Shown: positions 1 to 64,000 of the stretch, one piece after another
How the letters are laid out: the number at the start of each line of letters is the position of its first letter
Numbering within the stretch: the stretch's first letter is position 1
Assembly: GCF_000702545.1 (NCBI RefSeq)
Contig: NZ_JNIO01000008.1
Coordinates: 558,001-622,000, forward strand
Direction of reading: 5' to 3'
Length of the DNA stretch: 64,000 nucleotides
Source of the DNA: Selenomonas sp. AB3002
GTDB taxonomy: Bacteria > Bacillota > Negativicutes > Selenomonadales > Selenomonadaceae
Notes under the pieces: model-generated
The model's database searches: none
Told to the model about the DNA's origin: nothing
Seen by the model: the letters and a program-made list of their open reading frames with translations, nothing else
Made by a program: the position numbers and the translations under genes

Positions 1-290
1 GCTGATTTCGAGTGATTAGGATTTTTACCCTTGAGAGTTTTATTTGTTAACCGTATGACGATTTAAGATTGCCGCGGTAAAGAGCACCTTATACGTATAT
101 ATAGAAGGGAGCCGCCTGTTGATGTGAGTCAAGAGGCGGCTCTTTTGTGGTGCCAGGAAAAGAGGATAAGGCCTTCCTTGCATTCGTGTCCGGTTGACCA
201 TAGTGAAAAGCGCGGTGTGACTTTGGTTGTACGATGAAATCTGCGGCATCTGCCTGGACGAGGGATATATGTATGCAAAGGAGCAAGATT
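1..290. other. left-edge intergenic region
   Basis: No convincing gene is seen. The only clear element is a strong hairpin terminator at 109-146, which presumably ends a gene lying left of the window. Short frames on both strands cross this stretch but lack a ribosome binding site or a recognisable product. A short open run at about 221-297 (+ strand, containing a Cys-x2-Cys pair) follows a stop directly and has no start, so it could be a decayed gene end but cannot be identified. Confidence 0.5.
109..146 (+). terminator. Rho-independent terminator
   Basis: A perfect 9-bp stem (GAGCCGCCT at 109-117 with AGGCGGCTC at 134-142) encloses a 16-nt loop and is followed by TTTT. It probably terminates a transcript from beyond the left edge and isolates the NAD operon. 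Confidence 0.75.
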
Positions 291-294
291 TTGC

Positions 295-344
295 TTGACA
301 TAAGTGGTATTATATACTACAGTATAAGTGGTACTAAATACTAC
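295..344 (+). promoter_or_regulatory. nrtR operon promoter with two tandem operator-like dyads
   Basis: A consensus -35 TTGACA (295-300) is followed 17 nt later by a weak -10 TACAGT (318-323). Two near-palindromes of the form GTGGTAY-N3-ATACTAC lie at 304-320 and 328-344 as a 24-bp direct repeat, overlapping the -10 and the probable transcription start. Their place directly before nrtR fits autoregulatory binding sites for the NrtR repressor. That assignment is inferred from position and symmetry. Confidence 0.65.
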
Positions 345-380
345 ATGAGAGTTAAAGACCAGGATGGGGGATGGATAGTT

Positions 381-1181
381 ATGCCAGAGGAAAGAAGTCA
401 GGAGGAGCAAGAGTTCCTGAAGAACTATGACCCTTCCAAATACGAAAGGCCGTCAGTGACGGCAGATGTGGTGATTTTCACCATGGACGAGGACAATGAG
501 CTCAACGTCCTGCTTATCAAGCGGGGAGGACATCCCTACAAGGATTACTGGGCCATCCCCGGGGGCTTCCTGGAGGCGGGCAAGGAGTCCGTGGATGAAG
601 CGGCGGCCCGGGAGCTTTTTGAGGAAACGGGAGTGAAGGTGAGCGATGGCATTGAACTGCGGCAGCTCATCACCGTGGGGGCGCCGGACAGGGACCCCCG
701 CACCCATGTGGTGAGCGTGGTTTATACAGCTTTGGTGCCCAGAGGATTGCTGAAGGACATCGCTGCCGGAGACGATGCCAAGGAAGCCCGGCTCTTCAAG
801 GTACGCCGGGGCTATGACGAGCATGGGGAGCTTTCCACCTACTTTGTCACCAGCGACTGTTCCATCACCATGAAGCATCTGGCCTTTGACCATGCTTTCC
901 TCATCAGCACCGCCATCAAGCGGCTGCAGGGCAGGCTCAGCTATACAGACGATGCCTTTGCCCTGCTTCAGGATAAGTCAAGGTTTGAAATCTACGAACT
1001 GATGAAGATTCACGAAGCCATTCTCTTTCAGAAGCTGGACCGCTCCAACTTCCGCAAGATGTTCCTGCGCAGCCTGGTGGACAGGCAGCGGGTGAAGGAG
1101 ATAGGCAAGTACGATGCCTCCGGCAAGCCCAAGACCGCTTTGTATTGCTATCTGGAAAGGAAGGATTACGATGAAGGCTAA
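381..1181 (+). CDS. nrtR: NrtR-type Nudix transcriptional regulator of NAD metabolism
   Basis: Predicted 266-residue protein: an N-terminal Nudix domain (Nudix box about residues 61-84, GGFLEAGKE..REL.EETGV, with one extra residue in the loop before the first motif glutamate) and a C-terminal winged-helix region (about 185-262). This two-domain build is that of NrtR, which represses NAD synthesis or salvage genes and responds to ADP-ribose-type ligands. It is first in an operon with pncA, pncB and nadE, which strongly supports the role. The frame is open back to 234, but ATG 381 is preferred: a G-rich ribosome site lies about 10 nt upstream and the tandem operators at 304-344 would otherwise be inside the gene. 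The largely intact Nudix box leaves residual hydrolase activity possible. Confidence 0.85.
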   Translation: MPEERSQEEQEFLKNYDPSKYERPSVTADVVIFTMDEDNELNVLLIKRGGHPYKDYWAIPGGFLEAGKESVDEAAARELFEETGVKVSDGIELRQLITVGAPDRDPRTHVVSVVYTALVPRGLLKDIAAGDDAKEARLFKVRRGYDEHGELSTYFVTSDCSITMKHLAFDHAFLISTAIKRLQGRLSYTDDAFALLQDKSRFEIYELMKIHEAILFQKLDRSNFRKMFLRSLVDRQRVKEIGKYDASGKPKTALYCYLERKDYDEG

Positions 1182-1728
1182 GAAAGTACTCATTGTGGTG
1201 GACATGCAGAATGACTTTATTGACGGGGCCTTAGGCTCCCAAGAGGCTGTGACCATCGTGGACAAGGTGGCGGAGAAGGTGAAGGCCGCCGAGGAGGAGG
1301 GCACGCTGGTGCTCTTCACCCGCGACACTCACGGCGAGGATTACATGACCACGGAGGAAGGGAAGAACCTGCCCGTGCCTCACTGCATAGAGCGCACTGA
1401 GGGCTGGCAGGTCAGCGAAAAGATTCCCTACCCCCAGAAATCCCGCAGCTTTGACAAGTTCACCTTCGGCTCTCTGGAAATGGGCACCTTCCTCAAGGAA
1501 CTGGCCTTCCCTCCCGAGAGGGTGGATCTGGTGGGTCTTTGCACGGATATCTGCGTGCTGTCCAATGCGGTGATAGCCAAGGCGGCTTTGCCCAATGCTC
1601 ACATCACAGTAGATGCCGCCTGCTGTGCGGGCGTGACGCCGGAGTCCCATGACACGGCTCTTTCCGCCATGAAGGCTATCCAGGTGGAAGTAGTGAACCA
1701 GGGTAGCGAGCCTTGGCGCAAGCAGTAA
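1171..1728 (+). CDS. pncA: Nicotinamidase (isochorismatase-fold)
   Basis: 185-residue cysteine hydrolase that deamidates nicotinamide to nicotinate, the first step of NAD salvage. The expected catalytic triad is visible: Asp11 in VVDMQNDF, Lys96 in FDKFTFGS and Cys128 in GLCTDICV. Metal-ligand candidates are Asp52, His54 and His71. Start ATG 1171 has GGAAAGGAAGG just upstream and overlaps the nrtR stop by 11 nt, so translation is probably coupled. The frame also runs open upstream inside nrtR, but those codons are shadow. Its place between nrtR and pncB makes nicotinamide the likely substrate rather than another isochorismatase-family amide. Confidence 0.9.
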   Translation: MKAKKVLIVVDMQNDFIDGALGSQEAVTIVDKVAEKVKAAEEEGTLVLFTRDTHGEDYMTTEEGKNLPVPHCIERTEGWQVSEKIPYPQKSRSFDKFTFGSLEMGTFLKELAFPPERVDLVGLCTDICVLSNAVIAKAALPNAHITVDAACCAGVTPESHDTALSAMKAIQVEVVNQGSEPWRKQ

Positions 1729-1767
1729 GCATGAAAAACTCAGACAGGAAGCAAGGAGGGGCAGGCA

Positions 1768-2985
1768 ATGAAGTTCAAGCAGATCGTCAATTCACTTTTG
1801 GAAACAGACCTTTACAAATTCAGCATGGGCCAGGCCATCTTCCATCAGGCCAGCGAGTATGAAACCACCTGGACTTTCAAGTGCAGGAATGAGAATGTCC
1901 GCTTCACCCCGGAAATGGTGGAGGAAATCAGGGAGCAGGTCAAGGCCTTCTGCTCACTGCGCTTCACGGAGGAGGAGCTTTCCTATCTCTCCGGCATCAA
2001 GTGGCTGAAAAAGTCATATATCAACCATTTGCGTCTCTGGCGGCCCAATTTTGCCGACTTCAGGATTGAGGCCGGCGGGGAGAAGGGCCTGGTTATCGAG
2101 GCTGAGGGCACTCTCCTTGACACCTCAATGTACGAGATTCCCACCCTGGCTATCGTGAACGAGGTTTACTACCGCTTTCGGGATGATTATGACAAGCTGG
2201 TGGCAGATGCCAAGCGCCGCACCGAAGCCAAGGCAGAAATGCTCCAGATGGGCCAGTACTGGCTGCCTGTGTTCTCCGAGTTCGGCCTGCGCAGGCGCCT
2301 TTGCGCAGAGGTGCAGGAGTACGCCATCAAGCGGTTTTCCAGCCTGGACAATTTCGATGTCTTGCGCTCCACCTTTGTGGGCACTTCCAATGTGTACCTG
2401 GCCAAAAAATACGGCGTGAAGCCCGTGGGCACCATGGCCCACGAGTGGATCATGTGCATGGGGCAGGGCAACCACCTTTACAATCCCGCCTACTCCAACA
2501 AGGTTGCGTTGGAAGCCTGGGTGAAGGAATACGGCGTGGACAACGGCATTGCCCTCACCGACACCATCACCACCGACTGCTTCCTGCGGGACTTTGACAA
2601 GACCCTGGCCACCCTGTTCAGCGGCGTGCGGCATGACTCAGGCGACCCCTTTGTCTGGGGAGACAAGATGATTGACCATTACACCCGCCTGGGCATTGAC
2701 CAGAGAACCAAGACCCTGCTGTTTTCCGACTCCTTGAACTTCGAGAAGGCCGATAAGATTGCCCACTACTTTGAAGGCAAGGCCAGGGTGGCCTTCGGCA
2801 TCGGCACCTATATCTCCAACGACACCTATGTGGAGCCGCTGAATATCGTCATGAAAGTGACCAGATGCAACGGCCAGCACGTAGCCAAGATTTCCGACAC
2901 CCCCGGCAAGGGCATGTGCAAGAGCCAGGAGTATGTGGACTACTTGCAGCGGGCCATTGATTACAGGCTGGTCAATGATGATTGA
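1768..2985 (+). CDS. pncB: Nicotinate phosphoribosyltransferase
   Basis: 405-residue enzyme of the PncB family, which joins nicotinate to PRPP to form nicotinate mononucleotide with ATP hydrolysis. The length matches the enterobacterial-type PncB (about 400 residues). The segment KPVGTMAHEW contains the histidine (about residue 225) expected to be phosphorylated. The N-terminal LLETDLYKFSMGQA is typical of the family. ATG 1768 follows a strong AAGGAGGGG site, 39 nt after pncA. It uses the nicotinate made by PncA. Confidence 0.93.
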   Translation: MKFKQIVNSLLETDLYKFSMGQAIFHQASEYETTWTFKCRNENVRFTPEMVEEIREQVKAFCSLRFTEEELSYLSGIKWLKKSYINHLRLWRPNFADFRIEAGGEKGLVIEAEGTLLDTSMYEIPTLAIVNEVYYRFRDDYDKLVADAKRRTEAKAEMLQMGQYWLPVFSEFGLRRRLCAEVQEYAIKRFSSLDNFDVLRSTFVGTSNVYLAKKYGVKPVGTMAHEWIMCMGQGNHLYNPAYSNKVALEAWVKEYGVDNGIALTDTITTDCFLRDFDKTLATLFSGVRHDSGDPFVWGDKMIDHYTRLGIDQRTKTLLFSDSLNFEKADKIAHYFEGKARVAFGIGTYISNDTYVEPLNIVMKVTRCNGQHVAKISDTPGKGMCKSQEYVDYLQRAIDYRLVNDD

Positions 2986-3003
2986 AGAAAAGGAGCGTTT
3001 CTT

Positions 3004-3768
3004 ATGAACAAAGCAAAATATCCTTCTTTTGAAGCAAAAACAGATGCGCAGAAAATCGCAGACTTTATCAAGAGCTGGTTTGACCAAAACGGCCCCACTG
3101 CCAAGGCCGTAGTGGGCCTCTCCGGGGGCAAGGATTCCACGGTGGCCGCTGCCCTTTGCGTCAAGGCGCTGGGCCGTGACAGGGTGGTGGGTGTGCTGAT
3201 GCCCAATGAGGTGCAGCCGGACATAGACGATGCCAAAGCCGCCGCTGCCCACCTTGGCATCAAGTACCGGGTGGTGAATATCGGCCGGCCCTTCCAGGCC
3301 ATGCTGGAAGCCTTGCAGACTGAGGATAGTGCAGACTTCACCATCACGGCCCCCCTGCGCCAGAACCTTGCGCCCCGCCTGCGCATGGCTACCCTTTACG
3401 CCGTAGCCCAGGGCCTGCCGGAAGGAGGCCGTGTCATCAACACCTGCAACCGCTCCGAGGACTATGTGGGCTACAGCACCAAATACGGCGACAGCGCCGG
3501 TGACGTGGCCCCGCTGGCCGCCTATACAGTAGACGAGGTCATTGCCATCGGTGAAGTCATGGGCCTGCCCCAGGAGCTGGTGCACAAGGCACCCTCCGAC
3601 GGCCTCTGCGGCAAGACGGACGAGGACAACCTGGGCTTCACCTACGCCGTTCTGGACAAGTACATCAAGACAGGCCTGTGCGAAGATGAAGCGGTGCGGG
3701 CAAACATTGAGCGCCGCCACAAGCTGAATCTCCACAAGGTCAGCCTTATGCCCATGGTGGAGCGGTGA
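3004..3768 (+). CDS. nadE: Ammonia-dependent NAD+ synthetase
   Basis: 254-residue PP-loop amidotransferase with the pyrophosphatase motif LSGGKDST at about residues 39-46. It converts nicotinate adenine dinucleotide to NAD+ via an adenylate intermediate. The protein consists only of the synthetase domain; there is no N-terminal glutaminase, so ammonia is the expected nitrogen donor. It lies 18 nt after pncB behind AAAAGGAG and closes the salvage operon. The adenylyltransferase step (nadD) is not in this window, so the route is complete only with genes elsewhere. Confidence 0.92.
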   Translation: MNKAKYPSFEAKTDAQKIADFIKSWFDQNGPTAKAVVGLSGGKDSTVAAALCVKALGRDRVVGVLMPNEVQPDIDDAKAAAAHLGIKYRVVNIGRPFQAMLEALQTEDSADFTITAPLRQNLAPRLRMATLYAVAQGLPEGGRVINTCNRSEDYVGYSTKYGDSAGDVAPLAAYTVDEVIAIGEVMGLPQELVHKAPSDGLCGKTDEDNLGFTYAVLDKYIKTGLCEDEAVRANIERRHKLNLHKVSLMPMVER

Positions 3769-3953
3769 TTTTGCCAGAGAGGCTCTACAGATGAGGCCGT
3801 AAGCAAAATATCTGCCCCTTGGCGCAGCCCAAAGGCAGGTAGAAATAACCAGTTGATGATCTGCATTTTTAATGAATTTTTCATCTATACTTAAGCAACC
3901 TTTAATGTATATTGTTTATAATATCAACAGATTTAAATGAAAGGACAGATAGT

Positions 3954-5348
3954 ATGATGATAAACAAATTCACGAAAGCGAAGTACAGATCGTTGGCTCT
4001 GGCTTGTGTGTTGGCCTTGAGCACGGGGGCAGTGGGTATGGCCGCCCCTGCAACTGGCGTTATGCCCACTCCTCCTGCCCATGAGGCAAACGGCTTGCCT
4101 CCCGGCCCGCCTCCTGAAGGTATGCCGGGGATGCCAGAGGGGCAGATGAAGAAAGCCTCCGAGCTTTCCGCTGCCTGCCTGGTGGACGGGGAGAGCCAGT
4201 CTCTTGAGGGACAGGACTTTGCTTCCGGCGGCACCGATGAAAGCGCTGTGCTGGTGAGAGGCGGCGGCAGTCTGAGCCTTAGCGGCACTGCCCTTTCAAA
4301 GACTGGGGATTCCTCAAGTGCTGATGCCAGCAATTTCAATGGACAGAACTCAGTTTTCCTCTGCGCCGACAACAGCGCGGCACATCTGAGCAATGTCACT
4401 TTGGAATCAGATGCCGATGGGGCCAATGCGGTGTTCTCCACGGGGGAAAAGTCCGTGGTCACGGCAGAGCATATCAAAATCCATACGAAGAACAATTCCT
4501 CCCGTGGCCTTGATGCCACCTATGGGGGCACCATCAAAGCTAGTGATGTGGACATTACCACTGAAGGCGCTCACTGCGGCGCTTTGGCTACCGACAGAGG
4601 CGAGGGCAATGTGCTGGTGGAGGGAGTCAGTCTCACCACCCACGGCGAGGGCAGCCCCTGCATCTATTCCACAGGCAACATCCAGCTCACCAACGGCAAG
4701 GGAGAAGCCACCGGCAGCGAGATTGCCGTGGTGGAAGGGAAAAACTCCATTACCCTCAAGAACGCTGACCTGACGGGCCATGTGAAGCACGGCGTGATGC
4801 TCTATCAGTCCTTCTCCGGGGATGCCGGTGTAGGCGTGGCAAAGTTCACCGCTGTGGATTCAAAGCTCACCAATATGTCCGCTGGCCCCATGTTTTACAT
4901 CACCAATACTACCGCCACAGCCAGCCTGAAAAACACCCAACTGGTGCAGGCAGGCGGCTCCAAAACACTGGTGCAGGTCACCAGTGACCGCTGGGGCACC
5001 ACGGACAAGAACGGCGGCGACTTCACTTTGGACGCAGAAGATCAGCTTCTGGAAGGGGATGTGCTGGCAAACAGGATCAGCCAGGTGACACTGAACCTTG
5101 GAGAGGGAGCTGTGCTGAAAGGAGCCGTGAACCCAGACAACCAGGCAGAAAAGATGACCGTGAACCTTGCCCAAGGAGCAAAGTGGGAACTTACGGGGGA
5201 TGCGTATGTCACTTCCCTCACAGATGAAGACATAAACTTCAGCAACATTGAATCCCACGGTCACAACATATACTACGACAAGTCAGAAAACAGCCCCGGG
5301 GGCAAGACCATCAAGCTTCCCGGCGGCGGCAAGCTGATGGCGCATTGA
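3954..5348 (+). CDS. Secreted repeat-rich protein, probable right-handed beta-helix
   Basis: 464 residues from ATG 3954 (AAGGACAG upstream; a TATAAT at 3917-3922 may be its -10). A basic start and hydrophobic stretch ending near GMAAP looks like a signal peptide. A Pro/Gly/Met-rich linker (about residues 30-65) follows, then about 350 residues of short repeating strands with recurring Gly/Thr/Ser/Asn turns such as SLSLSGTAL, SNVTLESDADG and GNIQLTNGKG. That rhythm is typical of parallel beta-helix, adhesin-like or carbohydrate-binding surface proteins. It has no C-terminal anchor, autotransporter barrel or catalytic motif that I can recognise. It stands alone between two terminated units. Function unknown; secretion and fold are inferences. 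Confidence 0.6.
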   Translation: MMINKFTKAKYRSLALACVLALSTGAVGMAAPATGVMPTPPAHEANGLPPGPPPEGMPGMPEGQMKKASELSAACLVDGESQSLEGQDFASGGTDESAVLVRGGGSLSLSGTALSKTGDSSSADASNFNGQNSVFLCADNSAAHLSNVTLESDADGANAVFSTGEKSVVTAEHIKIHTKNNSSRGLDATYGGTIKASDVDITTEGAHCGALATDRGEGNVLVEGVSLTTHGEGSPCIYSTGNIQLTNGKGEATGSEIAVVEGKNSITLKNADLTGHVKHGVMLYQSFSGDAGVGVAKFTAVDSKLTNMSAGPMFYITNTTATASLKNTQLVQAGGSKTLVQVTSDRWGTTDKNGGDFTLDAEDQLLEGDVLANRISQVTLNLGEGAVLKGAVNPDNQAEKMTVNLAQGAKWELTGDAYVTSLTDEDINFSNIESHGHNIYYDKSENSPGGKTIKLPGGGKLMAH

Positions 5349-5382
5349 AATATTTTATACATATGGTATATGCATAAAGTCC

Positions 5383-5425
5383 AGCCATAAATCAGAAATA
5401 ACTCTGATTTATGGCTAGCTTTTTT
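5383..5425 (+). terminator. Strong Rho-independent terminator
   Basis: A perfect 14-bp stem (5383-5396 with 5403-5416) with a 6-nt loop is followed by T6 at 5420-5425. It ends the beta-helix gene transcript. Confidence 0.9.
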
Positions 5426-5683
5426 ATACCTTTTAGCTGGCCTCATTGCTCTAGGCTGCACATGGTATTGAAGATTAACTTTTCCAGTATCGAATACATT
5501 TTTGTTACTTTCTGCACCATACCTTAAGGCAGGATTCCTCCAGTTGCCACCGGCATCATACGTTTTGATTTATCTGGATTTGTGAAAGAGTGTGGAAGAA
5601 ACTGCGTTAACCTGTAAAATATGGTATAATTATCTTAATTTATACAGACTGAAAGTCACATACGAGCAAAAAAGGTGATAAAA
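5426..5683 (+). promoter_or_regulatory. Region before cobJ with an extended -10 promoter
   Basis: About 250 nt without a gene. The clear signal is TGGTATAAT at 5622-5630, a consensus extended -10, with no good -35; transcription would start near 5637 and give a short leader to cobJ. I looked for a cobalamin riboswitch and found no B12 box on this strand, so control by that mechanism is not supported here. Confidence 0.55.
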
Positions 5684-6442
5684 ATGGCAAAGATAACGGT
5701 AGTGGGCCTTGGCCCTGGCAGTCTTTTGGACATGACGCCCCGGGCCTTGCAGGCAATCGAGCAGGCAGAAGTGGTGGCGGGATATAATACTTATATCAAG
5801 CTCATTGAAGAACTTTTGGAAGACGGCTCCAAAGAGGTCATTGGCACTGGCATGATGCAGGAGATTGACCGTTGCCGCATGGCGGTGGAAATAGCTGCTT
5901 CCGGCAAGGAAACTGTGGTTGTCTCCAGCGGTGATGCCGGGGTTTACGGCATGGCAGGCCTGGTGCTGGAACTGATTCTGAAGCTGCCGGAGGAAAAGCG
6001 TCCTGAGTGGGGCGGCGTGGTGGCAGGTGTGTCGGCTGTTAACGCAGCTGCTTCCATCCTGGGGGCACCGCTGATGCACGATTTTGCGGTCATCAGCCTT
6101 TCCAATCTCCTGACGCCCTGGGAGACTATCAGGAAGCGCATCGAGATGGCGGCGGAGGGGGATTTCGTCACCGCACTCTATAACCCCAAGAGCAAGAAAC
6201 GGGTGCAGAATATCGAGGCAGTGCGGGAAATCATGCTGAAGCACCGCAGCCCCGACACCCCCGTGGGCATTGTCACCGCAGCAAGCCGGGAGAAGCAGTC
6301 TAAGGTCATCTCTACCTTGCAGGACTTTACCAAGGAAGAAATCAACATGTTCTCCCTGGTCATAATCGGCAATTCCCAGACTTACGTGCAGGAGGGCTGG
6401 ATGGTGACACCCCGTGGCTATGAGAAAAAGGAGACGCTCTAA
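5684..6442 (+). CDS. cobJ: Precorrin-3B (cobalt-factor III) C17-methyltransferase
   Basis: 252-residue SAM-dependent tetrapyrrole methylase; the opening ITVVGLGPGS is the family's SAM-binding loop and SSGDAGVYGMAG is its second conserved motif. CobJ/CbiH methylates C17 and triggers ring contraction in corrin synthesis. An upstream GTG at 5675 is in frame, but ATG 5684 sits 8 nt after AAAAGG and is preferred. First of a tightly packed row cobJ-cobK-cbiC-cbiA-cobU. Earlier enzymes of ring synthesis (cbiK/L/F/G/D/E/T) are not in the window, so they must lie elsewhere. Confidence 0.88.
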   Translation: MAKITVVGLGPGSLLDMTPRALQAIEQAEVVAGYNTYIKLIEELLEDGSKEVIGTGMMQEIDRCRMAVEIAASGKETVVVSSGDAGVYGMAGLVLELILKLPEEKRPEWGGVVAGVSAVNAAASILGAPLMHDFAVISLSNLLTPWETIRKRIEMAAEGDFVTALYNPKSKKRVQNIEAVREIMLKHRSPDTPVGIVTAASREKQSKVISTLQDFTKEEINMFSLVIIGNSQTYVQEGWMVTPRGYEKKETL

Positions 6443-7222
6443 ATGATTTTCGTCATGGCAGGAACCAAGGACGGCAGGGAACTGGTGAAAATGCTGCTGG
6501 CAGCTGGCTATCAGGTGACGGCTTCGGTGGTGAGTTCTTACGGCAAACAGCTGCTGGAAGAAAACAAAGGTCACAGTCTGGTGGTAAATGACGAACCCAT
6601 GGACGGTGAGGCACTGGAGAAATATTTCCTGGCACATCACATAGAAGCCTGTGTAGATGCCAGCCACCCTTACGCCGTCAATGCCTCCCAGAATGCCATG
6701 GCAGCCTGTCACGGTGTGAAAATCCCTTATCTGCGCTATGAACGCAATCTTACCCGGCTGGATTACGAAAAGACTGTGATAGTGCATAGCTATGAGGAAG
6801 CGGCGGCAGAAGCGGCTAAGCTGGGCAAGGTGATTTTCCTCACCACCGGCAGCCGTAATCTCAGCAAGTTCACCTCAGCAGAGTGTCTACGGGATTGCCG
6901 CTTGATAGCCAGGGTGCTGCCTACAGCAGAGGTAATTGGCCTTTGTGAGGATTTGGGGCTGGCGCCTGACCAGATTGTGGCCCTGCAGGGGCCTTTTTCT
7001 GCCGCCCTGAACAGGGAGCTGTTTCTGAGATATGAGGCGGAGGTTATCATCACCAAGAACAGCGGCACATTGGGTGGCACGGATACCAAGGTACAGGCAG
7101 CAGCGGAACTGGGCCTGCCCCTCATTGTCATTGACAGGCCGCCCTTGGCTTATGACTGCCTGTGCAGTACTTTTGACGAATTAAAAGATAACTTGCATGA
7201 CCTGCTGAAGGAGGATGCCTAA
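6443..7222 (+). CDS. cobK: Precorrin-6A (cobalt-precorrin-6A) reductase
   Basis: 259 residues with the CobK/CbiJ pattern: N-terminal MIFVMAGTKDGREL, then VDASHPYAVNAS, LTTGSRNL and ITKNSGTLGGTDTKVQAA. It reduces the C18-C19 double bond of precorrin-6A. The start ATG follows the cobJ stop with no gap, so the two are surely cotranscribed and likely translationally coupled. Cobalt-containing substrate (CbiJ role) is likely if the organism uses the anaerobic route, which the window alone does not prove. Confidence 0.88.
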   Translation: MIFVMAGTKDGRELVKMLLAAGYQVTASVVSSYGKQLLEENKGHSLVVNDEPMDGEALEKYFLAHHIEACVDASHPYAVNASQNAMAACHGVKIPYLRYERNLTRLDYEKTVIVHSYEEAAAEAAKLGKVIFLTTGSRNLSKFTSAECLRDCRLIARVLPTAEVIGLCEDLGLAPDQIVALQGPFSAALNRELFLRYEAEVIITKNSGTLGGTDTKVQAAAELGLPLIVIDRPPLAYDCLCSTFDELKDNLHDLLKEDA

Positions 7223-7225
7223 GAT

Positions 7226-7861
7226 ATGAATTTCATCACCAAGCCTATGGAAATCGAACATCGCAGCATGGAGATCATTGCTCCTCATCTGGCGGGGTTG
7301 AACCTCAGCGAAGCAGAAACCAAAGTCTACTCCCGGCTGATCCATGCAGCAGGAGATGTGGACTATGCTCCCCTGATACATATTCACCCTGAAGCCATCA
7401 GTAAGGCGCAGGAGGCCTTGCAGGCAGGCTGCGACATCTACACAGATGTGGAAATGGTGCGCACGGGCATCAACAAGCGCAAGCTGGCAGCTTTCGGGGG
7501 CCGGGTCCATTGCCTGATTGCCGATGAGGACATCGCAGAACTGGCAAAAAAAGAGGGCATTACCCGCTCCATGGCTGCCATGCGCCATTTTGGCAAGGCA
7601 CTGGACAAGAACATTGTAGCCATTGGCAATGCCCCTACGGCACTCTTTGAAGTTCTGCGCCTGATGGAGGAAGAGGGAGTGCGCCCTGCCTGCATTGTGG
7701 GCATTCCCGTGGGCTTCGTGGGGGCGGCTGACTCCAAGGAGGCTCTGCGCCAGCAGGAGATGGTGCCTTATATCACTGTAGAGGGCACCAAAGGCGGCAG
7801 CCCCATTGCGGCAGCTGCCATCAATGCCATGATGTACCTGATCGATGATACCCGTCCCTGA
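7226..7861 (+). CDS. cbiC: Precorrin-8X (cobalt-precorrin-8) methylmutase
   Basis: 211 residues, the usual length of CbiC/CobH. It moves the C11 methyl group to C12 to give (cobalt-)hydrogenobyrinate/cobyrinate. Family landmarks include IEHRSMEII near the N-terminus, the GDVDY segment, TDVEMVRTGI and GIPVGFVGAADSKE. The conserved histidine in EHRS (about residue 12) fits the proposed catalytic proton donor. It starts 3 nt after cobK and is followed 12 nt later by cbiA, which acts on its product. Confidence 0.92.
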   Translation: MNFITKPMEIEHRSMEIIAPHLAGLNLSEAETKVYSRLIHAAGDVDYAPLIHIHPEAISKAQEALQAGCDIYTDVEMVRTGINKRKLAAFGGRVHCLIADEDIAELAKKEGITRSMAAMRHFGKALDKNIVAIGNAPTALFEVLRLMEEEGVRPACIVGIPVGFVGAADSKEALRQQEMVPYITVEGTKGGSPIAAAAINAMMYLIDDTRP

Positions 7862-7873
7862 AGGAGGCTGCCC

Positions 7874-9265
7874 ATGGAAAGGCATATTCCCCGTCTGGTC
7901 ATCGCCGCCACCCAATCCGGGGCGGGCAAGACCACCATTGTCACGGGACTGCTGGCGGCCCTGCGGGAAAGGGGCGTGGCTGTCCAGTCCTTCAAGGTAG
8001 GGCCGGATTATATTGACCCCGGTTATCATCAACTGGCCTCCGGGCGTCCCGGCATGAATCTGGACACCTGGCTGACTCCGAAAGAAAAACTCGCTGCTTC
8101 TCTGGCAAGGGAAATGGAAGGGGCGGAAATCGCCCTTATCGAGGGGGTTATGGGCCTCTATGACGGAGGACGGCAGGGCATCAGTTCCACGGCAGAGATT
8201 GCGAAAATCTTGCAAGCGCCCGTGGTTCTGGTCATTGATGCCAAGTCCATGGGGGCCTCTGCCGCAGCCATTGCCCTGGGATTTCGGGATTATGACAGAG
8301 AAGTGAAAATCGCCGGAGTGATTCTCAACCGGGTTGGCTCCGATACCCATGAGGCCATGCTGCGTGAAGCCATGGCCGGCATTGGCATGTCCGTTTTCGG
8401 CGTGCTGCGGCGTCAGGAGGGACTGGGCATGCCAGAAAGACACCTGGGCCTGGTGCCGGTGGAAGAGCGGAGCGGTGCAGATGAACCTGCCAGGAAAGCC
8501 GTGGAGGCCATGGGCAGGGCTGTGGGAAAACAGGTAGATGTGGACGCTCTACTGAAACTGGCTGAGATGGCAGAGCCTTTGCAAGCTGAAACTGCAGAAG
8601 GGAAGGGGAACAGCGCCAGACCTGTCTGCCGCATAGGCGTGGCCAGGGACGAGGCCTTCTCCTTCTATTATCCCGCCAGCTTGCAGGTGTTGAAGGATCT
8701 GGGCGCAGAACTGGTGTCCTTCAGTCCCCTGGCTGATGAGTCCCTGCCTCAGGTTGACGGTCTGCTCATAGGCGGCGGCTTCCCTGAGATGTTTGCCAGG
8801 CAACTGGAGAATAATTATTCCCTGCGCCGGGAAATAAGGGAAAAGGCCTTGTCAGGCCTGCCCATCTACGCTGAGTGCGGAGGCTATATGTACCTGATGG
8901 AAAGCCTGCAGGATTTTGAGGGACAGGTATATGATATGGCAGGCATCTTCCCTGGCAGGGCGGTGATGACCAGCAAATTGCAGACTGTGGGCTATATCGA
9001 GGCCCGCCTGGCAAGTGATACGGTGCTGGGCAGGAAGGGAAGCTTTATCCACGGACACGAGTTCCACTTCTCAGTGGAAGAGGATAAGGGAGAAGCAGCA
9101 GAGCGGCCCTTTGAGTTCACCCGCCTGCGGAACGGCCAGCGCTATGGGGCAGGACGGCTGCGCAATAACACCCTGGGCAGCTATCTGCACCTGCATTTCG
9201 CAGGCTGCCCGGAGCAGGCAAGAGCATTTGTGGAGGCATGTGCGGCATGGAAAGAGAGACACTGA
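7874..9265 (+). CDS. cbiA: Cobyrinic acid a,c-diamide synthase
   Basis: 463 residues in two domains: an N-terminal ATPase of the dethiobiotin-synthetase/CobQ fold with P-loop SGAGKTT (about residues 16-22) and a C-terminal class I glutamine amidotransferase-like domain with AECGGYMYLM carrying the nucleophilic Cys. It amidates the a and c side chains of cobyrinate using glutamine. ATG 7874 follows AAGGAGG closely. Its 3' end overlaps cobU. Length and motifs match CbiA/CobB. Confidence 0.93.
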   Translation: MERHIPRLVIAATQSGAGKTTIVTGLLAALRERGVAVQSFKVGPDYIDPGYHQLASGRPGMNLDTWLTPKEKLAASLAREMEGAEIALIEGVMGLYDGGRQGISSTAEIAKILQAPVVLVIDAKSMGASAAAIALGFRDYDREVKIAGVILNRVGSDTHEAMLREAMAGIGMSVFGVLRRQEGLGMPERHLGLVPVEERSGADEPARKAVEAMGRAVGKQVDVDALLKLAEMAEPLQAETAEGKGNSARPVCRIGVARDEAFSFYYPASLQVLKDLGAELVSFSPLADESLPQVDGLLIGGGFPEMFARQLENNYSLRREIREKALSGLPIYAECGGYMYLMESLQDFEGQVYDMAGIFPGRAVMTSKLQTVGYIEARLASDTVLGRKGSFIHGHEFHFSVEEDKGEAAERPFEFTRLRNGQRYGAGRLRNNTLGSYLHLHFAGCPEQARAFVEACAAWKERH

Positions 9266-9894
9266 AAGCAAAGACCAAGCTGATACTGGTGACCGGCGGT
9301 GCCCGCTCCGGCAAGTCTGCTTTTGCGGAAGAATATGCCCAGGCAGCTGCCCCCGAGGGTAAGGTAGCCTATATCGCCACTGCGCAGATATGGGACGAGG
9401 AAATGAAATTCCGGGTCAAAAGGCACAGAGCAAGGCGTCCTGCAAACTGGCAGACCTTTGAAGCCCCCACGGAACAGGAGGTGCTTTCTGCTCTTAAAGA
9501 AGCAGGTGACAGTTGCGAGGTAATTCTCTTTGACTGCCTGACTCTCTACCTCAGCAATTTTCTCTGCAGCTGCACAGAGAGCGAGCTGCATGAGGAAGAC
9601 AGGCTCTACAAGCAGGCAGAGGAAATGGGAGCAAGGCTTTGGGAAACTGTCTCTCAGATGAAGCATGCCCGGGCTGTTGTCATGGTTACCAATGAGGTGG
9701 GGGCGGGTATTGTGCCGGAAAATCATCTGGCCCGGCTATATCGTGACCTGTCAGGCCTCCTGAATCAGCAGCTGGCATCAAAGGCAGAAGCCGTATATCT
9801 GACAGTCTGCGGCCAGGCCGTCAATCTCAAGAAGCTGAACTGCACAGCAGAGAAAGCCGCAGAACAGGATTTGGGACTCCCTGGCTATTTGTGA
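9247..9894 (+). CDS. cobU: Adenosylcobinamide kinase / adenosylcobinamide-phosphate guanylyltransferase
   Basis: 215 residues. P-loop GGARSGKS near the N-terminus; the HRARRP segment carries the histidine expected to form the GMP adduct; TNEVGAGIVPEN is a family signature. It phosphorylates adenosylcobinamide and then transfers GMP to give adenosylcobinamide-GDP, the substrate of CobS. ATG 9247 lies 10 nt after GGAGG; an alternative ATG at 9238 is too near that site. It overlaps the end of cbiA by 19 nt, indicating coupling. Confidence 0.92.
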   Translation: MERETLKAKTKLILVTGGARSGKSAFAEEYAQAAAPEGKVAYIATAQIWDEEMKFRVKRHRARRPANWQTFEAPTEQEVLSALKEAGDSCEVILFDCLTLYLSNFLCSCTESELHEEDRLYKQAEEMGARLWETVSQMKHARAVVMVTNEVGAGIVPENHLARLYRDLSGLLNQQLASKAEAVYLTVCGQAVNLKKLNCTAEKAAEQDLGLPGYL

Positions 9895-9952
9895 GCAGCC
9901 GGGAAAATGATAAGATAAGTGGGGCTATTGCACAAGTGGAAGGAGAAATAAC

Positions 9953-11281
9953 TTGGAGAACGTAAAGAAAAAAATTGCAACTCTTTCGCTGGGAGCGGCC
10001 TTGGCGATTTCTCCGGCCATCTTCCCGGGCATGTTATCAGAATATGCAGGTTTTTGCATGACTTGCGAGGCTGCCAGTCATGTGGATGCCTCCCTTCGGC
10101 CTGTTCAACTGGCAGTGAATACCCACCTTACGGTAGACAGTGATGCTGAAGGAGACCTTTTGCGCAGCTCACGCACCACTGTGAATCTGGTTGGCAGCGG
10201 CCAGAGCACAGAGGCCTTGCAACAGGCACTTTGGCAGTATAGCAAAGAGGCAGTGGAAAGACGTCAGCATCTGCGCGAAGGGATGCTGGTCACAGCAGCC
10301 GCTGACCGGGCCGAAAGAAAGGCGTACGGTTCATACTCATTTGTGCCACACGAGGCACTCTCAGATGTTTTTGTGCGCCGCGCCGATACCCTGGCAGTGA
10401 GCCTGCTGGAATATGGAGAAAGCTATGAGGGCGGTGCCCACGGCTCCTATGGTGTATGGGGACGAAGCTTTGACACCCAAACGGGCAAAGAGCTCACCCT
10501 TGGGGATGTGTTTGTGGACAAGAAAAAGCTGATGGCTGCTATAGAAAATCGCTTGCAGCAGGATTACCCCAAGGCTTCTTTCATGGAAAGCGGCGGCACC
10601 GAGCTCGTGAGGGAAATGACAGAAAAGATGGTGGGAGATGGCACCATCTCTTGGACCCTTGACCCTTGCGGGGTGACCTTTTATTTCAATCCTTATCTCA
10701 TTGGCAGCTACATGGAAGGTATTTTTGCAGCCACTATTCTCTTTGACGAGCAGCCTGAGCTTTTCAAGGATAAGTACCGCCATGCACCTGCCTCCTACTG
10801 CATGGAAATTTTGCCATATCAAAAGATGCGCACGGCTTATGCCAAAGGCAGGACTGGCACTATCTGCGTGAGCCAGTCAGACAGCGGCATTCTCATTAAG
10901 CTGGATGACAATGAGCTCAATGATTACGGTGAAGCAAGCGGCTTGCGTCCTGTGGTGGTGAGCCTTGCTGACGGGCGCAGGTATCTTTATGTGGATGCCC
11001 TGGAGGCAGGCGATATATGGGAGACCACAAGCGTATACGATATATCCGGCAAAGTTCCCGTCCTTGTCCCCCAGCCCAAGCACATGACACGAAGGACAGA
11101 CATTCCGGAAAACTATGCTTCCTTTACAGAGGATAGTGATCCGGACAAGGTTTTCTATATCATGGCTGATCCCATGCATTTCCAGATGAGCGACTTGTCG
11201 GCAGGAGGCGGCGACCTCCTGCGCGAATGCCGTGTAGGAAAGAGTGGTGCTCCGGAAGTAATAGTGGAAACGCAGCCATGA
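9953..11281 (+). CDS. Secreted DUF3298-type protein of unknown function
   Basis: 442 residues from a TTG start at 9953 with a strong AAGGAG 7 nt upstream. The N-terminus is basic then hydrophobic and resembles a signal peptide. The middle (about 155-275) has the DUF3298/RsiV-like pattern: YEGGAHGSYG, then a FDTQTGKELTLGDVF segment and conserved hydrophobics. Members of that family are extracytoplasmic and include lysozyme-binding anti-sigma factors, but here no transmembrane anti-sigma portion is seen. The C-terminal 150 residues look unrelated to anything I recognise. It sits inside the cobalamin cluster, 58 nt after cobU, and is closed by a terminator. Whether it has any tie to corrinoids is unknown. 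Confidence 0.6.
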   Translation: MENVKKKIATLSLGAALAISPAIFPGMLSEYAGFCMTCEAASHVDASLRPVQLAVNTHLTVDSDAEGDLLRSSRTTVNLVGSGQSTEALQQALWQYSKEAVERRQHLREGMLVTAAADRAERKAYGSYSFVPHEALSDVFVRRADTLAVSLLEYGESYEGGAHGSYGVWGRSFDTQTGKELTLGDVFVDKKKLMAAIENRLQQDYPKASFMESGGTELVREMTEKMVGDGTISWTLDPCGVTFYFNPYLIGSYMEGIFAATILFDEQPELFKDKYRHAPASYCMEILPYQKMRTAYAKGRTGTICVSQSDSGILIKLDDNELNDYGEASGLRPVVVSLADGRRYLYVDALEAGDIWETTSVYDISGKVPVLVPQPKHMTRRTDIPENYASFTEDSDPDKVFYIMADPMHFQMSDLSAGGGDLLRECRVGKSGAPEVIVETQP

Positions 11282-11318
11282 GGCATAAACCCTTCTATAC
11301 AGTTACGAATCAGCAAGT

Positions 11319-11357
11319 ATTGGCACGGGGAAGACCCCGTGCCAATTTCCTTGTTTT
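11319..11357 (+). terminator. Rho-independent terminator
   Basis: A 12-bp stem (11319-11330 with 11335-11346, AAGA loop) is followed by a mixed TTTCCTTGTTTT tract. It separates the first cobalamin block and the DUF3298 gene from cobQ. Confidence 0.8.
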
Positions 11358-11358
11358 A

Positions 11359-11367
11359 TGGTACAAT
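11359..11367 (+). promoter_or_regulatory. Extended -10 promoter for cobQ-cbiB-cobS
   Basis: TGGTACAAT at 11359-11367 is an extended -10 element just downstream of the terminator; no clear -35. The surrounding GTTTTATGGTACAAT is repeated exactly before mutS2 (49448-49462), which supports it as a real promoter form in this genome. It would give a leader of about 95 nt. Confidence 0.55.
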
Positions 11368-11469
11368 CATCATAGTTTATGCGAGAGCATGGGGAGCGGG
11401 AAGTTGCTCCCTTAGAAAGTATGAGTATTTGATTTCAGCAAATCCGCACTACTATTGGAGGTCTTTTCC

Positions 11470-13020
11470 ATGTCTAAGAGCATCATGCTGATGGGGACCA
11501 GTTCCCATGTGGGCAAGAGCATCATCACCACGGCTCTTTGCCGTATCTTTCGCCACCAGGGCAGAAAGGTGGTGCCCTTCAAGGCGCAGAATATGGCTCT
11601 GAATTCCTATGTGACCCGTGAAGGGCTGGAGATGGGCCGGGCTCAGGTGGCCCAGGCAGAGGCGGCCGGGCTGGAGCCTATGGTGGACATGAATCCCGTG
11701 CTTTTGAAGCCTACAGGACATTCCTGCTCCCAGGTCATCATCAACGGCAAGCCTGTGGGCAATATGAGCGCCCGTGAATATCATACAGGCTATTCTCTGA
11801 AGGCTTTTTCTGCCGTCAAGGAAGCGCTTTTGCGTCTGCAGGAGAATTATGAGGTGCTGGTCATCGAGGGGGCGGGCAGTCCTGCTGAGGTGAACCTCAA
11901 GGCCAATGATATAGTGAATATGCGGGTGGCAAAGCATCTGAATGCCCCGGTGCTGCTGATTGCAGACATTGACCGTGGCGGTGCCCTGGCTTCCCTGGTA
12001 GGCACCCTTGAGCTCTTGGATGAGGACGAAAGAGCTCTGGTCAAGGGGCTTATCATCAATAAGTTCAGGGGAGATATAACCCTCCTGCAGCCAGCTATAG
12101 ATTTTCTTGAGGAAAAGACTGGCAAGCCTGTGCTGGGAGTGGTGCCCCATATTGACGAGATGGGCATCGACGATGAGGACTCAGTCTCTTTGGAAGAAAA
12201 GCAGTCCGCCCCCGCCAAGGATAAGGACAAGCTGCGGCTGGCAGTAATACAGACGCCAAAGATTTCCAACTTCACGGATTTTTCCAGCCTGGCGGCAGAA
12301 CCAGATGTAGAGCTTTACTATGTGCAGGAAGCCTCCGGTCTGGGCGAGCCCGATTTGATTCTCCTGCCTGGTTCCAAGAACACCACAGAAGATTTGCTCT
12401 ACCTGAGGGAGAGCGGCCTGGAGCTGGCTGTCAAGGAGAAGGTGCAGCAGGGCACACCCCTCTGGGGCATCTGCGGAGGTTATCAGATGCTGGGTGAGAA
12501 GATACGAGACCCAAGGCATATGGAATCTGGCCATGACGAAGTGGAGGGGATGGGCCTGCTGCCCATGGTGACCACTTTCACCGCAGAGAAGCTGCTGACC
12601 CAGGTTAAGGCTTCCTGCAAGGATTTGTGCTTTGCTGATGGGCGGAAAGCCATGACGGCTGACAATATGCCCGGCTATGAGATACACATGGGGCAGACCG
12701 AATTCACCGCCCAGGTGAAGCACCCCTTTGTCATCAATTGTTCCAATGGACAGGACACTGCAGGAAGCGATGGGGCGGTGAGCACTGATGGCAGGGTGCT
12801 GGGCACTTATATCCACGGCATCTTTGACCATGACGGCTTCCGTCGCCAGCTCCTGAACGTGCTGCGTCAGCAAAAGGGCTGGGAGGCTTTGCCGGAGCAG
12901 CGCAACCAGCACCGGGACAAGGAAGCTGCTTATGACAGGTTGGCAGATGTTGTAGCTCAGAGTCTGGATATGGAAAAACTGGCAGAAATCATGGCAGGAG
13001 GTGAGGACAGCTCATGCTGA
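11470..13020 (+). CDS. cobQ: Cobyric acid synthase (adenosylcobyric acid synthase)
   Basis: 516 residues. The N-terminal ATPase domain opens with MLMGTSSHVGKSI, a variant P-loop; the C-terminal amidotransferase domain has GICGGYQML with the active-site cysteine. CobQ/CbiP amidates the b, d, e and g side chains of adenosylcobyrinate a,c-diamide. ATG 11470 sits 8 nt after TTGGAGG; a TTG at 11455 within that site is rejected as a start. It overlaps cbiB by 7 nt. Length is normal for the family. Confidence 0.93.
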   Translation: MSKSIMLMGTSSHVGKSIITTALCRIFRHQGRKVVPFKAQNMALNSYVTREGLEMGRAQVAQAEAAGLEPMVDMNPVLLKPTGHSCSQVIINGKPVGNMSAREYHTGYSLKAFSAVKEALLRLQENYEVLVIEGAGSPAEVNLKANDIVNMRVAKHLNAPVLLIADIDRGGALASLVGTLELLDEDERALVKGLIINKFRGDITLLQPAIDFLEEKTGKPVLGVVPHIDEMGIDDEDSVSLEEKQSAPAKDKDKLRLAVIQTPKISNFTDFSSLAAEPDVELYYVQEASGLGEPDLILLPGSKNTTEDLLYLRESGLELAVKEKVQQGTPLWGICGGYQMLGEKIRDPRHMESGHDEVEGMGLLPMVTTFTAEKLLTQVKASCKDLCFADGRKAMTADNMPGYEIHMGQTEFTAQVKHPFVINCSNGQDTAGSDGAVSTDGRVLGTYIHGIFDHDGFRRQLLNVLRQQKGWEALPEQRNQHRDKEAAYDRLADVVAQSLDMEKLAEIMAGGEDSSC

Positions 13021-13970
13021 CGGCTATCTCCGCCTTCCTCATAGATGCCATTATCGGGGATCCCAATGGCAAATGGCATCCCGTTGTCCTGATGGGCAAG
13101 CTGATATCCTTTTTGGAAAGGGCCTTTTACCGCCCTGAGGACAGTGACGGCAAGAAATTTGCCATGGGGTCCATGCTGGTGATTATAGTGCTGCTGATCT
13201 CTTATGATGCAGCAGCTGCTCTGATGCATTTTTCCTACTATCTGCCCGGCTGGGGCAGTGCCATGGTGGGGGCCCTGATCTTATCCTTCATGATTTCCCC
13301 CAAGAGTCTGGCCAAAGCCGGCAAAGGCATTTGCGCCCTGCTTTTGTTGGGCAATCTTGAGGAAGCCCGCCAGAAGGTGGGTTGGATAGTGGGCCGGGAT
13401 ACGGATAAATTAAGTGAAGCCGAGATTGCCAGGGCTACGGTGGAGACTATTGCGGAAAACACCGTGGACGGAATCATTGCCCCCCTGTTTTTCTTCGCAA
13501 TTGGCGGCGTGCCCTTGGCGGTGCTCTACCGGGCTGCCAATACCATGGATTCCATGATTGGCTACAAGAATGAGAAGTACCTTTACTTTGGCCGGGCGGC
13601 TGCCAGGCTGGATGATGCCCTGAATCTGATTCCTGCCCGTCTGACAGGCCTGCTCTTTATCGTAAGCGCCTGGCTCTTGGGCTTTGATGCCCGCCATGCC
13701 CTGAATACTATGAAGCGGGATGCGGACAAGCACCCCAGCCCCAACGGCGGCTATGCGGAAGCTACGGTGGCAGGAGCTCTGCATATCCGGCTGGGAGGAG
13801 TCAATTCCTACTTTGGCAGGGAGAGTTTCCGCGCCTATATGGGGGATCCCATCCAGGTGACGGGGCCAAAGCACATCATGGAATGCATTCGCATGATGTA
13901 TACAGCTACGGTGCTTTACCTCATCGGTTTCTATATCGTATTCCAGTGTTTGGGTCACAGCCTGTACTGA
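13014..13970 (+). CDS. cbiB: Adenosylcobinamide-phosphate synthase
   Basis: 318-residue polytopic membrane protein of the CbiB/CobD family, which attaches aminopropanol (phosphate) to cobyric acid. It begins with the family's IDAIIGDPNGKWHPVVLMGK segment, and later shows ETIAENTVDG and a region with ANTMDSMIGYKNEKY. Several hydrophobic helices are visible (for example about 56-95 and 150-175). ATG 13014 overlaps the cobQ stop (ATGCTGA), so the two are coupled. Confidence 0.92.
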   Translation: MLTAISAFLIDAIIGDPNGKWHPVVLMGKLISFLERAFYRPEDSDGKKFAMGSMLVIIVLLISYDAAAALMHFSYYLPGWGSAMVGALILSFMISPKSLAKAGKGICALLLLGNLEEARQKVGWIVGRDTDKLSEAEIARATVETIAENTVDGIIAPLFFFAIGGVPLAVLYRAANTMDSMIGYKNEKYLYFGRAAARLDDALNLIPARLTGLLFIVSAWLLGFDARHALNTMKRDADKHPSPNGGYAEATVAGALHIRLGGVNSYFGRESFRAYMGDPIQVTGPKHIMECIRMMYTATVLYLIGFYIVFQCLGHSLY

Positions 13971-13983
13971 GGGAGGGAACTCA

Positions 13984-14727
13984 TTGCGCTTATTTTTTGT
14001 TGCCTTGCAATTTCTCACCAGAATCCATATTGTGAAACAAGATAGCTGGACGGCGGAGGATTTTGGTCATTCCACCAGATTTTTCCCTTTGGTGGGGCTG
14101 GTGCAGGGCGTCATCTACCTGCTCTTTGCCTGGCTGCTGCTGCCTGTTTTGGGACAGTCTGCTGTCTTTGCTTCCCTGATGCTCATTCTGACCATCATCA
14201 TCACCGGGGGGCTTCACTATGATGGCTTCATGGATACCATGGACGGCCTGCTTTCCGCCCGCAGCCGGGAGCGCATGCTGGAAATAATGAAGGACAGCCG
14301 GGTGGGCTCCTACGGCGCCCTGGCAGCTATCTGCCTCATCCTGCTGCAGTGGTCCCTGCTGAGGGAGATAGACGAATCTCTTATCTTTCTGGCTGTCTAT
14401 ACCATGCCCCTGATAGGCCGCATGGGCATGGTGCTGGTAATCGCCGCCTTCCCTTATGCCCGTCCCCAGGGGCTGGGCAAGGCATTTGCCGATATGGCGG
14501 ACAGGGGTACCTTGCTGGTAGCAGGTGTCACCACCCTGGCAGCCCTCATTCCTTTGGGCCAGGCGGCCATGGCAGCTCTGGCAGCAGGCCTGGCGGCAGC
14601 TTATCTCTTCGGCCACTATGCAAGCTCCAAGCTGGGAGGGGTAACAGGAGACGTCTATGGTGCGGCAGAATTGCTGACGGAAGCGACAGTGCTGGCCAGT
14701 ATTTTGGCAATTGGCAAATTTGCATAG
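13984..14727 (+). CDS. cobS: Adenosylcobinamide-GDP ribazoletransferase (cobalamin synthase)
   Basis: 247-residue integral membrane enzyme. It joins adenosylcobinamide-GDP to alpha-ribazole to finish the nucleotide loop. The family signature GGLHYDGFMDTMDGLLSARSRERMLEIMKDSRVG is recognisable in parts (about residues 77-110), with the acidic DGxxDxxDG core intact. Start is TTG 13984 behind GAGGGAGGG, 13 nt after cbiB. Partners cobT (alpha-ribazole phosphate synthesis) and cobC are not in the window. Confidence 0.92.
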   Translation: MRLFFVALQFLTRIHIVKQDSWTAEDFGHSTRFFPLVGLVQGVIYLLFAWLLLPVLGQSAVFASLMLILTIIITGGLHYDGFMDTMDGLLSARSRERMLEIMKDSRVGSYGALAAICLILLQWSLLREIDESLIFLAVYTMPLIGRMGMVLVIAAFPYARPQGLGKAFADMADRGTLLVAGVTTLAALIPLGQAAMAALAAGLAAAYLFGHYASSKLGGVTGDVYGAAELLTEATVLASILAIGKFA

Positions 14728-14733
14728 TAAAAG

Positions 14734-14759
14734 ACCCGGCTTCCTAAAAGAAGCCGGGT
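14734..14759. terminator. Hairpin terminator between cobS and tRNA-Pro
   Basis: A perfect 10-bp stem (ACCCGGCTTC at 14734-14743 with 14750-14759). On the minus strand it is followed by TCTTTT, ideal for ending the tRNA transcript; on the plus strand the T tract is weak but it may also end the cobS operon. Confidence 0.75.
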
Positions 14760-14770
14760 TGAATTTCTTA

Positions 14771-14847
14771 TGGTCGGGATGACAGGATTTGAACCTGCGG
14801 CCCCTTCGTCCCGAACGAAGTGCGCTACCAAACTGCGCTACATCCCG
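14771..14847 (-). tRNA. tRNA-Pro (anticodon CGG)
   Basis: A complete 77-nt cloverleaf reads on the minus strand: 7-bp acceptor stem (CGGGATG with CATCCCG), D arm with GCGC stems, anticodon stem CTTCG/CGAAG with loop TTCGGGA giving anticodon CGG, a GGTTCAAATCC T-arm, and an encoded CCA end. It decodes CCG proline codons. A terminator follows it on the same strand. Confidence 0.96.
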
Positions 14848-14984
14848 TTAGCTAGTGTAAATATTATATCACAAGCAAAGAGATTTTGCAAAGTGCAAGA
14901 AAATATTAGCGGGAAAAAGGAATTTTCGTGCCTCTTAACGAAATACACATCATAATACAAATGCAAGCGTGAGGAGGTTTTATC

Positions 14985-15365
14985 ATGGGCAAGATAAATA
15001 AGATATTAGTGCCGGTGGACGGTTCCGTAAACGGCTGCAAGGCGGTTGATGAGGCCATCTTCTTTGCGGAAAAATGCAAGGCGGATCTTGATTTCGTATA
15101 TGTGGCCAGCAATATCAACAAGGATATTCCCAGCCATATCGTCTTTGACCGCATTTGGGAGAAGATTCCTGCTGACCTGCGTGCGGCCAAGCATGTGGAA
15201 ACCGGCAGCATCCACAAGGCTATCTTGAGAGTGGCAGAACAGGAGAAGAGTGACATGATCATCATGGGCAGCCGCGGTTTGGGGCTTTTCAAAGGGGCCC
15301 TCATTGGCAGCGTCAGCCAGAAGGTAGTGGAAGAGTCCACTATACCTGTAATGGTCATCAAGTAA
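14985..15365 (+). CDS. Universal stress protein, UspA family
   Basis: 126-residue single-domain Usp protein. The opening NKILVPVDGSVNGCKAV and the near-C-terminal GSRGLGLFKGALIGS match the family; the latter fits the G-x2-G-x9-G(S/T) nucleotide-binding signature, so it probably belongs to the ATP-binding class. Role in stress is family knowledge only. ATG 14985 lies behind GAGGAGG. It is transcribed away from the tRNA, alone. Confidence 0.88.
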   Translation: MGKINKILVPVDGSVNGCKAVDEAIFFAEKCKADLDFVYVASNINKDIPSHIVFDRIWEKIPADLRAAKHVETGSIHKAILRVAEQEKSDMIIMGSRGLGLFKGALIGSVSQKVVEESTIPVMVIK

Positions 15366-15396
15366 ACCTATAAATTTTGTGAATTTGTAGGTTTAC
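15362..15396 (+). terminator. Hairpin at the end of the Usp gene
   Basis: GTAAACCTA...TAGGTTTAC (15362-15370 with 15388-15396) with an inner AT-rich extension begins at the stop codon. The T tract after it is poor, so it may be an mRNA-stabilising stem or a weak terminator. Confidence 0.45.
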
Positions 15397-15427
15397 AAGC
15401 TCTTTGGCACATGATATACTTAAGAAG

Positions 15428-15456
15428 TTGATTATGTACTTGAGTGTATTTTTAAT
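15428..15456 (+). promoter_or_regulatory. Promoter of the rimP-nusA-infB operon
   Basis: TTGATT (15428-15433), a 17-nt spacer and TTTAAT (15451-15456) form a good vegetative promoter. It predicts a leader of about 120 nt before rimP that holds a stable hairpin (15508-15535). Confidence 0.55.
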
Positions 15457-15507
15457 CGTGAGTGCTTTGACTGACAGGTTTGACGTCATTTGAATTTAAG
15501 CGTTTTG

Positions 15508-15535
15508 GAAAGAGTGGGCTTAGGCTCACTCTTTC
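15508..15535 (+). promoter_or_regulatory. Leader hairpin upstream of rimP
   Basis: A 12-bp stem (GAAAGAGTGGGC at 15508-15519 with 15524-15535, one G-U pair, TTAG tetraloop) lies 52 nt before the rimP start. The following sequence, ATGTTTATG, is only slightly T-rich. It could be an attenuator or a target of NusA feedback; the function is inferred from position only. Confidence 0.45.
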
Positions 15536-15586
15536 ATGTTTATGTAAAGAACTTTCTTCAGGCAGCTCACAGATGGAGGTGGAAAG

Positions 15587-16048
15587 ATGGCCCGCAAAGA
15601 AAATATCGAACAGCAGGTGGAAGAAATCGTCCTGGAACTGCTGGAGGGACAGAGCGAAATCGAGATGGTGGACGTGGAGTACGTGAAGGAACGTGACTGG
15701 TACCTGCGCGTCTTCATCGACAAGGAAGGCGGCATCGAGATAGATGACTGCCAGGCCCTCAGCGAGAAGCTGGAAGAGCGGCTGGATGCAGAAGACTTCA
15801 TCACAGACAGCTACATATTGGAAGTGAGCTCCCCGGGCATTGACCGGGTACTCAGGAAGCAGCGTGATTTCCAGCGTGAGCAGGGCAAGAAGGTGGACGT
15901 AACCCTTTATGCTCCCCTGGAGGGCTCCAAGGAGAAGGATCTCACAGGAGTGCTCACCGGCTTTGATGAAGAGAGCATCACTCTGGACGAGGAACTGAAG
16001 CTGCCTTTGGAAAAGACAGCCCAGATTCGTCTGCATATAGATTTTTGA
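15587..16048 (+). CDS. rimP: Ribosome maturation factor RimP
   Basis: 153 residues with the RimP layout: an N-terminal alpha/beta domain including VDVEYVKERDWYLRVFIDKEGGIEIDDC and LEVSSPGIDRVLR, then a C-terminal Sm-like beta-barrel (about 90-150). RimP assists late 30S subunit maturation. ATG 15587 has GGAGGTGG upstream. It heads the nusA-infB operon in the classic order, so synthesis of ribosome assembly and elongation factors is linked. Confidence 0.93.
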   Translation: MARKENIEQQVEEIVLELLEGQSEIEMVDVEYVKERDWYLRVFIDKEGGIEIDDCQALSEKLEERLDAEDFITDSYILEVSSPGIDRVLRKQRDFQREQGKKVDVTLYAPLEGSKEKDLTGVLTGFDEESITLDEELKLPLEKTAQIRLHIDF

Positions 16049-16093
16049 CAGGTAATATAGGGCATAGCCCTTTGATTTAGGAGGAAAGTTATT

Positions 16094-17236
16094 TTGGCAA
16101 GAAGAGCTACTAAAGCTAAGGCGAAGGACAGCGGGCAGGAATTTCTCACTACCCTTCGTGAGTTGGGCGCAGAGCGCGGCATTGATGAGAATGTGCTTTT
16201 TGAGGCTATTGAGGCAGCCCTGATTTCTGCTTACAAGCGGAATTTCGCCTCTGCCCAGAACGTGCGCGTGACCCTCTCCCGTGAGACGGGACACTACCAT
16301 GTGTACGCCATCAAGACTGTAGTGGATGAGACTGAGGATGAAATCACGGAGATTTCCCTGGCTCAGGCCCGCACCATTCGCCCCGAGTACGAGGTGGGTG
16401 ACGTTATCGAAATCGAGGTCACTCCTGCCAACTTCGGCCGCATTGCTGCCCAGACTGCCAAGCAGGTGGTGGTGCAGCGCATCCGCGAGGCTGAGCGCGG
16501 CATCATCTACGACGAGTTCCAGAGCCGTGAGAGCGACATCATGAGCGGCCTGGTGCAGCGTGTGGAGAATGGCAATGTGTTCATTGACCTGGGCAAGACC
16601 GAAGCGGTGCTCACTCCTGCCGAGCAGATTCCCGGCGAGAGCTACGAGCATGGTGACCGCATCAAGGCTTTCGTGGTGGAAGTCAAGAAGACCAACAAGG
16701 GGCCTCAGATTGTGGTTTCCCGCACTCATCCCGGTCTTTTGAAGCGCCTCTTTGAACTGGAGGTTCCCGAGATTCAGGATGGCATCGTGGAAATCAAGTC
16801 CGTGGCCCGGGAGCCTGGCCATCGCTCTAAGATTGCTGTGTACTCCAGCGATGAGGCAGTGGATCCCGTAGGTTCCTGCGTAGGCTATCGTGGCATGCGC
16901 GTACAGGCTGTGGTGGACGAGCTGGGTGATGAGAAAATCGATATCGTGAAATGGAACGAAGATCCCGCCAAGCTCATTGCCAACGCTCTGAGCCCTGCCA
17001 AGGTGGTTTCCGTGGCAGTGAACGAAGAGGAGAAGGTTTCCCGGGTGATCGTGCCCGATTATCAGCTTTCTCTCGCCATTGGCAAGGAAGGGCAGAATGC
17101 CCGCCTGGCTGCCAAGCTCACCGGCTGGAAAATCGACATCAAGAGCGAGAGCCAGGCCGTGGGTGAAGTACTGGACGAGAATATGAGCGAGGTCCAGGTG
17201 GAAGGCGAGGAGTCCTTTACCGCAGAGGTTGAATAA
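16094..17236 (+). CDS. nusA: Transcription termination/antitermination factor NusA
   Basis: 380 residues: N-terminal RNA polymerase-binding domain, S1 domain (about 135-200, with [22 protein letters not shown]), then KH1 and KH2 (to about 345, including [15 protein letters not shown] and [21 protein letters not shown]). The length is that of Gram-positive NusA without the extra acidic repeats of Proteobacteria. Start is TTG 16094 behind GGAGGAAAG. It binds nascent RNA and RNA polymerase to modulate pausing and termination. Confidence 0.95.
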
Positions 17237-17239
17237 GCC

Positions 17240-17533
17240 ATGAAGACCAAGAAACTTCCTGAAAGATTCTGTTTGGGCTGCCAGCAGAGCCTGCCCAAGA
17301 AGGCCCTGGTGCGCATCGTCAGAAGCCCTGAGGGCGAATTCGCCGTGGATGTCACCGGCAAGATGCCTGGGCGCGGGGCTTATATCTGCCCCAAGGCTGA
17401 CTGCCTGGCCAAGGCCCAGAAGTCCCGGGGGCTGGAGCGTTCCTTCAAGGGCAAGGTGCCCCAGGAGGTATACGAAAAACTGGCAGAGCAGGTTGCCTCT
17501 CTTGAGGCTGCTGCTGCGGAGGCACAGTCCTGA
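17240..17533 (+). CDS. rnpM: RNase P modulator RnpM (YlxR, DUF448)
   Basis: 97-residue RNA-binding protein. The family landmarks are the Cys-containing start [22 protein letters not shown], the [16 protein letters not shown] segment and a basic C-terminus. In Bacillus subtilis, YlxR was shown to bind and modulate RNase P RNA. Starts 3 nt after the nusA stop, in its usual place between nusA and ylxQ. Confidence 0.92.
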
Positions 17534-17534
17534 T

Positions 17535-17852
17535 ATGGCAGCTACCAGAGAACAGAGAATCGTGAATCTTCTCAGCATGGCCCAGCGGGCCCGCAGGATT
17601 GTTTCCGGCGCCTTTGCCGTGGAACAGTCCCTGAAGGCTCACAAGGCAGTCCTCCTGATTCTGGCGGAGGATACGGCAGAAGAATCCAGGAAAAAGTTTT
17701 TAGAGTTAGCCGATAAATACAAGGTTCCCTATATTGAGGTCCTGGACCGCGATATGCTGGGCTCATGCCTGGGCAAGGAATATCGCGCCATGGCGGCCTT
17801 GACAGACGCCGGTTTCGCGGCGCAGCTCAAAAAGCTGATGGAGGAACCATGA
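17535..17852 (+). CDS. ylxQ: YlxQ, L7Ae-family ribosomal-like protein
   Basis: 105 residues of the L7Ae/L30e RNA-binding fold (kink-turn binders); the start [21 protein letters not shown] and a central [14 protein letters not shown] segment are typical. ATG 17535 is 1 nt after the rnpM stop; the frame is open much further upstream but that lies inside rnpM. The molecular role of YlxQ is not settled. Its position between rnpM and infB is conserved in Bacillota. Confidence 0.9.
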
Positions 17853-17874
17853 GAAAATAAACGGGGGTGGATCA

Positions 17875-20382
17875 ATGTCAAAACGCAGAGTTTTTGAATT
17901 GGCCAAGGAATTCAATACAGATAGCAAGGTCGTGCTTGATATCCTCAAGCGCCATAACTATAAAGTCAACAACAACTTCAGCGGCGTAGGCGAGGCCGAG
18001 TACGAGGTGGTGAAGCAGGAACTGCAGAAGTCCGGCAAAGCCGCAGCTCCGGCACCGAAGAAGCCTGAAAAGGACTATAGCAGCCAAGATGGGCGTGTGA
18101 AGACGGAAAAGCATGACCAGCCCAAGGAGAAAGCCGCAGCAGAGAAGGCCCAGAAGCCTGCACAGGAAAAGGAAGAGCGCCAGATGCATCGAGAGCAGCA
18201 GCCCGTTCATAGTGAACGCAAAAAAGAAGAGCCGAAGAAGGAAAACCACTCTGAGCACCGTGACCATAACGACCGCAATGACCGCAATGAGAGAAGCGAG
18301 CGCAGTGGAGACCGTCAGGGCGGTGGCCGTGACCACAAGAATGATGGCAAGGGCGGCAACAGCAATGGCCGTGATGGGCGCAAAGGCAGCGGGCGCAGCG
18401 AGAAGAACGAGCGCGGCGGCCGCAAGGGCGACAAGAATGACCGCAATGGCAATAACGGTTTCAACAACAATGACCGCCGGGGTGGCCGCAAGAACAAGGG
18501 CAACAAGCGCGGCGGAGCTCCCCAGCCTGCACCGAAAGCTCAGATTGCCCGTCCTACCCATATCAAGGTAGGGGAGAGCATTGCTGTCAAGGATCTGGCT
18601 TCCAAGATGAGCTACACGGCAGCCGAGGTCATCAAGAAGCTCTTCATGATGGGCGTCATGGCTACCATCAACCAGGAAATCGACTACGATACGGCAGCTT
18701 TGGTGGCAGCCGAGTTCGGCGTGGCCTGCGAAGAGCTGCCTCCTGAGGTAGATCCGACCCTCATTCCCGAGATTGAGGACGATCCCAAGTCTCTGAAGCT
18801 CCGTCCTCCTGTGGTGACGGTCATGGGCCATGTTGACCACGGCAAGACCTCCCTGCTGGATGCCATCCGCAATACTTCCGTGTCCACCCATGAGGCTGGC
18901 GGCATCACCCAGCACATCGGTGCTTATCAGGTCATGTGCCAGGGCAAGAAGATTGTCTTCCTGGATACCCCGGGGCATGAGGCCTTCACGGCTATGCGTG
19001 CCCGTGGTGCCCAGATCACGGATATCGCTATCCTGGTGGTGGCGGCAGACGACGGCGTCATGCCCCAGACTGTAGAGGCTATCAACCATGCCAAGTCTGC
19101 TGATGTGCCCGTCATTGTGGCCATCAACAAGATCGACAAGCCCGGTGCCAACCCGGACCGCGTGAAGCAGGAACTCATGGAGCATGGCCTGGTGCCCGAG
19201 GAATATGGCGGGGACACCATCATGGTACCCGTTTCTGCCAAGAAGCGCATGGGTCTTGACAACCTGCTGGAAATGGTCCTGCTGGTGGCTGAGGTCAAGG
19301 AGCTCAAGGCCAACCCGAACCGCGATGCCCGCGGTGTCATTGTCGAGGCCAAGCTGGACAAGGGCCGCGGTCCTGTGGCTACCGTGCTGGTGCAGAACGG
19401 TACCCTGCGCATCGGTGATTCCATCGTTTGCGGCACCACCTACGGCAAGGTCCGCGCCATGGTCAACGACCGCGGCGACAACGTGAAGAAGGCCGGCCCC
19501 TCTGTGCCGGTGGAGATCCTGGGCCTCAACGATGTTCCCTCTGCCGGTGATATCCTCGCCGTGCTGGATGAGAAGCAGGCTCGCTCCATTGCCGAGGCTC
19601 GTGTGGAGCGTCAGCGCACCAAGCTTATCAAGGCCAAGAAGGTTTCCCTTGACGACCTCTTCCAGCAGATTCAGGAAGGCGAGATCAAGGACCTGAACAT
19701 CGTGGTCAAGGCTGATGTGCAGGGTTCCGTGGAGGCTCTTAACAGCTCTCTGCTGTCCCTCAACAAGAACGACGAAGTGCGCGTGGCTATTGTCCATTCC
19801 GGCGTTGGCGCCGTCAACGAAAGCGATGTCATGCTGGCATCTGCTTCCAACGCCCTCATCATCGCCTTCAACGTGCGTCCCGATGCCAATGCCCGCAAGA
19901 TGGCGGACAATGAGAACATCGATATCCGCACTTACCGCGTCATTTACGACGCCCTGAACGATGTGAAGGACGCCATGAGCGGCATGCTGAAGCCCAAGTA
20001 TAAGGAGGTCATCCAGGGCCGCGTGGAAATCCGCAAGGTCATGAAGTTCTCCAAGGCACTGGTGGCAGGTTCCTACGTGCTGGACGGCAAGATCTTCAAC
20101 AACTCCAAGATCCGCATCATCCGCGACAATATCGAAATCTTTGACGGCGAGATTGATTCCCTGCGCCGCTTCAAGGACGAGGTGAAGGAAGTGGCCGCAG
20201 GCTACGAGTGCGGTATCTCCATCGTGGACTTCCGCGACTTCCAGGAAGGCGACATCATCGAAGCCTACACCATGGAGGAGATTGCTACTTCCATTACCGA
20301 AGCCAACAAGGCCGCTGCCAAGCGCCGTGAGGAGCAGGCAAAAGCCGCTGAAGCTGCCAAGGCAGAAAACGAAAATAAATAA
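17875..20382 (+). CDS. infB: Translation initiation factor IF-2
   Basis: 835 residues. A short N-terminal IF2N-like domain (about 1-50) is followed by a long, highly charged, low-complexity linker (about 55-220, rich in Lys, Glu, Asp, Asn and Gly, including many RND/RNE repeats), a second IF2N domain (about 228-300) and the GTPase core with [17 protein letters not shown] and NKID. Domains II to IV complete the protein. It brings initiator tRNA to the 30S subunit. ATG 17875 follows a GGGGGTGG site. Confidence 0.96.
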
Positions 20383-20396
20383 GCTGTAAATATTTG

Positions 20397-20448
20397 ACAG
20401 GAAACGCAGGCTGGCACATAGCCAGGCCCTGTCGTTTCCTGTTTCTTT
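20397..20448 (+). terminator. Terminator-like hairpin inside the operon, between infB and rbfA
   Basis: ACAGGAAACG (20397-20406) pairs with CGTTTCCTGT (20433-20442), with an inner CTGGC/GCCAG stem, then TTCTTT. It lies directly before the rbfA ribosome site. As rbfA-nrnA-truB-ribF follow without another promoter that I can see, it is probably a partial terminator or processing stem. Confidence 0.6.
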
Positions 20449-20464
20449 ATGAGGAGGTGTTTCC

Positions 20465-20848
20465 ATGAGCCAGCTGCGAGTGGAAAAAGTACAGGAACTG
20501 ATGAAACAGGAGATTAGCTCCATTATCCTGCGGGAGCTCAAAGACCCCCGCATTGGCTTTGTGACGGTGACTTCCGTGGAGTGTACGGGAGATTTGAGGG
20601 AGGCAAAGGTCTACGTGAGCCTCATGGGCAGCGAGCAGCAGGTCAAGGACTGCTGGCAGGGCCTCCAGTCTTCCCTGGGTTTCATCCGCCGGGAAATCGG
20701 CAAGCGCATACGCCTGCGCTTCACCCCGGAAATCAGCTTTGTGGTGGACAAGTCCCTGGACTACAGTGCCCATATCCAGGAACTGCTGCTGAAGATCCAG
20801 GCAGAGGAAGGGCCCAAAGACGAGGAAGCAAAGGGTGAGGAAGCATGA
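20465..20848 (+). CDS. rbfA: Ribosome-binding factor A
   Basis: 127 residues with the single KH-like domain of RbfA; the start RVEKVQELMKQEISSII and KDPRIGFVTVTSVE are typical, and ENRI-type RLRFTPEI occurs near residue 85. RbfA binds the immature 30S subunit during 16S rRNA 5' end processing. ATG 20465 follows GAGGAGGTG; its end overlaps nrnA by 4 nt (ATGA). Confidence 0.94.
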   Translation: MSQLRVEKVQELMKQEISSIILRELKDPRIGFVTVTSVECTGDLREAKVYVSLMGSEQQVKDCWQGLQSSLGFIRREIGKRIRLRFTPEISFVVDKSLDYSAHIQELLLKIQAEEGPKDEEAKGEEA

Positions 20849-21834
20849 GGCTGACTCTGGAAGAAACGTTGGCCATCCTGCAGGAAAGCGGGAAGGTAAT
20901 CATCACTTCCCATGTGAATCCCGATGGTGATGCATTGGGTTCCTGTCTGGCCCTGGCCCATTATCTGAAAGACCGGGGGAAAGACGTTTCCGTTCTCATT
21001 GACGATGAAGTGCCCAAGGGCTTCCTGGTGCTGCCCGGAGCGGAAAAGATTACTGCTCCCGGAGAAAATGAACACTATCTGGCAGACCTTCTGGTAGTGC
21101 TTGATGCTTCCCTTGACCGTATCGGCAAGGTGGGGGAGGCTGTTTCCGCCCCCGTTGTCAACATCGACCATCACCCTACCAATGATGGCAAGGCAGAAAG
21201 GCTTTACCTTGACGGGGAAAGGGCCGCTACAGCAGAAATCATATACCAGCTGCTGGAGCTGGCAGGGGGAGAATTTGACAAGGACATAGCCATGGCTCTT
21301 TACACCGGCCTGGCTACAGACACAGGTTTTTTCCGGTTCTCCAATACCAATCCCCTCACCATGAGGGCGGCAGCCCGCATGCTGGAAGCAGGGGCGGAGC
21401 CCCATGTGATTTCCGAGTCGCTGGAGCAGCGCCCTTACTCCCATGTTAAAGGACTGGCAGATGCCCTGCAGCACATCGAAGTCTGGCATGGTGGCAGGGC
21501 TGCCGGGGCTTTTTTGAGCTATGAGACCATGGAGGGCATCGAAGCCACGGACGGTCTGATTGAGATGCTTCGCGTGATTGAGGGCGTGGAAATAGCCGTG
21601 GTCATGAAGTACAAGGAAGAGGGCAAGGCCCGGGTAAGCATGCGCTCCAAGGGGGCAGATGTCAGTGCCGTGGCCCTGCAGTTCGGTGGCGGCGGCCATG
21701 TCAAGGCGGCAGGCTGCGGCATAGAGAAGCCCTTTGAGGAAGCCAGGGCCATGTTGCAGGCGGCCATTGATGCCGCCTTGGCACCTACAGACCCGGTGGC
21801 AGGGGACGCTGGATCAGCCGGGGAGGAAAAGTGA
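20845..21834 (+). CDS. nrnA: Bifunctional oligoribonuclease / pAp phosphatase NrnA (DHH family)
   Basis: 329 residues: N-terminal DHH domain with HVNPDGDALGS, VVLDAS and VNIDHHPTN (the DHH triplet at about residue 110), and C-terminal DHHA1 domain with GGGGHVKAAGC. NrnA degrades nano-RNAs and converts pAp to AMP. Length fits the family. It starts in the rbfA stop (ATGA overlap) and itself ends overlapping truB, so the three are translationally coupled. Confidence 0.93.
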   Translation: MRLTLEETLAILQESGKVIITSHVNPDGDALGSCLALAHYLKDRGKDVSVLIDDEVPKGFLVLPGAEKITAPGENEHYLADLLVVLDASLDRIGKVGEAVSAPVVNIDHHPTNDGKAERLYLDGERAATAEIIYQLLELAGGEFDKDIAMALYTGLATDTGFFRFSNTNPLTMRAAARMLEAGAEPHVISESLEQRPYSHVKGLADALQHIEVWHGGRAAGAFLSYETMEGIEATDGLIEMLRVIEGVEIAVVMKYKEEGKARVSMRSKGADVSAVALQFGGGGHVKAAGCGIEKPFEEARAMLQAAIDAALAPTDPVAGDAGSAGEEK

Positions 21835-22715
21835 TGGCAGTTTCGGGTTTTATCAATCTGCTCAAGCCTCCCGGCATGAGTTCCCACGATGTGGTGGGCT
21901 TTGTGCGCAAAGTATTGAAAGAGAAACGGGTGGGACATGCAGGAACCCTGGACCCTGCGGCAGCAGGGGTCTTGCCCATAGCCGTGGGGCAGGCTGCCCG
22001 GCTCATAGAGTATCTGGAAATCACGGACAAGGCCTATCGGGCGGAAGTTCGCCTGGGCATCTCCACGGACAGCGGTGATGATACGGGGGAAGTGCTGGAA
22101 GAGCAGGATTTTGTTATGCCAGAAGCTGCTGCCATAGAAGTAGCTCTGGCAAAATTCCGCGGTCCCATCAAGCAGGTCCCTCCCGCCCATTCTGCCATCA
22201 AGATTGATGGCCAAAAAGCCTGCGACCTTATCCGGCAGGGGAAAGAGGTGGATATTCCAGCCCGGGACATAGTTATCCACAGGCTGGAGCTGCTGTCTCT
22301 CTGGGAAGGCGGCTTCCGCATTGATGTAGAGTGCTCCAAGGGCACCTATATCCGCAGCCTGTGCATGGATATTGGCAGCGCCTTGGGGATTCCCGCCCTG
22401 ATGTCCTTCCTGGTGCGCCAGCGGGTGGGGAGCTTTCAGCTAGAAGAGGCCCTGACTTTGGAAGAGCTGGAAGTCAAAGGCGAAGAGGCAGTACTTGACC
22501 CTGAGCCTTTCCTCCATCATTTGCCCCGCTATGACCTGCGACAGGACAGGATGAAAGCTTTCCTGAACGGTCTTTCCACCACAGACAGGTTCTATCAGGG
22601 GGAGGCAGGTCCCCTGCGGGTCTACGCCGGGAACATTTTCCTGGGCATTGGGGGATACAATGGAAAAGACCAGAGCATCAGGCCCCATAAGGTCGTGCAT
22701 ACGGCAAGAAATTAA
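21834..22715 (+). CDS. truB: tRNA pseudouridine(55) synthase
   Basis: 293 residues from ATG 21834 (a GTG at 21831 is also possible; GGAGG spacing favours the ATG). The catalytic aspartate lies in KRVGHAGTLDPAAAG (about residue 42). GFINLLKPPGMSSHDVV and the KGTYIRSL segment are TruB hallmarks. It makes the universal pseudouridine at position 55 of tRNA. The start overlaps the nrnA stop by 1 nt. Confidence 0.95.
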   Translation: MAVSGFINLLKPPGMSSHDVVGFVRKVLKEKRVGHAGTLDPAAAGVLPIAVGQAARLIEYLEITDKAYRAEVRLGISTDSGDDTGEVLEEQDFVMPEAAAIEVALAKFRGPIKQVPPAHSAIKIDGQKACDLIRQGKEVDIPARDIVIHRLELLSLWEGGFRIDVECSKGTYIRSLCMDIGSALGIPALMSFLVRQRVGSFQLEEALTLEELEVKGEEAVLDPEPFLHHLPRYDLRQDRMKAFLNGLSTTDRFYQGEAGPLRVYAGNIFLGIGGYNGKDQSIRPHKVVHTARN

Positions 22716-22736
22716 GCAGGGAGAGGGAACAATCCC

Positions 22737-23675
22737 ATGGAAATCTACAATAAACTGGCAGACTTGAAAAGCAAATATCCCAAACTGGTGGTGGCCCTGG
22801 GCATGTTCGACGGGGTGCACACCGGTCATCAGAGCATTATCCAGCGGGCTGTGGAACTGGCACAGAAAATAGGGGGCAAGTCCCTGGTCTTTACCTTCAG
22901 CAATCACCCGCTGTCGGTGCTGGCACCAGACAGGATGCCTCCCCAGATTGGCAATAATTTCCTGCGGCAGGCCAGGCTGGAGGCCCTGGGGGTGGATGTG
23001 CTGATGAACATTCCCTTTACCAGGGCTTTCTCTCAGGTGAGCCCCGAGGACTTCCTGCTGCTTCTGCAGGCCCACTTTGCTCCCCGCTATGTGGTGACGG
23101 GAGCCAACTATACCTTTGGCGAGAGGGGCAGGGGAACCCAAAGGCTGCTCTTGCGGGCAGGAAAGGACTATGGCTTTGAGGCAGAAATCTGCCCCACAGT
23201 GCTGCAGGATGGCAAACCTGTCAGCAGCACCCGCATCCGGGAGTTTATCCAGTCAGGAGACCTGGCTTCGGCCAATACCTTCCTGGGCTATCCCTTGACC
23301 ATGATTGAGCGGGTGCAGCATGGTGACAAGCGCGGACGGCTGCTGGGCTTTCCCACAGCCAATCTGGCCATAGGAGCAAATCGCGCTGTCCTGCCCAAGG
23401 GTGTCTATGCGGCTCTGGCCATGTATGAGGGCAAGTCCTATGCAGCGCTGGCCAATATCGGCAACAATCCCACCTTTGAAGGGGAGAGGGCTGTGCGCAT
23501 AGAGGTCAATCTCCAGGATTTCAACAGGAATATCTACGATCAGATGCTAACGGTGCAATTCCTGCAGCTTCTGCGGCCCGAGAAGAAATTCTCCTCTGTG
23601 GAGCAGCTGATAAAGCAGATGCACAGAGACCGGGAAGCGGCAAAGAGTGTCTGGCTGAAGCATAAGAGCAATTGA
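22737..23675 (+). CDS. ribF: Bifunctional riboflavin kinase / FAD synthetase
   Basis: 312 residues: N-terminal FMN adenylyltransferase domain with ALGMFDGVHTGHQ (nucleotidyltransferase HxGH-like motif) and STRIREFI; C-terminal flavokinase domain with GRLLGFPTANL and NIGNNPTF. It converts riboflavin to FMN and FAD. Last gene of the nusA-infB operon, closed by a strong hairpin at 23685. Confidence 0.95.
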   Translation: MEIYNKLADLKSKYPKLVVALGMFDGVHTGHQSIIQRAVELAQKIGGKSLVFTFSNHPLSVLAPDRMPPQIGNNFLRQARLEALGVDVLMNIPFTRAFSQVSPEDFLLLLQAHFAPRYVVTGANYTFGERGRGTQRLLLRAGKDYGFEAEICPTVLQDGKPVSSTRIREFIQSGDLASANTFLGYPLTMIERVQHGDKRGRLLGFPTANLAIGANRAVLPKGVYAALAMYEGKSYAALANIGNNPTFEGERAVRIEVNLQDFNRNIYDQMLTVQFLQLLRPEKKFSSVEQLIKQMHRDREAAKSVWLKHKSN

Positions 23676-23684
23676 AGAGAGCAT

Positions 23685-23720
23685 ACAAATAAGGCACCTC
23701 AGCAAAGGTGCCTTATTTGT
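23685..23720. terminator. Bidirectional terminator between convergent genes
   Basis: A perfect 15-bp stem (23685-23699 with 23706-23720) with a CAGCAA loop. The T- and A-rich stem base can serve ribF on the plus strand and the converging gene at 23740-25860 on the minus strand. Confidence 0.8.
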
Positions 23721-23739
23721 GTGCGGGAAGTCAGAGACA

Positions 23740-25860
23740 TCAAAGTTTCAGGAACTCGGTTTGCATACACACTTCCTCTGGCAGCTTGTCAGTCATAGTG
23801 AGTATCTTTCTGGTGAAGAGATCCAGGGTGCGTTTCCTCTCCCCGTGCAGGACAGTCCAACGCTCAATAAGGGGCTTGTACTGGGGATTGATGTTCAGGT
23901 TGTCCCTGTACTGTTTGGAGAGCGTGCAGTACTTGAAGAGGATTTCTCTGGCCACCTTGTTGAGCCTGGGCAGGCCTTCGGACTCGTTTTTGATATAGAG
24001 TTCGTACTCGGCGGAGAAGACATTGCGATAGTTGTTGCCGTTGCGTTTGAGGGCGGCTTTTACTTTTTCCTTCATGTCAGCAGAAAGGCTGGAGTTCTTT
24101 TTGTAGAACTGCAGATAGTTGCAGTACTCTGCTGTCAGGGATGGTTCGGAGATGTCGCTGTAGTGGACACCTTGGATGCGCTTGCACATTTCCCAACGGA
24201 ACTGGGCGCACATCTTCACCATGGTGTCATCCAAATCTTCAGAATGAAGGATGGAAACAACCAGATGGGAAGGGGTAGTTCTCTTTCTGCCCTCTATTTC
24301 CTGCCACATGACGCCCCTGCTGCCGAAGTTGGGCATGAGGACAATGTAAGGCAGGACTTCCAAGTCGTATTCGAAGCGGTTGATTTTCAGTTCCGGGTAG
24401 GTAGCGAAGGTGGGGCGGTAGAAGCAGCTGTAGTCAATGGAGCGCACCCGGTCAAGGGCCTTGGTGACCCTTTCAGTGGAGGCCAGGCAGTTTTCCAGCG
24501 GACGGGTTACGGCTTCGGCATAGAAGGCAGGGATAAAGGAGAAAATGCTGCCGTAGGTCATCTTATTGGCACTGGTCATCATGTTGTTCAGTTCGAAGCT
24601 GGCCATAGCCTTGCGGTCGTTCAGCAGTTCATCTGCCTGTGCCTGCTTCATGGCACCCTGACGCACTTCTTCCTTCAGATGGTCGGGCCAGTCATTTTCG
24701 AACTCGTCCTTGGAGGGAGGAACCTCGCCACAGTAAATCTTTTTGAGCCAGTCATAGGCAGGCAGCACGCGGCCGTTGGGGTCATCTTCCCAAAGCAGGG
24801 CATATTTATACAGCAGGGCGGTGTTGTCTGCCCCGGCCAGTTCTTCGTCCACAAAGCCAAAGAGGAAGAACATCTTCACTTCGGCAGGCAGGTCGCTGGT
24901 TTCCAGGCTCTTGAAAAAGGCGGCTTCGTAAATCTTGTAGAAGGCCTGGGTGATGCCCATTCTCAGGCGCCGCATCTCGTCTGACTTCTCCGTCTTGTCC
25001 GGACATTTCATGAATTTCTTGATGTCCCTGGTGAAGGCGTCGCCGGTTTCCCTGTCGATGCCGGCATAAGCCAAAATAGTATTCAGGGCATTCTTTATCT
25101 GGGGCAGGTTGCCGCTGCCTGCTTCCATAGCTTCCCGCCGCTTGGCTTCGTCCACTTTGGCTTTCTGGGTGTGATATTCCGTGAGAAAATCATGGGTAGC
25201 TTCTGTGGCCTGGTGAATGAAATCGTCCATCTGGTCTATCTGAGGTTGTATGGCCTGGGCAAGGCTTGAGGCCAGCATGATAGTGCCGATGCAGAAATTT
25301 ATGTCAGCGGGGTAACATTCCTTGCGCAAAAGCTCGTCTTTTTCCAGGCAGGTACGGCAAAGGGAAGCCTGCCAGCTTGTGAGGATTTCCGGTCTTTCGG
25401 GAGGTTCCAGGGAGGTGACAGCCTCATATTGGTTGGGCATCAGCATGAGCTTGGAGCAAACATCCCGGTAGTCTGTGTAGTTGGCCTTCATGTCGAGACA
25501 CAGGTTCCGGCCTTTTTCATAGAGGGCTTCCAAGGTATCCAGCAGCTTGTTCAGCTTTTTGATGCTGCCTGAAACCATGACGGGAGCGATAGTGGGGGTG
25601 GCTTTGATGGCGGCGGCCAAATCTTCCTCTCCATTGTATTCATACTCAAAGAGGGTGCTGTCCTCTGCTGCCACATAATCATAGTCATAGACACTGCCGC
25701 TTTCATGGAAAGCGCCCAAAATGGTGCCGTTGCCCACAGTAAGGGCAAGTTCATCGCTATGGCGGATGGTAAAGCTGCCCCTGAGTATGATGGCTACGCT
25801 TTCAACAGTGTCACCCTTGTGATGCAGTATCTGCCCCTTGGAAATATCTCTCTTGCCCAT
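23740..25860 (-). CDS. Large protein with cyclic-nucleotide-binding-like N-terminus, function unknown
   Basis: 706 residues. The first 100 or so fit a CNB/cupin fold (DISKGQILHHKGDTVESVAIILRG then a strand pattern up to EDSTLFEY), but the phosphate-binding cassette looks degenerate: the usual FGE...RxA residues are replaced by HESGSVYDYDY. The remaining 600 residues are largely helical, with a CRTCLEK...C...C cysteine cluster near residues 168-193, and no domain I recognise. No helix-turn-helix is evident, so it is not an ordinary Crp/Fnr regulator. It lies alone on the minus strand between ribF and prs. Possible roles are ligand sensing or scaffolding; no function is claimed. Confidence 0.6.
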   Translation of the reverse strand: MGKRDISKGQILHHKGDTVESVAIILRGSFTIRHSDELALTVGNGTILGAFHESGSVYDYDYVAAEDSTLFEYEYNGEEDLAAAIKATPTIAPVMVSGSIKKLNKLLDTLEALYEKGRNLCLDMKANYTDYRDVCSKLMLMPNQYEAVTSLEPPERPEILTSWQASLCRTCLEKDELLRKECYPADINFCIGTIMLASSLAQAIQPQIDQMDDFIHQATEATHDFLTEYHTQKAKVDEAKRREAMEAGSGNLPQIKNALNTILAYAGIDRETGDAFTRDIKKFMKCPDKTEKSDEMRRLRMGITQAFYKIYEAAFFKSLETSDLPAEVKMFFLFGFVDEELAGADNTALLYKYALLWEDDPNGRVLPAYDWLKKIYCGEVPPSKDEFENDWPDHLKEEVRQGAMKQAQADELLNDRKAMASFELNNMMTSANKMTYGSIFSFIPAFYAEAVTRPLENCLASTERVTKALDRVRSIDYSCFYRPTFATYPELKINRFEYDLEVLPYIVLMPNFGSRGVMWQEIEGRKRTTPSHLVVSILHSEDLDDTMVKMCAQFRWEMCKRIQGVHYSDISEPSLTAEYCNYLQFYKKNSSLSADMKEKVKAALKRNGNNYRNVFSAEYELYIKNESEGLPRLNKVAREILFKYCTLSKQYRDNLNINPQYKPLIERWTVLHGERKRTLDLFTRKILTMTDKLPEEVCMQTEFLKL

Positions 25861-26017
25861 GGTGCACAGGCCCTCCTTTTATTTTGATGCATTCTATTTT
25901 GCCGTGTATGTTTTAACATGAGTCTGAATAAAATATATATTCTATAACTTCTGCATCAAGGCAAAAATTCCTTCATTTTGGAAAAAAGACAAGGGGGATA
26001 TATATTGCGATTTTTCC

Positions 26018-26046
26018 TTTACAGGCCACGCAAATAGTCATATACT
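26018..26046 (+). promoter_or_regulatory. Promoter of prs
   Basis: TTTACA (26018-26023), 17-nt spacer, TATACT (26041-26046): a near-consensus vegetative promoter, about 60 nt before the prs start. Confidence 0.8.
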
Positions 26047-26111
26047 AGAATAAATGGTCGCTGAGACCGAGGCAGATAACTTTATATGATGATTTGGAGG
26101 ATTTTTAAAAA

Positions 26112-27059
26112 ATGGCTTTAGACACTGGAAACTTATGCATCCTGACCGGCAACGCAAACCCGGACCTGGCCAAGAAGATTGCTGACCATATTGGCGTGAA
26201 TCTTTGCGATGCATATGTCGGTCATTTCAACAATGGTGAGACCCAGGTAATGATCAGCGAGAGCATCCGTGGCAAGGATATCTTCATCATCCAGCCTACG
26301 TCCTATCCCGTCAATGACAACCTCATGGAACTTCTCATCATGGCAGATGCCTGCAAGCGCGCCTCTGCTCATAGCGTGACGGCTGTGGTGCCTTACTACG
26401 CTTACGCTCGCCAGGATCGCAAGACCCGTGGCCGTGAGCCCATCTCTGCCAAGCTGGTGGCCAACCTCATGACCACTGCCGGCGTGACCCGTGTCGTGAC
26501 CGTTGATCTCCATGCAGGTCAGATTCAGGGCTTCTTTGATATCCCCGTGGATCATCTGGCTGCTGCTCCCGTCATCGCCAACTATTTCCGTTCCCAGAAG
26601 CTGGATGATGTAGTGGTGGTTTCCCCTGATCTGGGTGGTGTAACCCGTGCCCGCATCCTGGCTGACCATCTTCAGGCTCCCATTGCCATCATCGAGAAGC
26701 GCCGTCCGAAGCCGGGCTGCGCTGAGGTCATGAACCTCATCGGCGATGTGGCTGGCAAGACGGCAGTCATCATTGACGACATCGTGGATACTGCAGGTTC
26801 CCTCTGCGAGGGTGCCAAGGCCCTTGAGAAGCGCGGTGCCAAGCGCATCTTTGCTTCCTGCTCCCACGCTATCCTCAGCGACCCTGCTGTGCAGCGCATC
26901 AACGAGTCTCCCATTGAGAAGCTGGTCATCACTGATACCATTCCTCTGCCGCCGGAGAAGCAGTCTGACAAGATTGTCACCCTCTCCATGGCTGCTTCCA
27001 TCGGTGATGTCATCATGCGCATCCAGAGCCACCGCAGCGTGAGCCAGCTGTTCCGCTGA
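26112..27059 (+). CDS. prs: Ribose-phosphate pyrophosphokinase (PRPP synthetase)
   Basis: 315 residues, the standard length for class I PRPP synthetase. Flexible-loop and catalytic segment YARQDRKTRGREPISAK, the PRPP-loop VIIDDIVDTAGS and the DLHAGQIQGFFDIPVDHL segment are all intact. It makes PRPP from ribose-5-phosphate and ATP, feeding nucleotide, His, Trp and (through PncB here) NAD salvage. It has its own promoter and terminator, so it is a single-gene unit. Confidence 0.97.
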   Translation: MALDTGNLCILTGNANPDLAKKIADHIGVNLCDAYVGHFNNGETQVMISESIRGKDIFIIQPTSYPVNDNLMELLIMADACKRASAHSVTAVVPYYAYARQDRKTRGREPISAKLVANLMTTAGVTRVVTVDLHAGQIQGFFDIPVDHLAAAPVIANYFRSQKLDDVVVVSPDLGGVTRARILADHLQAPIAIIEKRRPKPGCAEVMNLIGDVAGKTAVIIDDIVDTAGSLCEGAKALEKRGAKRIFASCSHAILSDPAVQRINESPIEKLVITDTIPLPPEKQSDKIVTLSMAASIGDVIMRIQSHRSVSQLFR

Positions 27060-27077
27060 GAAAACAATGTTTTTTCA

Positions 27078-27104
27078 ACCTCGGCCTCAGGGCCGGGGTT
27101 TTTT
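27078..27104 (+). terminator. Rho-independent terminator of prs
   Basis: ACCTCGGCC (27078-27086) pairs with GGCCGGGGT (27091-27099), TCAG loop, followed by a T6 run. Confidence 0.9.
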
Positions 27105-27194
27105 GTGTCCGGCTGTTTTCTGCCCCTAGCAAAAGTACGTCGATAGTGTTACAATAATATATTGTCATTTGATAAAAATATTGAGGTGTTCACC

Positions 27195-28445
27195 ATGGAA
27201 ATTAGTATGGATGTATTAGTCAAACGGTTCAAGGATTATGTTAGCTTCGACAGCCAGTCAAGCGAGGAAAATGACCAGGTCTGCCCCAGCACGCCGGGAC
27301 AGATGGTACTGGCCAAGCATCTGGCTGAGGAGCTCAAGGCTCTAGGTCTTGAGGAGGTCACCCTTGACAACCATGGCTATATCATGGCTACTCTGCCGGC
27401 CAGTGGCTGTGAGGGCGCTCCCGTGGTGGGCTTTATCGCTCATATGGATACCAGCCCTGATGCCTCCGGGGCAGATATCAAGCCCCAGGTGGTGGAAAAT
27501 TACGATGGGGGAGATATTGTCCTCAATAAAGAACAGGATATCAGGCTTTCACCCAAGGATTTCCCCAGCTTGCTGAAATACAAGGGACAGCCCATCATGA
27601 CTACTGATGGCACCACCCTGTTGGGGGCTGATGACAAGGCGGGAGTGACGGCCATTGTCAGTGCCGTTGAGTACCTGCTGCAGCACCCGGAAATCAAGCA
27701 CGGCAAGATTCGCCTGGGCTTTACCCCCGATGAGGAGACGGGCCGCAGTGCTGACCGTTTTGACGTCAAGGCCTTTGGGGCAGACTTTGCTTACACTGTT
27801 GATGGTGATGAGCTGGGCAGCCTGGAGTATGAGAATTTCAATGCCGCCAACGCTGCTATCACCTTCAAGGGCCGCAGCGTCCACACGGGAGATGCCAAGG
27901 GGAAGATGATCAATGCCAATACCGTGGCCTGCGAATGGCAGCAGATGCTGCCTGCCGGAGAACGTCCCGAATATACCGAGGGCTATGAGGGATTCTATCA
28001 TGTCCACAAGGTCAGTGGCGATGTGGAGAAGGTCACCATGATGATGCTGATCCGCGACCATGACAAGGCGAAGTTTGCCCGTCGCAAATCATATCTTGAG
28101 GAACTGGCCGCCCTGCTGAATAAGAAATATGGCGAGGGCACGGTGACGGTGGACTGCAAGGATATGTACCTCAACATGCGTGAGAAGATGGAAGAAGCCA
28201 TGTATGTGGTGGAATTGGCGGAAAAAGCTATGGAGAGCGCAGGGGTGAAGCCGGTGGTGAAGCCCATACGCGGCGGCACGGATGGCGCAAGGCTTTCCTT
28301 TATGGGCCTGCCCTGCCCGAACCTCTTCACTGGCGGCACCAACTTCCACGGCAGGTTTGAATACCTGCCCCTGCTGTCCCTGCAGAAGGCAGCAGAAACT
28401 GTGCTGGCCATCATGACGGAGGCTGGCAAGCTAAGGAAACACTGA
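27195..28445 (+). CDS. pepT: Peptidase T (tripeptide aminopeptidase)
   Basis: 416-residue M20 metallopeptidase. Zinc-site motifs are seen in order: GFIAHMDTSPDASG, GADDKAG, and GFTPDEETGRSAD, then RGGTDGARLSFMGLPCPNLFTGG. It cleaves N-terminal residues from tripeptides in the cytoplasm. ATG 27195 follows GAGGTG; the frame is open to 27162. The last three codons and the stop lie inside the terminal repeat of a MITE-like element (from 28435), so the C-terminus has been edited by that insertion, though family motifs are complete. Confidence 0.93.
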   Translation: MEISMDVLVKRFKDYVSFDSQSSEENDQVCPSTPGQMVLAKHLAEELKALGLEEVTLDNHGYIMATLPASGCEGAPVVGFIAHMDTSPDASGADIKPQVVENYDGGDIVLNKEQDIRLSPKDFPSLLKYKGQPIMTTDGTTLLGADDKAGVTAIVSAVEYLLQHPEIKHGKIRLGFTPDEETGRSADRFDVKAFGADFAYTVDGDELGSLEYENFNAANAAITFKGRSVHTGDAKGKMINANTVACEWQQMLPAGERPEYTEGYEGFYHVHKVSGDVEKVTMMMLIRDHDKAKFARRKSYLEELAALLNKKYGEGTVTVDCKDMYLNMREKMEEAMYVVELAEKAMESAGVKPVVKPIRGGTDGARLSFMGLPCPNLFTGGTNFHGRFEYLPLLSLQKAAETVLAIMTEAGKLRKH

Positions 28446-28594
28446 TTAATTCAGCCGCCCATCTTGACGCATCTTGTTTGTCGTCCCTGCGTTGACAAAT
28501 CCTCGACATAGCACCGCTATGCCTCCGGTTTGTCGCCTTGGGAAGAACAAACAATCTACGCCAATCTGAACGACTTCATTTAATCAGTGTTTCC
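28435..28594. mobile_element. 160-bp MITE-like palindromic element
   Basis: Perfect 15-bp terminal inverted repeats GGAAACACTGATTAA (28435-28449 and, inverted, 28580-28594) flank about 130 bp that is itself a long imperfect palindrome centred near the CATAGC...GCTATG core. CTAA occurs on both outer sides (28431-28434 and 28595-28598), consistent with a 4-bp target duplication. It encodes no protein. It overlaps the 3' end of pepT and separates it from def, and the folded RNA could act as a terminator or stability element. Confidence 0.75.
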
Positions 28595-28622
28595 CTAAAG
28601 AAAGATTGACAAGGAGTAATGT

Positions 28623-29084
28623 ATGGCAACATTGGAAATAAGAAAAGCCGGAGATCCGGTACTGAAGCAGCACTGCGAACCCGTGGAGAAGATTGACAAG
28701 AATCTGAAGCAGATCCTTGATGCCATGGCAGATGCCATGTACCAGAATGACGGGGTGGGGCTGGCAGCGCCTCAGATAGGGCTGCCTCTCAGAATGGTAG
28801 TCATTGACTGCCAGGATGACCACGGCCTCATTGAGCTGATCAATCCTGTCATCACCTACCAGGAAGGCTCCATGACCGGTTCGGAGGGCTGCCTTTCCGT
28901 GCCTGGCATCTACGGCGAAGTGGAGCGCTATGCCAAGGTGAAGGTGGAGTTTTTGAACCGCCGGGGCAAGAAGCAGCATATCACTGCTACGGGACTTTTG
29001 GCGCGCTGCATCCAGCATGAGCTGGACCATCTGGAAGGACAGCTCTTTATCGATATTGCCACCAGTATTCGCAAAGGGGAATGA
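28623..29084 (+). CDS. def: Peptide deformylase
   Basis: 153 residues with the three deformylase motifs: GVGLAAPQIG (about 41-50), EGCLSVPG (about 87-94) and QHELDHLEG (about 129-137), giving the Cys and two His metal ligands and the catalytic Glu. It removes the formyl group from nascent proteins. ATG 28623 follows AAGGAG just downstream of the MITE-like element. It is adjacent to fmt, which makes the formyl-Met-tRNA whose formyl group it later removes. Confidence 0.96.
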   Translation: MATLEIRKAGDPVLKQHCEPVEKIDKNLKQILDAMADAMYQNDGVGLAAPQIGLPLRMVVIDCQDDHGLIELINPVITYQEGSMTGSEGCLSVPGIYGEVERYAKVKVEFLNRRGKKQHITATGLLARCIQHELDHLEGQLFIDIATSIRKGE

Positions 29085-29086
29085 CA

Positions 29087-30037
29087 ATGGAGAAACTCCG
29101 GGTAGTTTTTATGGGCACGCCGGAATTTGCCGTGCCCTGCCTTGCAGCTCTCCAGGCAGATGAGCACTGCGAGGTCATCGGTGTTTACACTCAGCCGGAC
29201 AAGCCCAGAGGCAGGGGGCAGAAGCTCCTGCCTTCACCAGTCAAGGCCTGGGCAGAGGAACATGGCCTGCCTGTCTATCAGCCTGTCAAGATCAAGACAG
29301 CAGAAGCGACCGCAGAGCTTAAAGGCTTGAGCCCCGACCTGGTGGTGGTGGTGGCCTTTGGCCAGATTCTTTCCCAGGAAATACTGGATATTCCCCCGCA
29401 TGGCTGCATCAATGTCCACGGCTCCCTGCTGCCCCGCTATCGTGGCGCCGCTCCCATGCAGTGGTGTGTCATCAACGGCGAGGAGAAGACTGGCATCACC
29501 ACCATGATGATGGATGCCGGTCTTGATACCGGGGACATGCTGCTGAAGGAAGAGCTTCCCATAGGTCCGGACATGACGTTGGAAGAAGTTCATGACAGAC
29601 TGATGGAGATGGGGGCACAGGTCCTCATGAAGACCATCGGGGAACTGCGTGCCGGCACGCTGAAGCGGGTGCCCCAGGAGGGTGAGTCCAATTATGCTCC
29701 CATGCTGACCAAGGAAACGGGGCATATCGACTGGCAGAAAAGCGCCCAGTCAATCCACAATCTGGTGCGGGGACTGAACTCCTGGCCCGGGGCCTATACC
29801 GGCCATGAGGGGCAGAAGTTCAAGATCTGGCGCACTGTACTGACAGGGGAGGATGCTCCCGCTGGCACAGCTGCAGGCGCAATTCTCGCAGCAGACAGTA
29901 GCCAGGGACTGAAGGTTGCTGCAGGTGACGGGCAGGTGCTGGCCATCACCGAGCTGCAGGCTCCCGGCAAGAAGAAAATGCAGGCGCAGGATTACCTGCG
30001 CGGCAACAGCCTGGCAGCAGGAAGCTGCTTCGCCTGA
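29087..30037 (+). CDS. fmt: Methionyl-tRNA formyltransferase
   Basis: 316 residues: N-terminal Rossmann-like formyltransferase domain with VFMGTPEFAVP, the NVHGSLLPRYRGAAPMQW catalytic segment (Asn-His and later Asp) and QPDKPRGRGQKL; C-terminal tRNA-binding domain. It formylates initiator Met-tRNA. ATG 29087 has AAAGGGG 8-10 nt upstream; an ATG at 29081 overlapping the def stop is also in frame. Transcribed with def. Confidence 0.95.
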   Translation: MEKLRVVFMGTPEFAVPCLAALQADEHCEVIGVYTQPDKPRGRGQKLLPSPVKAWAEEHGLPVYQPVKIKTAEATAELKGLSPDLVVVVAFGQILSQEILDIPPHGCINVHGSLLPRYRGAAPMQWCVINGEEKTGITTMMMDAGLDTGDMLLKEELPIGPDMTLEEVHDRLMEMGAQVLMKTIGELRAGTLKRVPQEGESNYAPMLTKETGHIDWQKSAQSIHNLVRGLNSWPGAYTGHEGQKFKIWRTVLTGEDAPAGTAAGAILAADSSQGLKVAAGDGQVLAITELQAPGKKKMQAQDYLRGNSLAAGSCFA

Positions 30038-30063
30038 GGTCAGAAAGATTCTTCGGAGGAATT

Positions 30064-30861
30064 ATGGCAAATCAGATCCTTGAAGAAAACAAAACAGCCC
30101 CCTTCCTGCAGACCAGGGCCAAGAAGCGACTTTTTGTAGGCTTTCTGCTATTGGCCATACTCTTTTGCACAGGTTTGCTGGCTCTTTGCTGGTACATAGC
30201 CTCGCCGGGGCTGTCCCAGATTTGGGAACCTTTGCCTGCTTTGGTGGGAGGTCTTTTTGCCCTGGTCATGCTGCTGGGGCTCTGGGGGGTAGCTACCATT
30301 GTCTTTGCGGTGCTGGGGCTTCCTTATCTGCCTCTTTTCAAAAGGCAGACTTATAGCCTGATCAACCTGCTCTTTCCCCTGGCTGTGCGGATTGGCAGCT
30401 TGTTCGGCATCAGCAAGAGGCAGCTGGAGGGGTCCTTCATCACCGTCAGCAACCTCATGTTTGACCGCATGAATATCAAGGTCCCTGCAGAGCGTTTGCT
30501 GGTGATAACCCCGCATTGCCTGCAGCTTGCTACCTGCCCTCACAAGATAACCCGCGACCCCCATAATTGCAAACGCTGCGGCGGCTGCGATATTGGCTCT
30601 CTGGTGACTCTTTCCGAGGAAATGGGGTTCCATTTCTTTGTGGCTACGGGAGGGACCCTGGCCCGTCAGGTGGTGAAGGAAAAACGTCCCAAGGCGGTGC
30701 TGGCCATTGCCTGCGAGCGCGACCTCATGAGCGGCATACAGGATGTCTATCCCCTGCCGGCAGTAGGGGTGCTTAATATCCGTCCCAACGGGCCCTGCTA
30801 TAATACCCATGTGGATATTGAAGAAGTGCGGCGGGAACTGGAGAAGCTGATAGAAAAATAA
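30064..30861 (+). CDS. DUF116 family membrane protein
   Basis: 265 residues. Two hydrophobic segments (about 22-45 and 55-82) indicate membrane attachment, followed by a cytoplasmic-looking domain with a cysteine-rich stretch, LATCPHKITRDPHNCKRCGG, and later a CERDLMSGIQDVYPLP segment. This pattern matches DUF116, often found next to def/fmt in Bacillota. The cysteines suggest a metal or Fe-S site. Function is not known. It follows fmt by 26 nt. Confidence 0.75.
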   Translation: MANQILEENKTAPFLQTRAKKRLFVGFLLLAILFCTGLLALCWYIASPGLSQIWEPLPALVGGLFALVMLLGLWGVATIVFAVLGLPYLPLFKRQTYSLINLLFPLAVRIGSLFGISKRQLEGSFITVSNLMFDRMNIKVPAERLLVITPHCLQLATCPHKITRDPHNCKRCGGCDIGSLVTLSEEMGFHFFVATGGTLARQVVKEKRPKAVLAIACERDLMSGIQDVYPLPAVGVLNIRPNGPCYNTHVDIEEVRRELEKLIEK

Positions 30862-30871
30862 ATACAGGCAT

Positions 30872-30957
30872 AAAACTTCGTGCGAAACGGTGTTTCGCAT
30901 CCCTAAAGGGACTAACTTCGTGTCGCTACGCCCTTACACGAAATCTAAGTTCATAGT
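30872..30957. repeat. Structured intergenic segment with repeats
   Basis: Three small hairpins lie in a row: GCGAAAC/GTTTCGC (30882-30898), TCCCT/AGGGA (30900-30911) and TCGTGT/ACACGA (about 30918-30941). AACTTCGTG occurs twice, 40 bp apart (30874 and 30914). It may be a dispersed repeat of the REP type. I could see no second copy in this window. Confidence 0.4.
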
Positions 30958-30998
30958 AAAATAATCGGACAGGAGCGAGCTTCCTGTCCGATTATTTT
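30958..30998. terminator. Bidirectional terminator
   Basis: A 17-bp perfect stem (30958-30974 with 30982-30998) with T runs on both strands ends the DUF116 unit and the convergent minus-strand ttcA-like gene. Confidence 0.88.
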
Positions 30999-31004
30999 TG
31001 CTTG

Positions 31005-31784
31005 TCATTTGCCCATGTAGCTGAAGTAAATGTCTCGCATCTCATCTCTGGTCTTGCTGGCGGGCCAAAGCTCGCCCAAAGCCCCCTTGCGCATGCCGGA
31101 GGCAAGATGGTCGTAGAGATCGGGGATATCCGGCTCCAATCGCTGTATGAGCTCCTTTACCTCCTGCCGGATGGTGTGGCCATCGTGGGGGCAGGGGGAG
31201 GGGACGGGGGTGAAGCCATGATACTGTATGGCTTCCTTTATTTCTTCTTCCCTGAAGTACACCAGTGGACGTATGACGGTGAGCTCTGTGCGGTCCAGGT
31301 ATGTGCAGGGGGTGAAAGTGTGGAGCTGGCCTGAGTAGAGCAGACTCATGAGGAAGGTTTCCACCGCGTCATCATGGTGATGGGCGTAGGCAATCTTGTT
31401 CAGCCCGTGTTCCACGGCATAGCGGTTCATGGCCCCACGGCGGAAGAAGGCGCAGGTGAAGCAGGGCTGCTTGTCGGCCTGGGCCTTGATGGCTCCTGCA
31501 ATATCCACGTCTACTGTATCGTAAGGAATCTCCAGGCTTTCGCAATAAGCCCTGATGCGTTCCGTATCAAAGTACGAGGTGAACATAGGGTTGATGGTCA
31601 GGGCTGAGAGGCTGAAATTCTTTTTCAATCTCTGCCGCATGATGGCCAGGGCATAGACCAGAAAGATGCTGTCCTTGCCGCCGGAAACTCCTATGAGGAT
31701 TTTGTCGCCTTCCTGGATCATGTCAAATTCTACAATGGCCCGCATAAGCTTGCTGAAATACAATTGGGGCAGGTTGATTTTCAT
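31005..31784 (-). CDS. TtcA-like PP-loop tRNA thiolation protein
   Basis: 259 residues of the TtcA/TilS ATPase superfamily. The PP-loop GVSGGKDS is at about residues 32-39; a CFTCAFFRR motif near 108 gives a CxxC pair and AYAHHHDDAVET follows. In TtcA a cysteine set binds an Fe-S cluster used for 2-thiocytidine at tRNA position 32; only the first pair plus later Cys (PSPC near 195) is seen here, so the exact substrate is uncertain. It sits on the minus strand 27 nt downstream of rqcH. Confidence 0.75.
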   Translation of the reverse strand: MKINLPQLYFSKLMRAIVEFDMIQEGDKILIGVSGGKDSIFLVYALAIMRQRLKKNFSLSALTINPMFTSYFDTERIRAYCESLEIPYDTVDVDIAGAIKAQADKQPCFTCAFFRRGAMNRYAVEHGLNKIAYAHHHDDAVETFLMSLLYSGQLHTFTPCTYLDRTELTVIRPLVYFREEEIKEAIQYHGFTPVPSPCPHDGHTIRQEVKELIQRLEPDIPDLYDHLASGMRKGALGELWPASKTRDEMRDIYFSYMGK

Positions 31785-31811
31785 TTTGGCTGTACCTTTC
31801 TACACTTTTAA

Positions 31812-33578
31812 TTAGAGGGCTGCCGGGTCCTGGGCCAGAATGGGGGCCAGCTTCTCTTCATCGGGAGTGATGTAGAGCGTGCTTTGCTCCGTGAAGATGA
31901 CAAAGCCGGGCTTGGCGCCGGAAGGCTTCTTCACCCGTCGCACTTCCACGTAGTCCACAGGCACGGTGGAGGAGCCTCTGGCCTTGCTGAAATGCACCGC
32001 CAGGCCTGCGGCCAGGAGCAGGTTTTCCTCCGAGGGCTCCTCGCCGCCGCAGCGCAGTATGACATGGGAACCGGGGATATCTTTGGTATGGAGCCAAAGG
32101 TCATTGTGGTTGGCTGTCTTGAAGGTCAGCTTGTCATTCTGGTAGTTGTTCTTGCCCACCAGGATGATGGTGCCGTCGGGCGCCGTGAAGCGGAAGGGCT
32201 GGGCGGGCTTGTCGTTGTTTTTCTTCTTCAGCTTTTCACGAAGATAGCCGCCAGACACCAGCTCGTTGTGAATCTCGCTGATTTCAGCGAGACTGGAGGA
32301 GGCCAGCAGGGAGGCTTCGATGCTTTCAAGATATTCGATATTCATCTCACAGTCCTGCCGCTGTCCCAGAAGCATTTCCTTGCCGCGCTTCAGTTTGTCG
32401 TATTTCTTGTAGCAGGCCTGCATATTTTCCACCAAGGTAAAACGCTGGTCCAAGGGAATGGTGATAGTTTCGCCTGTTTCGCTGTAGATGTCATTGACCG
32501 TGATCTCTGCATCTACCCTGTCCTGGAACTGGTACTGGTAGGTCTGCAGATTGTCGCCGCGCCTTCTGTAGAGTTCGGCATTCTCAGCTTCCTCGATTTC
32601 TGCATCCAGCTTCACCAGCTTGTTCTCCGCCTTGTGGAGCTCGTTTTTCACCAGCTTCTGGAATCTGTCCTTATCCGGCAGCACATAACTGCCATAAAGC
32701 AGGTCGGCTTTTTCTAATAGTTCGCTGAGGGTGTCAAAGCTCACGGCCTTTGCTTCCGGCAAATAGTGCAGGGGGAAAGCGGCCATGGCCAGGATTTTCT
32801 TGTTCTCGTCCATGAGGATGGCGGCATGGTGCTTTTCTGCCCTGGCAAGCTCCAGCAGTTCAGCTATGCCCTGCCCCACAGCCTGATAGTCCACTTCTTC
32901 AAGTGCTGAGAGCCGGATGCTGGGGGCAAGACCCGCCGAGAAGCAGACCTCCTTGGCAGACACGGGACCAAAGCCCATGCAGACAGCCAGCAGGGCCTTA
33001 TCCAAGCGGCTGTCTGCAGGCTGGGATTTCACAGCGGCCATGATTTCCTCAAGGGGGAGGGCAAAGGGGTCAAGCTTGTCCTGTCCCGGGGGCAGTTCAT
33101 AAGCATCACCGGGGAGTACAGTGCGCACCCGGCTGCTGTTGTTGCCTATTTTTCGCAGAGCATCTATGATGATGCCGTCCTGTATGAGAATGATATTGCT
33201 GTATTTGCCCATCAGCTCCAAAACCAGCGTTTTGGTGACAATCCTGCCGCCCCCTGCCAAAAAGTCGATGTCTATCAGGAACAGGCGGTCGAGGCCGTGC
33301 TGCCTGATGGAAACAATGCGGCCTGTTTCCAGGTGCTTCCTGAGCAGCATGCAGAACACCGGCGGCTCAGGTGGATTCTCCAAAGGTTTTTCCAGAATAT
33401 GGGCCGAGGGATTCTGGGGGGCGATGGAAATATGCAGCAGGTGGTTTTGTCCTGGCTGACGAATGGAAAGGGTGATGGATTGTTTGTTGGGCTGGGTGAT
33501 TTTATCAATCCGCCCGCCTGCCAGCATGGTATCAAGCTCGCTGGCCAGGGGGCGCATGGAAAAGCCGTCAAGACTCAT
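31812..33578 (-). CDS. rqcH: Rqc2 homologue RqcH (NFACT family)
   Basis: 588 residues in the NFACT layout: NFACT-N domain with the start SLDGFSMRPLASELDTMLAGG, HhH-like part, a central coiled coil (about 300-430) and the C-terminal NFACT-R RNA-binding domain with LWLHTKDIPGSHVIL. RqcH binds stalled 50S-peptidyl-tRNA complexes and recruits tRNA-Ala to add alanine tails. Older records call it fibronectin-binding protein FbpA. The start at 33578 is preferred (GAGGAAG upstream); the frame extends to 33611. Confidence 0.92.
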   Translation of the reverse strand: MSLDGFSMRPLASELDTMLAGGRIDKITQPNKQSITLSIRQPGQNHLLHISIAPQNPSAHILEKPLENPPEPPVFCMLLRKHLETGRIVSIRQHGLDRLFLIDIDFLAGGGRIVTKTLVLELMGKYSNIILIQDGIIIDALRKIGNNSSRVRTVLPGDAYELPPGQDKLDPFALPLEEIMAAVKSQPADSRLDKALLAVCMGFGPVSAKEVCFSAGLAPSIRLSALEEVDYQAVGQGIAELLELARAEKHHAAILMDENKKILAMAAFPLHYLPEAKAVSFDTLSELLEKADLLYGSYVLPDKDRFQKLVKNELHKAENKLVKLDAEIEEAENAELYRRRGDNLQTYQYQFQDRVDAEITVNDIYSETGETITIPLDQRFTLVENMQACYKKYDKLKRGKEMLLGQRQDCEMNIEYLESIEASLLASSSLAEISEIHNELVSGGYLREKLKKKNNDKPAQPFRFTAPDGTIILVGKNNYQNDKLTFKTANHNDLWLHTKDIPGSHVILRCGGEEPSEENLLLAAGLAVHFSKARGSSTVPVDYVEVRRVKKPSGAKPGFVIFTEQSTLYITPDEEKLAPILAQDPAAL

Positions 33579-33749
33579 GTTCTTCCTCGTTCTTTCTATG
33601 TATGTCGGCAAAAATATCTTTAATGTAACGTCAATTATAACATTTTACGGTCAAAACGGTCAATTTTATCCCGGGCAGGGTTGCGGATAGAAGCTAAAAC
33701 AAGTACAATAAATTAAATAAACATCTTGCGAAAAGGAGGAAATCTCCCT

Positions 33750-34592
33750 ATGAAGTTGAATTTCACCAAATGGCAGGGCTGTGGCAATGACTTTGTGTTG
33801 ATAGACTGCCTGGAAAGCCCTTTGGAGCGTGACTATGCTTCCCTGGGAAAAGAGCTCTGTGACCGCCATTACGGTATCGGCGCAGACGGCATTTTGGTGG
33901 TGGAGCCTTCTGAGACAGCTGATTTCCGCATGCGCATCATCAATGCGGACGGCAGCGAGGCAGAGATGTGTGGCAATGGCATCAGATGCTTTGCCCGTTA
34001 TCTCTACGATTTTGGCCGGACAGAAAAGACGGAGTTCACGGTGGAGACTGGAGCGGGTGTGCTGGTACCCAGCCTGCGCCTTGAGAACGGCAAAGTCACC
34101 GGGGTAAGGGTTGATATGGGTGAGCCAGTCCTTGCAGGTGATGATATTCCCGTCAAGGGCTTTGGCAGGGACAAGGTCGTAAACGAAAAACTGACCGTAC
34201 AGGGGCAGGATTACAAGATGACCTGTGTCTCCATGGGCAATCCCCACTGCGTGATTTTCGTGGAGGATGCGGAGAACTTTCCCATTGAGGAGCTGGGCTC
34301 CCTTTTTGAACACCATGAGGCTTTCCCCCGCAAGACCAATACGGAGTTTGTCACTGTCCGGGACAGGAGCCATCTGCGCATGAGAGTATGGGAACGTGGT
34401 GCATCGGTGACTCTGGCCTGCGGTACGGGGTCCTGTGCAACTCTGGTGGCAGGCGTGCTGACAGGACGCACTGAACGGGCCGCGGAAATAGAGCTTGACG
34501 GTGGCTGCCTGATGGTGGAATGGGCAGATAATAATCACGTATTCATGACGGGGCCGGCAGAGCTGGTCTTTGCAGGCAGTCTGGAGGCATGA
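33750..34592 (+). CDS. dapF: Diaminopimelate epimerase
   Basis: 280 residues; the two active-site cysteines lie in [10 protein letters not shown] and ACGTGSCAT. It interconverts LL- and meso-diaminopimelate for lysine and peptidoglycan synthesis, consistent with a DAP-type cell wall. ATG 33750 has AAGGAGGA 9 nt upstream; the frame is open from 33726. First gene of a plus-strand row that runs into gmk and coaBC. Confidence 0.96.
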
Positions 34593-34620
34593 AGCGCCGT
34601 CGGTTGAAGGAGGTCAGGGT

Positions 34621-34884
34621 ATGGACATAAAACTGATCAATATAGGCTTCGGCAACATTGTGGCAGCGGGCCGCATCATAGCTGTGGTCAGCCCTGATTC
34701 GGCTCCCATCAAGCGCATCATACAGGAAGCCCGGGACAGCGAAAGACTGATTGATGCCAGCTATGGCAGAAGGACACGCTCGGTGGTCATCATGGACAGC
34801 GACCATGTGGTGCTGTCAGCTGTGCAGCCGGAAACTATTGCCCACCGCATGGCAGGCGATGCCAGCGATGAGGGGCAAGAGTGA
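34621..34884 (+). CDS. remA: RemA-like DUF370 regulator
   Basis: 87-residue protein of the DUF370 family: [27 protein letters not shown] and [18 protein letters not shown] are hallmarks. In B. subtilis RemA is a DNA-binding activator of biofilm matrix and osmoprotection genes. The position just before gmk and rpoZ is conserved in Bacillota. ATG 34621 follows AAGGAGG. The targets in this organism are unknown. Confidence 0.9.
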
Positions 34885-34913
34885 AATTATCTAAGCAGAG
34901 GTAGAAGAATATT

Positions 34914-35507
34914 ATGAAACAGGGATTATTGATTGTGGTATCAGGCCCCTCCGGCACGGGGAAGGGCACGGTCTGCGGGAAGCTCCTGGCTGAGACTCCC
35001 CAGCTGGCCTATTCCATTTCTGCCACCACCAGACAGCCCCGGGAGGGGGAGGTAGACGGGCAGAACTACTACTTCCTCACCAGGGAGCAGTTTGAGTCAG
35101 AGATTGCGGCAGGAGGCTTCCTTGAGTACGCTGATGTTTACGGCAACTACTACGGTACGCCCCTGAAAAAGCTGGAGGAAAGGCTTCAGGCGGGACAGGA
35201 TATCCTGCTGGAAATAGACACTCAGGGAGCTTTGAATGTCATGAAGAAGTGTCCTGAGGGGATTTTCATCTTCCTGCTTCCTCCGTCCATGGCAGAGCTG
35301 GAGCGGAGAATCAAGGGACGCGGTTCTGAGACGTCGGAGTCACTGGAACGTCGCCTGGGAGCAGCCCGGGAGGAAATTTCCGTGGGCAAGCAGTATACTT
35401 ATGTGGTGGTAAATACCACGGTTAAAACAGCGGTGAAGCGCATACAGGCCATCATTGATGCAGAGCACAGCAAGGCAGAGCGCAATGAAGACCTGTTTGA
35501 GATTTGA
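34914..35507 (+). CDS. gmk: Guanylate kinase
   Basis: 197 residues with P-loop SGPSGTGKGTVC (about 10-21), the GMP-binding STTRQPREGEVDG-like segment and the lid region RIKGRGSET. It phosphorylates GMP to GDP. It lies between remA and rpoZ in the usual order. Confidence 0.96.
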   Translation: MKQGLLIVVSGPSGTGKGTVCGKLLAETPQLAYSISATTRQPREGEVDGQNYYFLTREQFESEIAAGGFLEYADVYGNYYGTPLKKLEERLQAGQDILLEIDTQGALNVMKKCPEGIFIFLLPPSMAELERRIKGRGSETSESLERRLGAAREEISVGKQYTYVVVNTTVKTAVKRIQAIIDAEHSKAERNEDLFEI

Positions 35508-35532
35508 TTTTTTGATACGAGGTGCAAGTTTT

Positions 35533-35769
35533 ATGAAAGCAAACAAAGAAGTGGTAATGAGCATGGTCAATCCGTCTACGGACGCTCTGATGAAGCGGGT
35601 CAAGAGCCGCTATGGCCTGGTGGTGCTCGGAGCCAAGCGCGCACGCCAGCTGCTGGACGGTGAGGAACTCAAGGCCACCCAGGCCCGCTCCACCAAGAAC
35701 GTGACTAATGCTCTGGAGGAAATCGTAGAGGGCAAGATCGGCTATAGCATTGACAAGACAGTGCTCTAA
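35533..35769 (+). CDS. rpoZ: RNA polymerase omega subunit
   Basis: 78-residue protein with the omega pattern NPSTDALMKRVKSRYGLVVLGAKRARQL and EIVEGKIGY. It supports assembly of the beta' subunit. ATG 35533 follows GAGGTG by 8 nt; internal ATGs at about 35557 and 35563 are possible. Between gmk and coaBC, with 4 nt to the next start. Confidence 0.92.
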   Translation: MKANKEVVMSMVNPSTDALMKRVKSRYGLVVLGAKRARQLLDGEELKATQARSTKNVTNALEEIVEGKIGYSIDKTVL

Positions 35770-35773
35770 GACC

Positions 35774-37012
35774 ATGGATACAAAGCTTTTGCAGGGCAAG
35801 AAAATCGTGGTGGGAGTCACCGGAGGCATCGCTGCCTACAAAGCAGTGGAAGTGGTGAGCCGTCTGAAGAAGGCCGGGGCTGAGGTTCATGTGATGATGA
35901 CCCGTGAGGCCACGGAGTTTGTCACCGAACTCACCTTCCGGGAAATCAGCGGTCATCCCGTGGCTCAGGATATGTGGGCAAAAGTGCAGGAGTACAAGGT
36001 GGAGCACATTGCGCTGGCCACCCTGGCGGATTTGATGCTCATTGTTCCTGCCACTGCCAATGTATTGGCCAAGGCAGCGACTGGCATTGCCGATGACTTG
36101 CTTACCTCAACTATTCTGGCAACCAAAGCCCCTTTGTTTTTTGCACCTGCCATGAATACGGGCATGTATGAGAATCCTGCCACTAAGGCTAATATTTCTG
36201 TGCTGAAGGACAGGGGAATACATATCATTGAGCCTGCTTCCGGCTATCTGGCCTGCGGTGTGGAGGGCAAGGGTCGTCTGCCCGAGCCTGCAGAAATCGT
36301 GCAGGAGGTGCTGGACTATTTCTTTGAGACCCAATCCTTGCAGGGAAAGAAAATTCTCGTCACTGCCGGGGGCACGGAAGAGGCTCTGGATCCTGTGCGC
36401 TTCCTGGGCAATCGTTCCACGGGGCGCATGGGCTATGCCATAGCAGAGGCAGCCGTCAGACGAGGGGCAGAGGTGGTATTGGTATCCGGCCCAACAAGCA
36501 TTCCTGTACCTGCCGGTGTACGCGCCATCAAGGTGCGTTCTGCCAGGGAAATGGAGCAGGCTGTGCTGTCAGAGTACGACAGTGTTGATGCCGTGATTAA
36601 ATCTGCAGCTGTGGCGGACTATCGTCCCAAGGAAATTTCTTCCCAGAAAATCAAGAAGAGCGATGGGGAGCTAACCCTCACTTTGGTGCGTAATCCTGAT
36701 ATCCTCTATGAGCTGGGACAGCGCAAGAAACATCAGGTCTTGGTGGGGTTTGCTGCTGAGACCAACGATTTGGAGACTTATGCCAGGAAGAAGCTTGAGA
36801 AGAAGAATCTTGACTTCATCGTGGCCAATGATGTTTCTGCCAAAGATGCAGGTTTTGGCACGGACACCAACAGGGTGCAGATTTTCTACCGTGACGGCAG
36901 GGAAGAAAGCCAGCCTTTGATGTCCAAAGCGAAACTGGCGGGACTGATTCTTGACAGTTTGAGGGGATATTGGGACGAAATGTCTGAGGGGATAGAATTA
37001 TTCCCGAAATGA
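35774..37012 (+). CDS. coaBC: Phosphopantothenoylcysteine decarboxylase / phosphopantothenate-cysteine ligase
   Basis: 412 residues: an N-terminal flavin-dependent decarboxylase domain (KIVVGVTGGIAAYKAVEVV, PAMNTGMYENPAT) and a C-terminal ligase domain (ILVTAGGTEEALDPVRFLGNRSTG, AAVADYRP). Together they perform two successive steps in coenzyme A synthesis. Start ATG 35774 has only a weak ribosome site but lies 4 nt past rpoZ, so it is probably coupled. Confidence 0.95.
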   Translation: MDTKLLQGKKIVVGVTGGIAAYKAVEVVSRLKKAGAEVHVMMTREATEFVTELTFREISGHPVAQDMWAKVQEYKVEHIALATLADLMLIVPATANVLAKAATGIADDLLTSTILATKAPLFFAPAMNTGMYENPATKANISVLKDRGIHIIEPASGYLACGVEGKGRLPEPAEIVQEVLDYFFETQSLQGKKILVTAGGTEEALDPVRFLGNRSTGRMGYAIAEAAVRRGAEVVLVSGPTSIPVPAGVRAIKVRSAREMEQAVLSEYDSVDAVIKSAAVADYRPKEISSQKIKKSDGELTLTLVRNPDILYELGQRKKHQVLVGFAAETNDLETYARKKLEKKNLDFIVANDVSAKDAGFGTDTNRVQIFYRDGREESQPLMSKAKLAGLILDSLRGYWDEMSEGIELFPK

Positions 37013-37028
37013 TAGTTTCCTTTCCTGC

Positions 37029-37057
37029 TTGACAACTGTCTGAAAATAGTTTATGAT
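37029..37057 (+). promoter_or_regulatory. Promoter of metK
   Basis: TTGACA (37029-37034), 17-nt spacer, TATGAT (37052-37057), with a start predicted near 37064, just before the SAM riboswitch. Confidence 0.8.
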
Positions 37058-37088
37058 TTTATCCATAAGTTATTGAACTGAATATTTC

Positions 37089-37232
37089 CTCATCAAGAGC
37101 GACGGAGGGAAAGGCCCGATGAAGTCGCGGCAACCATTGGAGTTTTCCAAAACGGTGCCAATTCCTTTAGGCATGACCTAGAAGATGAGAGTACGCATAA
37201 AAGGGCTCTCATGTAAGGGAGCCCTTTTCTTA
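37089..37232 (+). ncRNA. SAM-I (S-box) riboswitch with terminator
   Basis: The conserved S-box parts occur in order: CTCATC (P1, 37089-37094), AAGAG...GGAGGGA, GGCCCGATGA, CGGCAACC, GGTGCCAATTCC and GATGAG (37184-37189) closing P1. ATGAGAG (37185-37191) can instead pair with CTCTCAT (37206-37212), the antiterminator, which overlaps the left arm of the terminator stem (37199-37208 with 37219-37228, then TTTTCTT). SAM binding should favour the terminator and lower metK expression. Confidence 0.95.
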
Positions 37233-37291
37233 TTGCCCTTTCGTAAAAGTCGGGGATTTATTCAGTGCTCATTTGCAAAGGAGGCAAAATT

Positions 37292-38482
37292 ATGAGCAAG
37301 AAACGCATGCTGTTCACTTCCGAGTCCGTTACCGAAGGACATCCCGACAAAATGGCTGACCAGATTTCCGATGCCATCCTTGATGCCATCATTGCTCAGG
37401 ACCCTCAGGGCCGCGTAGCCTGTGAGACACTGGTGACCACGGGTCAGGTGCACGTGGTGGGCGAGATTTCCACCAGCTGTTATGTGGATATTCCCAAGAT
37501 TATCCGCAATACCGTGCAGGATATCGGCTACACCCGTGCCAAGTACGGTTTTGATTATGCAACCTGCGGCATCCTGGTTTCTCTGGATGAGCAGTCCCCT
37601 GATATCGCTCAGGGTGTGAACACGGCCTTGGAGGCCCGCGAGGGTGAGATGTCCGTGGAGGAGGCAACCGGTGCCGGTGACCAGGGCATGATGTTTGGTT
37701 ATGCCACCAACGAGACCCCTGAGTTCATGCCTCTGCCTATCGCACTGGCTCACCGTCTGGCCCGTCGCCTCACCGAGGTACGCAAGAACGGCACTTTGCC
37801 GTACCTCCGTCCGGACGGTAAGACCCAGGTGACGGTGGCCTACGAAGATGGCAAGCCGGTAGCAGTGGAGACCATTGTCATTTCCACTCAGCACGATGAA
37901 GAGGTTACGCTGGAACAGATCAGGAAGGACCTTATCGAGCAGGTTATCAAGCCTGTGGTGCCTGCAGAACTCCTGAAGGATGATACCCGTATCTTCGTGA
38001 ATCCCACTGGCAAATTCGTCATCGGCGGCCCTCAGGGAGACTCCGGCCTCACAGGCCGCAAGATTATCGTGGACACCTACGGCGGCTGGGCACGCCATGG
38101 CGGCGGAGCTTTCTCCGGCAAGGATCCCACGAAGGTGGACCGCAGTGCTGCCTACGCTGCCCGCTATGTGGCCAAGAACATCGTGGCTGCTGGGCTGGCT
38201 GACAAGTGCGAGATCCAGCTGGCTTACGCCATCGGCGTGGCTCGTCCCGTGTCCGTCATGGTGGACACCTTCGGCACCAACAAGGTGGCAGAGGAGAAGA
38301 TTGAGGAACTGGTAGGGAAGCACTTCGACCTGCGTCCTGCAGGCATCATCAAGATGCTGGACCTTCGCCGTCCCATCTATCGTCAGACTGCTGCGTATGG
38401 CCACTTTGGGCGCACCGATGTGGAACTTCCTTGGGAGCAGACTGATAAGGCAGAACTCCTGAAAAAAGAAGCAGGACTTTGA
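37292..38482 (+). CDS. metK: S-adenosylmethionine synthetase
   Basis: 396 residues, full length. Signatures: [20 protein letters not shown]-binding [28 protein letters not shown]. It makes SAM from methionine and ATP. ATG 37292 has AAAGGAGG upstream. Expression is under the SAM-I riboswitch, giving end-product feedback. SAM made here feeds the corrin methylase (cobJ) among others. Confidence 0.97.
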
Positions 38483-38534
38483 TGATGGCTGCCCGTAGTT
38501 CAGGGCAGGCCACAAGCAAAAGATGAAGCTATGG

Positions 38535-38580
38535 ACAGGCTGTAAAGGATGGTACAGATTCTTTTATAGCCTGTTTTTGT
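38535..38580 (+). terminator. Rho-independent terminator after metK
   Basis: ACAGGCTGTAAAGGAT (38535-38550) pairs with the ATTCTTTTATAGCCTGT region ending at 38574, with G-U pairs, followed by TTTTTG. Confidence 0.7.
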
Positions 38581-38604
38581 TTGCCATCATTTTTTTGTAT
38601 GAAT

Positions 38605-38633
38605 TGGACAGATTTAAGGATAGATGGTATACT
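38605..38633 (+). promoter_or_regulatory. Promoter of alaS
   Basis: TGGACA (38605-38610), 17-nt spacer, TGG-TATACT with the -10 at 38628-38633 and an extended -10 TG. The 65-nt leader has no T-box features. Confidence 0.7.
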
Positions 38634-38703
38634 AATTAACTAGCGATTAACAGGCTTAAATGCTCTGCATAGCACATAAATCCTTATATGGGGGTAGATT
38701 TGT

Positions 38704-41337
38704 TTGAAGTACATGAGTGGCAATGAACTGCGTGAGGCTTATCTGCAGTTCTTTTCTGAGAAAAAAGGCCATCTGCGCCTGCCCAGTTTTTCCCTGATTC
38801 CGCAGGATGATCCCACCCTGCTCCTGATTGGTGCCGGTATGGCGCCTCTGAAGCCCTTCTTCACGGGCAAGATGAAGCCACCCCGCACCCGGGTGACCAC
38901 CTGCCAGCGCTGCGTGCGTACCGGCGATATCGAGAACGTGGGCCGCACGGCGCGTCATCAGACTTATTTTGAGATGCTGGGCAACTTCTCCTTTGGTGAT
39001 TACTTCAAGGGTGAGGCTATTCCCTGGGCCTGGGAGTTCCTGACGGAAGTGGTGGAACTGCCCAAGGAGAAGCTCTGGGTGACTGTCTACCCCGATGACG
39101 ATGAGGCCATCGAAATCTGGAAGTCCCAGCCGGGCTTCCCCCAGGATCACATCGTGAAGATGGAGGACAACTTCTGGGAAATCGGCCCCGGTCCCTGCGG
39201 CCCGGACTCCGAGATCTACATCGACCTGGGCGAGGAGCGCGGCTGCGGCGAGCCTACCTGTGCTGTAGGCTGCGACTGCGACCGTTACCTTGAAATCTGG
39301 AACCTGGTGTTCACCCAGTACGACCGCACCGAGGACGGGGAGTACAAGCCCCTGGCCCATAAGAACATCGATACGGGCTGCGGTCTGGAGCGTCTGGCTT
39401 CCGTGGTGCAGAACAAGAAGACCAACTTCGAGACTGACCTGTTGTTCCCCATCATTGAGTACGCCTCCAAGGTTTCCGGCGTGAAGTACGGCGAAGATGA
39501 GGCCAAGGACGTTTCCCTGAAAGTCATTGCCGACCATGCCCGCTCCATGGCTATCATGATCATGGATGGCATCCTGCCTTCCAATGAAGGTCGTGGCTAT
39601 GTGCTGCGCCGCATCCTGCGCCGCGCCATCCGTCATGGCCGCATGCTGGGTATCAAGGACAAGTTCCTGGAAGGTGCTGTGCAGGCCGTGGTGGACATTT
39701 ACGGTGTGGCCAGCGACTTTGGCGAACTGGTGGCCAAGCAGGACTACATCAAGAAGGTCATCAGCCTGGAGGAGGACCGCTTTGCAGCCACTCTGGCGCA
39801 GGGCATGGCGCTTCTCACTGAGGAGATCGAGAAGGTCAAGGCTGATAAGAAGGAGGAGCTGGCCGGCGAGGTCGGTTTCCGTCTTTATGATACCTACGGC
39901 TTCCCCTGGGAGCTTACGGAGGAGATTCTCCATGAGCAGGGCTTGAAGCTGGATAAGGATGGCTTTGACAAGGCCATGGAGGAGCAGCGCACCCGTGCCC
40001 GCAATGCCCGGGCCGAGAACCAGCGTGTGGCTGTGCCCGACCTTTCCAAGCTGGATACAAGCAAGCTCTTGGTGGATGAAACTGCCACTGAAGGCAAGGT
40101 GGTGGCCATCTGGAAGGACGGCGTGCTGGTGGACGAGCTCCAGGACGGCGAAGAGGCAGGCATCATCCTGGACAAGACTCCCTTCTACGCTGAAGGCGGC
40201 GGACAGGTGGGCGACGAAGGCCTGCTGATTTCCGAGTTTGGCCGTGTCCGGGCTGAGAATGCCAAGAAGCTGCCAGACGGCACTGTCTACCATGAGGCCT
40301 ATGTAGAGGAAGGCCAGCTGAAGGTGGGCGAGACGGTGAAGATCCAGGTGGATCAGGCCAAGAAGCTTTCCTCTGCCCGCAACCATACTGCTACCCATCT
40401 GCTGCAGGCAGCTTTGAAGAAGGTAGTGGGCGACCAGGTCAATCAGGCAGGTTCTTCCGTAACTCCTGACCGCCTGCGCTTCGACTTCACCAACTTCGAG
40501 CCTGTCAGTGCCCAGCAGCTCTCCGATGTGGAGGAACTGGTGAATAGCGAGATCCTCAAGGGCCAGGATGTGGAGATTTCCCACATGAGCCTTGACGAGG
40601 CCAAGGAAGCCGGCGCCATGGCCCTCTTTGGCGAGAAGTACGGCGATGTGGTGCGCGTGGTGAAGGTGCCTGAGTTCTCCATGGAACTCTGCGGCGGTTC
40701 CCATGTGAAGAATGTGGGCCAGATCGGCATGTTCAAGATCATCAGCGAGACGGGTGTGGCTTCCGGCGTGCGCCGTATCGAGGCCATCACCGGCAAGGCT
40801 GCCCTTGACTATGCCAACGGCAAGATGGCAACCCTCACCGAGGTAGCTGCCAAGCTGAAGACCAGCGAGACCGAGCTTTCTGCTCAGGTGGACAAGCTGC
40901 TTGCTGAGCAGAAGCAGATGCAGGCAGAGCTTGACAAGGTGGCTGAGATGCGCGAGAAGGCTGCAGCCCAGAAGCTCTTTGCCGGCCTCAGGGAGATCGG
41001 CCAGGTCAACTTCATGTCCGGTGTGGCCAAAGCTGCCAATATGGACGAGCTGCGCAATGTGGCTGACCTTGCCTGCACCAAGGTGGAGCGTGCCGTGGTG
41101 GTGCTGGCCTGCGTGAATGATGACAAGGTCAACCTGGTGGTCAAGGCTTCCAAGGAAGCTGTGGCGCAGGGCGTCCATGCCGGCAAGATCATCAAGGAAG
41201 CTGCCAAGGTCATCGGCGGCGGCGGCGGCGGCCGTCCCGACATGGCCCAGGCTGGCGGCAAGGATCCGGAATCCCTGCCCAAGGCCTTTGTGAAAGCAGC
41301 TGAAATAGTAAGAGCTCAGTTGGGTGTCAACGAATAA
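38704..41337 (+). CDS. alaS: Alanyl-tRNA synthetase
   Basis: 877 residues: class II catalytic domain (FFSEKKGHLRLPSFSLIP, and the TRVTTCQRCVRTGDIENVG region), tRNA-recognition domain, editing domain with HTATHLLQAAL and CGGSHVKNVG (zinc ligands), and a C-terminal glycine-rich domain ending IGGGGGGRPDMAQAGG. It charges tRNA-Ala. TTG 38704 is preferred, since GGGGG is 9 nt upstream; ATG 38713 is further from it. A terminator follows. Confidence 0.96.
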   Translation: MKYMSGNELREAYLQFFSEKKGHLRLPSFSLIPQDDPTLLLIGAGMAPLKPFFTGKMKPPRTRVTTCQRCVRTGDIENVGRTARHQTYFEMLGNFSFGDYFKGEAIPWAWEFLTEVVELPKEKLWVTVYPDDDEAIEIWKSQPGFPQDHIVKMEDNFWEIGPGPCGPDSEIYIDLGEERGCGEPTCAVGCDCDRYLEIWNLVFTQYDRTEDGEYKPLAHKNIDTGCGLERLASVVQNKKTNFETDLLFPIIEYASKVSGVKYGEDEAKDVSLKVIADHARSMAIMIMDGILPSNEGRGYVLRRILRRAIRHGRMLGIKDKFLEGAVQAVVDIYGVASDFGELVAKQDYIKKVISLEEDRFAATLAQGMALLTEEIEKVKADKKEELAGEVGFRLYDTYGFPWELTEEILHEQGLKLDKDGFDKAMEEQRTRARNARAENQRVAVPDLSKLDTSKLLVDETATEGKVVAIWKDGVLVDELQDGEEAGIILDKTPFYAEGGGQVGDEGLLISEFGRVRAENAKKLPDGTVYHEAYVEEGQLKVGETVKIQVDQAKKLSSARNHTATHLLQAALKKVVGDQVNQAGSSVTPDRLRFDFTNFEPVSAQQLSDVEELVNSEILKGQDVEISHMSLDEAKEAGAMALFGEKYGDVVRVVKVPEFSMELCGGSHVKNVGQIGMFKIISETGVASGVRRIEAITGKAALDYANGKMATLTEVAAKLKTSETELSAQVDKLLAEQKQMQAELDKVAEMREKAAAQKLFAGLREIGQVNFMSGVAKAANMDELRNVADLACTKVERAVVVLACVNDDKVNLVVKASKEAVAQGVHAGKIIKEAAKVIGGGGGGRPDMAQAGGKDPESLPKAFVKAAEIVRAQLGVNE

Positions 41338-41345
41338 CATCAGGC

Positions 41346-41372
41346 AAGTCCTCCCCTCGGGGAGGGCTTTTT
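41346..41372 (+). terminator. Rho-independent terminator of alaS
   Basis: A 10-bp stem (41346-41355 with 41360-41369) and T run to 41372. The adaptor gene begins immediately after it, so it must be read by leakage or from another promoter. Confidence 0.8.
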
Positions 41373-41376
41373 GCCC

Positions 41377-42462
41377 ATGGGGGAAGCATCAGTGGCAGAA
41401 GAAAAATTGATTGAAAAAAACTCATCAGAAGAAGACATTACAGAAAAAGTTCAATACCTGTTGAAATACGGCGTTCTGGGACTTATCCTGGTGGCGTTGC
41501 TATGTGCCGGAGTCATGTACTATCTGCACAGTGGCAGGTCTGCCATGACTGTCTATGATGCCAAGGTTGAAAGCCAGCTGGTGGGGGTAAAGTCTAAGGC
41601 GGCGGGCAAGGTGACGGAAATACTGGTGGAAGATGGAGCCCATGTGGAAGCCGGACAGGTCATTGCCAGAGTGGCGGTGAACGTCACTGAGGAAGATATC
41701 AGGCAGCTGGAGCAGACAGTAGAGCTGTCAGAGAAAAACCTGGAGCAGCTGAAGCAGGGGCAGACCGTTACTGTACCCACCTATGACAGCGGCGGCGGCT
41801 ACAATCCCGCTGCCCAGCAGAACCTGGCCAGCGCCGCTGCCCGCATGCAGCGTATGAACGAGCTCTTTGAGATGGGAGCTATCAGTGCTATGAAGCGCGA
41901 TGAGGCGGCAGCTGAATACGCTGCGGCTCAGGCAGCAGCCTCACAGAGCGCAGCACCGACTCCCAGCTATCGCACTATGACCCAGCCTACGGACCCTAAG
42001 ATCATTGAGCAGGCAGAACTGCAGCTCAAGCAGGCTCAGGCGGCTCTCAATAATGCAAAGCAGGATTCACAGGCCACGGAGATTGTGGCGCCGGTGGCAG
42101 GGACACTTTACTACACGGATATCAAAGAAGACAGCGAGGTAAAAGCAGGCCAGACTATTGTCCGAATTGGTGATGCTGGCAGTATCTGGCTGGAGGCCAG
42201 GCTTACTCCGGAGCAATTGGAAAGGGTCCGCCTGGGCCAGTTTGCCAGTTATGAGGTAGAAGGCCACGAACTTTCCGGCACTGTGCAGGAAATACAGGAG
42301 ACTGGGGAGGAAAAAGAGGAGGCTGCCCAGAATACGGAACCCAAAGAGGCTGATGGCAGCGAAGATGACAGACGGGTAGTGAAAATTTCCATACCCTCAG
42401 ACCTGTCCTTCAACCTCAGGCCGGGCACCAAGGCTGCTGTGAAGTTTGCTTTGGATTCATAA
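41377..42462 (+). CDS. HlyD/EmrA-type membrane-fusion (efflux adaptor) protein
   Basis: 361 residues from ATG 41377 (GTG 41392 is a reasonable alternative). An uncleaved transmembrane helix (about 29-50) precedes a biotinyl-lipoyl-like domain (VKSKAAGKVTEILVEDGAHVEAGQ), a Gln/Ala-rich alpha-hairpin (about 105-215, with an AATPSYRTMTQP-like linker), a second lipoyl half (EIVAPVAGTLYYTDI) and a beta-barrel region. Such adaptors bridge an inner-membrane exporter and an outer-membrane channel, which fits a diderm cell. No transporter or TolC-like gene lies beside it, so its partner must be elsewhere. The C-terminal barrel contains an unusual acidic insert (EEKEEAAQNTEPKEADG). Confidence 0.75.
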   Translation: MGEASVAEEKLIEKNSSEEDITEKVQYLLKYGVLGLILVALLCAGVMYYLHSGRSAMTVYDAKVESQLVGVKSKAAGKVTEILVEDGAHVEAGQVIARVAVNVTEEDIRQLEQTVELSEKNLEQLKQGQTVTVPTYDSGGGYNPAAQQNLASAAARMQRMNELFEMGAISAMKRDEAAAEYAAAQAAASQSAAPTPSYRTMTQPTDPKIIEQAELQLKQAQAALNNAKQDSQATEIVAPVAGTLYYTDIKEDSEVKAGQTIVRIGDAGSIWLEARLTPEQLERVRLGQFASYEVEGHELSGTVQEIQETGEEKEEAAQNTEPKEADGSEDDRRVVKISIPSDLSFNLRPGTKAAVKFALDS

Positions 42463-42493
42463 ATTGTAGGTGTAAAACAGGAGGCTGGCGAAG

Positions 42494-42853
42494 ATGTTCA
42501 GATTTGCACACAATAACCTTAACGTGCTGGATTTGGAGCGCAGCATGAAGTTCTATGAGGAAGCCCTTGGGCTGAAGGAAGTCCGTCGTCTGGAAGGAGA
42601 TGGCTTTATCCTGGTTTATCTGGGAGACGAGCACAAGAGCCACCACCTGCTGGAGCTTACCTGGCTGAAAGACCGTACTGAGCCTTACAATCTGGGTGAA
42701 AATGAGTTCCATCTGGCCTTCACGACGGATGATTATGAAGCTGCTCATGCCAGGCACAAGGAAATGGGCTGCATTTGCTATGAAAATGAGGCCATGGGGA
42801 TTTACTTCATTTCAGATCCTGATGGGTATTGGCTGGAAGTTTTGCCGGAATAA
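42494..42853 (+). CDS. gloA: Glyoxalase I-like VOC protein
   Basis: 119-residue vicinal-oxygen-chelate protein with two beta-alpha-beta-beta-beta modules. Probable metal ligands are His6 (FAHNNLNV), a Glu in LLELTW, His in FHLAF and Glu in YWLEVLP, the order found in lactoylglutathione lyase. The closest family role is methylglyoxal detoxification, though glutathione may not be the thiol used here. ATG 42494 follows AGGAGG; a terminator follows the gene. Confidence 0.75.
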   Translation: MFRFAHNNLNVLDLERSMKFYEEALGLKEVRRLEGDGFILVYLGDEHKSHHLLELTWLKDRTEPYNLGENEFHLAFTTDDYEAAHARHKEMGCICYENEAMGIYFISDPDGYWLEVLPE

Positions 42854-42873
42854 TTTCAGGTGGGAATAATATG

Positions 42874-42903
42874 GGGCAGGTACGAAAAATGTACCTGCCC
42901 TTT
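42874..42903 (+). terminator. Rho-independent terminator
   Basis: GGGCAGGTAC (42874-42883) pairs with GTACCTGCCC (42891-42900), followed by TTTG. It ends the adaptor-VOC unit. Confidence 0.8.
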
Positions 42904-42922
42904 GTAATTATGGGGAGTTTTG

Positions 42923-42931
42923 TGCTAGAAT
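42923..42931 (+). promoter_or_regulatory. Extended -10 promoter of the U32 gene
   Basis: TGCTAGAAT, an extended -10 match just after the terminator; no clear -35. Confidence 0.45.
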
Positions 42932-43021
42932 ATCACTTATATGTATAGATTCAGGGAAGCTGCCCTTGGTCAAGAAAGCGCAGCTTTTGACATAGCCATT
43001 TATGAAAGTAGAGGAAAGCAA

Positions 43022-45514
43022 GTGGTTGAATTATTAGCGCCGGCAGGCAGCCGTGAAGCACTGGTGGCAGCCGTGGAAAGCGGTGCCAATGCCGTCTATC
43101 TGGCAGGCAATATGTTTGGAGCCAGGGCTTATGCCAGTAATTTTGATGAAGAGGGGCTGAAAGATGCTGTCCGTTTTGCTCATCTGCGTGGAGTGCTCAT
43201 CAATGTGACCGTCAATACCATTGTAGGGGACGAGGAATTGCCTGCTCTGCGGGATTATCTGAGATTCCTGTATGAGGCAGGAGCAGACGCGGTGCTGGTG
43301 CAGGATTTGGGCGTGGCAAAAATCGCACGGGAGACGGTGCCTGAACTGCCCCTGCATGCCAGCACCCAGATGACAGTGCACAGCCTGGAAGGTGTATTGG
43401 CCTTGCAGGAGCTGGGGTTTACCCGGGTTGTGTTGTCCAGGGAGCTTTCCTTGAAGGAAATCCGCTATATATGCAGTCACTCACAGGTGGAAATAGAAGT
43501 ATTCATGCACGGGGCTCTCTGCGTGTGCTATTCCGGCCAGTGCCTCATGAGCAGCATGATTGGCGGGCGCAGCGGCAATCGTGGCCGCTGTGCCCAGCCC
43601 TGCCGCCTGCCTTATGATCTGGTTGATGAGAACGGCAATGATGTTTTGGGCGACAAGGCAGGCAAGTATCTGCTGTCTCCCAGGGACATGAATACCATTG
43701 AAGTTCTCCCGGAACTGATTGAGGCCGGAGTGGCTTCCTTGAAGATAGAAGGCCGCATGAAGCGTCCCGAGTATGTGGCCACGGTGGTCAGCACCTATCG
43801 TGAAGCCATTGACCGTCACTATGCAGGTGAAGGCTATCTGGTGACCCAGCAGGAAAGGGATAACCTGGCGCAGATTTTCAACCGTGATTTCACTACCGCT
43901 TATCTGCTGGACCGTCCCGGCAAGGATATGATGAGCGACCGCCGTCCCAATAATCGTGGGCTCATGGTGGGGCGTGTGGAAAGCTATGACCGCCAGTCCG
44001 GCCAGGTGACAGTCAAGCTTGCCGGGCCTTTGGCCGTCGGTGACCAGGTGGATTTCTGGGTGAAGGTGGGAGGCAGGGTCACAGCCGACATCAAGGAACT
44101 TTGGTCAGATAGTGGCCAGGTTATTGCCAGGGGTGAAGCCGGGGATGTGGTGAGATTTGCCCTGTCAAAAGCAGTGCACGCTCATGACCGTCTCTTCAAG
44201 GTATATGATGCCGCCCTCATGGAGAAGGCCAAGGAAAGCTATAAAAGCGGCGCCCCCATACGCCGCATAGGCATCAAGGCAGAAGTCTTTGCAGCTGAGG
44301 GCAAGCCGCTTTCCATTGTCTTTACGGATGGAGAGGGCCATACGGCTTCTGCCGTCACAGAGTTCCTGGCAGAGCCTGCCTTGAAGCGGCCTTTGACCGA
44401 AGAAATTATCCGCAAGCAGGTTGACCGCCTGGGAACTTCTGTCTTTGCCTTGCAGGAACTTGTATGCCACATAGAGGGCGCTGTCATGGTGCCCATGAGC
44501 GAGATCAACGAAGCCCGCCGCAAAGCTGCAGAGGCGCTGGAGCAGCAGCGCCTGGCAGAGCTGCCTCCTTACAATTACCCGCCCCTGGACGGCAAGGAAA
44601 GCTGGCCTGCCTGTGAACAACGTGGCAATCTTCGCCAGTCCCGTCTGATGGTCAGCGTGGATTCTTTGGCACAGATGGAAGCGGCTATTGAAGGGGGGGC
44701 GGATGGCATCCTTTTTGGTGGAGAAAGCTACCACCACAGCCATCTGAGTGATGAGGTCTACAGAAAAGCCTGGGATTTGGCAAGAAAAGCGGGGGTTCGC
44801 TTTGACATCAACACTCCCAGGATACTCAAGATGAATGCCCAAAAATCTGTGGAAAACCTCCTCAACAGCTGCAAGGAATTCCCCCCTGATGCTGTCCATG
44901 TGCATAATATAGGTACCCTGTCCTTGGTGAGGAAGATGACAGATTTCCCCATCCATGCTGATTACTCTCTTATTTCCTATAACAAGATAGCCCTTTCCGC
45001 CTTGCAGGGGCTGGGCGTGGTGGAAGCTACCCTGTCACCGGAGCTTAATGAGGGGCAGATGAAGAAGCTGGCCAAAGAAAGCGCCATACCGCTGGCTGCT
45101 ATTGTGCATGGCAGGCTGGAACTGATGGTTTCCGAGTACTGCGTGACAGGCAGCTTCCTGGGCGGTGCAGGCAAAAAGCCTTGCAGCCAGCCTTGCACCA
45201 AGGGAAGGTACTTCCTGAAGGACCGCAAGGAAGCCCTGTTCCCGCTGGTGATGGATCAGTACTGCCACATGCATGTACTGAACAGCAAGACTTTGTCCAT
45301 GCTGCCCCATGCCATGAAATTCCTGCCTGCAGGCCTTGTCACCCTGCGCATTGAGGGCAAGTACCTGGCGCCGCAGGAGCTGAAGAATATCACCCGGGCT
45401 TACAAGAAGGTCATGGGCATGCCCGAAGACCTGGATGAAGCACAGCAGGCTTATATTGAGCAGCAGGAGGGAAAGGATATAACCAGAGGACATTATTTCC
45501 GTGGTGTCCTGTAA
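43022..45514 (+). CDS. Tandem U32 peptidase-family protein
   Basis: 830 residues from GTG 43022 (GAGG 7 nt upstream; the frame is open from 42941 but the protein start VELLAPAGSREALVAAV is the family N-terminus). N-terminal U32 domain with a four-cysteine set (LCVCYSGQC...GRCAQPC, about residues 163-200), a middle DUF3656-like part, and a second U32-like half (about 540-820) with its own cysteines (YCVTG...KPCSQPC...QYC). U32 members such as TrhP and RlhA act in RNA hydroxylation with Fe-S clusters; collagenase activity is claimed for others. The exact substrate is not known here. Confidence 0.85.
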   Translation: MVELLAPAGSREALVAAVESGANAVYLAGNMFGARAYASNFDEEGLKDAVRFAHLRGVLINVTVNTIVGDEELPALRDYLRFLYEAGADAVLVQDLGVAKIARETVPELPLHASTQMTVHSLEGVLALQELGFTRVVLSRELSLKEIRYICSHSQVEIEVFMHGALCVCYSGQCLMSSMIGGRSGNRGRCAQPCRLPYDLVDENGNDVLGDKAGKYLLSPRDMNTIEVLPELIEAGVASLKIEGRMKRPEYVATVVSTYREAIDRHYAGEGYLVTQQERDNLAQIFNRDFTTAYLLDRPGKDMMSDRRPNNRGLMVGRVESYDRQSGQVTVKLAGPLAVGDQVDFWVKVGGRVTADIKELWSDSGQVIARGEAGDVVRFALSKAVHAHDRLFKVYDAALMEKAKESYKSGAPIRRIGIKAEVFAAEGKPLSIVFTDGEGHTASAVTEFLAEPALKRPLTEEIIRKQVDRLGTSVFALQELVCHIEGAVMVPMSEINEARRKAAEALEQQRLAELPPYNYPPLDGKESWPACEQRGNLRQSRLMVSVDSLAQMEAAIEGGADGILFGGESYHHSHLSDEVYRKAWDLARKAGVRFDINTPRILKMNAQKSVENLLNSCKEFPPDAVHVHNIGTLSLVRKMTDFPIHADYSLISYNKIALSALQGLGVVEATLSPELNEGQMKKLAKESAIPLAAIVHGRLELMVSEYCVTGSFLGGAGKKPCSQPCTKGRYFLKDRKEALFPLVMDQYCHMHVLNSKTLSMLPHAMKFLPAGLVTLRIEGKYLAPQELKNITRAYKKVMGMPEDLDEAQQAYIEQQEGKDITRGHYFRGVL

Positions 45515-45526
45515 TATCTAATGATG

Positions 45527-45554
45527 AGCTCTCGTCTTTGACGGGAGCTTTTTT
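45527..45554 (+). terminator. Rho-independent terminator
   Basis: AGCTCTCGTC (45527-45536) pairs with GACGGGAGCT (45540-45549) and is followed by T5. Confidence 0.85.
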
Positions 45555-45656
45555 GTGCATTGCAGGAAAATCCATAAACATGGAGAAATAAACCAAGACA
45601 AAGAAATATACTATACAGGGATTGGTCTGGCTTTTTCAGGAAAGGATGTAAAAACC

Positions 45657-46532
45657 ATGAATGTGAAGCTGAACATGAAAAAGGTTGTTTCCCTGCTTTT
45701 GGGATGTGCCTTGGCTGGAACCATGCTGGCAGGGTGCGGTCCTACTGATGATCCCCATAAGAGCTCCGGAGGCAAGCCTTTAAAGCTGGGCATGCTGACG
45801 AACATGAACATCAGTGAGCAGCAGCAGGCGGAGCTGATGAAGGAAGTAGGGCAAAGAGGTGGTTTCCCTGATAATATGGTGTATGACATAACTTACTATG
45901 ACAATCTTAACTCCATGCAGATGGGGCTAGAATCCAGGAGCATTGATGAGATGAGCACCTATCAGTGTGTGTCGGACTATCTCCTGGCCAGGAATGACAA
46001 GTTTGCCCAGACTGATTTCAAGAAGGTGAAACTGGAAGATGGCTTCTGCTGTGCAGTGAGGGAAGAGGATAAAGAACTGCTGGAGGAAATGAACAAGGCT
46101 ATCAGCACCATGAAGGATGACGGCACATTGGACAAGCTGGTCCAGGAATATATCAAGGATGTGAAGGCAGGCGAGGAACCACACGCTGTGGAACTGGAAA
46201 AGGCAGAGGGACGCCGCATTCTCAAGGTAGCAGTCACTGGCGACCTTCCTCCCATTGACCTGGTATTGGCAGATGGCAAGCCTGCAGGCTTTAATACGGC
46301 AGTGCTCTCAGAGGTGAGCAAGCGGTTGCAGAGAAATATAGAAATCGTACAGGTGGACAGCGGCGCAAGGGCAGCTGCTCTTTCTGGCAAGACTGTGGAT
46401 GTAATCTTTTGGGCTGTGATTCCTGAGGATAAGTTCAATGTTCGTCCTAAGGATTTTGATCTTCCCAAAGGGGCAGCAACCACCGTGCCTTACTATAAGG
46501 ATGAGATTGTCCACCTGGCAGTGAAGAAGTAA
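45657..46532 (+). CDS. ABC transporter substrate-binding lipoprotein with apparently permuted family 3 domain
   Basis: 291 residues. Lipobox LAGTMLAGC puts Cys27 at the mature N-terminus. The body resembles a family 3 (polar amino acid) binding protein, but the two halves are in reverse order. Residues 41-170 carry features usually at the end (a YYDNLNSMQMGLES..D segment, then AVREEDKELLEEMNKAI..DDGTLDKLVQEY), and residues 188-285 carry features usually at the start (LKVAVTGDLPPIDLVLADGKPAGFN and ALSGKTVDVIFWA). This looks like a circular permutation. It is followed by a terminator-like hairpin, then the permease and ATPase. The ligand is not predicted. ATG 45657 follows AAAGGA. Confidence 0.75.
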   Translation: MNVKLNMKKVVSLLLGCALAGTMLAGCGPTDDPHKSSGGKPLKLGMLTNMNISEQQQAELMKEVGQRGGFPDNMVYDITYYDNLNSMQMGLESRSIDEMSTYQCVSDYLLARNDKFAQTDFKKVKLEDGFCCAVREEDKELLEEMNKAISTMKDDGTLDKLVQEYIKDVKAGEEPHAVELEKAEGRRILKVAVTGDLPPIDLVLADGKPAGFNTAVLSEVSKRLQRNIEIVQVDSGARAAALSGKTVDVIFWAVIPEDKFNVRPKDFDLPKGAATTVPYYKDEIVHLAVKK

Positions 46533-46549
46533 GAAGTTGTTATCAAAAG

Positions 46550-46599
46550 CACCGAACATTTTTGAGGATTTATATCGAGAATGTTCGGTGTTTTGTTTG
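46550..46599 (+). terminator. Hairpin terminator between binding protein and permease genes
   Basis: CACCGAACATT (46550-46560) pairs with AATGTTCGGTG (46580-46590), followed by TTTTGTTTG. It lies between parts of one transporter, which suggests partial termination so that the binding protein is made in excess. Confidence 0.75.
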
Positions 46600-46648
46600 T
46601 TGCAGCAATCATATGTAGGCAAACCGTCTATGCTTGGGAGGATGGAAG

Positions 46649-47314
46649 ATGGAGAAGCTTTATCAGATTTTTATTGCCAATGATGCCTGGATAACTATTG
46701 GCAAGGGCATTGGGGTGACGGTGGAGATTTCTCTGGTATCCCTGCTGGCAGGAACGCTCCTGGGAGCGCTGATCTGCTTTTTCCGCATGGGGAAAAGACG
46801 CCTCCTGCGTCTATTGGCCATGGGCTACATTGCTTTGGTGCGGGGATGTCCGGTACTGATGCTTTTGATGTTGCTCTTTTATGGAGTCTTGGCTCAGAGT
46901 GGCTTGTCTCCCGTGGTGGTGGCTATCCTGGCTTTTTCTTTTCATACAGCGGCTCATGTGGCAGAGCTTTTGCGCTCCGCCATCCAGGCTACAGATCACG
47001 GGCAGGTAGAGGCAGCGCGCACGCTGGGGTTTTCCAGAGTGCAGGCCTTTCGCCTGGTGACACTGCCGCAGATGGTGCAGATTGCCCGGCCTGTCTACCA
47101 GTCTACCATTGTGAACCTGATTCAGTGGACCAGCGTAGTAGGCTATGTGACCATCACAGATCTTACCCGTGTCATATACAATACGGCCTCCCGCACCATG
47201 CAGCCCATGATTACCATGCTGGGCGGCATGGCCATCTATATCGTCATGTCTTATTGCGTATATGGGGTATTTGCCTGGCTGGAATGGCGTGAGAGAAGAG
47301 AGGTGGAGGAATAA
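46649..47314 (+). CDS. Amino acid ABC transporter permease (HisM/GlnP type)
   Basis: 221 residues from ATG 46649 (GGGAGG upstream). About five hydrophobic helices; the EAA loop is seen as EAARTLGFSRVQAFRLVTLP (about 114-133), where the ATPase docks. RGCPVLMLLMLLFYG is typical of polar amino acid permeases. It ends exactly 0 nt before the ATPase start, so the two are coupled. It pairs with the lipoprotein upstream. Confidence 0.88.
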   Translation: MEKLYQIFIANDAWITIGKGIGVTVEISLVSLLAGTLLGALICFFRMGKRRLLRLLAMGYIALVRGCPVLMLLMLLFYGVLAQSGLSPVVVAILAFSFHTAAHVAELLRSAIQATDHGQVEAARTLGFSRVQAFRLVTLPQMVQIARPVYQSTIVNLIQWTSVVGYVTITDLTRVIYNTASRTMQPMITMLGGMAIYIVMSYCVYGVFAWLEWRERREVEE

Positions 47315-48445
47315 ATGGGGATACTTGAAGTACAGGGGCTTTCCAAAGCCTTTGGGGATTTGCAGGTGCTGAGCAAGGTGGATTTAAGTGTCAGGGAAGG
47401 TGAGCGCATCGCCATTATCGGTGGCTCTGGCTGTGGCAAGAGTGTCTTCCTGCGTTGCCTGAATCTGCTGGAGGTGCCTGATGCAGGCAGCATCACTATT
47501 GACGGGCAGGAAATCACAGCCCCAGGGGCGGATGTGGACACCATCCGTCGTCAGATGGGCATGGTTTTCCAGAAATTCCACCTGTTTTCCCATTACAATG
47601 TGCTGGACAATCTCTGCCTGGCTCCCACCATGCTTTTGGGCATGGAGCGCAAGGAGGCGGAGGAGAAGGCCATGGGGCTGCTCAATCAGGTGGGCCTTGC
47701 CGCTAAGGCCAGGGTCTTACCGGGGGTCCTTTCCGGCGGGCAGCAGCAGCGTATCGCCATTTGTCGTTCCCTCATGATGGATCCAAAAGTGCTGCTGCTG
47801 GACGAGCCGACCAGCGCCTTGGACCCTACGATGGCGGCAGAGGTGCTGGCGGTTATCCGCATGCTGGCCAAGCAGGGGCTGACCATGCTCATCGTCACCC
47901 ATGAGATGAAGTTTGCCCAGGAGGTGTCAGACCGCATCCTGTTCTTTGCGGACCGGGGCATCTATGAGCAGGGGACGCCGGAGGAAATCTTTGAGCAACC
48001 CAGGAGAGATAAGACGATTTCCTTTATCCGCAAGCATACGTTCTTCAGCTATGAGATTACCAGGCGGTCAGAGTTCGACTTGATGCAGCTGCAGGGCGGT
48101 ATCTGGAATTTCGCAGAGAAATATGGCATAGGCGCGTCTATGGCCTATCAGTTGCAACTTTCTGGTGAGGAACTTATATATGAGTTTTGGCGAGGGAGCT
48201 TCAATGACGGGGAAGTGGTGGAACTTAGGTTGGACATTACCTATGCCCAAGCCATGGACCGCATCGTGGTGGAGGTCGTCAGCGGTGGCGCAGCCTACGA
48301 TCCCTTCATAGCGGAGAGCGAAGATGATTCGGAGGAAATGGAGCACATGGGGATTACCCTGCTGAAAAAGAGAGCAGCCGGTTTTTCCTATGCCTATGAA
48401 GAAGGAAAAAATCGGGTACGGGTGGAATTCATAGAAAATAGGTAA
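47315..48445 (+). CDS. Amino acid ABC transporter ATPase with C-terminal RsbW/GHKL-like domain
   Basis: 376 residues, about 130 more than the usual 240-250. The ABC part is complete: Walker A GGSGCGKS (36-43), signature LSGGQQQR (139-146), Walker B LLLDEP, switch His196. Residues about 250-376 resemble an RsbW-type HATPase fold: an EF.LMQLQ...FAEKYGI...AYQLQLSGEEL start, VVEVVSGGAAYDPF, and MGITLLKKRAAGFSYAYEEGKN. The N-box Asn appears replaced by Glu290 and the following Asp by Ser323, so ATP binding by this part is doubtful. The tail may regulate the transporter or bind a partner. The start directly abuts the permease stop. Confidence 0.8.
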   Translation: MGILEVQGLSKAFGDLQVLSKVDLSVREGERIAIIGGSGCGKSVFLRCLNLLEVPDAGSITIDGQEITAPGADVDTIRRQMGMVFQKFHLFSHYNVLDNLCLAPTMLLGMERKEAEEKAMGLLNQVGLAAKARVLPGVLSGGQQQRIAICRSLMMDPKVLLLDEPTSALDPTMAAEVLAVIRMLAKQGLTMLIVTHEMKFAQEVSDRILFFADRGIYEQGTPEEIFEQPRRDKTISFIRKHTFFSYEITRRSEFDLMQLQGGIWNFAEKYGIGASMAYQLQLSGEELIYEFWRGSFNDGEVVELRLDITYAQAMDRIVVEVVSGGAAYDPFIAESEDDSEEMEHMGITLLKKRAAGFSYAYEEGKNRVRVEFIENR

Positions 48446-48542
48446 GCGATCTTTGTTTGTCTAAAAGTTGTAAAGTGCTGTAGGCAGTGTGAACAAGTGA
48501 TTATTAGTCGTACGGTACAACAGATAAGGGAAGAGATGGCAA

Positions 48543-49409
48543 ATGAAAATTGACACGCTTTGCTTGGCTCAAAGGCAGACCGCAGAAGAATACCTGCAGC
48601 ACGCTTATGAAATCCCGGAGGAGGTTCCCTTCTTGCCCATGCCTGATGAAGCTTTCGTTTCTAAGTGGCAGGAGGCAGCGGGTCGGACCGTGCTGGATTT
48701 CTTGATAGACGGACTAAGTCTTCCCGCCTTTGCTTTCAGCTGGGAGGATGAAGAAGGACTGGGTATTTCCTTTGCCCAGACTCTGGGAGGGCGGCTGCCT
48801 GTCATCTCCACCAGCAGCCATGAGGACTTCCGCGCTATGGACGCCCTCATGAGCGGACGGGAGGAAAAACGGGAACTGCCTCTGACGGTGAACGCCTTCA
48901 CAATAGAGGCTAAGGCAGAGAATATCTTCCATCACCGCCTCTTGTTGCTGAACTGCGCTCCCTACAGCAATATTACCGCTACCAGGCTGGGGCTGGGGGC
49001 GGGGGACTGGCAGGAGCGCTCCTATCGCTTGCGACGGGCGTACGAATGTGCCCATTATGAGACTTTGCGCCTTTTGGGTGGCATGAAGAATCATGCTTTG
49101 GATGAGATATTGGCCGATTCCTTTGGCCAGCTGGCCGCCTTTGGTGATTTCAGTGCTGACAGGCAGAGGCTTTTCTTCGGCCTGACCAAGGGAGAGACCT
49201 GCTGCACAGGCAGGCTCTCTTTCTATACCCAGAAGGTTGCCATGGAGGAAAGGGACAAGGTATACGCAGTTGTGGACAAGGTATTGGATATGATGGAAGC
49301 TGAAATAAAAGCGCTGCTCTCAAGAAAAGCGAAAAAGGTGGAAATCCTGGCAGAACTGGCAGGCAGAAGCATAGCAGACAGGCTGGCGCAAGGATTCCCA
49401 GGAAAATGA
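48543..49409 (+). CDS. Hypothetical protein, function unknown
   Basis: 288 residues; no signal peptide or membrane helix. A central block, RRAYECAHYETLRLLGGMKN then HALDEILADSFGQ (about 163-195), has spaced His, Glu and Asp residues. YECAH resembles a metallopeptidase HExxH with its first His replaced, and the DE.LAD segment 15 residues later recalls the third-ligand helix of such enzymes. Metal binding is only a suggestion. ATG 48543 follows AAGGGAAGAG, about 100 nt after the ABC ATPase, and a terminator follows, so it could belong to the transporter operon. Confidence 0.6.
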   Translation: MKIDTLCLAQRQTAEEYLQHAYEIPEEVPFLPMPDEAFVSKWQEAAGRTVLDFLIDGLSLPAFAFSWEDEEGLGISFAQTLGGRLPVISTSSHEDFRAMDALMSGREEKRELPLTVNAFTIEAKAENIFHHRLLLLNCAPYSNITATRLGLGAGDWQERSYRLRRAYECAHYETLRLLGGMKNHALDEILADSFGQLAAFGDFSADRQRLFFGLTKGETCCTGRLSFYTQKVAMEERDKVYAVVDKVLDMMEAEIKALLSRKAKKVEILAELAGRSIADRLAQGFPGK

Positions 49410-49412
49410 TTT

Positions 49413-49445
49413 ATAGGCACGGATTAAAGTACCGTGCCTATTTTT
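49413..49445 (+). terminator. Rho-independent terminator
   Basis: TAGGCACGG (49414-49422) pairs with CCGTGCCTA (49432-49440), with T5 after it. Confidence 0.9.
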
Positions 49446-49453
49446 ATGTTTTA

Positions 49454-49462
49454 TGGTACAAT
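49454..49462 (+). promoter_or_regulatory. Extended -10 promoter of mutS2
   Basis: TGGTACAAT in the same context (GTTTTATGGTACAAT) as the cobQ promoter; about 45 nt before the mutS2 start. Confidence 0.55.
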
Positions 49463-49513
49463 GAAGCCTATGCAAATCGACCATCTTGATAAATTATTGG
49501 GGTAAAGAGGAAA

Positions 49514-51895
49514 ATGGAACAAGAAGCCTTCAAAACATTAGCATATGACAAGATAAAGGCCATGCTTATCGGTTGCGCCAGTTCTAATCTGGGCAAGAAG
49601 CTGGCGAAGAGCCTGCTGCCAAGTTCGGACTTTGAGGAAGTATCCGGCTGGCTGGCAGAGACAGATGAAGCTGTGGAGATATTTGAGACTACGGCCCCGC
49701 CCCTGGGGGGCATCAGGGATATTACTTCCAGTCTCCGCAAGGTGGAGCTGGGCGCTACTTTAGACCTGGGCGAACTGGTAGAGGTGCGCAGCACCATGTA
49801 TGCCATGCGCAATGTGAAATACTTCTTCCGGGATCTTTCTCTTGAAGTGCCTGCCCTGAAGGAACTGGCCCGGGGCATGGAAATCCTGGGGGAACTGGAA
49901 CGCCATCTGGAAAATACCATTGATGAGCACGGCAATATCCGCGAGGATGCCAGCGTGGAACTCAGGCGCATCAACAGGGAACTGAGGGCTACTCAGGCTC
50001 ACATAAAGGACAGGATGTCAGGTATCCTGCATTCTGCAGAGTATCAGAAGTATTTCCAGGATGCCATCGTCACTGTCCGTGATGAGCGCTATGTTATTCC
50101 TGTGAAGCAGGAATATCGTTCCCACTTCCCAGGTATCGTCCATGATCAGTCTGCCAGTGGCGCTACTCTCTTCATCGAGCCTATGGCTGTGGTGGAGATG
50201 AATAATGATGTGAAGCAGTTGACTCTGGCCAGGCAGCAGGAAATGAACCGCCTGATGAAGCAGCTTTCTCAGGAAATCCTGCGTCATCATGAGGATTTGG
50301 AGAACAACTGCGAGATTTTGGCGGAAATTGATTTTACCTTTGCCAAGGCCAAGCTGGCCAGGGAGATGGAAGCAAGCCGCCCCAAGCTCAATGATGAGGG
50401 GCGCACTGTCCTGAAGCAGGCCCGTCATCCGCTGATTGACAGGGAAAAAGTGGTGCCCATAGATATTGTGCTGGGGACGGACTATAGCATGCTGCTGGTC
50501 ACGGGACCAAATACCGGCGGCAAGACCGTCAGCATGAAGACATTGGGACTTCTGGTGCTGATGGCCCAGTCAGGCCTGTATCTTCCCACGGCCCCTGACT
50601 CCGAGCTGGCCATATATCAGAATGTCTATGCTGATATCGGTGACGAGCAGAGCATAGAGCAGAGCCTGTCTACCTTCTCCGCCCATATGACCCATATTGT
50701 GAAGATCTTGGGGCAGGTGGAGAAAGAGGATCTGTTGCTGTTGGATGAGCTGGGGGCGGGTACGGACCCGGAGGAGGGGGCTGCCCTGGCCATGTCCATT
50801 CTGGAGCGGCTGCTGGAAATCGGCACCACCACCGTGGCTACTACGCATTATTCAGAGCTAAAGACCTTTGCCTATAGCCGTACTGGCATTGAGAATGCCT
50901 GTGTGGAGTTTGACGTGAAGACCCTGCGGCCGACATACAGGCTGCTTCTGGGCACTCCCGGTGCCAGCAACGCCTTTGCTATCAGTCGTCGCCTGGGGCT
51001 TTCCGAAGCCTTGATTCTCAGGGCCAAGCAGCTGGTGGAGGCTGACCATGCCCAGTTCGAGAAAGTCGTCAATGAGCTGGAACAGGAAAAGATGATGTAT
51101 GAGCAGCGCAATGCCGACATCATGGAAGGGCAGCAGCGGGTTACTGCCCTGCAGCTGAAGGTGGAACGCACCAAGGAGGAAATCTCCAGGCAGAAGGGCG
51201 AGATCATACGCAAGGCACGTGAGCAGAGCGCGGCCATGATACGCCGTACACGCCGGGAATCCGAGGAAATCATCAAGGAACTGAAGGAACAGTTCCAGGA
51301 TATGGGCATCAAGAAACGACAGCAGGCTATCCAGGAGGCTCGTGCCAGACTTACGGAAGCATCGGCCAAGGCAAACCCTGGCATCATGGCCCAAAAGGGC
51401 GTGGGAAAGCCTGTAGACATCAAGACAATCCGGACAGGAGACACCGTCTATGTAAAGAGCCTGGACCAGAAGGGGACTGTGCTGGAAGTCAGCGGCAGCG
51501 AGCTTGAGGTGCAGCTTGGCAGTCTGCGTACAAAAGTCAAGGCTTCAAAGTGTACCTTTGTGGCTCATGGCAGCCAGGAGGAAAAGGCATCTGCTCCGAT
51601 TGTCAGGAACAAGAATCGCCAGAGTGCCGGCTTTCTCCAGAAGACTGCCAATATCGGCAGGGAGATAGATATCCGTGGCATGATGGTTGACGAGGCGGAA
51701 CTTATCATAGGCAAATTCCTTGATGATGCTGTCATGGCTGGCCTGAGCCAGGTGCTGATCATACATGGCAAAGGCACTGGTGCCTTGCGCAAAGGGGTCC
51801 AGGCTTATCTCAAGGGCCACAGAAACGTGCTCTCCTATGCCTTTGCGGATATCACTGAGGGCGGTACAGGGGCAACAGTTGTCAATTTGAAATGA
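49514..51895 (+). CDS. mutS2: Endonuclease MutS2
   Basis: 793 residues: MutS core and clamp (1-320), ATPase domain with Walker A GPNTGGKTVS (about 331-340), DELGAGTDPEEGAAL and the ST..TTHY segment, a coiled-coil region (about 520-640) and a C-terminal Smr nuclease domain starting EIDIRGMMVDEAE with IHGKGTGALRKGV. It lacks the mismatch-recognition domain I of MutS. Known roles are suppression of recombination and, in B. subtilis, collision sensing on stalled ribosomes. Single-gene unit. Confidence 0.95.
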   Translation: MEQEAFKTLAYDKIKAMLIGCASSNLGKKLAKSLLPSSDFEEVSGWLAETDEAVEIFETTAPPLGGIRDITSSLRKVELGATLDLGELVEVRSTMYAMRNVKYFFRDLSLEVPALKELARGMEILGELERHLENTIDEHGNIREDASVELRRINRELRATQAHIKDRMSGILHSAEYQKYFQDAIVTVRDERYVIPVKQEYRSHFPGIVHDQSASGATLFIEPMAVVEMNNDVKQLTLARQQEMNRLMKQLSQEILRHHEDLENNCEILAEIDFTFAKAKLAREMEASRPKLNDEGRTVLKQARHPLIDREKVVPIDIVLGTDYSMLLVTGPNTGGKTVSMKTLGLLVLMAQSGLYLPTAPDSELAIYQNVYADIGDEQSIEQSLSTFSAHMTHIVKILGQVEKEDLLLLDELGAGTDPEEGAALAMSILERLLEIGTTTVATTHYSELKTFAYSRTGIENACVEFDVKTLRPTYRLLLGTPGASNAFAISRRLGLSEALILRAKQLVEADHAQFEKVVNELEQEKMMYEQRNADIMEGQQRVTALQLKVERTKEEISRQKGEIIRKAREQSAAMIRRTRRESEEIIKELKEQFQDMGIKKRQQAIQEARARLTEASAKANPGIMAQKGVGKPVDIKTIRTGDTVYVKSLDQKGTVLEVSGSELEVQLGSLRTKVKASKCTFVAHGSQEEKASAPIVRNKNRQSAGFLQKTANIGREIDIRGMMVDEAELIIGKFLDDAVMAGLSQVLIIHGKGTGALRKGVQAYLKGHRNVLSYAFADITEGGTGATVVNLK

Positions 51896-51926
51896 ATAAA
51901 GGTAGCTTTTCTCTTATGCAGTGGTG

Positions 51927-51932
51927 TATAAT
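51927..51932 (+). promoter_or_regulatory. -10 element before the PBP gene
   Basis: TATAAT with a TG just before it, 30 nt upstream of the PBP start; no clear -35. Confidence 0.4.
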
Positions 51933-51961
51933 AAAAGGCATATTGTTTAAGGAGGCTGCTT

Positions 51962-54076
51962 ATGGACAAAAGTTCAAATACAAAACAGCAGAAGCGCAGG
52001 CCTGCCAAGAAAAAAGGCAGCTCTGCCGGGCGTATCTTCCTGGGCTTCATAGTCGTGGTCTTGGTTATGGTAACCGGAATAGGCTGTGGTTTCCTTACCG
52101 CTAGCATGAATACCAAGCCGGATTTGGCCAGTGATATCCAGCCGCCGGCGTCATCCCAGATTTACGACATCAATGGCAACGAGATTGCCAATGTACATGC
52201 TACGGAAAACCGCATGCCTGTAAAGATTTCCCAGGTGCCCAAGGATCTGCAGAATGCCTTTGTAGCAGTGGAGGATAACCGTTTTTACGAACACATGGGC
52301 GTGGATCCCCGCGGCATCATGCGGGCACTCTGGTCTAACTTGCGGGGACAGAGCATTTCAGAGGGCGGCTCCACCATTACCCAGCAGTTGGCTAAAAATG
52401 CTTATCTTACCCAGGACCGTACGCTGAAACGCAAGGTTCAGGAAGTTTTCCTGGCTTTGCAGCTTGAGCGTCAGTACACCAAGCAGGAGATTTTGGAGCT
52501 TTATCTGAATCAGATTTATTTTGGCCAGGGTGCTTATGGTGTTCAGGCCGCTGCCAAGACCTATTTTGGCAAGAATGTTGAGGATTTGGATCTGAACGAA
52601 TGTGCCATGCTGGCAGGCATTCCCAAAAGCCCCAATTACTATTCTCCTACCAGCAATCTCCAGGCCGCTGAAGAGCGTAAATCCGTGGTGCTGGATCAGA
52701 TGGAAAAGTATGGCTACATCAACGCATCCCAGGCTTCAAAAACCAAAAAAGAGGAAATGAAACTGGTGAAGGCGACGAAGAATACCGACACCAATGAGGC
52801 ATCGTATTTCATTGACTATGTCACTCAGAAACTCATTGACAAGTATGGTGCAGATGCAGTCTATAAAGATGGTTTGAAGATTTATACTACCATTGACATG
52901 GACATGCAGAGGGCGGCGGAAGAAGCCATGAAAAATCTGCCCCTTTATAACAAGGATGGAAATGGCATAGAGCAGCCTCAGGGGGCTCTGGTGGCTATAG
53001 ATCCCCACAATGGCCATGTGAAGGCTATGGTTGGGGGCCGCGGTACGGATCAGTTCAATCGCGCTACTATGGCAGAAAGGCAGCCCGGTTCTGCTTTCAA
53101 GCCTTTTGTCTTTGCAGCGGCCTTGGAGAATAACTTCACGCCCAATACGGTCATTAACGACAGTCCTGTAAAAGTGGGGGATTGGGAACCGCAGAACTAT
53201 GACCGCACTTTCAATGGCAAGGTTTCCCTGCGGGAAGTAGCCCGCAATTCACTTAATGTGCCCACGGTAAAGATTGCCCAGAAGCTGGGGATTGACAAAC
53301 CTATCTATTATGCACAGGAAATGGGCATTACCACTTTTGTGCTTGAAGGTGCACAAAATGACCGCAATCTGGCTACGGCATTGGGGGGGCTTACCAAAGG
53401 TGTCACGCCTTTGGAACTCACCAGTGCTTATGGAACTTTTGCCAACAAGGGCATTCATGTAGAGCCGATGGTTATTGTCAAAGTGCTTGACAGGAATGGC
53501 AAAGTCATCGAACAGGCTGAGGAACGGCAGCGCAGTGTCATCAGTGAAAACAGCGCGGCAGAACTTACCAGCATGCTCCAGACGGTCATTCAGAAAGGCA
53601 CAGGCACCCATGCCAATATTGGCCGTCCTGCTGCAGGAAAGACAGGCACAACCAATGACTATCATGATGCCTGGTTTGTAGGTTATACTCCTGATTTGGT
53701 AGCTGGCGTCTGGGTGGGAAATGATAATAACACTTCCCTCCACAACATGACTGGCGGACAGACACCTGCAGAAATCTGGAAGGCTTTTATGTCCAAAGCT
53801 CTTGCTACTACGCCAGCTAAAAATTTTGATGGCAGCGCCGCTGGGAAAGATGATTCTGTGGGAGAGCTTGAAGATGACGAAAAGATAACCGTCAAGCAGA
53901 AGCCGTCAGAATTAAAGAAGGATAATAATCCTAAGGAAAAAGTTGAAGAAGCTCCAGTGAAGGGCGGTCAGAATGTTCCCGCTCAGGATAAGCAGGAACC
54001 GAAGCCTCAACCCCAAAAAACTGAACCTGTTTCAGACGCCCCTGAGCGTGGCGGTGGAGTAGGCAAAGGCCGTTAA
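51962..54076 (+). CDS. Class A penicillin-binding protein (PBP1A family)
   Basis: 704 residues. A basic N-tail (about 1-22) and one transmembrane helix (about 23-45) lead to a GT51 glycosyltransferase domain (AVEDNRFYEHMGVDPRG, GGSTITQQLAKN) and a transpeptidase domain with the catalytic serine in PGSAFKPF, then SLNVPT and KTGTTN. The last 80 residues form a charged Pro/Lys/Glu tail. It polymerises and cross-links peptidoglycan outside the inner membrane. ATG 51962 follows AAGGAGG. Confidence 0.93.
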   Translation: MDKSSNTKQQKRRPAKKKGSSAGRIFLGFIVVVLVMVTGIGCGFLTASMNTKPDLASDIQPPASSQIYDINGNEIANVHATENRMPVKISQVPKDLQNAFVAVEDNRFYEHMGVDPRGIMRALWSNLRGQSISEGGSTITQQLAKNAYLTQDRTLKRKVQEVFLALQLERQYTKQEILELYLNQIYFGQGAYGVQAAAKTYFGKNVEDLDLNECAMLAGIPKSPNYYSPTSNLQAAEERKSVVLDQMEKYGYINASQASKTKKEEMKLVKATKNTDTNEASYFIDYVTQKLIDKYGADAVYKDGLKIYTTIDMDMQRAAEEAMKNLPLYNKDGNGIEQPQGALVAIDPHNGHVKAMVGGRGTDQFNRATMAERQPGSAFKPFVFAAALENNFTPNTVINDSPVKVGDWEPQNYDRTFNGKVSLREVARNSLNVPTVKIAQKLGIDKPIYYAQEMGITTFVLEGAQNDRNLATALGGLTKGVTPLELTSAYGTFANKGIHVEPMVIVKVLDRNGKVIEQAEERQRSVISENSAAELTSMLQTVIQKGTGTHANIGRPAAGKTGTTNDYHDAWFVGYTPDLVAGVWVGNDNNTSLHNMTGGQTPAEIWKAFMSKALATTPAKNFDGSAAGKDDSVGELEDDEKITVKQKPSELKKDNNPKEKVEEAPVKGGQNVPAQDKQEPKPQPQKTEPVSDAPERGGGVGKGR

Positions 54077-54146
54077 AATTTTTGTTTCCCTTGCAGGGAT
54101 AATGAATTACTGCTGGAGTTAATCATAAGATAAAGGAGCGAGTTGG

Positions 54147-55355
54147 TTGTCTAACGTATTTGACATTTTGAAAGAACGCGGCTTTGTAGCCCAGTGCACC
54201 AATGAGGAGGAACTGAGGAAACTGTTTGATGAGGAGCAGGTTTCTTTTTATATAGGTTTTGATCCCACTGCTGACAGCCTGCATGCAGGTCATTTCATAG
54301 CGCTCATGGCCATGGCTCACATGCAGCGGGCAGGTCATCGTCCCATCTGCCTGGTGGGCGGTGGCACCGGCACCGTGGGTGATCCTTCCGGCCGTACGGA
54401 TATGCGCCAGATGTTGACGGATGAAATCATTGAGCACAACTGTGAATGCTTCAAAAAGCAGATCGCTCGCTTCATCGATTTCTCTGATGGCAAGGCTCTG
54501 ATGGTGAACAACGGCGACTGGCTCAGGAAGCTCAATTATATCGAGCTCCTGCGCGAAGTTGGCGCAGACTTCACTGTAAACCGCATGCTGTCTGCCGAGT
54601 GCTATAAGCAGCGCTGGGAGAAAGGCCTGACCTTCCTGGAATTCAACTACATGATCATGCAGGCCTATGACTTCCTGGAACTGAACCGCCGCTATGGCTG
54701 CAAGCTGGAAATGGGTGGCGATGACCAGTGGTCCAACATCATCGCTGGTGTTGAGCTCTGCCGTCGCAAGCTCAGTACCCCTGTTTATGGTCTCACCAAC
54801 AAGCTGCTGACCAAGAGTGATGGCAAGAAGATGGGCAAGACTGCCGGCGGGGCTCTCTGGCTTGATGCGGAGAAGACTTCTCCCTATGAATTCTATCAGT
54901 ACTGGCGCAACGTGGATGATGCAGATGTGGAGAAATGCCTGTCTCTGCTCACCTTCCTGCCTATGGATGAGGTGCGCCGCTTAGGTGCCATGAAGGATCA
55001 GCAGGCTAATGAAGCCAAGGCTGTATTGGCCTATGAAGTCACAAAGATTGTTCATGGCGAAGAAGAGGCCAGGAAAGCCAAGCAGTCTGCCGAAGCCCTT
55101 TTCGGCGGTGCAGGAAATGTGGCCGATATGCCTACTGTGGCAGCCGAAGCAGGAGACAAGCTGCTTGATGCCCTGGTGGCAGGTGGAGTCTTCGCTTCCA
55201 AAGGGGAAGGCAAGCGCTTGATACAGCAGAATGGCTTGAGCCTCAACGACAGCAAGGTTACGGATATTGACTACGTGCTGCAGGCTGGGGACTTCAATGA
55301 TGGTGCTGCTATTGTAAAGAAGGGCAAGAAGAAGTATTACAAGCTGACTAAATGA
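54147..55355 (+). CDS. tyrS: Tyrosyl-tRNA synthetase
   Basis: 402 residues. Class I signatures: HAGH (in [11 protein letters not shown]) and the KMSKS-like KSDGKKMGK; a C-terminal S4 RNA-binding domain (about 330-402, [16 protein letters not shown]). Start is TTG 54147 with AAGGAG 8 nt upstream. It charges tRNA-Tyr. Only 70 nt separate it from the PBP gene and no T-box leader is present. Confidence 0.95.
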
Positions 55356-55370
55356 CGGCTTTTTATGGTG

Positions 55371-55411
55371 AAGGGTGCTGTGCGCAACGAAACGTGCAGC
55401 ACCCTTTGTTT
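55371..55411 (+). terminator. Rho-independent terminator of tyrS
   Basis: AAGGGTGCTG (55371-55380) pairs with CAGCACCCTT (55397-55406), followed by TGTTTG. Confidence 0.8.
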
Positions 55412-55463
55412 GTGGGAGGAAAGTGTCTCAGCTTTTTTTCTGGAAAAAAATAAATTAAGGTTG

Positions 55464-55527
55464 TATAATATAATTCGGAAATTTTAAGGATGCACTGAAA
55501 GGCTGGTGAGGAGCATGGATGATCACC
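55464..55527 (+). promoter_or_regulatory. corA promoter and start of a structured leader
   Basis: TATAAT at 55464-55469 is a good -10; a leader of about 190 nt follows. Its first hairpin, GGTGA/TCACC (55505-55509 with 55523-55527), would enclose the ribosome site and start of the short leader ORF. A second, GGCAGACC/GGTCTGCC, spans 55535-55583. No M-box riboswitch consensus is seen. Confidence 0.5.
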
Positions 55528-55610
55528 CTAGTTCGGCAGACCCGAAGCGATGGAACATACATACGAATAAGGGGAGGTCTGCCCTTCCTACACTGGCCGT
55601 GGTCTTTTAG
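55515..55610 (+). CDS. Candidate leader peptide upstream of corA (31 aa)
   Basis: ATG 55515 to TAG 55608-55610 encodes 31 residues beginning MDDHPSSADPKRW, an acidic and proline-bearing N-terminus. GGTGAGG lies just upstream in register with the anti-Shine-Dalgarno. It resembles the layout of Salmonella MgtL (MDPEPTPLPRW...), whose Asp/Pro codons destabilise ribosomes at low Mg2+ to control a Mg2+ transporter. Here a CorA-family gene starts 56 nt after the stop. It lies between two overlapping hairpins. The function is inferred by analogy; translation is not shown. Confidence 0.5.
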   Translation: MDDHPSSADPKRWNIHTNKGRSALPTLAVVF

Positions 55611-55665
55611 CTTTGCGCTGGTGCAGTTTGGGGCGGGTTCTTTCCTATGAGAAAGGAGACAGCCC

Positions 55666-56619
55666 ATGCTGCAAATCTACAAGTCCGCTGAAAGCGGCCC
55701 CTTGCAGGAACTGAGCCTGAAGACTCTGGAGAAGGGAGCCTGGATCAATATCATTGACCCTACACCCTATGAGCTGAAGGTGGTCAGCAACCTGACGGAG
55801 GTTGAGCCGGACTTCCTGCGTTCCGCACTGGATGATGAGGAGCGCTCCCATACGGACGTGGAGGACAATTCCATCATGGTCCTGACCAACGTGCCTGTAT
55901 GCCGTGGCGAGGAAAGCTATGATGCCCTGCCTTTGGCCATCATTGTCACCACGGAGTATATCATTACCGTCTGCCTGGAAGAGACGCCTGTTATGGCGGA
56001 GTTCAACGAGCGTACCGCCAAGCTCTTCCGCACCTATAAGAAGACAAGATTCCTTTTTCAGATACTTTATAAGTCAGCCACCCTTTACTTGCGCTATCTG
56101 CGGCAGATAAGCAAGCTTTCCGATGATATAGAGGTGCAGCTGCGCCACAATATGAGCAACAGGGAAATCCTGCGGCTCCTTGAGCTCCAGAAGGGCCTTA
56201 CTTACTTCAATGCGGCCCTGCGTTCCAATGGCGCTGTCATGGACAAGCTCCTGCGCCTGCGCTCCAATCCCGCCATGAAGCCCATCCTGAAGATGTATGA
56301 AGAAGATGAGGACCTGCTGGAAGATGTCATCATCGAGAACAAGCAGGCCCGGGAAATGGTGGAGATGTACAGCAAGATCCTGGCCCGGCTGGCAGATACC
56401 TTCACTTCCATTATCTCCAACAACCAGAACCGGGTGATGAAATTCCTGGCCGCCATGACCATCATTCTGGCTATCCCTACGGTAGTATCCAGCTTCTTCG
56501 GCATGAATGTGCCGGTGCCCTTTGCGGAAGATGGCAAGGGGTTCATGTATGTCATGGTGATTGCCTTTGGCATTTCCATATCCTCTGCCGTCATACTTTG
56601 GAGGCGGAATATGTTCTGA
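55666..56619 (+). CDS. corA: CorA-family divalent cation transporter
   Basis: 317 residues: a large N-terminal cytoplasmic domain (1-255) and two C-terminal helices, with the signature GMN in SFFGMNVPVPF between them (about 285-287), the selectivity filter of CorA channels. The tail ILWRRNMF is basic. It conducts Mg2+ (or Co2+, Ni2+); the family includes Zn exporters as well, but the intact GMN favours uptake. ATG 55666 follows AGAAAGGAG. Upstream lies a structured leader with a short ORF. Confidence 0.9.
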   Translation: MLQIYKSAESGPLQELSLKTLEKGAWINIIDPTPYELKVVSNLTEVEPDFLRSALDDEERSHTDVEDNSIMVLTNVPVCRGEESYDALPLAIIVTTEYIITVCLEETPVMAEFNERTAKLFRTYKKTRFLFQILYKSATLYLRYLRQISKLSDDIEVQLRHNMSNREILRLLELQKGLTYFNAALRSNGAVMDKLLRLRSNPAMKPILKMYEEDEDLLEDVIIENKQAREMVEMYSKILARLADTFTSIISNNQNRVMKFLAAMTIILAIPTVVSSFFGMNVPVPFAEDGKGFMYVMVIAFGISISSAVILWRRNMF

Positions 56620-56630
56620 TTCTGAATATG

Positions 56631-56663
56631 AAAATCCTCGCATTGGGCGGGGATTTTTCTTTT
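56631..56663 (+). terminator. Rho-independent terminator of corA
   Basis: AAAATCCTCGC (56631-56641) pairs with GCGGGGATTTT (56647-56657, one T-G), followed by a T-rich tract. Confidence 0.85.
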
Positions 56664-56784
56664 GGGTATAAAGGCTTTTCTTCGTCTTTGGGTGACAATA
56701 ACTTCAAGCTATGATAAAATGGAACGGACTGAATGAACAACACTTATATAGATGATAGACATGAGATGTATGGGGGATTTCTCT

Positions 56785-57714
56785 ATGGAGTTTCGGCAAC
56801 TGGAGTATTTTTGCACCATCAGTGAGCTGGAAAATTTTACGCGCACGGCTGAGGTGCTGCATGTTTCCCAGCCCTCTGTCACCAAGGCCATCAAGGCTTT
56901 GGAGGCGGAACTGGGGGTGACGCTCATTGATCGCAGCCAGAAGCGGGCCACTCTTACGGAGGAGGGGAAAGTGTTCCTGCTCCATGCTCAGCGCATCATG
57001 CAGGATGCGGAGAGTGCCAGGCGGGATATGCAGAGGTTCCGGCGGGATAAGCATGAGACTCTGCGCTTTGGCATTCCACCTATGGTGGAGGCCTATCTCT
57101 TCCCAGATTTCTTCACCAAGTTCAGGCGGGCCTTTCCCGATGTGACTCTTGATGTGCAGGAGTTTGCCGATTCTGATGAGGTGAAGAACAGGGCAGATCT
57201 GGAGGAACTGGACTTCGGCATCGTGCTGGGAGGCACAGAGGACAATGACCATGCGCTGCCCATCATGGAGGATGCCATGAGCGTCTGCCTGCACCCGGAG
57301 CACCCGCTGGCAGGCAAAAGGATAATCACCTTTGAGGATCTGGCAGGAGAAAAGTTCATCATGCAGCAGCCCCGCACTTACCAGTACCGTGAAGTGTGTG
57401 CCCGCTGCAATGAGGCGGGGTTCGTGCCGGATGTGCTGCTCTGCACTTCCCAGCTCAAGACCATCAAGCAGCTGGTGGCTAATCAGGAGGGTATTTCCAT
57501 CCTGCCGGATTTCGTCACCAGCATGGAGAGCATCTTTGTCAGGCGTCCTCTTTCTCCGGAACTGGAGGTCATGGTATACCTGTATTGGGGACAGCAGCGT
57601 TCCCTGTCAAAGGTGGACAACCGTCTCACTGATTTCATGCGGGAGTACGCTGCCACAGATGAATTCAAGCAAAGGTTTTTGGGAACCCACAAGCCTGAAG
57701 GGAGCAAGGCATAG
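56785..57714 (+). CDS. LysR-family transcriptional regulator
   Basis: 309 residues. The N-terminal winged helix-turn-helix is typical: MEFRQLEYFCTISELENFTRTAEVL, then SQPSVTKAIKALEAELG and LTEEGKVFL. A substrate-binding effector domain (about 90-300) follows. The protein resembles CynR/CysB-type members; the effector and targets are unknown. ATG 56785 follows a GGGGGA site; the frame is open from 56752. The stop TAG directly abuts the smc start, so the two are coupled, which is unusual for a LysR gene. No divergent target gene is adjacent. Confidence 0.85.
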   Translation: MEFRQLEYFCTISELENFTRTAEVLHVSQPSVTKAIKALEAELGVTLIDRSQKRATLTEEGKVFLLHAQRIMQDAESARRDMQRFRRDKHETLRFGIPPMVEAYLFPDFFTKFRRAFPDVTLDVQEFADSDEVKNRADLEELDFGIVLGGTEDNDHALPIMEDAMSVCLHPEHPLAGKRIITFEDLAGEKFIMQQPRTYQYREVCARCNEAGFVPDVLLCTSQLKTIKQLVANQEGISILPDFVTSMESIFVRRPLSPELEVMVYLYWGQQRSLSKVDNRLTDFMREYAATDEFKQRFLGTHKPEGSKA

Positions 57715-60700
57715 TTGCAGCTTAAAAGATTGGAGGCATACGGCTTCAAGTCCTTTGCCGATAAGATAACCATAGATTTTGACTCGGGCATCACCGCTAT
57801 CGTAGGGCCTAATGGCAGCGGCAAGAGCAATATCACCGATGCTATCCGCTGGGTGCTGGGTGAGCAGAATGTCCGCAATCTGCGCGGAGCCAGGGCTGAG
57901 GACATCATCTTTACGGGCTCTGCCGCCAGAAAGCCCTTGGGGCTGGCGGAGGTGTCCCTGTTCTTTGCCAATGACGGCACTCTGCCTGTGGATTTCCGGG
58001 AAGTGGTGGTGACCCGCAGGCTCTACCGCAGCGGGGAAAGCGAGTTCTACATCAACCGTTCCCGCTGCCGCCTGAAGGATATCTACAACCTCTTCGCGGA
58101 CACGGGCATCGGCCACGACGGCATGAGCATCATCGGCCAGAACCGCATCGATGATATCCTGAACAGCAAGCCCGAGGAGCGGCGCCTGTTCTTTGAGGAA
58201 ACGGCAGGCATCACCAAGTACCGTTCCCGCAAGCGGGAAACCCTGCGCCGCCTGACGGATACGGAAGGGAATCTGGTGCGTGTCCAGGACATCATCCGGG
58301 AGATAGAGAACCAGCTGGAACCTCTGGCCCAGCAGGCAGAGCGCACCCGCATCTACAACGGCCTCTCAGAGGAGCAGAAGAAATGCCGACTCACCCAGCT
58401 GGCTGTTGATTACCAGCGGGAAAGCCGGCGCCATAGTGAAAATGAGCAGAACCTCCAGAAAAAACGTGAGGAAGCGCTCATTGCCGAGGCTGAGGTCAAC
58501 AAGGCAGAGGCCCGCCGCCAGGAACTGGGCCAAAAGCTCATCGACCTGGAAAAGACCATGCAGGAACAGGCTGGCAAGAGCGAAAGGCTTCGCCAGAACA
58601 TCGAAGCTGCCAGTCGTGAGGTGGCGGCCCTGGAGGAACGGCAGGAACAGAGCAAGGCTGTCAAGGAGAGAATCCTGGCCCGCCGTCAGGAGCTCAGCAG
58701 CCTGCTAGCCAGTAAGGTGGCAGAACTGGCGGGACTGGCTGCAGAGGAAAAGCAGAAGCAGGCAGACTGGCAGCTGGCAGGGGAACTGCTGCAAAAGGAA
58801 CGGGAGCGGGCTGCGGCCTACAAGGGCACCATTGCTTCCCGTCAGCAGGAAGTAAACGCTGCTCGTGAGGCAGTGCTCACAGCCCAGAGAAAGCTCACTT
58901 CTGTCCAGCAGGAATGCGCCATGCTGGAACGCATGCAGCAAGCCTATGAGGGCTTTGGCAAGGCGCCCAAGGCGATACTGAAAGCCCGTGAGCCCTGGCG
59001 CAAGGGCGTTGCAGGCGCCGTGGCTGAGCTGATGGAGGTGCCTGCTGAATATGTCACTGCCATCGAGGTGGCTTTGGGTTCTGCCCAGCAGAATCTGGTC
59101 ACCAGGGATACGGATACCGCCAAGGCGGCTATTGCTTTCCTGAAACAGCAGCATCTGGGCCGGGCTACCTTCCTGCCCCTTTCCACCATTGTCCAGCGCA
59201 CGGTGCCTGACTTGCAGGTGGCAGGGGATCCGGGGGTGCTGGATTGGGCCAGCCGCCTGGTGAAGGTGCCTGCTGAATACAGCAAGGTGGCAGATTTCCT
59301 GCTGGCCAGGACCCTGGTGGTGGATAATCTCGACCATGCGCTGGCTCTGGCCAGGAAGCATAATCAGAAGCTGCGGCTGGTGACCCTCACCGGCGAGCTC
59401 ATAAATCCTGGCGGTTCTCTCTCTGGTGGCGGCAAAGGCCATCAGGAGGCAGGCTTCCTCAACCGCAGTGCCGAGATTGAGACGCTGCAGGGAAAAATCA
59501 GCCAGGGCAAAGCCCGGGCTGAGGAGGCTGAGGCAAAGCTTGCTTCAGCCCAGAAACTTTTGGAGGAAGCCAGGCAGGACGCCGAGGAGCTGGCCAGCCT
59601 TATCCATGAGAGGGAAATCAAGCAGGCGGTGCTGAAGCAGGAAGCCCTGCGAGCCGGGGAAAGGCTGGAGAACTCCCGTCAGGAAAAGGCCCGGGGAGAG
59701 AAGGCCCTCAAGGACAATGAGCAGGAGGAAAAGGAACTGGCCGAAGGAGCCGCTGCCAGCCTGCAGCGCCTGAAGGAAATAGAAGCTCAGCAGCGTGAAT
59801 GGCAGGATTCCTACGATGAGAGCCAGGAGCGCCATGCGGGACTTTACAAGCAGCGCATGGATGCACTCACAGAAAGCCAGGAACTGGAGCAGGCCGCCCG
59901 CAAGGCGGGCCGGGTCAGGCAGCAGCTACAGGAAGAAGTCCACAAGCTGGAGATTGTCAGCACCAAGCTGGAAATGGCTCTGGAGGAGTGGAAAGAAAAT
60001 CTCTTCAGTGAATATGGCCTTACCCCTGACAGGGCGGCTGAAGAAGCATTGGACATGGAGCCTGCTCTCCTCAAGGCACGGCTCCATGAACTGGGAGAGA
60101 AAATCAAGGCCTTGGGCCCCGTAAACCCCAATGCCCTGCAGGAGCATGAGGAGCTTTCCAAGCGTCATGGTTTCATGGAAAAGCAGGCCAAGGACCTGGT
60201 GGAGGCCAAGGAAAATCTGGAGAAGATACTGGCTGAGATGGACGAGGCCATGTCCAAGCAGTTCAAGGAAGCCTTTTCCCAGATACAGCTTTACTTCAGC
60301 GAGATTTTCGTGCGTCTTTTTGGGGGCGGCGAAGCGGAGCTGCGTCTTACGGACACTGAGGATGTATTGAATTCAGGTGTGGAGATACTGGTGACCCTGC
60401 CCCAGAAGAAGCGGCAGAACATGTCTGCCCTGTCCGGCGGAGAGAGGGCCCTGACAGTCATCGCCCTGCTGTTCTCCTTCCTCAGATACAAGCCTTCGCC
60501 CTTCTCGGTGCTGGATGAGATAGACGCGCCCCTGGATGAGGCTAATGTCATACGCTTTGGCGCTTTCCTGCGGGAGTTTGCAGAGGAAACCCAGTTCATC
60601 GTGGTGACTCACCGCAAAGGCACCATGGAGGCGGTGGATACCATGTACGGGGTGACCATAGAGGATGCGGGCGTTTCCCGTATCCTGTCGGTGAAATTGG

Positions 60701-60726
60701 ATGATTTAGCAGATAAAGGAGCATAA
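57715..60726 (+). CDS. smc: Chromosome segregation ATPase SMC, short-armed
   Basis: 1003 residues from TTG 57715. The N-terminal Walker A is GPNGSGKSNITDAIRWVLG, and the C-terminal signature LSGGERALTVIALLF and Walker B SVLDEIDAPLD are intact; a hinge domain (about 410-590) sits between two coiled coils. Bacterial SMC is usually near 1180 residues. Here both coils look shorter by about 90-110 residues each, which keeps them matched. It condenses DNA with ScpA and ScpB. It is followed 1 nt later by ftsY, a common Bacillota pairing. No frameshift is seen, so I take it as intact. Confidence 0.9.
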   Translation: MQLKRLEAYGFKSFADKITIDFDSGITAIVGPNGSGKSNITDAIRWVLGEQNVRNLRGARAEDIIFTGSAARKPLGLAEVSLFFANDGTLPVDFREVVVTRRLYRSGESEFYINRSRCRLKDIYNLFADTGIGHDGMSIIGQNRIDDILNSKPEERRLFFEETAGITKYRSRKRETLRRLTDTEGNLVRVQDIIREIENQLEPLAQQAERTRIYNGLSEEQKKCRLTQLAVDYQRESRRHSENEQNLQKKREEALIAEAEVNKAEARRQELGQKLIDLEKTMQEQAGKSERLRQNIEAASREVAALEERQEQSKAVKERILARRQELSSLLASKVAELAGLAAEEKQKQADWQLAGELLQKERERAAAYKGTIASRQQEVNAAREAVLTAQRKLTSVQQECAMLERMQQAYEGFGKAPKAILKAREPWRKGVAGAVAELMEVPAEYVTAIEVALGSAQQNLVTRDTDTAKAAIAFLKQQHLGRATFLPLSTIVQRTVPDLQVAGDPGVLDWASRLVKVPAEYSKVADFLLARTLVVDNLDHALALARKHNQKLRLVTLTGELINPGGSLSGGGKGHQEAGFLNRSAEIETLQGKISQGKARAEEAEAKLASAQKLLEEARQDAEELASLIHEREIKQAVLKQEALRAGERLENSRQEKARGEKALKDNEQEEKELAEGAAASLQRLKEIEAQQREWQDSYDESQERHAGLYKQRMDALTESQELEQAARKAGRVRQQLQEEVHKLEIVSTKLEMALEEWKENLFSEYGLTPDRAAEEALDMEPALLKARLHELGEKIKALGPVNPNALQEHEELSKRHGFMEKQAKDLVEAKENLEKILAEMDEAMSKQFKEAFSQIQLYFSEIFVRLFGGGEAELRLTDTEDVLNSGVEILVTLPQKKRQNMSALSGGERALTVIALLFSFLRYKPSPFSVLDEIDAPLDEANVIRFGAFLREFAEETQFIVVTHRKGTMEAVDTMYGVTIEDAGVSRILSVKLDDLADKGA

Positions 60727-60727
60727 G

Positions 60728-61648
60728 ATGGGATTTTTTGACAAGCTGAAAAAGGGACTGAACAAGACCCGTGAGAATCTGACCAACAAGATAGAGAAAC
60801 TGGTGCTGGGCTACGCCGACATCGACGATGACCTGCTGGACGAACTTGAGGAAACCCTCATCATGGCTGATGTGGGGGTGAAGACCACTGACAAGCTCAT
60901 GACTGCCGTGCGCAAGGGCATCAAGAAAAAGGAAATCAACGGACCTGAGGATTTGAAGCCCTTCCTGCAGAAGGAGATTGCCGCTATCCTAACTGCCGGG
61001 GAGGAGAACGATACCACCCGCACGGCCAAGGAGGGCCCCACTGTGCTGCTGACCATCGGCGTCAACGGCGCAGGCAAGACCACCACCATCGGCAAGCTCA
61101 GTGCCTATTACAAGGGCCAGGGCAAGAGCGTCATGCTGGCAGCGGCAGATACCTTCCGCGCAGCTGCTATCGACCAGCTGGAGGTATGGGGGGAGCGTAC
61201 CGGCGCGCGGGTCATCAAGCATGAGGAAGGTTCCGACCCCGCTGCTGTGGCCTATGATGCCGTGCAGGCAGCCAAGGCCCGCGGCATTGATGTACTGATC
61301 ATCGATACCGCCGGACGCCTGCAGACCAAGTCCAATCTTATGCAGGAGCTGGAGAAGATCAACCGCGTCATAGGTCGTGAGATTCCCGGCGCTCCCCACG
61401 AGACTTTGCTGGTGCTGGATGCCACCACGGGCCAGAACGCCATCAGCCAGGCACAGCTTTTCACCAAGGCTGCGCCGATTTCCGGTGTGGTGCTCACCAA
61501 GCTGGACGGTACGGCCAAGGGCGGCGTGGTCATCGGCATCAAGTCCGAGCTTTCCATGCCTGTGAAATGGATTGGCGTGGGCGAGGGGGTCGAAGACTTG
61601 CGCCCCTTCGTGGCCGAGGATTTTGCCAAGGCTTTGTTTGAAAGTTAA
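60728..61648 (+). CDS. ftsY: Signal recognition particle receptor FtsY
   Basis: 306 residues with a short N-terminal region and the NG GTPase domain: [14 protein letters not shown] (G1), [11 protein letters not shown] (G3), [10 protein letters not shown] (G4), and the [12 protein letters not shown] end. It receives SRP-ribosome complexes at the membrane. The long acidic A domain of Proteobacteria is missing, as is usual in Bacillota. Cotranscribed with smc. Confidence 0.96.
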
Positions 61649-61657
61649 ATAGATGCA

Positions 61658-61699
61658 AAAAGGACGTTCCTTGTTTCGATTCGCAAGGAACGTCCTTTT
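61658..61699. terminator. Bidirectional terminator between ftsY and hypF
   Basis: A 16-bp perfect stem (61658-61673 with 61684-61699) with A and T runs on both sides. Confidence 0.92.
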
Positions 61700-61745
61700 G
61701 TTTTATCTGCTATTGTTTTTCAAAGAAATATGTTATTGGCATATT

Positions 61746-64000
61746 CTATCCGTTCATCTCTTTCAGCCGGTAAAGGGCGGCTGCTGCCTGCCCCAGGGCC
61801 AGCCCGCCGTCGTTGAGGGGCACCAGGCTGTGCTTCAGCACTTGGAACTCCTCTTTTCTGAGGGCTTGCAGCACGAGGCGCATCAGCAGGTGGTTTTGGA
61901 AGACACCGCCAGAAAGGGCAACGGTGGTGAGGCCTGTTTTCTCCCGGGCCAGTTTGCAGGCTTCCGTGATCTGGGCGGCCAGGCCTGCGTGGAATTTGAA
62001 GGCCAGCTGCTCTATATCTGCCTCTTCCTGCAAGCGCCCGTCCAGCATAAGCGCAAAGAGCTTTTCTGTGGGCAGCTCAAAGGGGGCATCAGCGAAGGTC
62101 TCGGGCGCAAGTGCGGCCTTATCCATTTCCAGCAGGGCAATGTCTGAGCGCAGGCCTGCACAGAAGCGGTCTTCATAGGCTTCGGCCGCAAATTCCAGAT
62201 ACATGGAAGCCTCTCCTTCAAAGGTGGAACTGCTGCGGATGCCCAACAGGGCGCTGACGCCATCGAAAAGCCTGCCTGCGCTGGTGGATTTGATGGCATT
62301 GAGTTTCTTGTCTGCCATGAGGAACTGGGAGGCAAGTTCCTTTGCGGGGCAGAGCTGCAGTTTTTCATTGAGCTGCCGCACTTTGTCCTGTTCTTTGGTG
62401 AGGCCGTAAAGCATGGCAATGGCTATGCGCCAGCCTTCCCGGGAGGCCTTGTCGCCTCCCGTCTGCAGGAAGGGGCGGATATGGCCCAGGCGTTCAAAGC
62501 CATGGTAATCTGCTTTCAGTATCTCGCCGCCCCAGACAGTGCCGTCCGTGCCGTAGCCCGTGCCGTCAAAGGAGATGCCAAGCACCGGCTCCTGCCAGTC
62601 ATTTTCTGCCATGCAGGAGAGGATATGGGCATAGTGGTGCTGGACAGGCAGCAGGGGCAGGCCAAGTTCCCTGGCCACGGCAGTGGTGTTGTAGCGGGGA
62701 TGGAGATCGCAGGCAACGATTTTGGGCTCGGTTTCCAACAGCTCGCCCATGCGCCTGACTGACTCCCGCAGAGCTGCCACTGTGCGCAGGTCGCTCATAT
62801 CGCCGATATAGGGGGAGGGATAAAGCAGGCTGCCCTTGCCCAGGCAGAAGGTGTTCTTCAGTTCGCCGCCAATGCCCAGCACCGCGCCTTCAGGGGAAAA
62901 GTCTCCGCTCATCATAAAGGGCAGGGGAGCATAGCCGCGGCTGCGGCGTATCATGTAGGGCTGCCCTTCCAGCCAGTCCATTACTGAATCGTCTGCCCGC
63001 AATCTTATCTTGCGGTTGTGGGAAAGCATCAGGTTGCAGATAGGGGAAAGGGCTTCTGCAGCGTCCTCGTCTGTGCGGCAGATGGGGGCGCCTGAAGGGT
63101 TGCCGCTGGTCATCACCAGGCTGTCGGGGAAGTCCTCTCCGTCCGGATAATCAAAGAGCAGCATGTGCAGGGGGGTGTAGGGCAGCATAATTCCTACCTT
63201 GGGATTGCCCGGGGCGACTTCCTGGGCCAGCTGGCTGTCAACCCTGCGCTTCAGGAGCAGGATGGGCTTCTGGTGTCCTGTGAGGATTTCCTCCTGCCCT
63301 GGCTCTATGACACATTCCTTTTCTATGGCGGCCATATCCTTCATCATCAGGGCAAAGGGCTTCACAGGACGGTGCTTGAGCTTCCTGAGCCTGGCCACGG
63401 TTTCCCTGTTTTTTGCATCGCAGGAGAGGTGGAAGCCGCCAATGCCCTTGATGGCCACAATGCCGCCCTGCCGCAGGCACTGCCTGGCTCTTTGCAGGGC
63501 TTCGGTTCCCCGCACCTGTGGCTCGCTTATGAGGTAAAGTTCCGGACCGCAGTCATTGCAGCACACAGGCTGGGCATCGTAGCGGCGGGTGGCAGGGCTA
63601 TGGTATTCCTCTGCGCATTTGGCGCACATGGGGAATTCTCCCATGCTGGTGCGTTCCCTGTCATAGGGCATGGAGTCAAGGATAGTGAGCCGGGGGCCGC
63701 AGGCGGTGCAATTGATGAAGGGGTGCAGGTAGCGGCGGTCTCCAGGATCAAAGAGCTCAGCCCGGCACTTGTCGCAGGTGGCGATATCCGGGGAGACAAA
63801 GATTTCCCCGGCTTCTTTGGCGCTTTCGATGATTTCAAAGTCATGGAATTCTTTCCCGGCGCATTCTTCTGTTTCGACCTTCAGGATGGCGGAGCGTTCC
63901 GGGGGGCGTTCTTCCAGGGTTCTGAAGAAATCAGCCAGGTTTTCCCTTGTGCCCTGGGCATAGATTTCCACATAGGGCCCCTTGTTGCATACGTTGCCGC
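61746..64000 (-). CDS. hypF: Carbamoyltransferase HypF (5' end beyond the window)
   Basis: About 751 residues are visible; the start lies past the right edge, so the acylphosphatase domain is only partly present (GNVCNKGPYVEIYAQG). Two zinc-finger-like CxxC pairs follow (CDKCRAELFDPGDRRYLHPF ... CTACGPR and CAKCAEEYHSPATRRYDAQP ... CNDCGPEL), then a YrdC-like domain and a Kae1-like domain with QHHYAHILSCM. HypF makes the carbamoyl thioester used for the cyanide ligands of [NiFe]-hydrogenase, so hydrogenase genes should exist elsewhere. The frame is open to the edge. Confidence 0.93.
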   Translation of the reverse strand, partial: GNVCNKGPYVEIYAQGTRENLADFFRTLEERPPERSAILKVETEECAGKEFHDFEIIESAKEAGEIFVSPDIATCDKCRAELFDPGDRRYLHPFINCTACGPRLTILDSMPYDRERTSMGEFPMCAKCAEEYHSPATRRYDAQPVCCNDCGPELYLISEPQVRGTEALQRARQCLRQGGIVAIKGIGGFHLSCDAKNRETVARLRKLKHRPVKPFALMMKDMAAIEKECVIEPGQEEILTGHQKPILLLKRRVDSQLAQEVAPGNPKVGIMLPYTPLHMLLFDYPDGEDFPDSLVMTSGNPSGAPICRTDEDAAEALSPICNLMLSHNRKIRLRADDSVMDWLEGQPYMIRRSRGYAPLPFMMSGDFSPEGAVLGIGGELKNTFCLGKGSLLYPSPYIGDMSDLRTVAALRESVRRMGELLETEPKIVACDLHPRYNTTAVARELGLPLLPVQHHYAHILSCMAENDWQEPVLGISFDGTGYGTDGTVWGGEILKADYHGFERLGHIRPFLQTGGDKASREGWRIAIAMLYGLTKEQDKVRQLNEKLQLCPAKELASQFLMADKKLNAIKSTSAGRLFDGVSALLGIRSSSTFEGEASMYLEFAAEAYEDRFCAGLRSDIALLEMDKAALAPETFADAPFELPTEKLFALMLDGRLQEEADIEQLAFKFHAGLAAQITEACKLAREKTGLTTVALSGGVFQNHLLMRLVLQALRKEEFQVLKHSLVPLNDGGLALGQAAAALYRLKEMNG

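Follow-up and report, generated by a model that had tools for sequence, protein, structure and literature searches.

An acidic, proline-containing leader ORF conserved ahead of corA in Selenomonas and its relatives: a likely Mg2+-linked leader-peptide attenuator

The corA gene of Selenomonas sp. AB3002 is preceded by a short open reading frame (ORF) whose first codons encode acidic residues and a proline, and comparison of leaders shows that this leader ORF is genuine and linked to genes for Mg2+ transporters. The leader ORF is very likely a translated regulator of corA, its translation being inferred. A full model in which it works as a Mg2+-responsive leader-peptide attenuator is likely, with translation, ribosome destabilisation, folding order and the Mg2+ signal all inferred. 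The parts of the model that computation supports are the conserved frame, the N-terminal coding constraint, the mutually exclusive pairings and the links to Mg2+ transporters and to the M-box riboswitch. The copy found in the window (the whole stretch of 64,000 nucleotides that was analysed) is weak by folding alone, and the case rests on the comparison of leaders.

The corA locus of Selenomonas sp. AB3002

The leader ORF lies on the forward strand at 55515..55610 (MDDHPSSADPKRWNIHTNKGRSALPTLAVVF; 31 aa, ATG at 55515, stop codon at 55608-55610), and in the ORF listing the same frame can also be read from an upstream GTG at 55506. It ends 55 nt before the start of corA (55666..56619, +), which encodes a CorA-type Mg2+ transporter (PF01544, 172.3 bits, E = 1.8e-50). 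A sigma-70-like promoter, TGGAAA-17-TATAAT, was found at 55441..55469 (+); it matches the consensus at 10 of 12 positions, and one such site was found against a mean of 0.4 in shuffled sequences. Given this promoter-like pair, supported by consensus only, the corA leader may plausibly span ~190 nt. A first-pass annotation of the window had described a 31-codon ORF in a ~190-nt leader of a Bacillota corA gene. The ORF held, the leader length is plausible on the same consensus-only grounds, and the assignment to Bacillota is correct, since the best named relatives of the window CorA come from Selenomonas (Selenomonas sp. RGIG9219 and S. ruminantium RUG12626, 97% each). We take the class of this genome to be Negativicutes.

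The N-terminus of the leader ORF, MDDHP (55515..55529, +), contains no more than two acidic residues and a single proline among its first five codons. It is the proposed ribosome-destabilising or pausing stretch, a role inferred from MgtL and MgtQ (PMC11282234, PMC8092293). Four regions of predicted pairing, all on the forward strand, surround or follow it. Region 1 (55500..55518) covers the start of the leader ORF together with its ribosome-binding site and forms a duplex with the distal part of the ORF. Region 2 (55570..55603) is this distal half, whose partner is either region 1 or region 3. Region 3 (55610..55646) supplies the corA anti-SD and forms the 3' arm of the 2:3 helix. Region 4 (55651..55673) contains the corA Shine-Dalgarno sequence (SD) AAAGGAG (55652-55658) and the start codon, and is the 3' arm of the 3:4 helix.

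The gene located 5' of the leader encodes a class I (W/Y) tRNA synthetase (54147-55355) and is followed, as judged by eye, by a hairpin and then T-rich DNA. A LysR-type regulator lies immediately 3' of corA (56752-57714, +), and the window carries a SAM (S box) riboswitch at 37087-37191 (+, 88.7 bits). The possibility that the window leader holds a known Rfam riboswitch was rejected, none being above threshold and the sub-threshold matches looking like chance. The M-box covariance model (RF00380) had no match in the window leader or anywhere else in the host genome (G000), and the M-box is absent from this genome and from 5 congeners. The host genome has a single match to the window CorA query and no match to MgtE; no MgtA-type pump was found over the cut-off, the only matches being five weak ones to P-type ATPases.

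Conservation in the family and the class

A DNA search with the leader gave matches in 46 of the 151 genomes of the family; most of those listed cover the ribosome site and first codons of the leader ORF, and some only the corA start. A corA match was found in 142 of the 151 genomes, 4 genomes with only partial matches were excluded, and 139 leaders from 138 genomes were used (G057 is represented twice). An MD(x)[DHYT]P-type leader ORF precedes corA in 111 of these 139 leaders and in 27 of 29 genera; 109 were detected by pattern and the remaining two (G033 and G129) manually. Their forms (MDDHP, MDxDHP, MDTDYP, MDAGPEP, MDDTPLQP) differ by whole codons. The leader ORF is missing in 24 of the 25 leaders of one genus, g12 (L148 and L139 are examples of this genus), and present in the remaining one. 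In seven leaders of this genus an upstream reading frame ends ~80-155 nt before corA. It is thus possible, though no more than that, that corA has entered an operon there and that the switch has been lost.

In the other families of the class, 40 leaders were selected manually among 182 genomes with a match, a number that counts members of the family. Twenty of the 40 meet a loose acidic/proline rule and the other 20 have no ORF. Nineteen of the 20 ORFs, from 15 families, were kept (that of G174 was excluded); they begin with MDVDHP, MDVDRP, MDADHP, MDIDRP and similar sequences. Class leaders included, the ORF starts 108-199 nt upstream of corA (5-95 percentile) and is 24 to ~41 aa long (5-95 percentile, n = 130). 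Its stop codon falls 30-60 nt ahead of corA in 106 of 130 cases, and the ORF overlaps the corA start in 4 of 130.

A proline occurs at residues 4-7 in 130 of the 130 kept ORFs, and at least two acidic residues at positions 2-5 in 122 of 130. The mark of MgtL/MgtQ-type leaders, acidic residues plus a proline in the first codons, is present in them. Both counts partly reflect selection, largely so for the proline, because the ORFs were picked by pattern or by hand; the tests of frame, codons, pairing and pattern specificity are less affected. Related leaders are not independent either, and correction for the tree was limited to non-overlapping pairs and 36 clusters.

A strict DNA pattern that combines the ribosome site with MDxDxP matched exactly once in 24 genomes of a class set of 200 that includes the family, and its reversed version matched none of these 200 genomes. 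All 24 matches sit ahead of a corA homologue. Two matches among 398 genomes in a search beyond the class were set aside: one is in G020, a member of the family, and the other, in G345, sits within an amidohydrolase-like coding frame. A chance ORF is ruled out by the conservation of frame and codons and by the specificity of the pattern to corA.

Coding constraint on the first half of the leader ORF

Over 22 codons, 122 of the 124 distinct leaders keep frame 0 free of stop codons, compared with 61 for frame +1 and 18 for frame +2. In codons 2-13, changes at the third position number 248, against 142 and 133 at the other two (57 non-overlapping pairs). Codons with a single change comprise 103 synonymous cases for 73.5 expected and 94 nonsynonymous cases for 204.2 expected (57 pairs), and 71 nonsynonymous changes are counted in frame as opposed to 152 and 180 in the shifted frames (59 pairs). 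In codons 14-22, the three positions changed 87, 92 and 87 times, i.e. without codon-position bias, and 28 synonymous changes for 39.6 expected reveal no coding signal (41 pairs in both cases). The comparison of leaders shows that codons 2-13 evolve as protein and that the distal part is constrained as RNA instead.

The same constraint is visible at individual residues. In 34 leaders of the MDDHP...PK type, D2 and D3 vary at the third position only, both Asp codons and nothing else being used, and residue 10 is a proline in 33 of the 34, with all four Pro codons represented. The early proline is often a single one and not part of a run.

Alternative helices in the leader

Structure was assessed in 113-119 of the 124 distinct leaders, those with short spacers or very long ORFs being dropped. 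Taken whole, the window leader has an unremarkable stability (MFE -60.5, z = -0.05), and whole-leader stability was dropped as evidence.

The first-pass annotation had claimed two hairpins in the leader, one of them hiding the ribosome site of the ORF itself. This local GGUGA/UCACC hairpin exists in the window. Nevertheless, the pairing of the leader-ORF SD with the first codons is 0.59, against 0.62 from synonymous codon choice (124 leaders). The hairpin is therefore mostly a by-product of the peptide and was rejected as a conserved element; the exception is the MDDTP subset (0.70 against 0.39 with synonymous codons, 14 leaders), and the MDAGPEP subset gives 0.07 against 0.39 (5 leaders). For the corA SD, too, folding predicts a hairpin (55622-55644 paired with 55651-55673). 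The first-pass annotation would have been refuted by stems kept without the reading frame and had proposed to look at the D/P codons in relatives. The opposite of the refuting case was found: the frame and the D/P codons are kept, D2 and D3 showing nothing but synonymous changes in all 34 MDDHP...PK-type leaders, and the local stem mostly is not.

The leader statistics show that the conserved pairing over the ribosome site of the leader ORF is long-range and involves the distal half of the ORF, a pairing between regions 1 and 2 that was absent from the first-pass annotation. In the window, this 1:2 duplex reaches -21.0 kcal/mol, versus -15.6 in shuffled sequences (p = 0.03). Over 117 leaders its mean is -19.8 kcal/mol versus -12.6 when shuffled, with p ≤ 0.01 in 63 of the 117. 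The duplex goes from -19.7 to -14.6 after synonymous recoding of the distal half and to -15.6 after swapping, and no effect is seen for the equivalent duplex of 57 control ORFs from the window (-13.7 versus -13.8).

The corA anti-SD, evaluated on transcripts ending ahead of the corA SD, is paired to the distal ORF with a mean of 0.79, against 0.40 with shuffled halves (113 leaders). Pairing is 0.79 with the leader's own ORF half and 0.49 with a foreign one, the former being higher in 101 of the 113 leaders. For the window alone, this pairing (0.81 versus 0.44 shuffled) is not distinguished from chance (p = 0.17; swap test, p = 0.12). The corA SD has a mean probability of being paired of 0.73 in 124 corA leaders, compared with 0.58 for 57 window ORFs.

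When a ribosome is placed at codon ~5, the energy of the 2:3 helix is below that of 3:4 in 91 of 119 leaders, versus 13 of 119 for the shuffle means. Without a ribosome, the preference for 1:2 plus 3:4 is no stronger than in shuffles (-11.2 versus -13.0). In unconstrained equilibrium folds the two states are hard to tell apart: the corA SD has an accessibility of 0.34 when translation is aborted and 0.28 when the ORF is translated, with the aborted value higher in 66 of 119 leaders. A difference above 0.3 in favor of the aborted state occurs in 15 of the 119 and the reverse in 4. The equilibrium fold of the window is even opposite to the model (0.23 aborted, 0.33 translated). Equilibrium folding of the ribosome states was set aside as weak support, and the model leans on an inferred order of co-transcriptional folding, because the equilibrium folds and the window copy give weak or contrary results.

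Some support comes from pair substitutions. In the MDDTP set (14 leaders, with Selenomonas and Centipeda as named members; alignment A3, 14 of 14 counted), 3 cells of the 2:3 pairs carry GC or UA in place of CG, and a single pair of the 3:4 helix reads GC in 7 leaders, AU in 6 and GU in 1. In the Anaerovibrio-type MDTDYP set (8 distinct sequences; alignment A4, 9 of 10 MDTDYP/MDNDYP leaders counted), two 2:3 pairs change from GC to AU, in one sequence each, and the 3:4 helix of this set has no covariation. Alignment A2, made up of 18 Selenomonas ruminantium-type leaders, was left uncounted for its ragged gaps. Mutually exclusive helices, one of which hides the ribosome-binding site of a transporter gene, are what an MgtQ-type switch demands, and this is met with two reservations: the equilibrium folds are weak and the 3:4 helix lacks covariation in the MDTDYP set.

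Related leaders in other Bacillota

The phylum sample consisted of 25 loci with flanks and 20 upstream stretches, taken from 90 matching genomes. An SD-preceded acidic/proline ORF was found upstream of corA in 4 of the 25 loci of the first set and in 8 of the 20 of the second. Control windows of the first set contained such an ORF in 1 of 458 cases; the second set had no controls. Two patterns, GGAGGTGA...MDDP and GGAGGTGR...MDxDP, matched 11 and 5 of 338 phylum genomes respectively, i.e. 16 different genomes, and their reversed versions matched none of the 338. The next gene encodes CorA at 14 of these 16 loci and MgtE at 2. PF01544 was confirmed for the CorA of L372. The MgtE downstream of L382 carries PF01769 and PF03448; that of L383 carries PF03448 and PF01769 and is cut by the contig end. 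At these last two loci, both of family f56, an MDGDP-type leader ORF precedes a transporter unrelated to CorA.

At 8 of the 16 pattern loci, in four families, the ORF is preceded on the same strand by an M-box riboswitch. The distance from the aptamer to the ORF start is 58-66 nt at 7 of the 8 and 305 nt in L386. In those seven a T-run separates the aptamer from the ORF, with a hairpin before it (by eye). At L372, L382, L371, L379-L381 and L383 the order is thus M-box, terminator-like hairpin, acidic/proline ORF and then corA or mgtE. An M-box and a leader ORF in one leader look like Mg2+ control in series, an inference drawn from sequence alone. In 40 of the 45 corA upstream regions, which were scanned for both elements, the M-box was found in 10, the ORF in 12 and both in 4.

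The structural evidence beyond the class is thinner. The 1:2 duplex has p ≤ 0.05 in just 4 of 19 leaders; by eye, a 2:3 helix is visible in single folds of L341, L371, L372, L374 and L376 and the SD hairpin in those of L375 and L378. At L339 (~1333-1461 of the reverse-complemented locus), an ORF, MDPSDSSRQSM, stands before corA and is followed by an apparent intrinsic terminator as read from the sequence. It might represent a transcriptional version of the switch, which is no more than a possibility inferred by reading this one sequence.

None of 24 ORF-bearing leaders of the class (that of the window and 23 others) showed an M-box in a search to ~400 nt upstream of corA. The replacement of the ORF by a riboswitch was also considered and rejected: none turned up in any of the 20 ORF-less class leaders (only two tRNAs, in L214) or in 17 of the 28 ORF-less family leaders, in a scan that reached ~400 nt upstream only. 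One class genome has tandem M-box aptamers (G155:C1:483920-484096 and 484228-484399).

Comparison with known systems

Ribosome-based Mg2+ sensing through acidic/proline N-termini has so far been known chiefly from enterobacteria (E. coli, Salmonella relatives). Ribosomes are destabilised by the EPDP sequence of MgtL at low Mg2+ (PMC11282234), and high Mg2+ counteracts ribosome destabilisation (PMC9718836). MgtL, encoded ahead of mgtA in E. coli and Salmonella, resembles the leader ORF: it is short, opens with acidic residues and a proline, and precedes a Mg2+ transporter. Unlike the Selenomonas leader, where the 3' portion is predicted either to mask the corA SD or to release it, MgtL acts through Rho-dependent transcription termination, and it belongs to another phylum and another transporter. 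MgtQ, in the Salmonella mgtC-mgtB intergenic region, shares acidic residues at the start (Asp2/Glu5), the 1:2, 2:3 and 3:4 helices and a translational output (PMC8092293). It differs in having 8 codons and acting within an operon on mgtB, whereas the window ORF has 31 codons and carries the switch in its distal half. By analogy, the translational output makes MgtQ, rather than MgtL, the closest mechanism and the one with the best-matching parts. An mgtQ-like ORF before mgtB in Brucella has been named in the same work (PMC8092293).

CorL is likewise a leader ORF of corA, in Gammaproteobacteria, and the expression of corL and corA is inversely related, but CorL has few acidic or proline residues and works with Rho (PMC11552253). 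The M-box (ykoK, RF00380) controls Mg2+ transporter genes of Bacillota and stands upstream of the ORF at half of the phylum pattern loci; unlike the leader ORF, it is a ligand-binding aptamer, and it was not found in the window leader or in 23 other ORF-bearing leaders. The pe20 system of M. tuberculosis likewise has an M-box with a small ORF downstream that is conserved and carries an invariant proline; in that case, however, the ORF is under the control of the M-box, the peptide is reported to be specific to mycobacteria, and the account consulted mentions neither an acidic start nor destabilisation (PMC12810186). The corA motif is reported to occur only in Gammaproteobacteria and metagenomes (PMC6429828), and an mgtE motif of Thioalkalivibrio has been listed (PMC11109978); a further paper (PMC12054373) is unrelated.

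The open-licence literature searched contained no account of a comparable leader ORF ahead of Bacillota corA or mgtE genes, an absence that is not proof. The suggestion of the first-pass annotation that the arrangement would be new for a Bacillota corA leader meets nothing contrary in that literature, with the same caveat. Its proposal of an MgtL-like acidic/proline control of a Mg2+ transporter is supported by comparison, as this type of N-terminus is tied to two unrelated families of Mg2+ transporters and lies behind M-boxes in some Bacillota; translation, the Mg2+ response and destabilisation are inferred.

Proposed mechanism

The leader ORF would belong to a leader-peptide attenuator of corA with a translational output. 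In the OFF state, the 1:2 and 3:4 helices would form and the corA SD would be hidden; in the ON state, the 2:3 helix would take up the anti-SD and leave the corA SD free. When Mg2+ is ample, ribosomes would get through MDDHP and enter region 2, so that 3:4 can form and corA is turned off. When Mg2+ is low, they would stall or disintegrate on the acidic/proline N-terminus; region 2 would be left free, 2:3 would form first and corA would be translated.

Alternative explanations

The rival that survives best, although unlikely, is an attenuator sensing amino acids or translation factors, in which the D/P codons would respond to charged tRNA-Pro/Asp, EF-P or an ABC-F protein and not to Mg2+. The architecture is the same as that of amino-acid attenuators, EttA acts on the EPDP of MgtL in E. 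coli (PMC11282234), and the proline at residues 4-7 is found in all 130 kept ORFs, largely by selection. Against it, the controlled genes are Mg2+ transporters and not Asp/Pro genes, the ORF follows an M-box at 8 of 16 phylum loci, and there is often one early proline without a run.

An RNA switch that binds Mg2+ directly, the ORF being incidental, is very unlikely. Long alternative helices are conserved and the M-box is a device of this kind for the same genes in other Bacillota. Yet the codon-position bias and frame conservation speak against this hypothesis, and no Rfam aptamer was found in the window leader or in 23 other ORF-bearing leaders of the family and class. Less likely still is translational coupling alone, in which the ORF would bring ribosomes to corA without sensing anything. 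The position of the stop codon (30-60 nt before corA in 106 of 130, with the corA start overlapped in 4 of 130) speaks for it, but it leaves unexplained the N-terminal amino-acid constraint and the coevolving anti-SD. Finally, a small protein acting in trans, which the conserved N-terminus might suggest, is all but excluded by the lack of a coding signal in codons 14-22 and by a length that varies from 24 to ~41 aa.

Implications for Mg2+ homeostasis in Bacillota

The evidence leans, by a modest margin and by inference, towards a broader view in which MD(x)D(x)P leader ORFs have arisen or been kept across Bacillota as Mg2+ sensors ahead of both CorA and MgtE, in some lineages behind an M-box and terminator; in Negativicutes the ORF would be the sole recognisable Mg2+-linked element of the corA leader. 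If so, it would explain how Mg2+ uptake may be controlled in bacteria without M-box or MgtE, such as the Selenomonas studied here. It amounts to a prediction about ribosome stability in a phylum for which the literature searched holds no such measurement. Should it hold across Bacillota for CorA and MgtE, this sensing would be a general strategy and not an enterobacterial curiosity. Where the M-box and the leader peptide stand in series, a single leader would have two sensors of one ion, one based on RNA folding and the other on ribosome stability, and such leaders offer a direct route to asking why cells need two gauges of the same ion.
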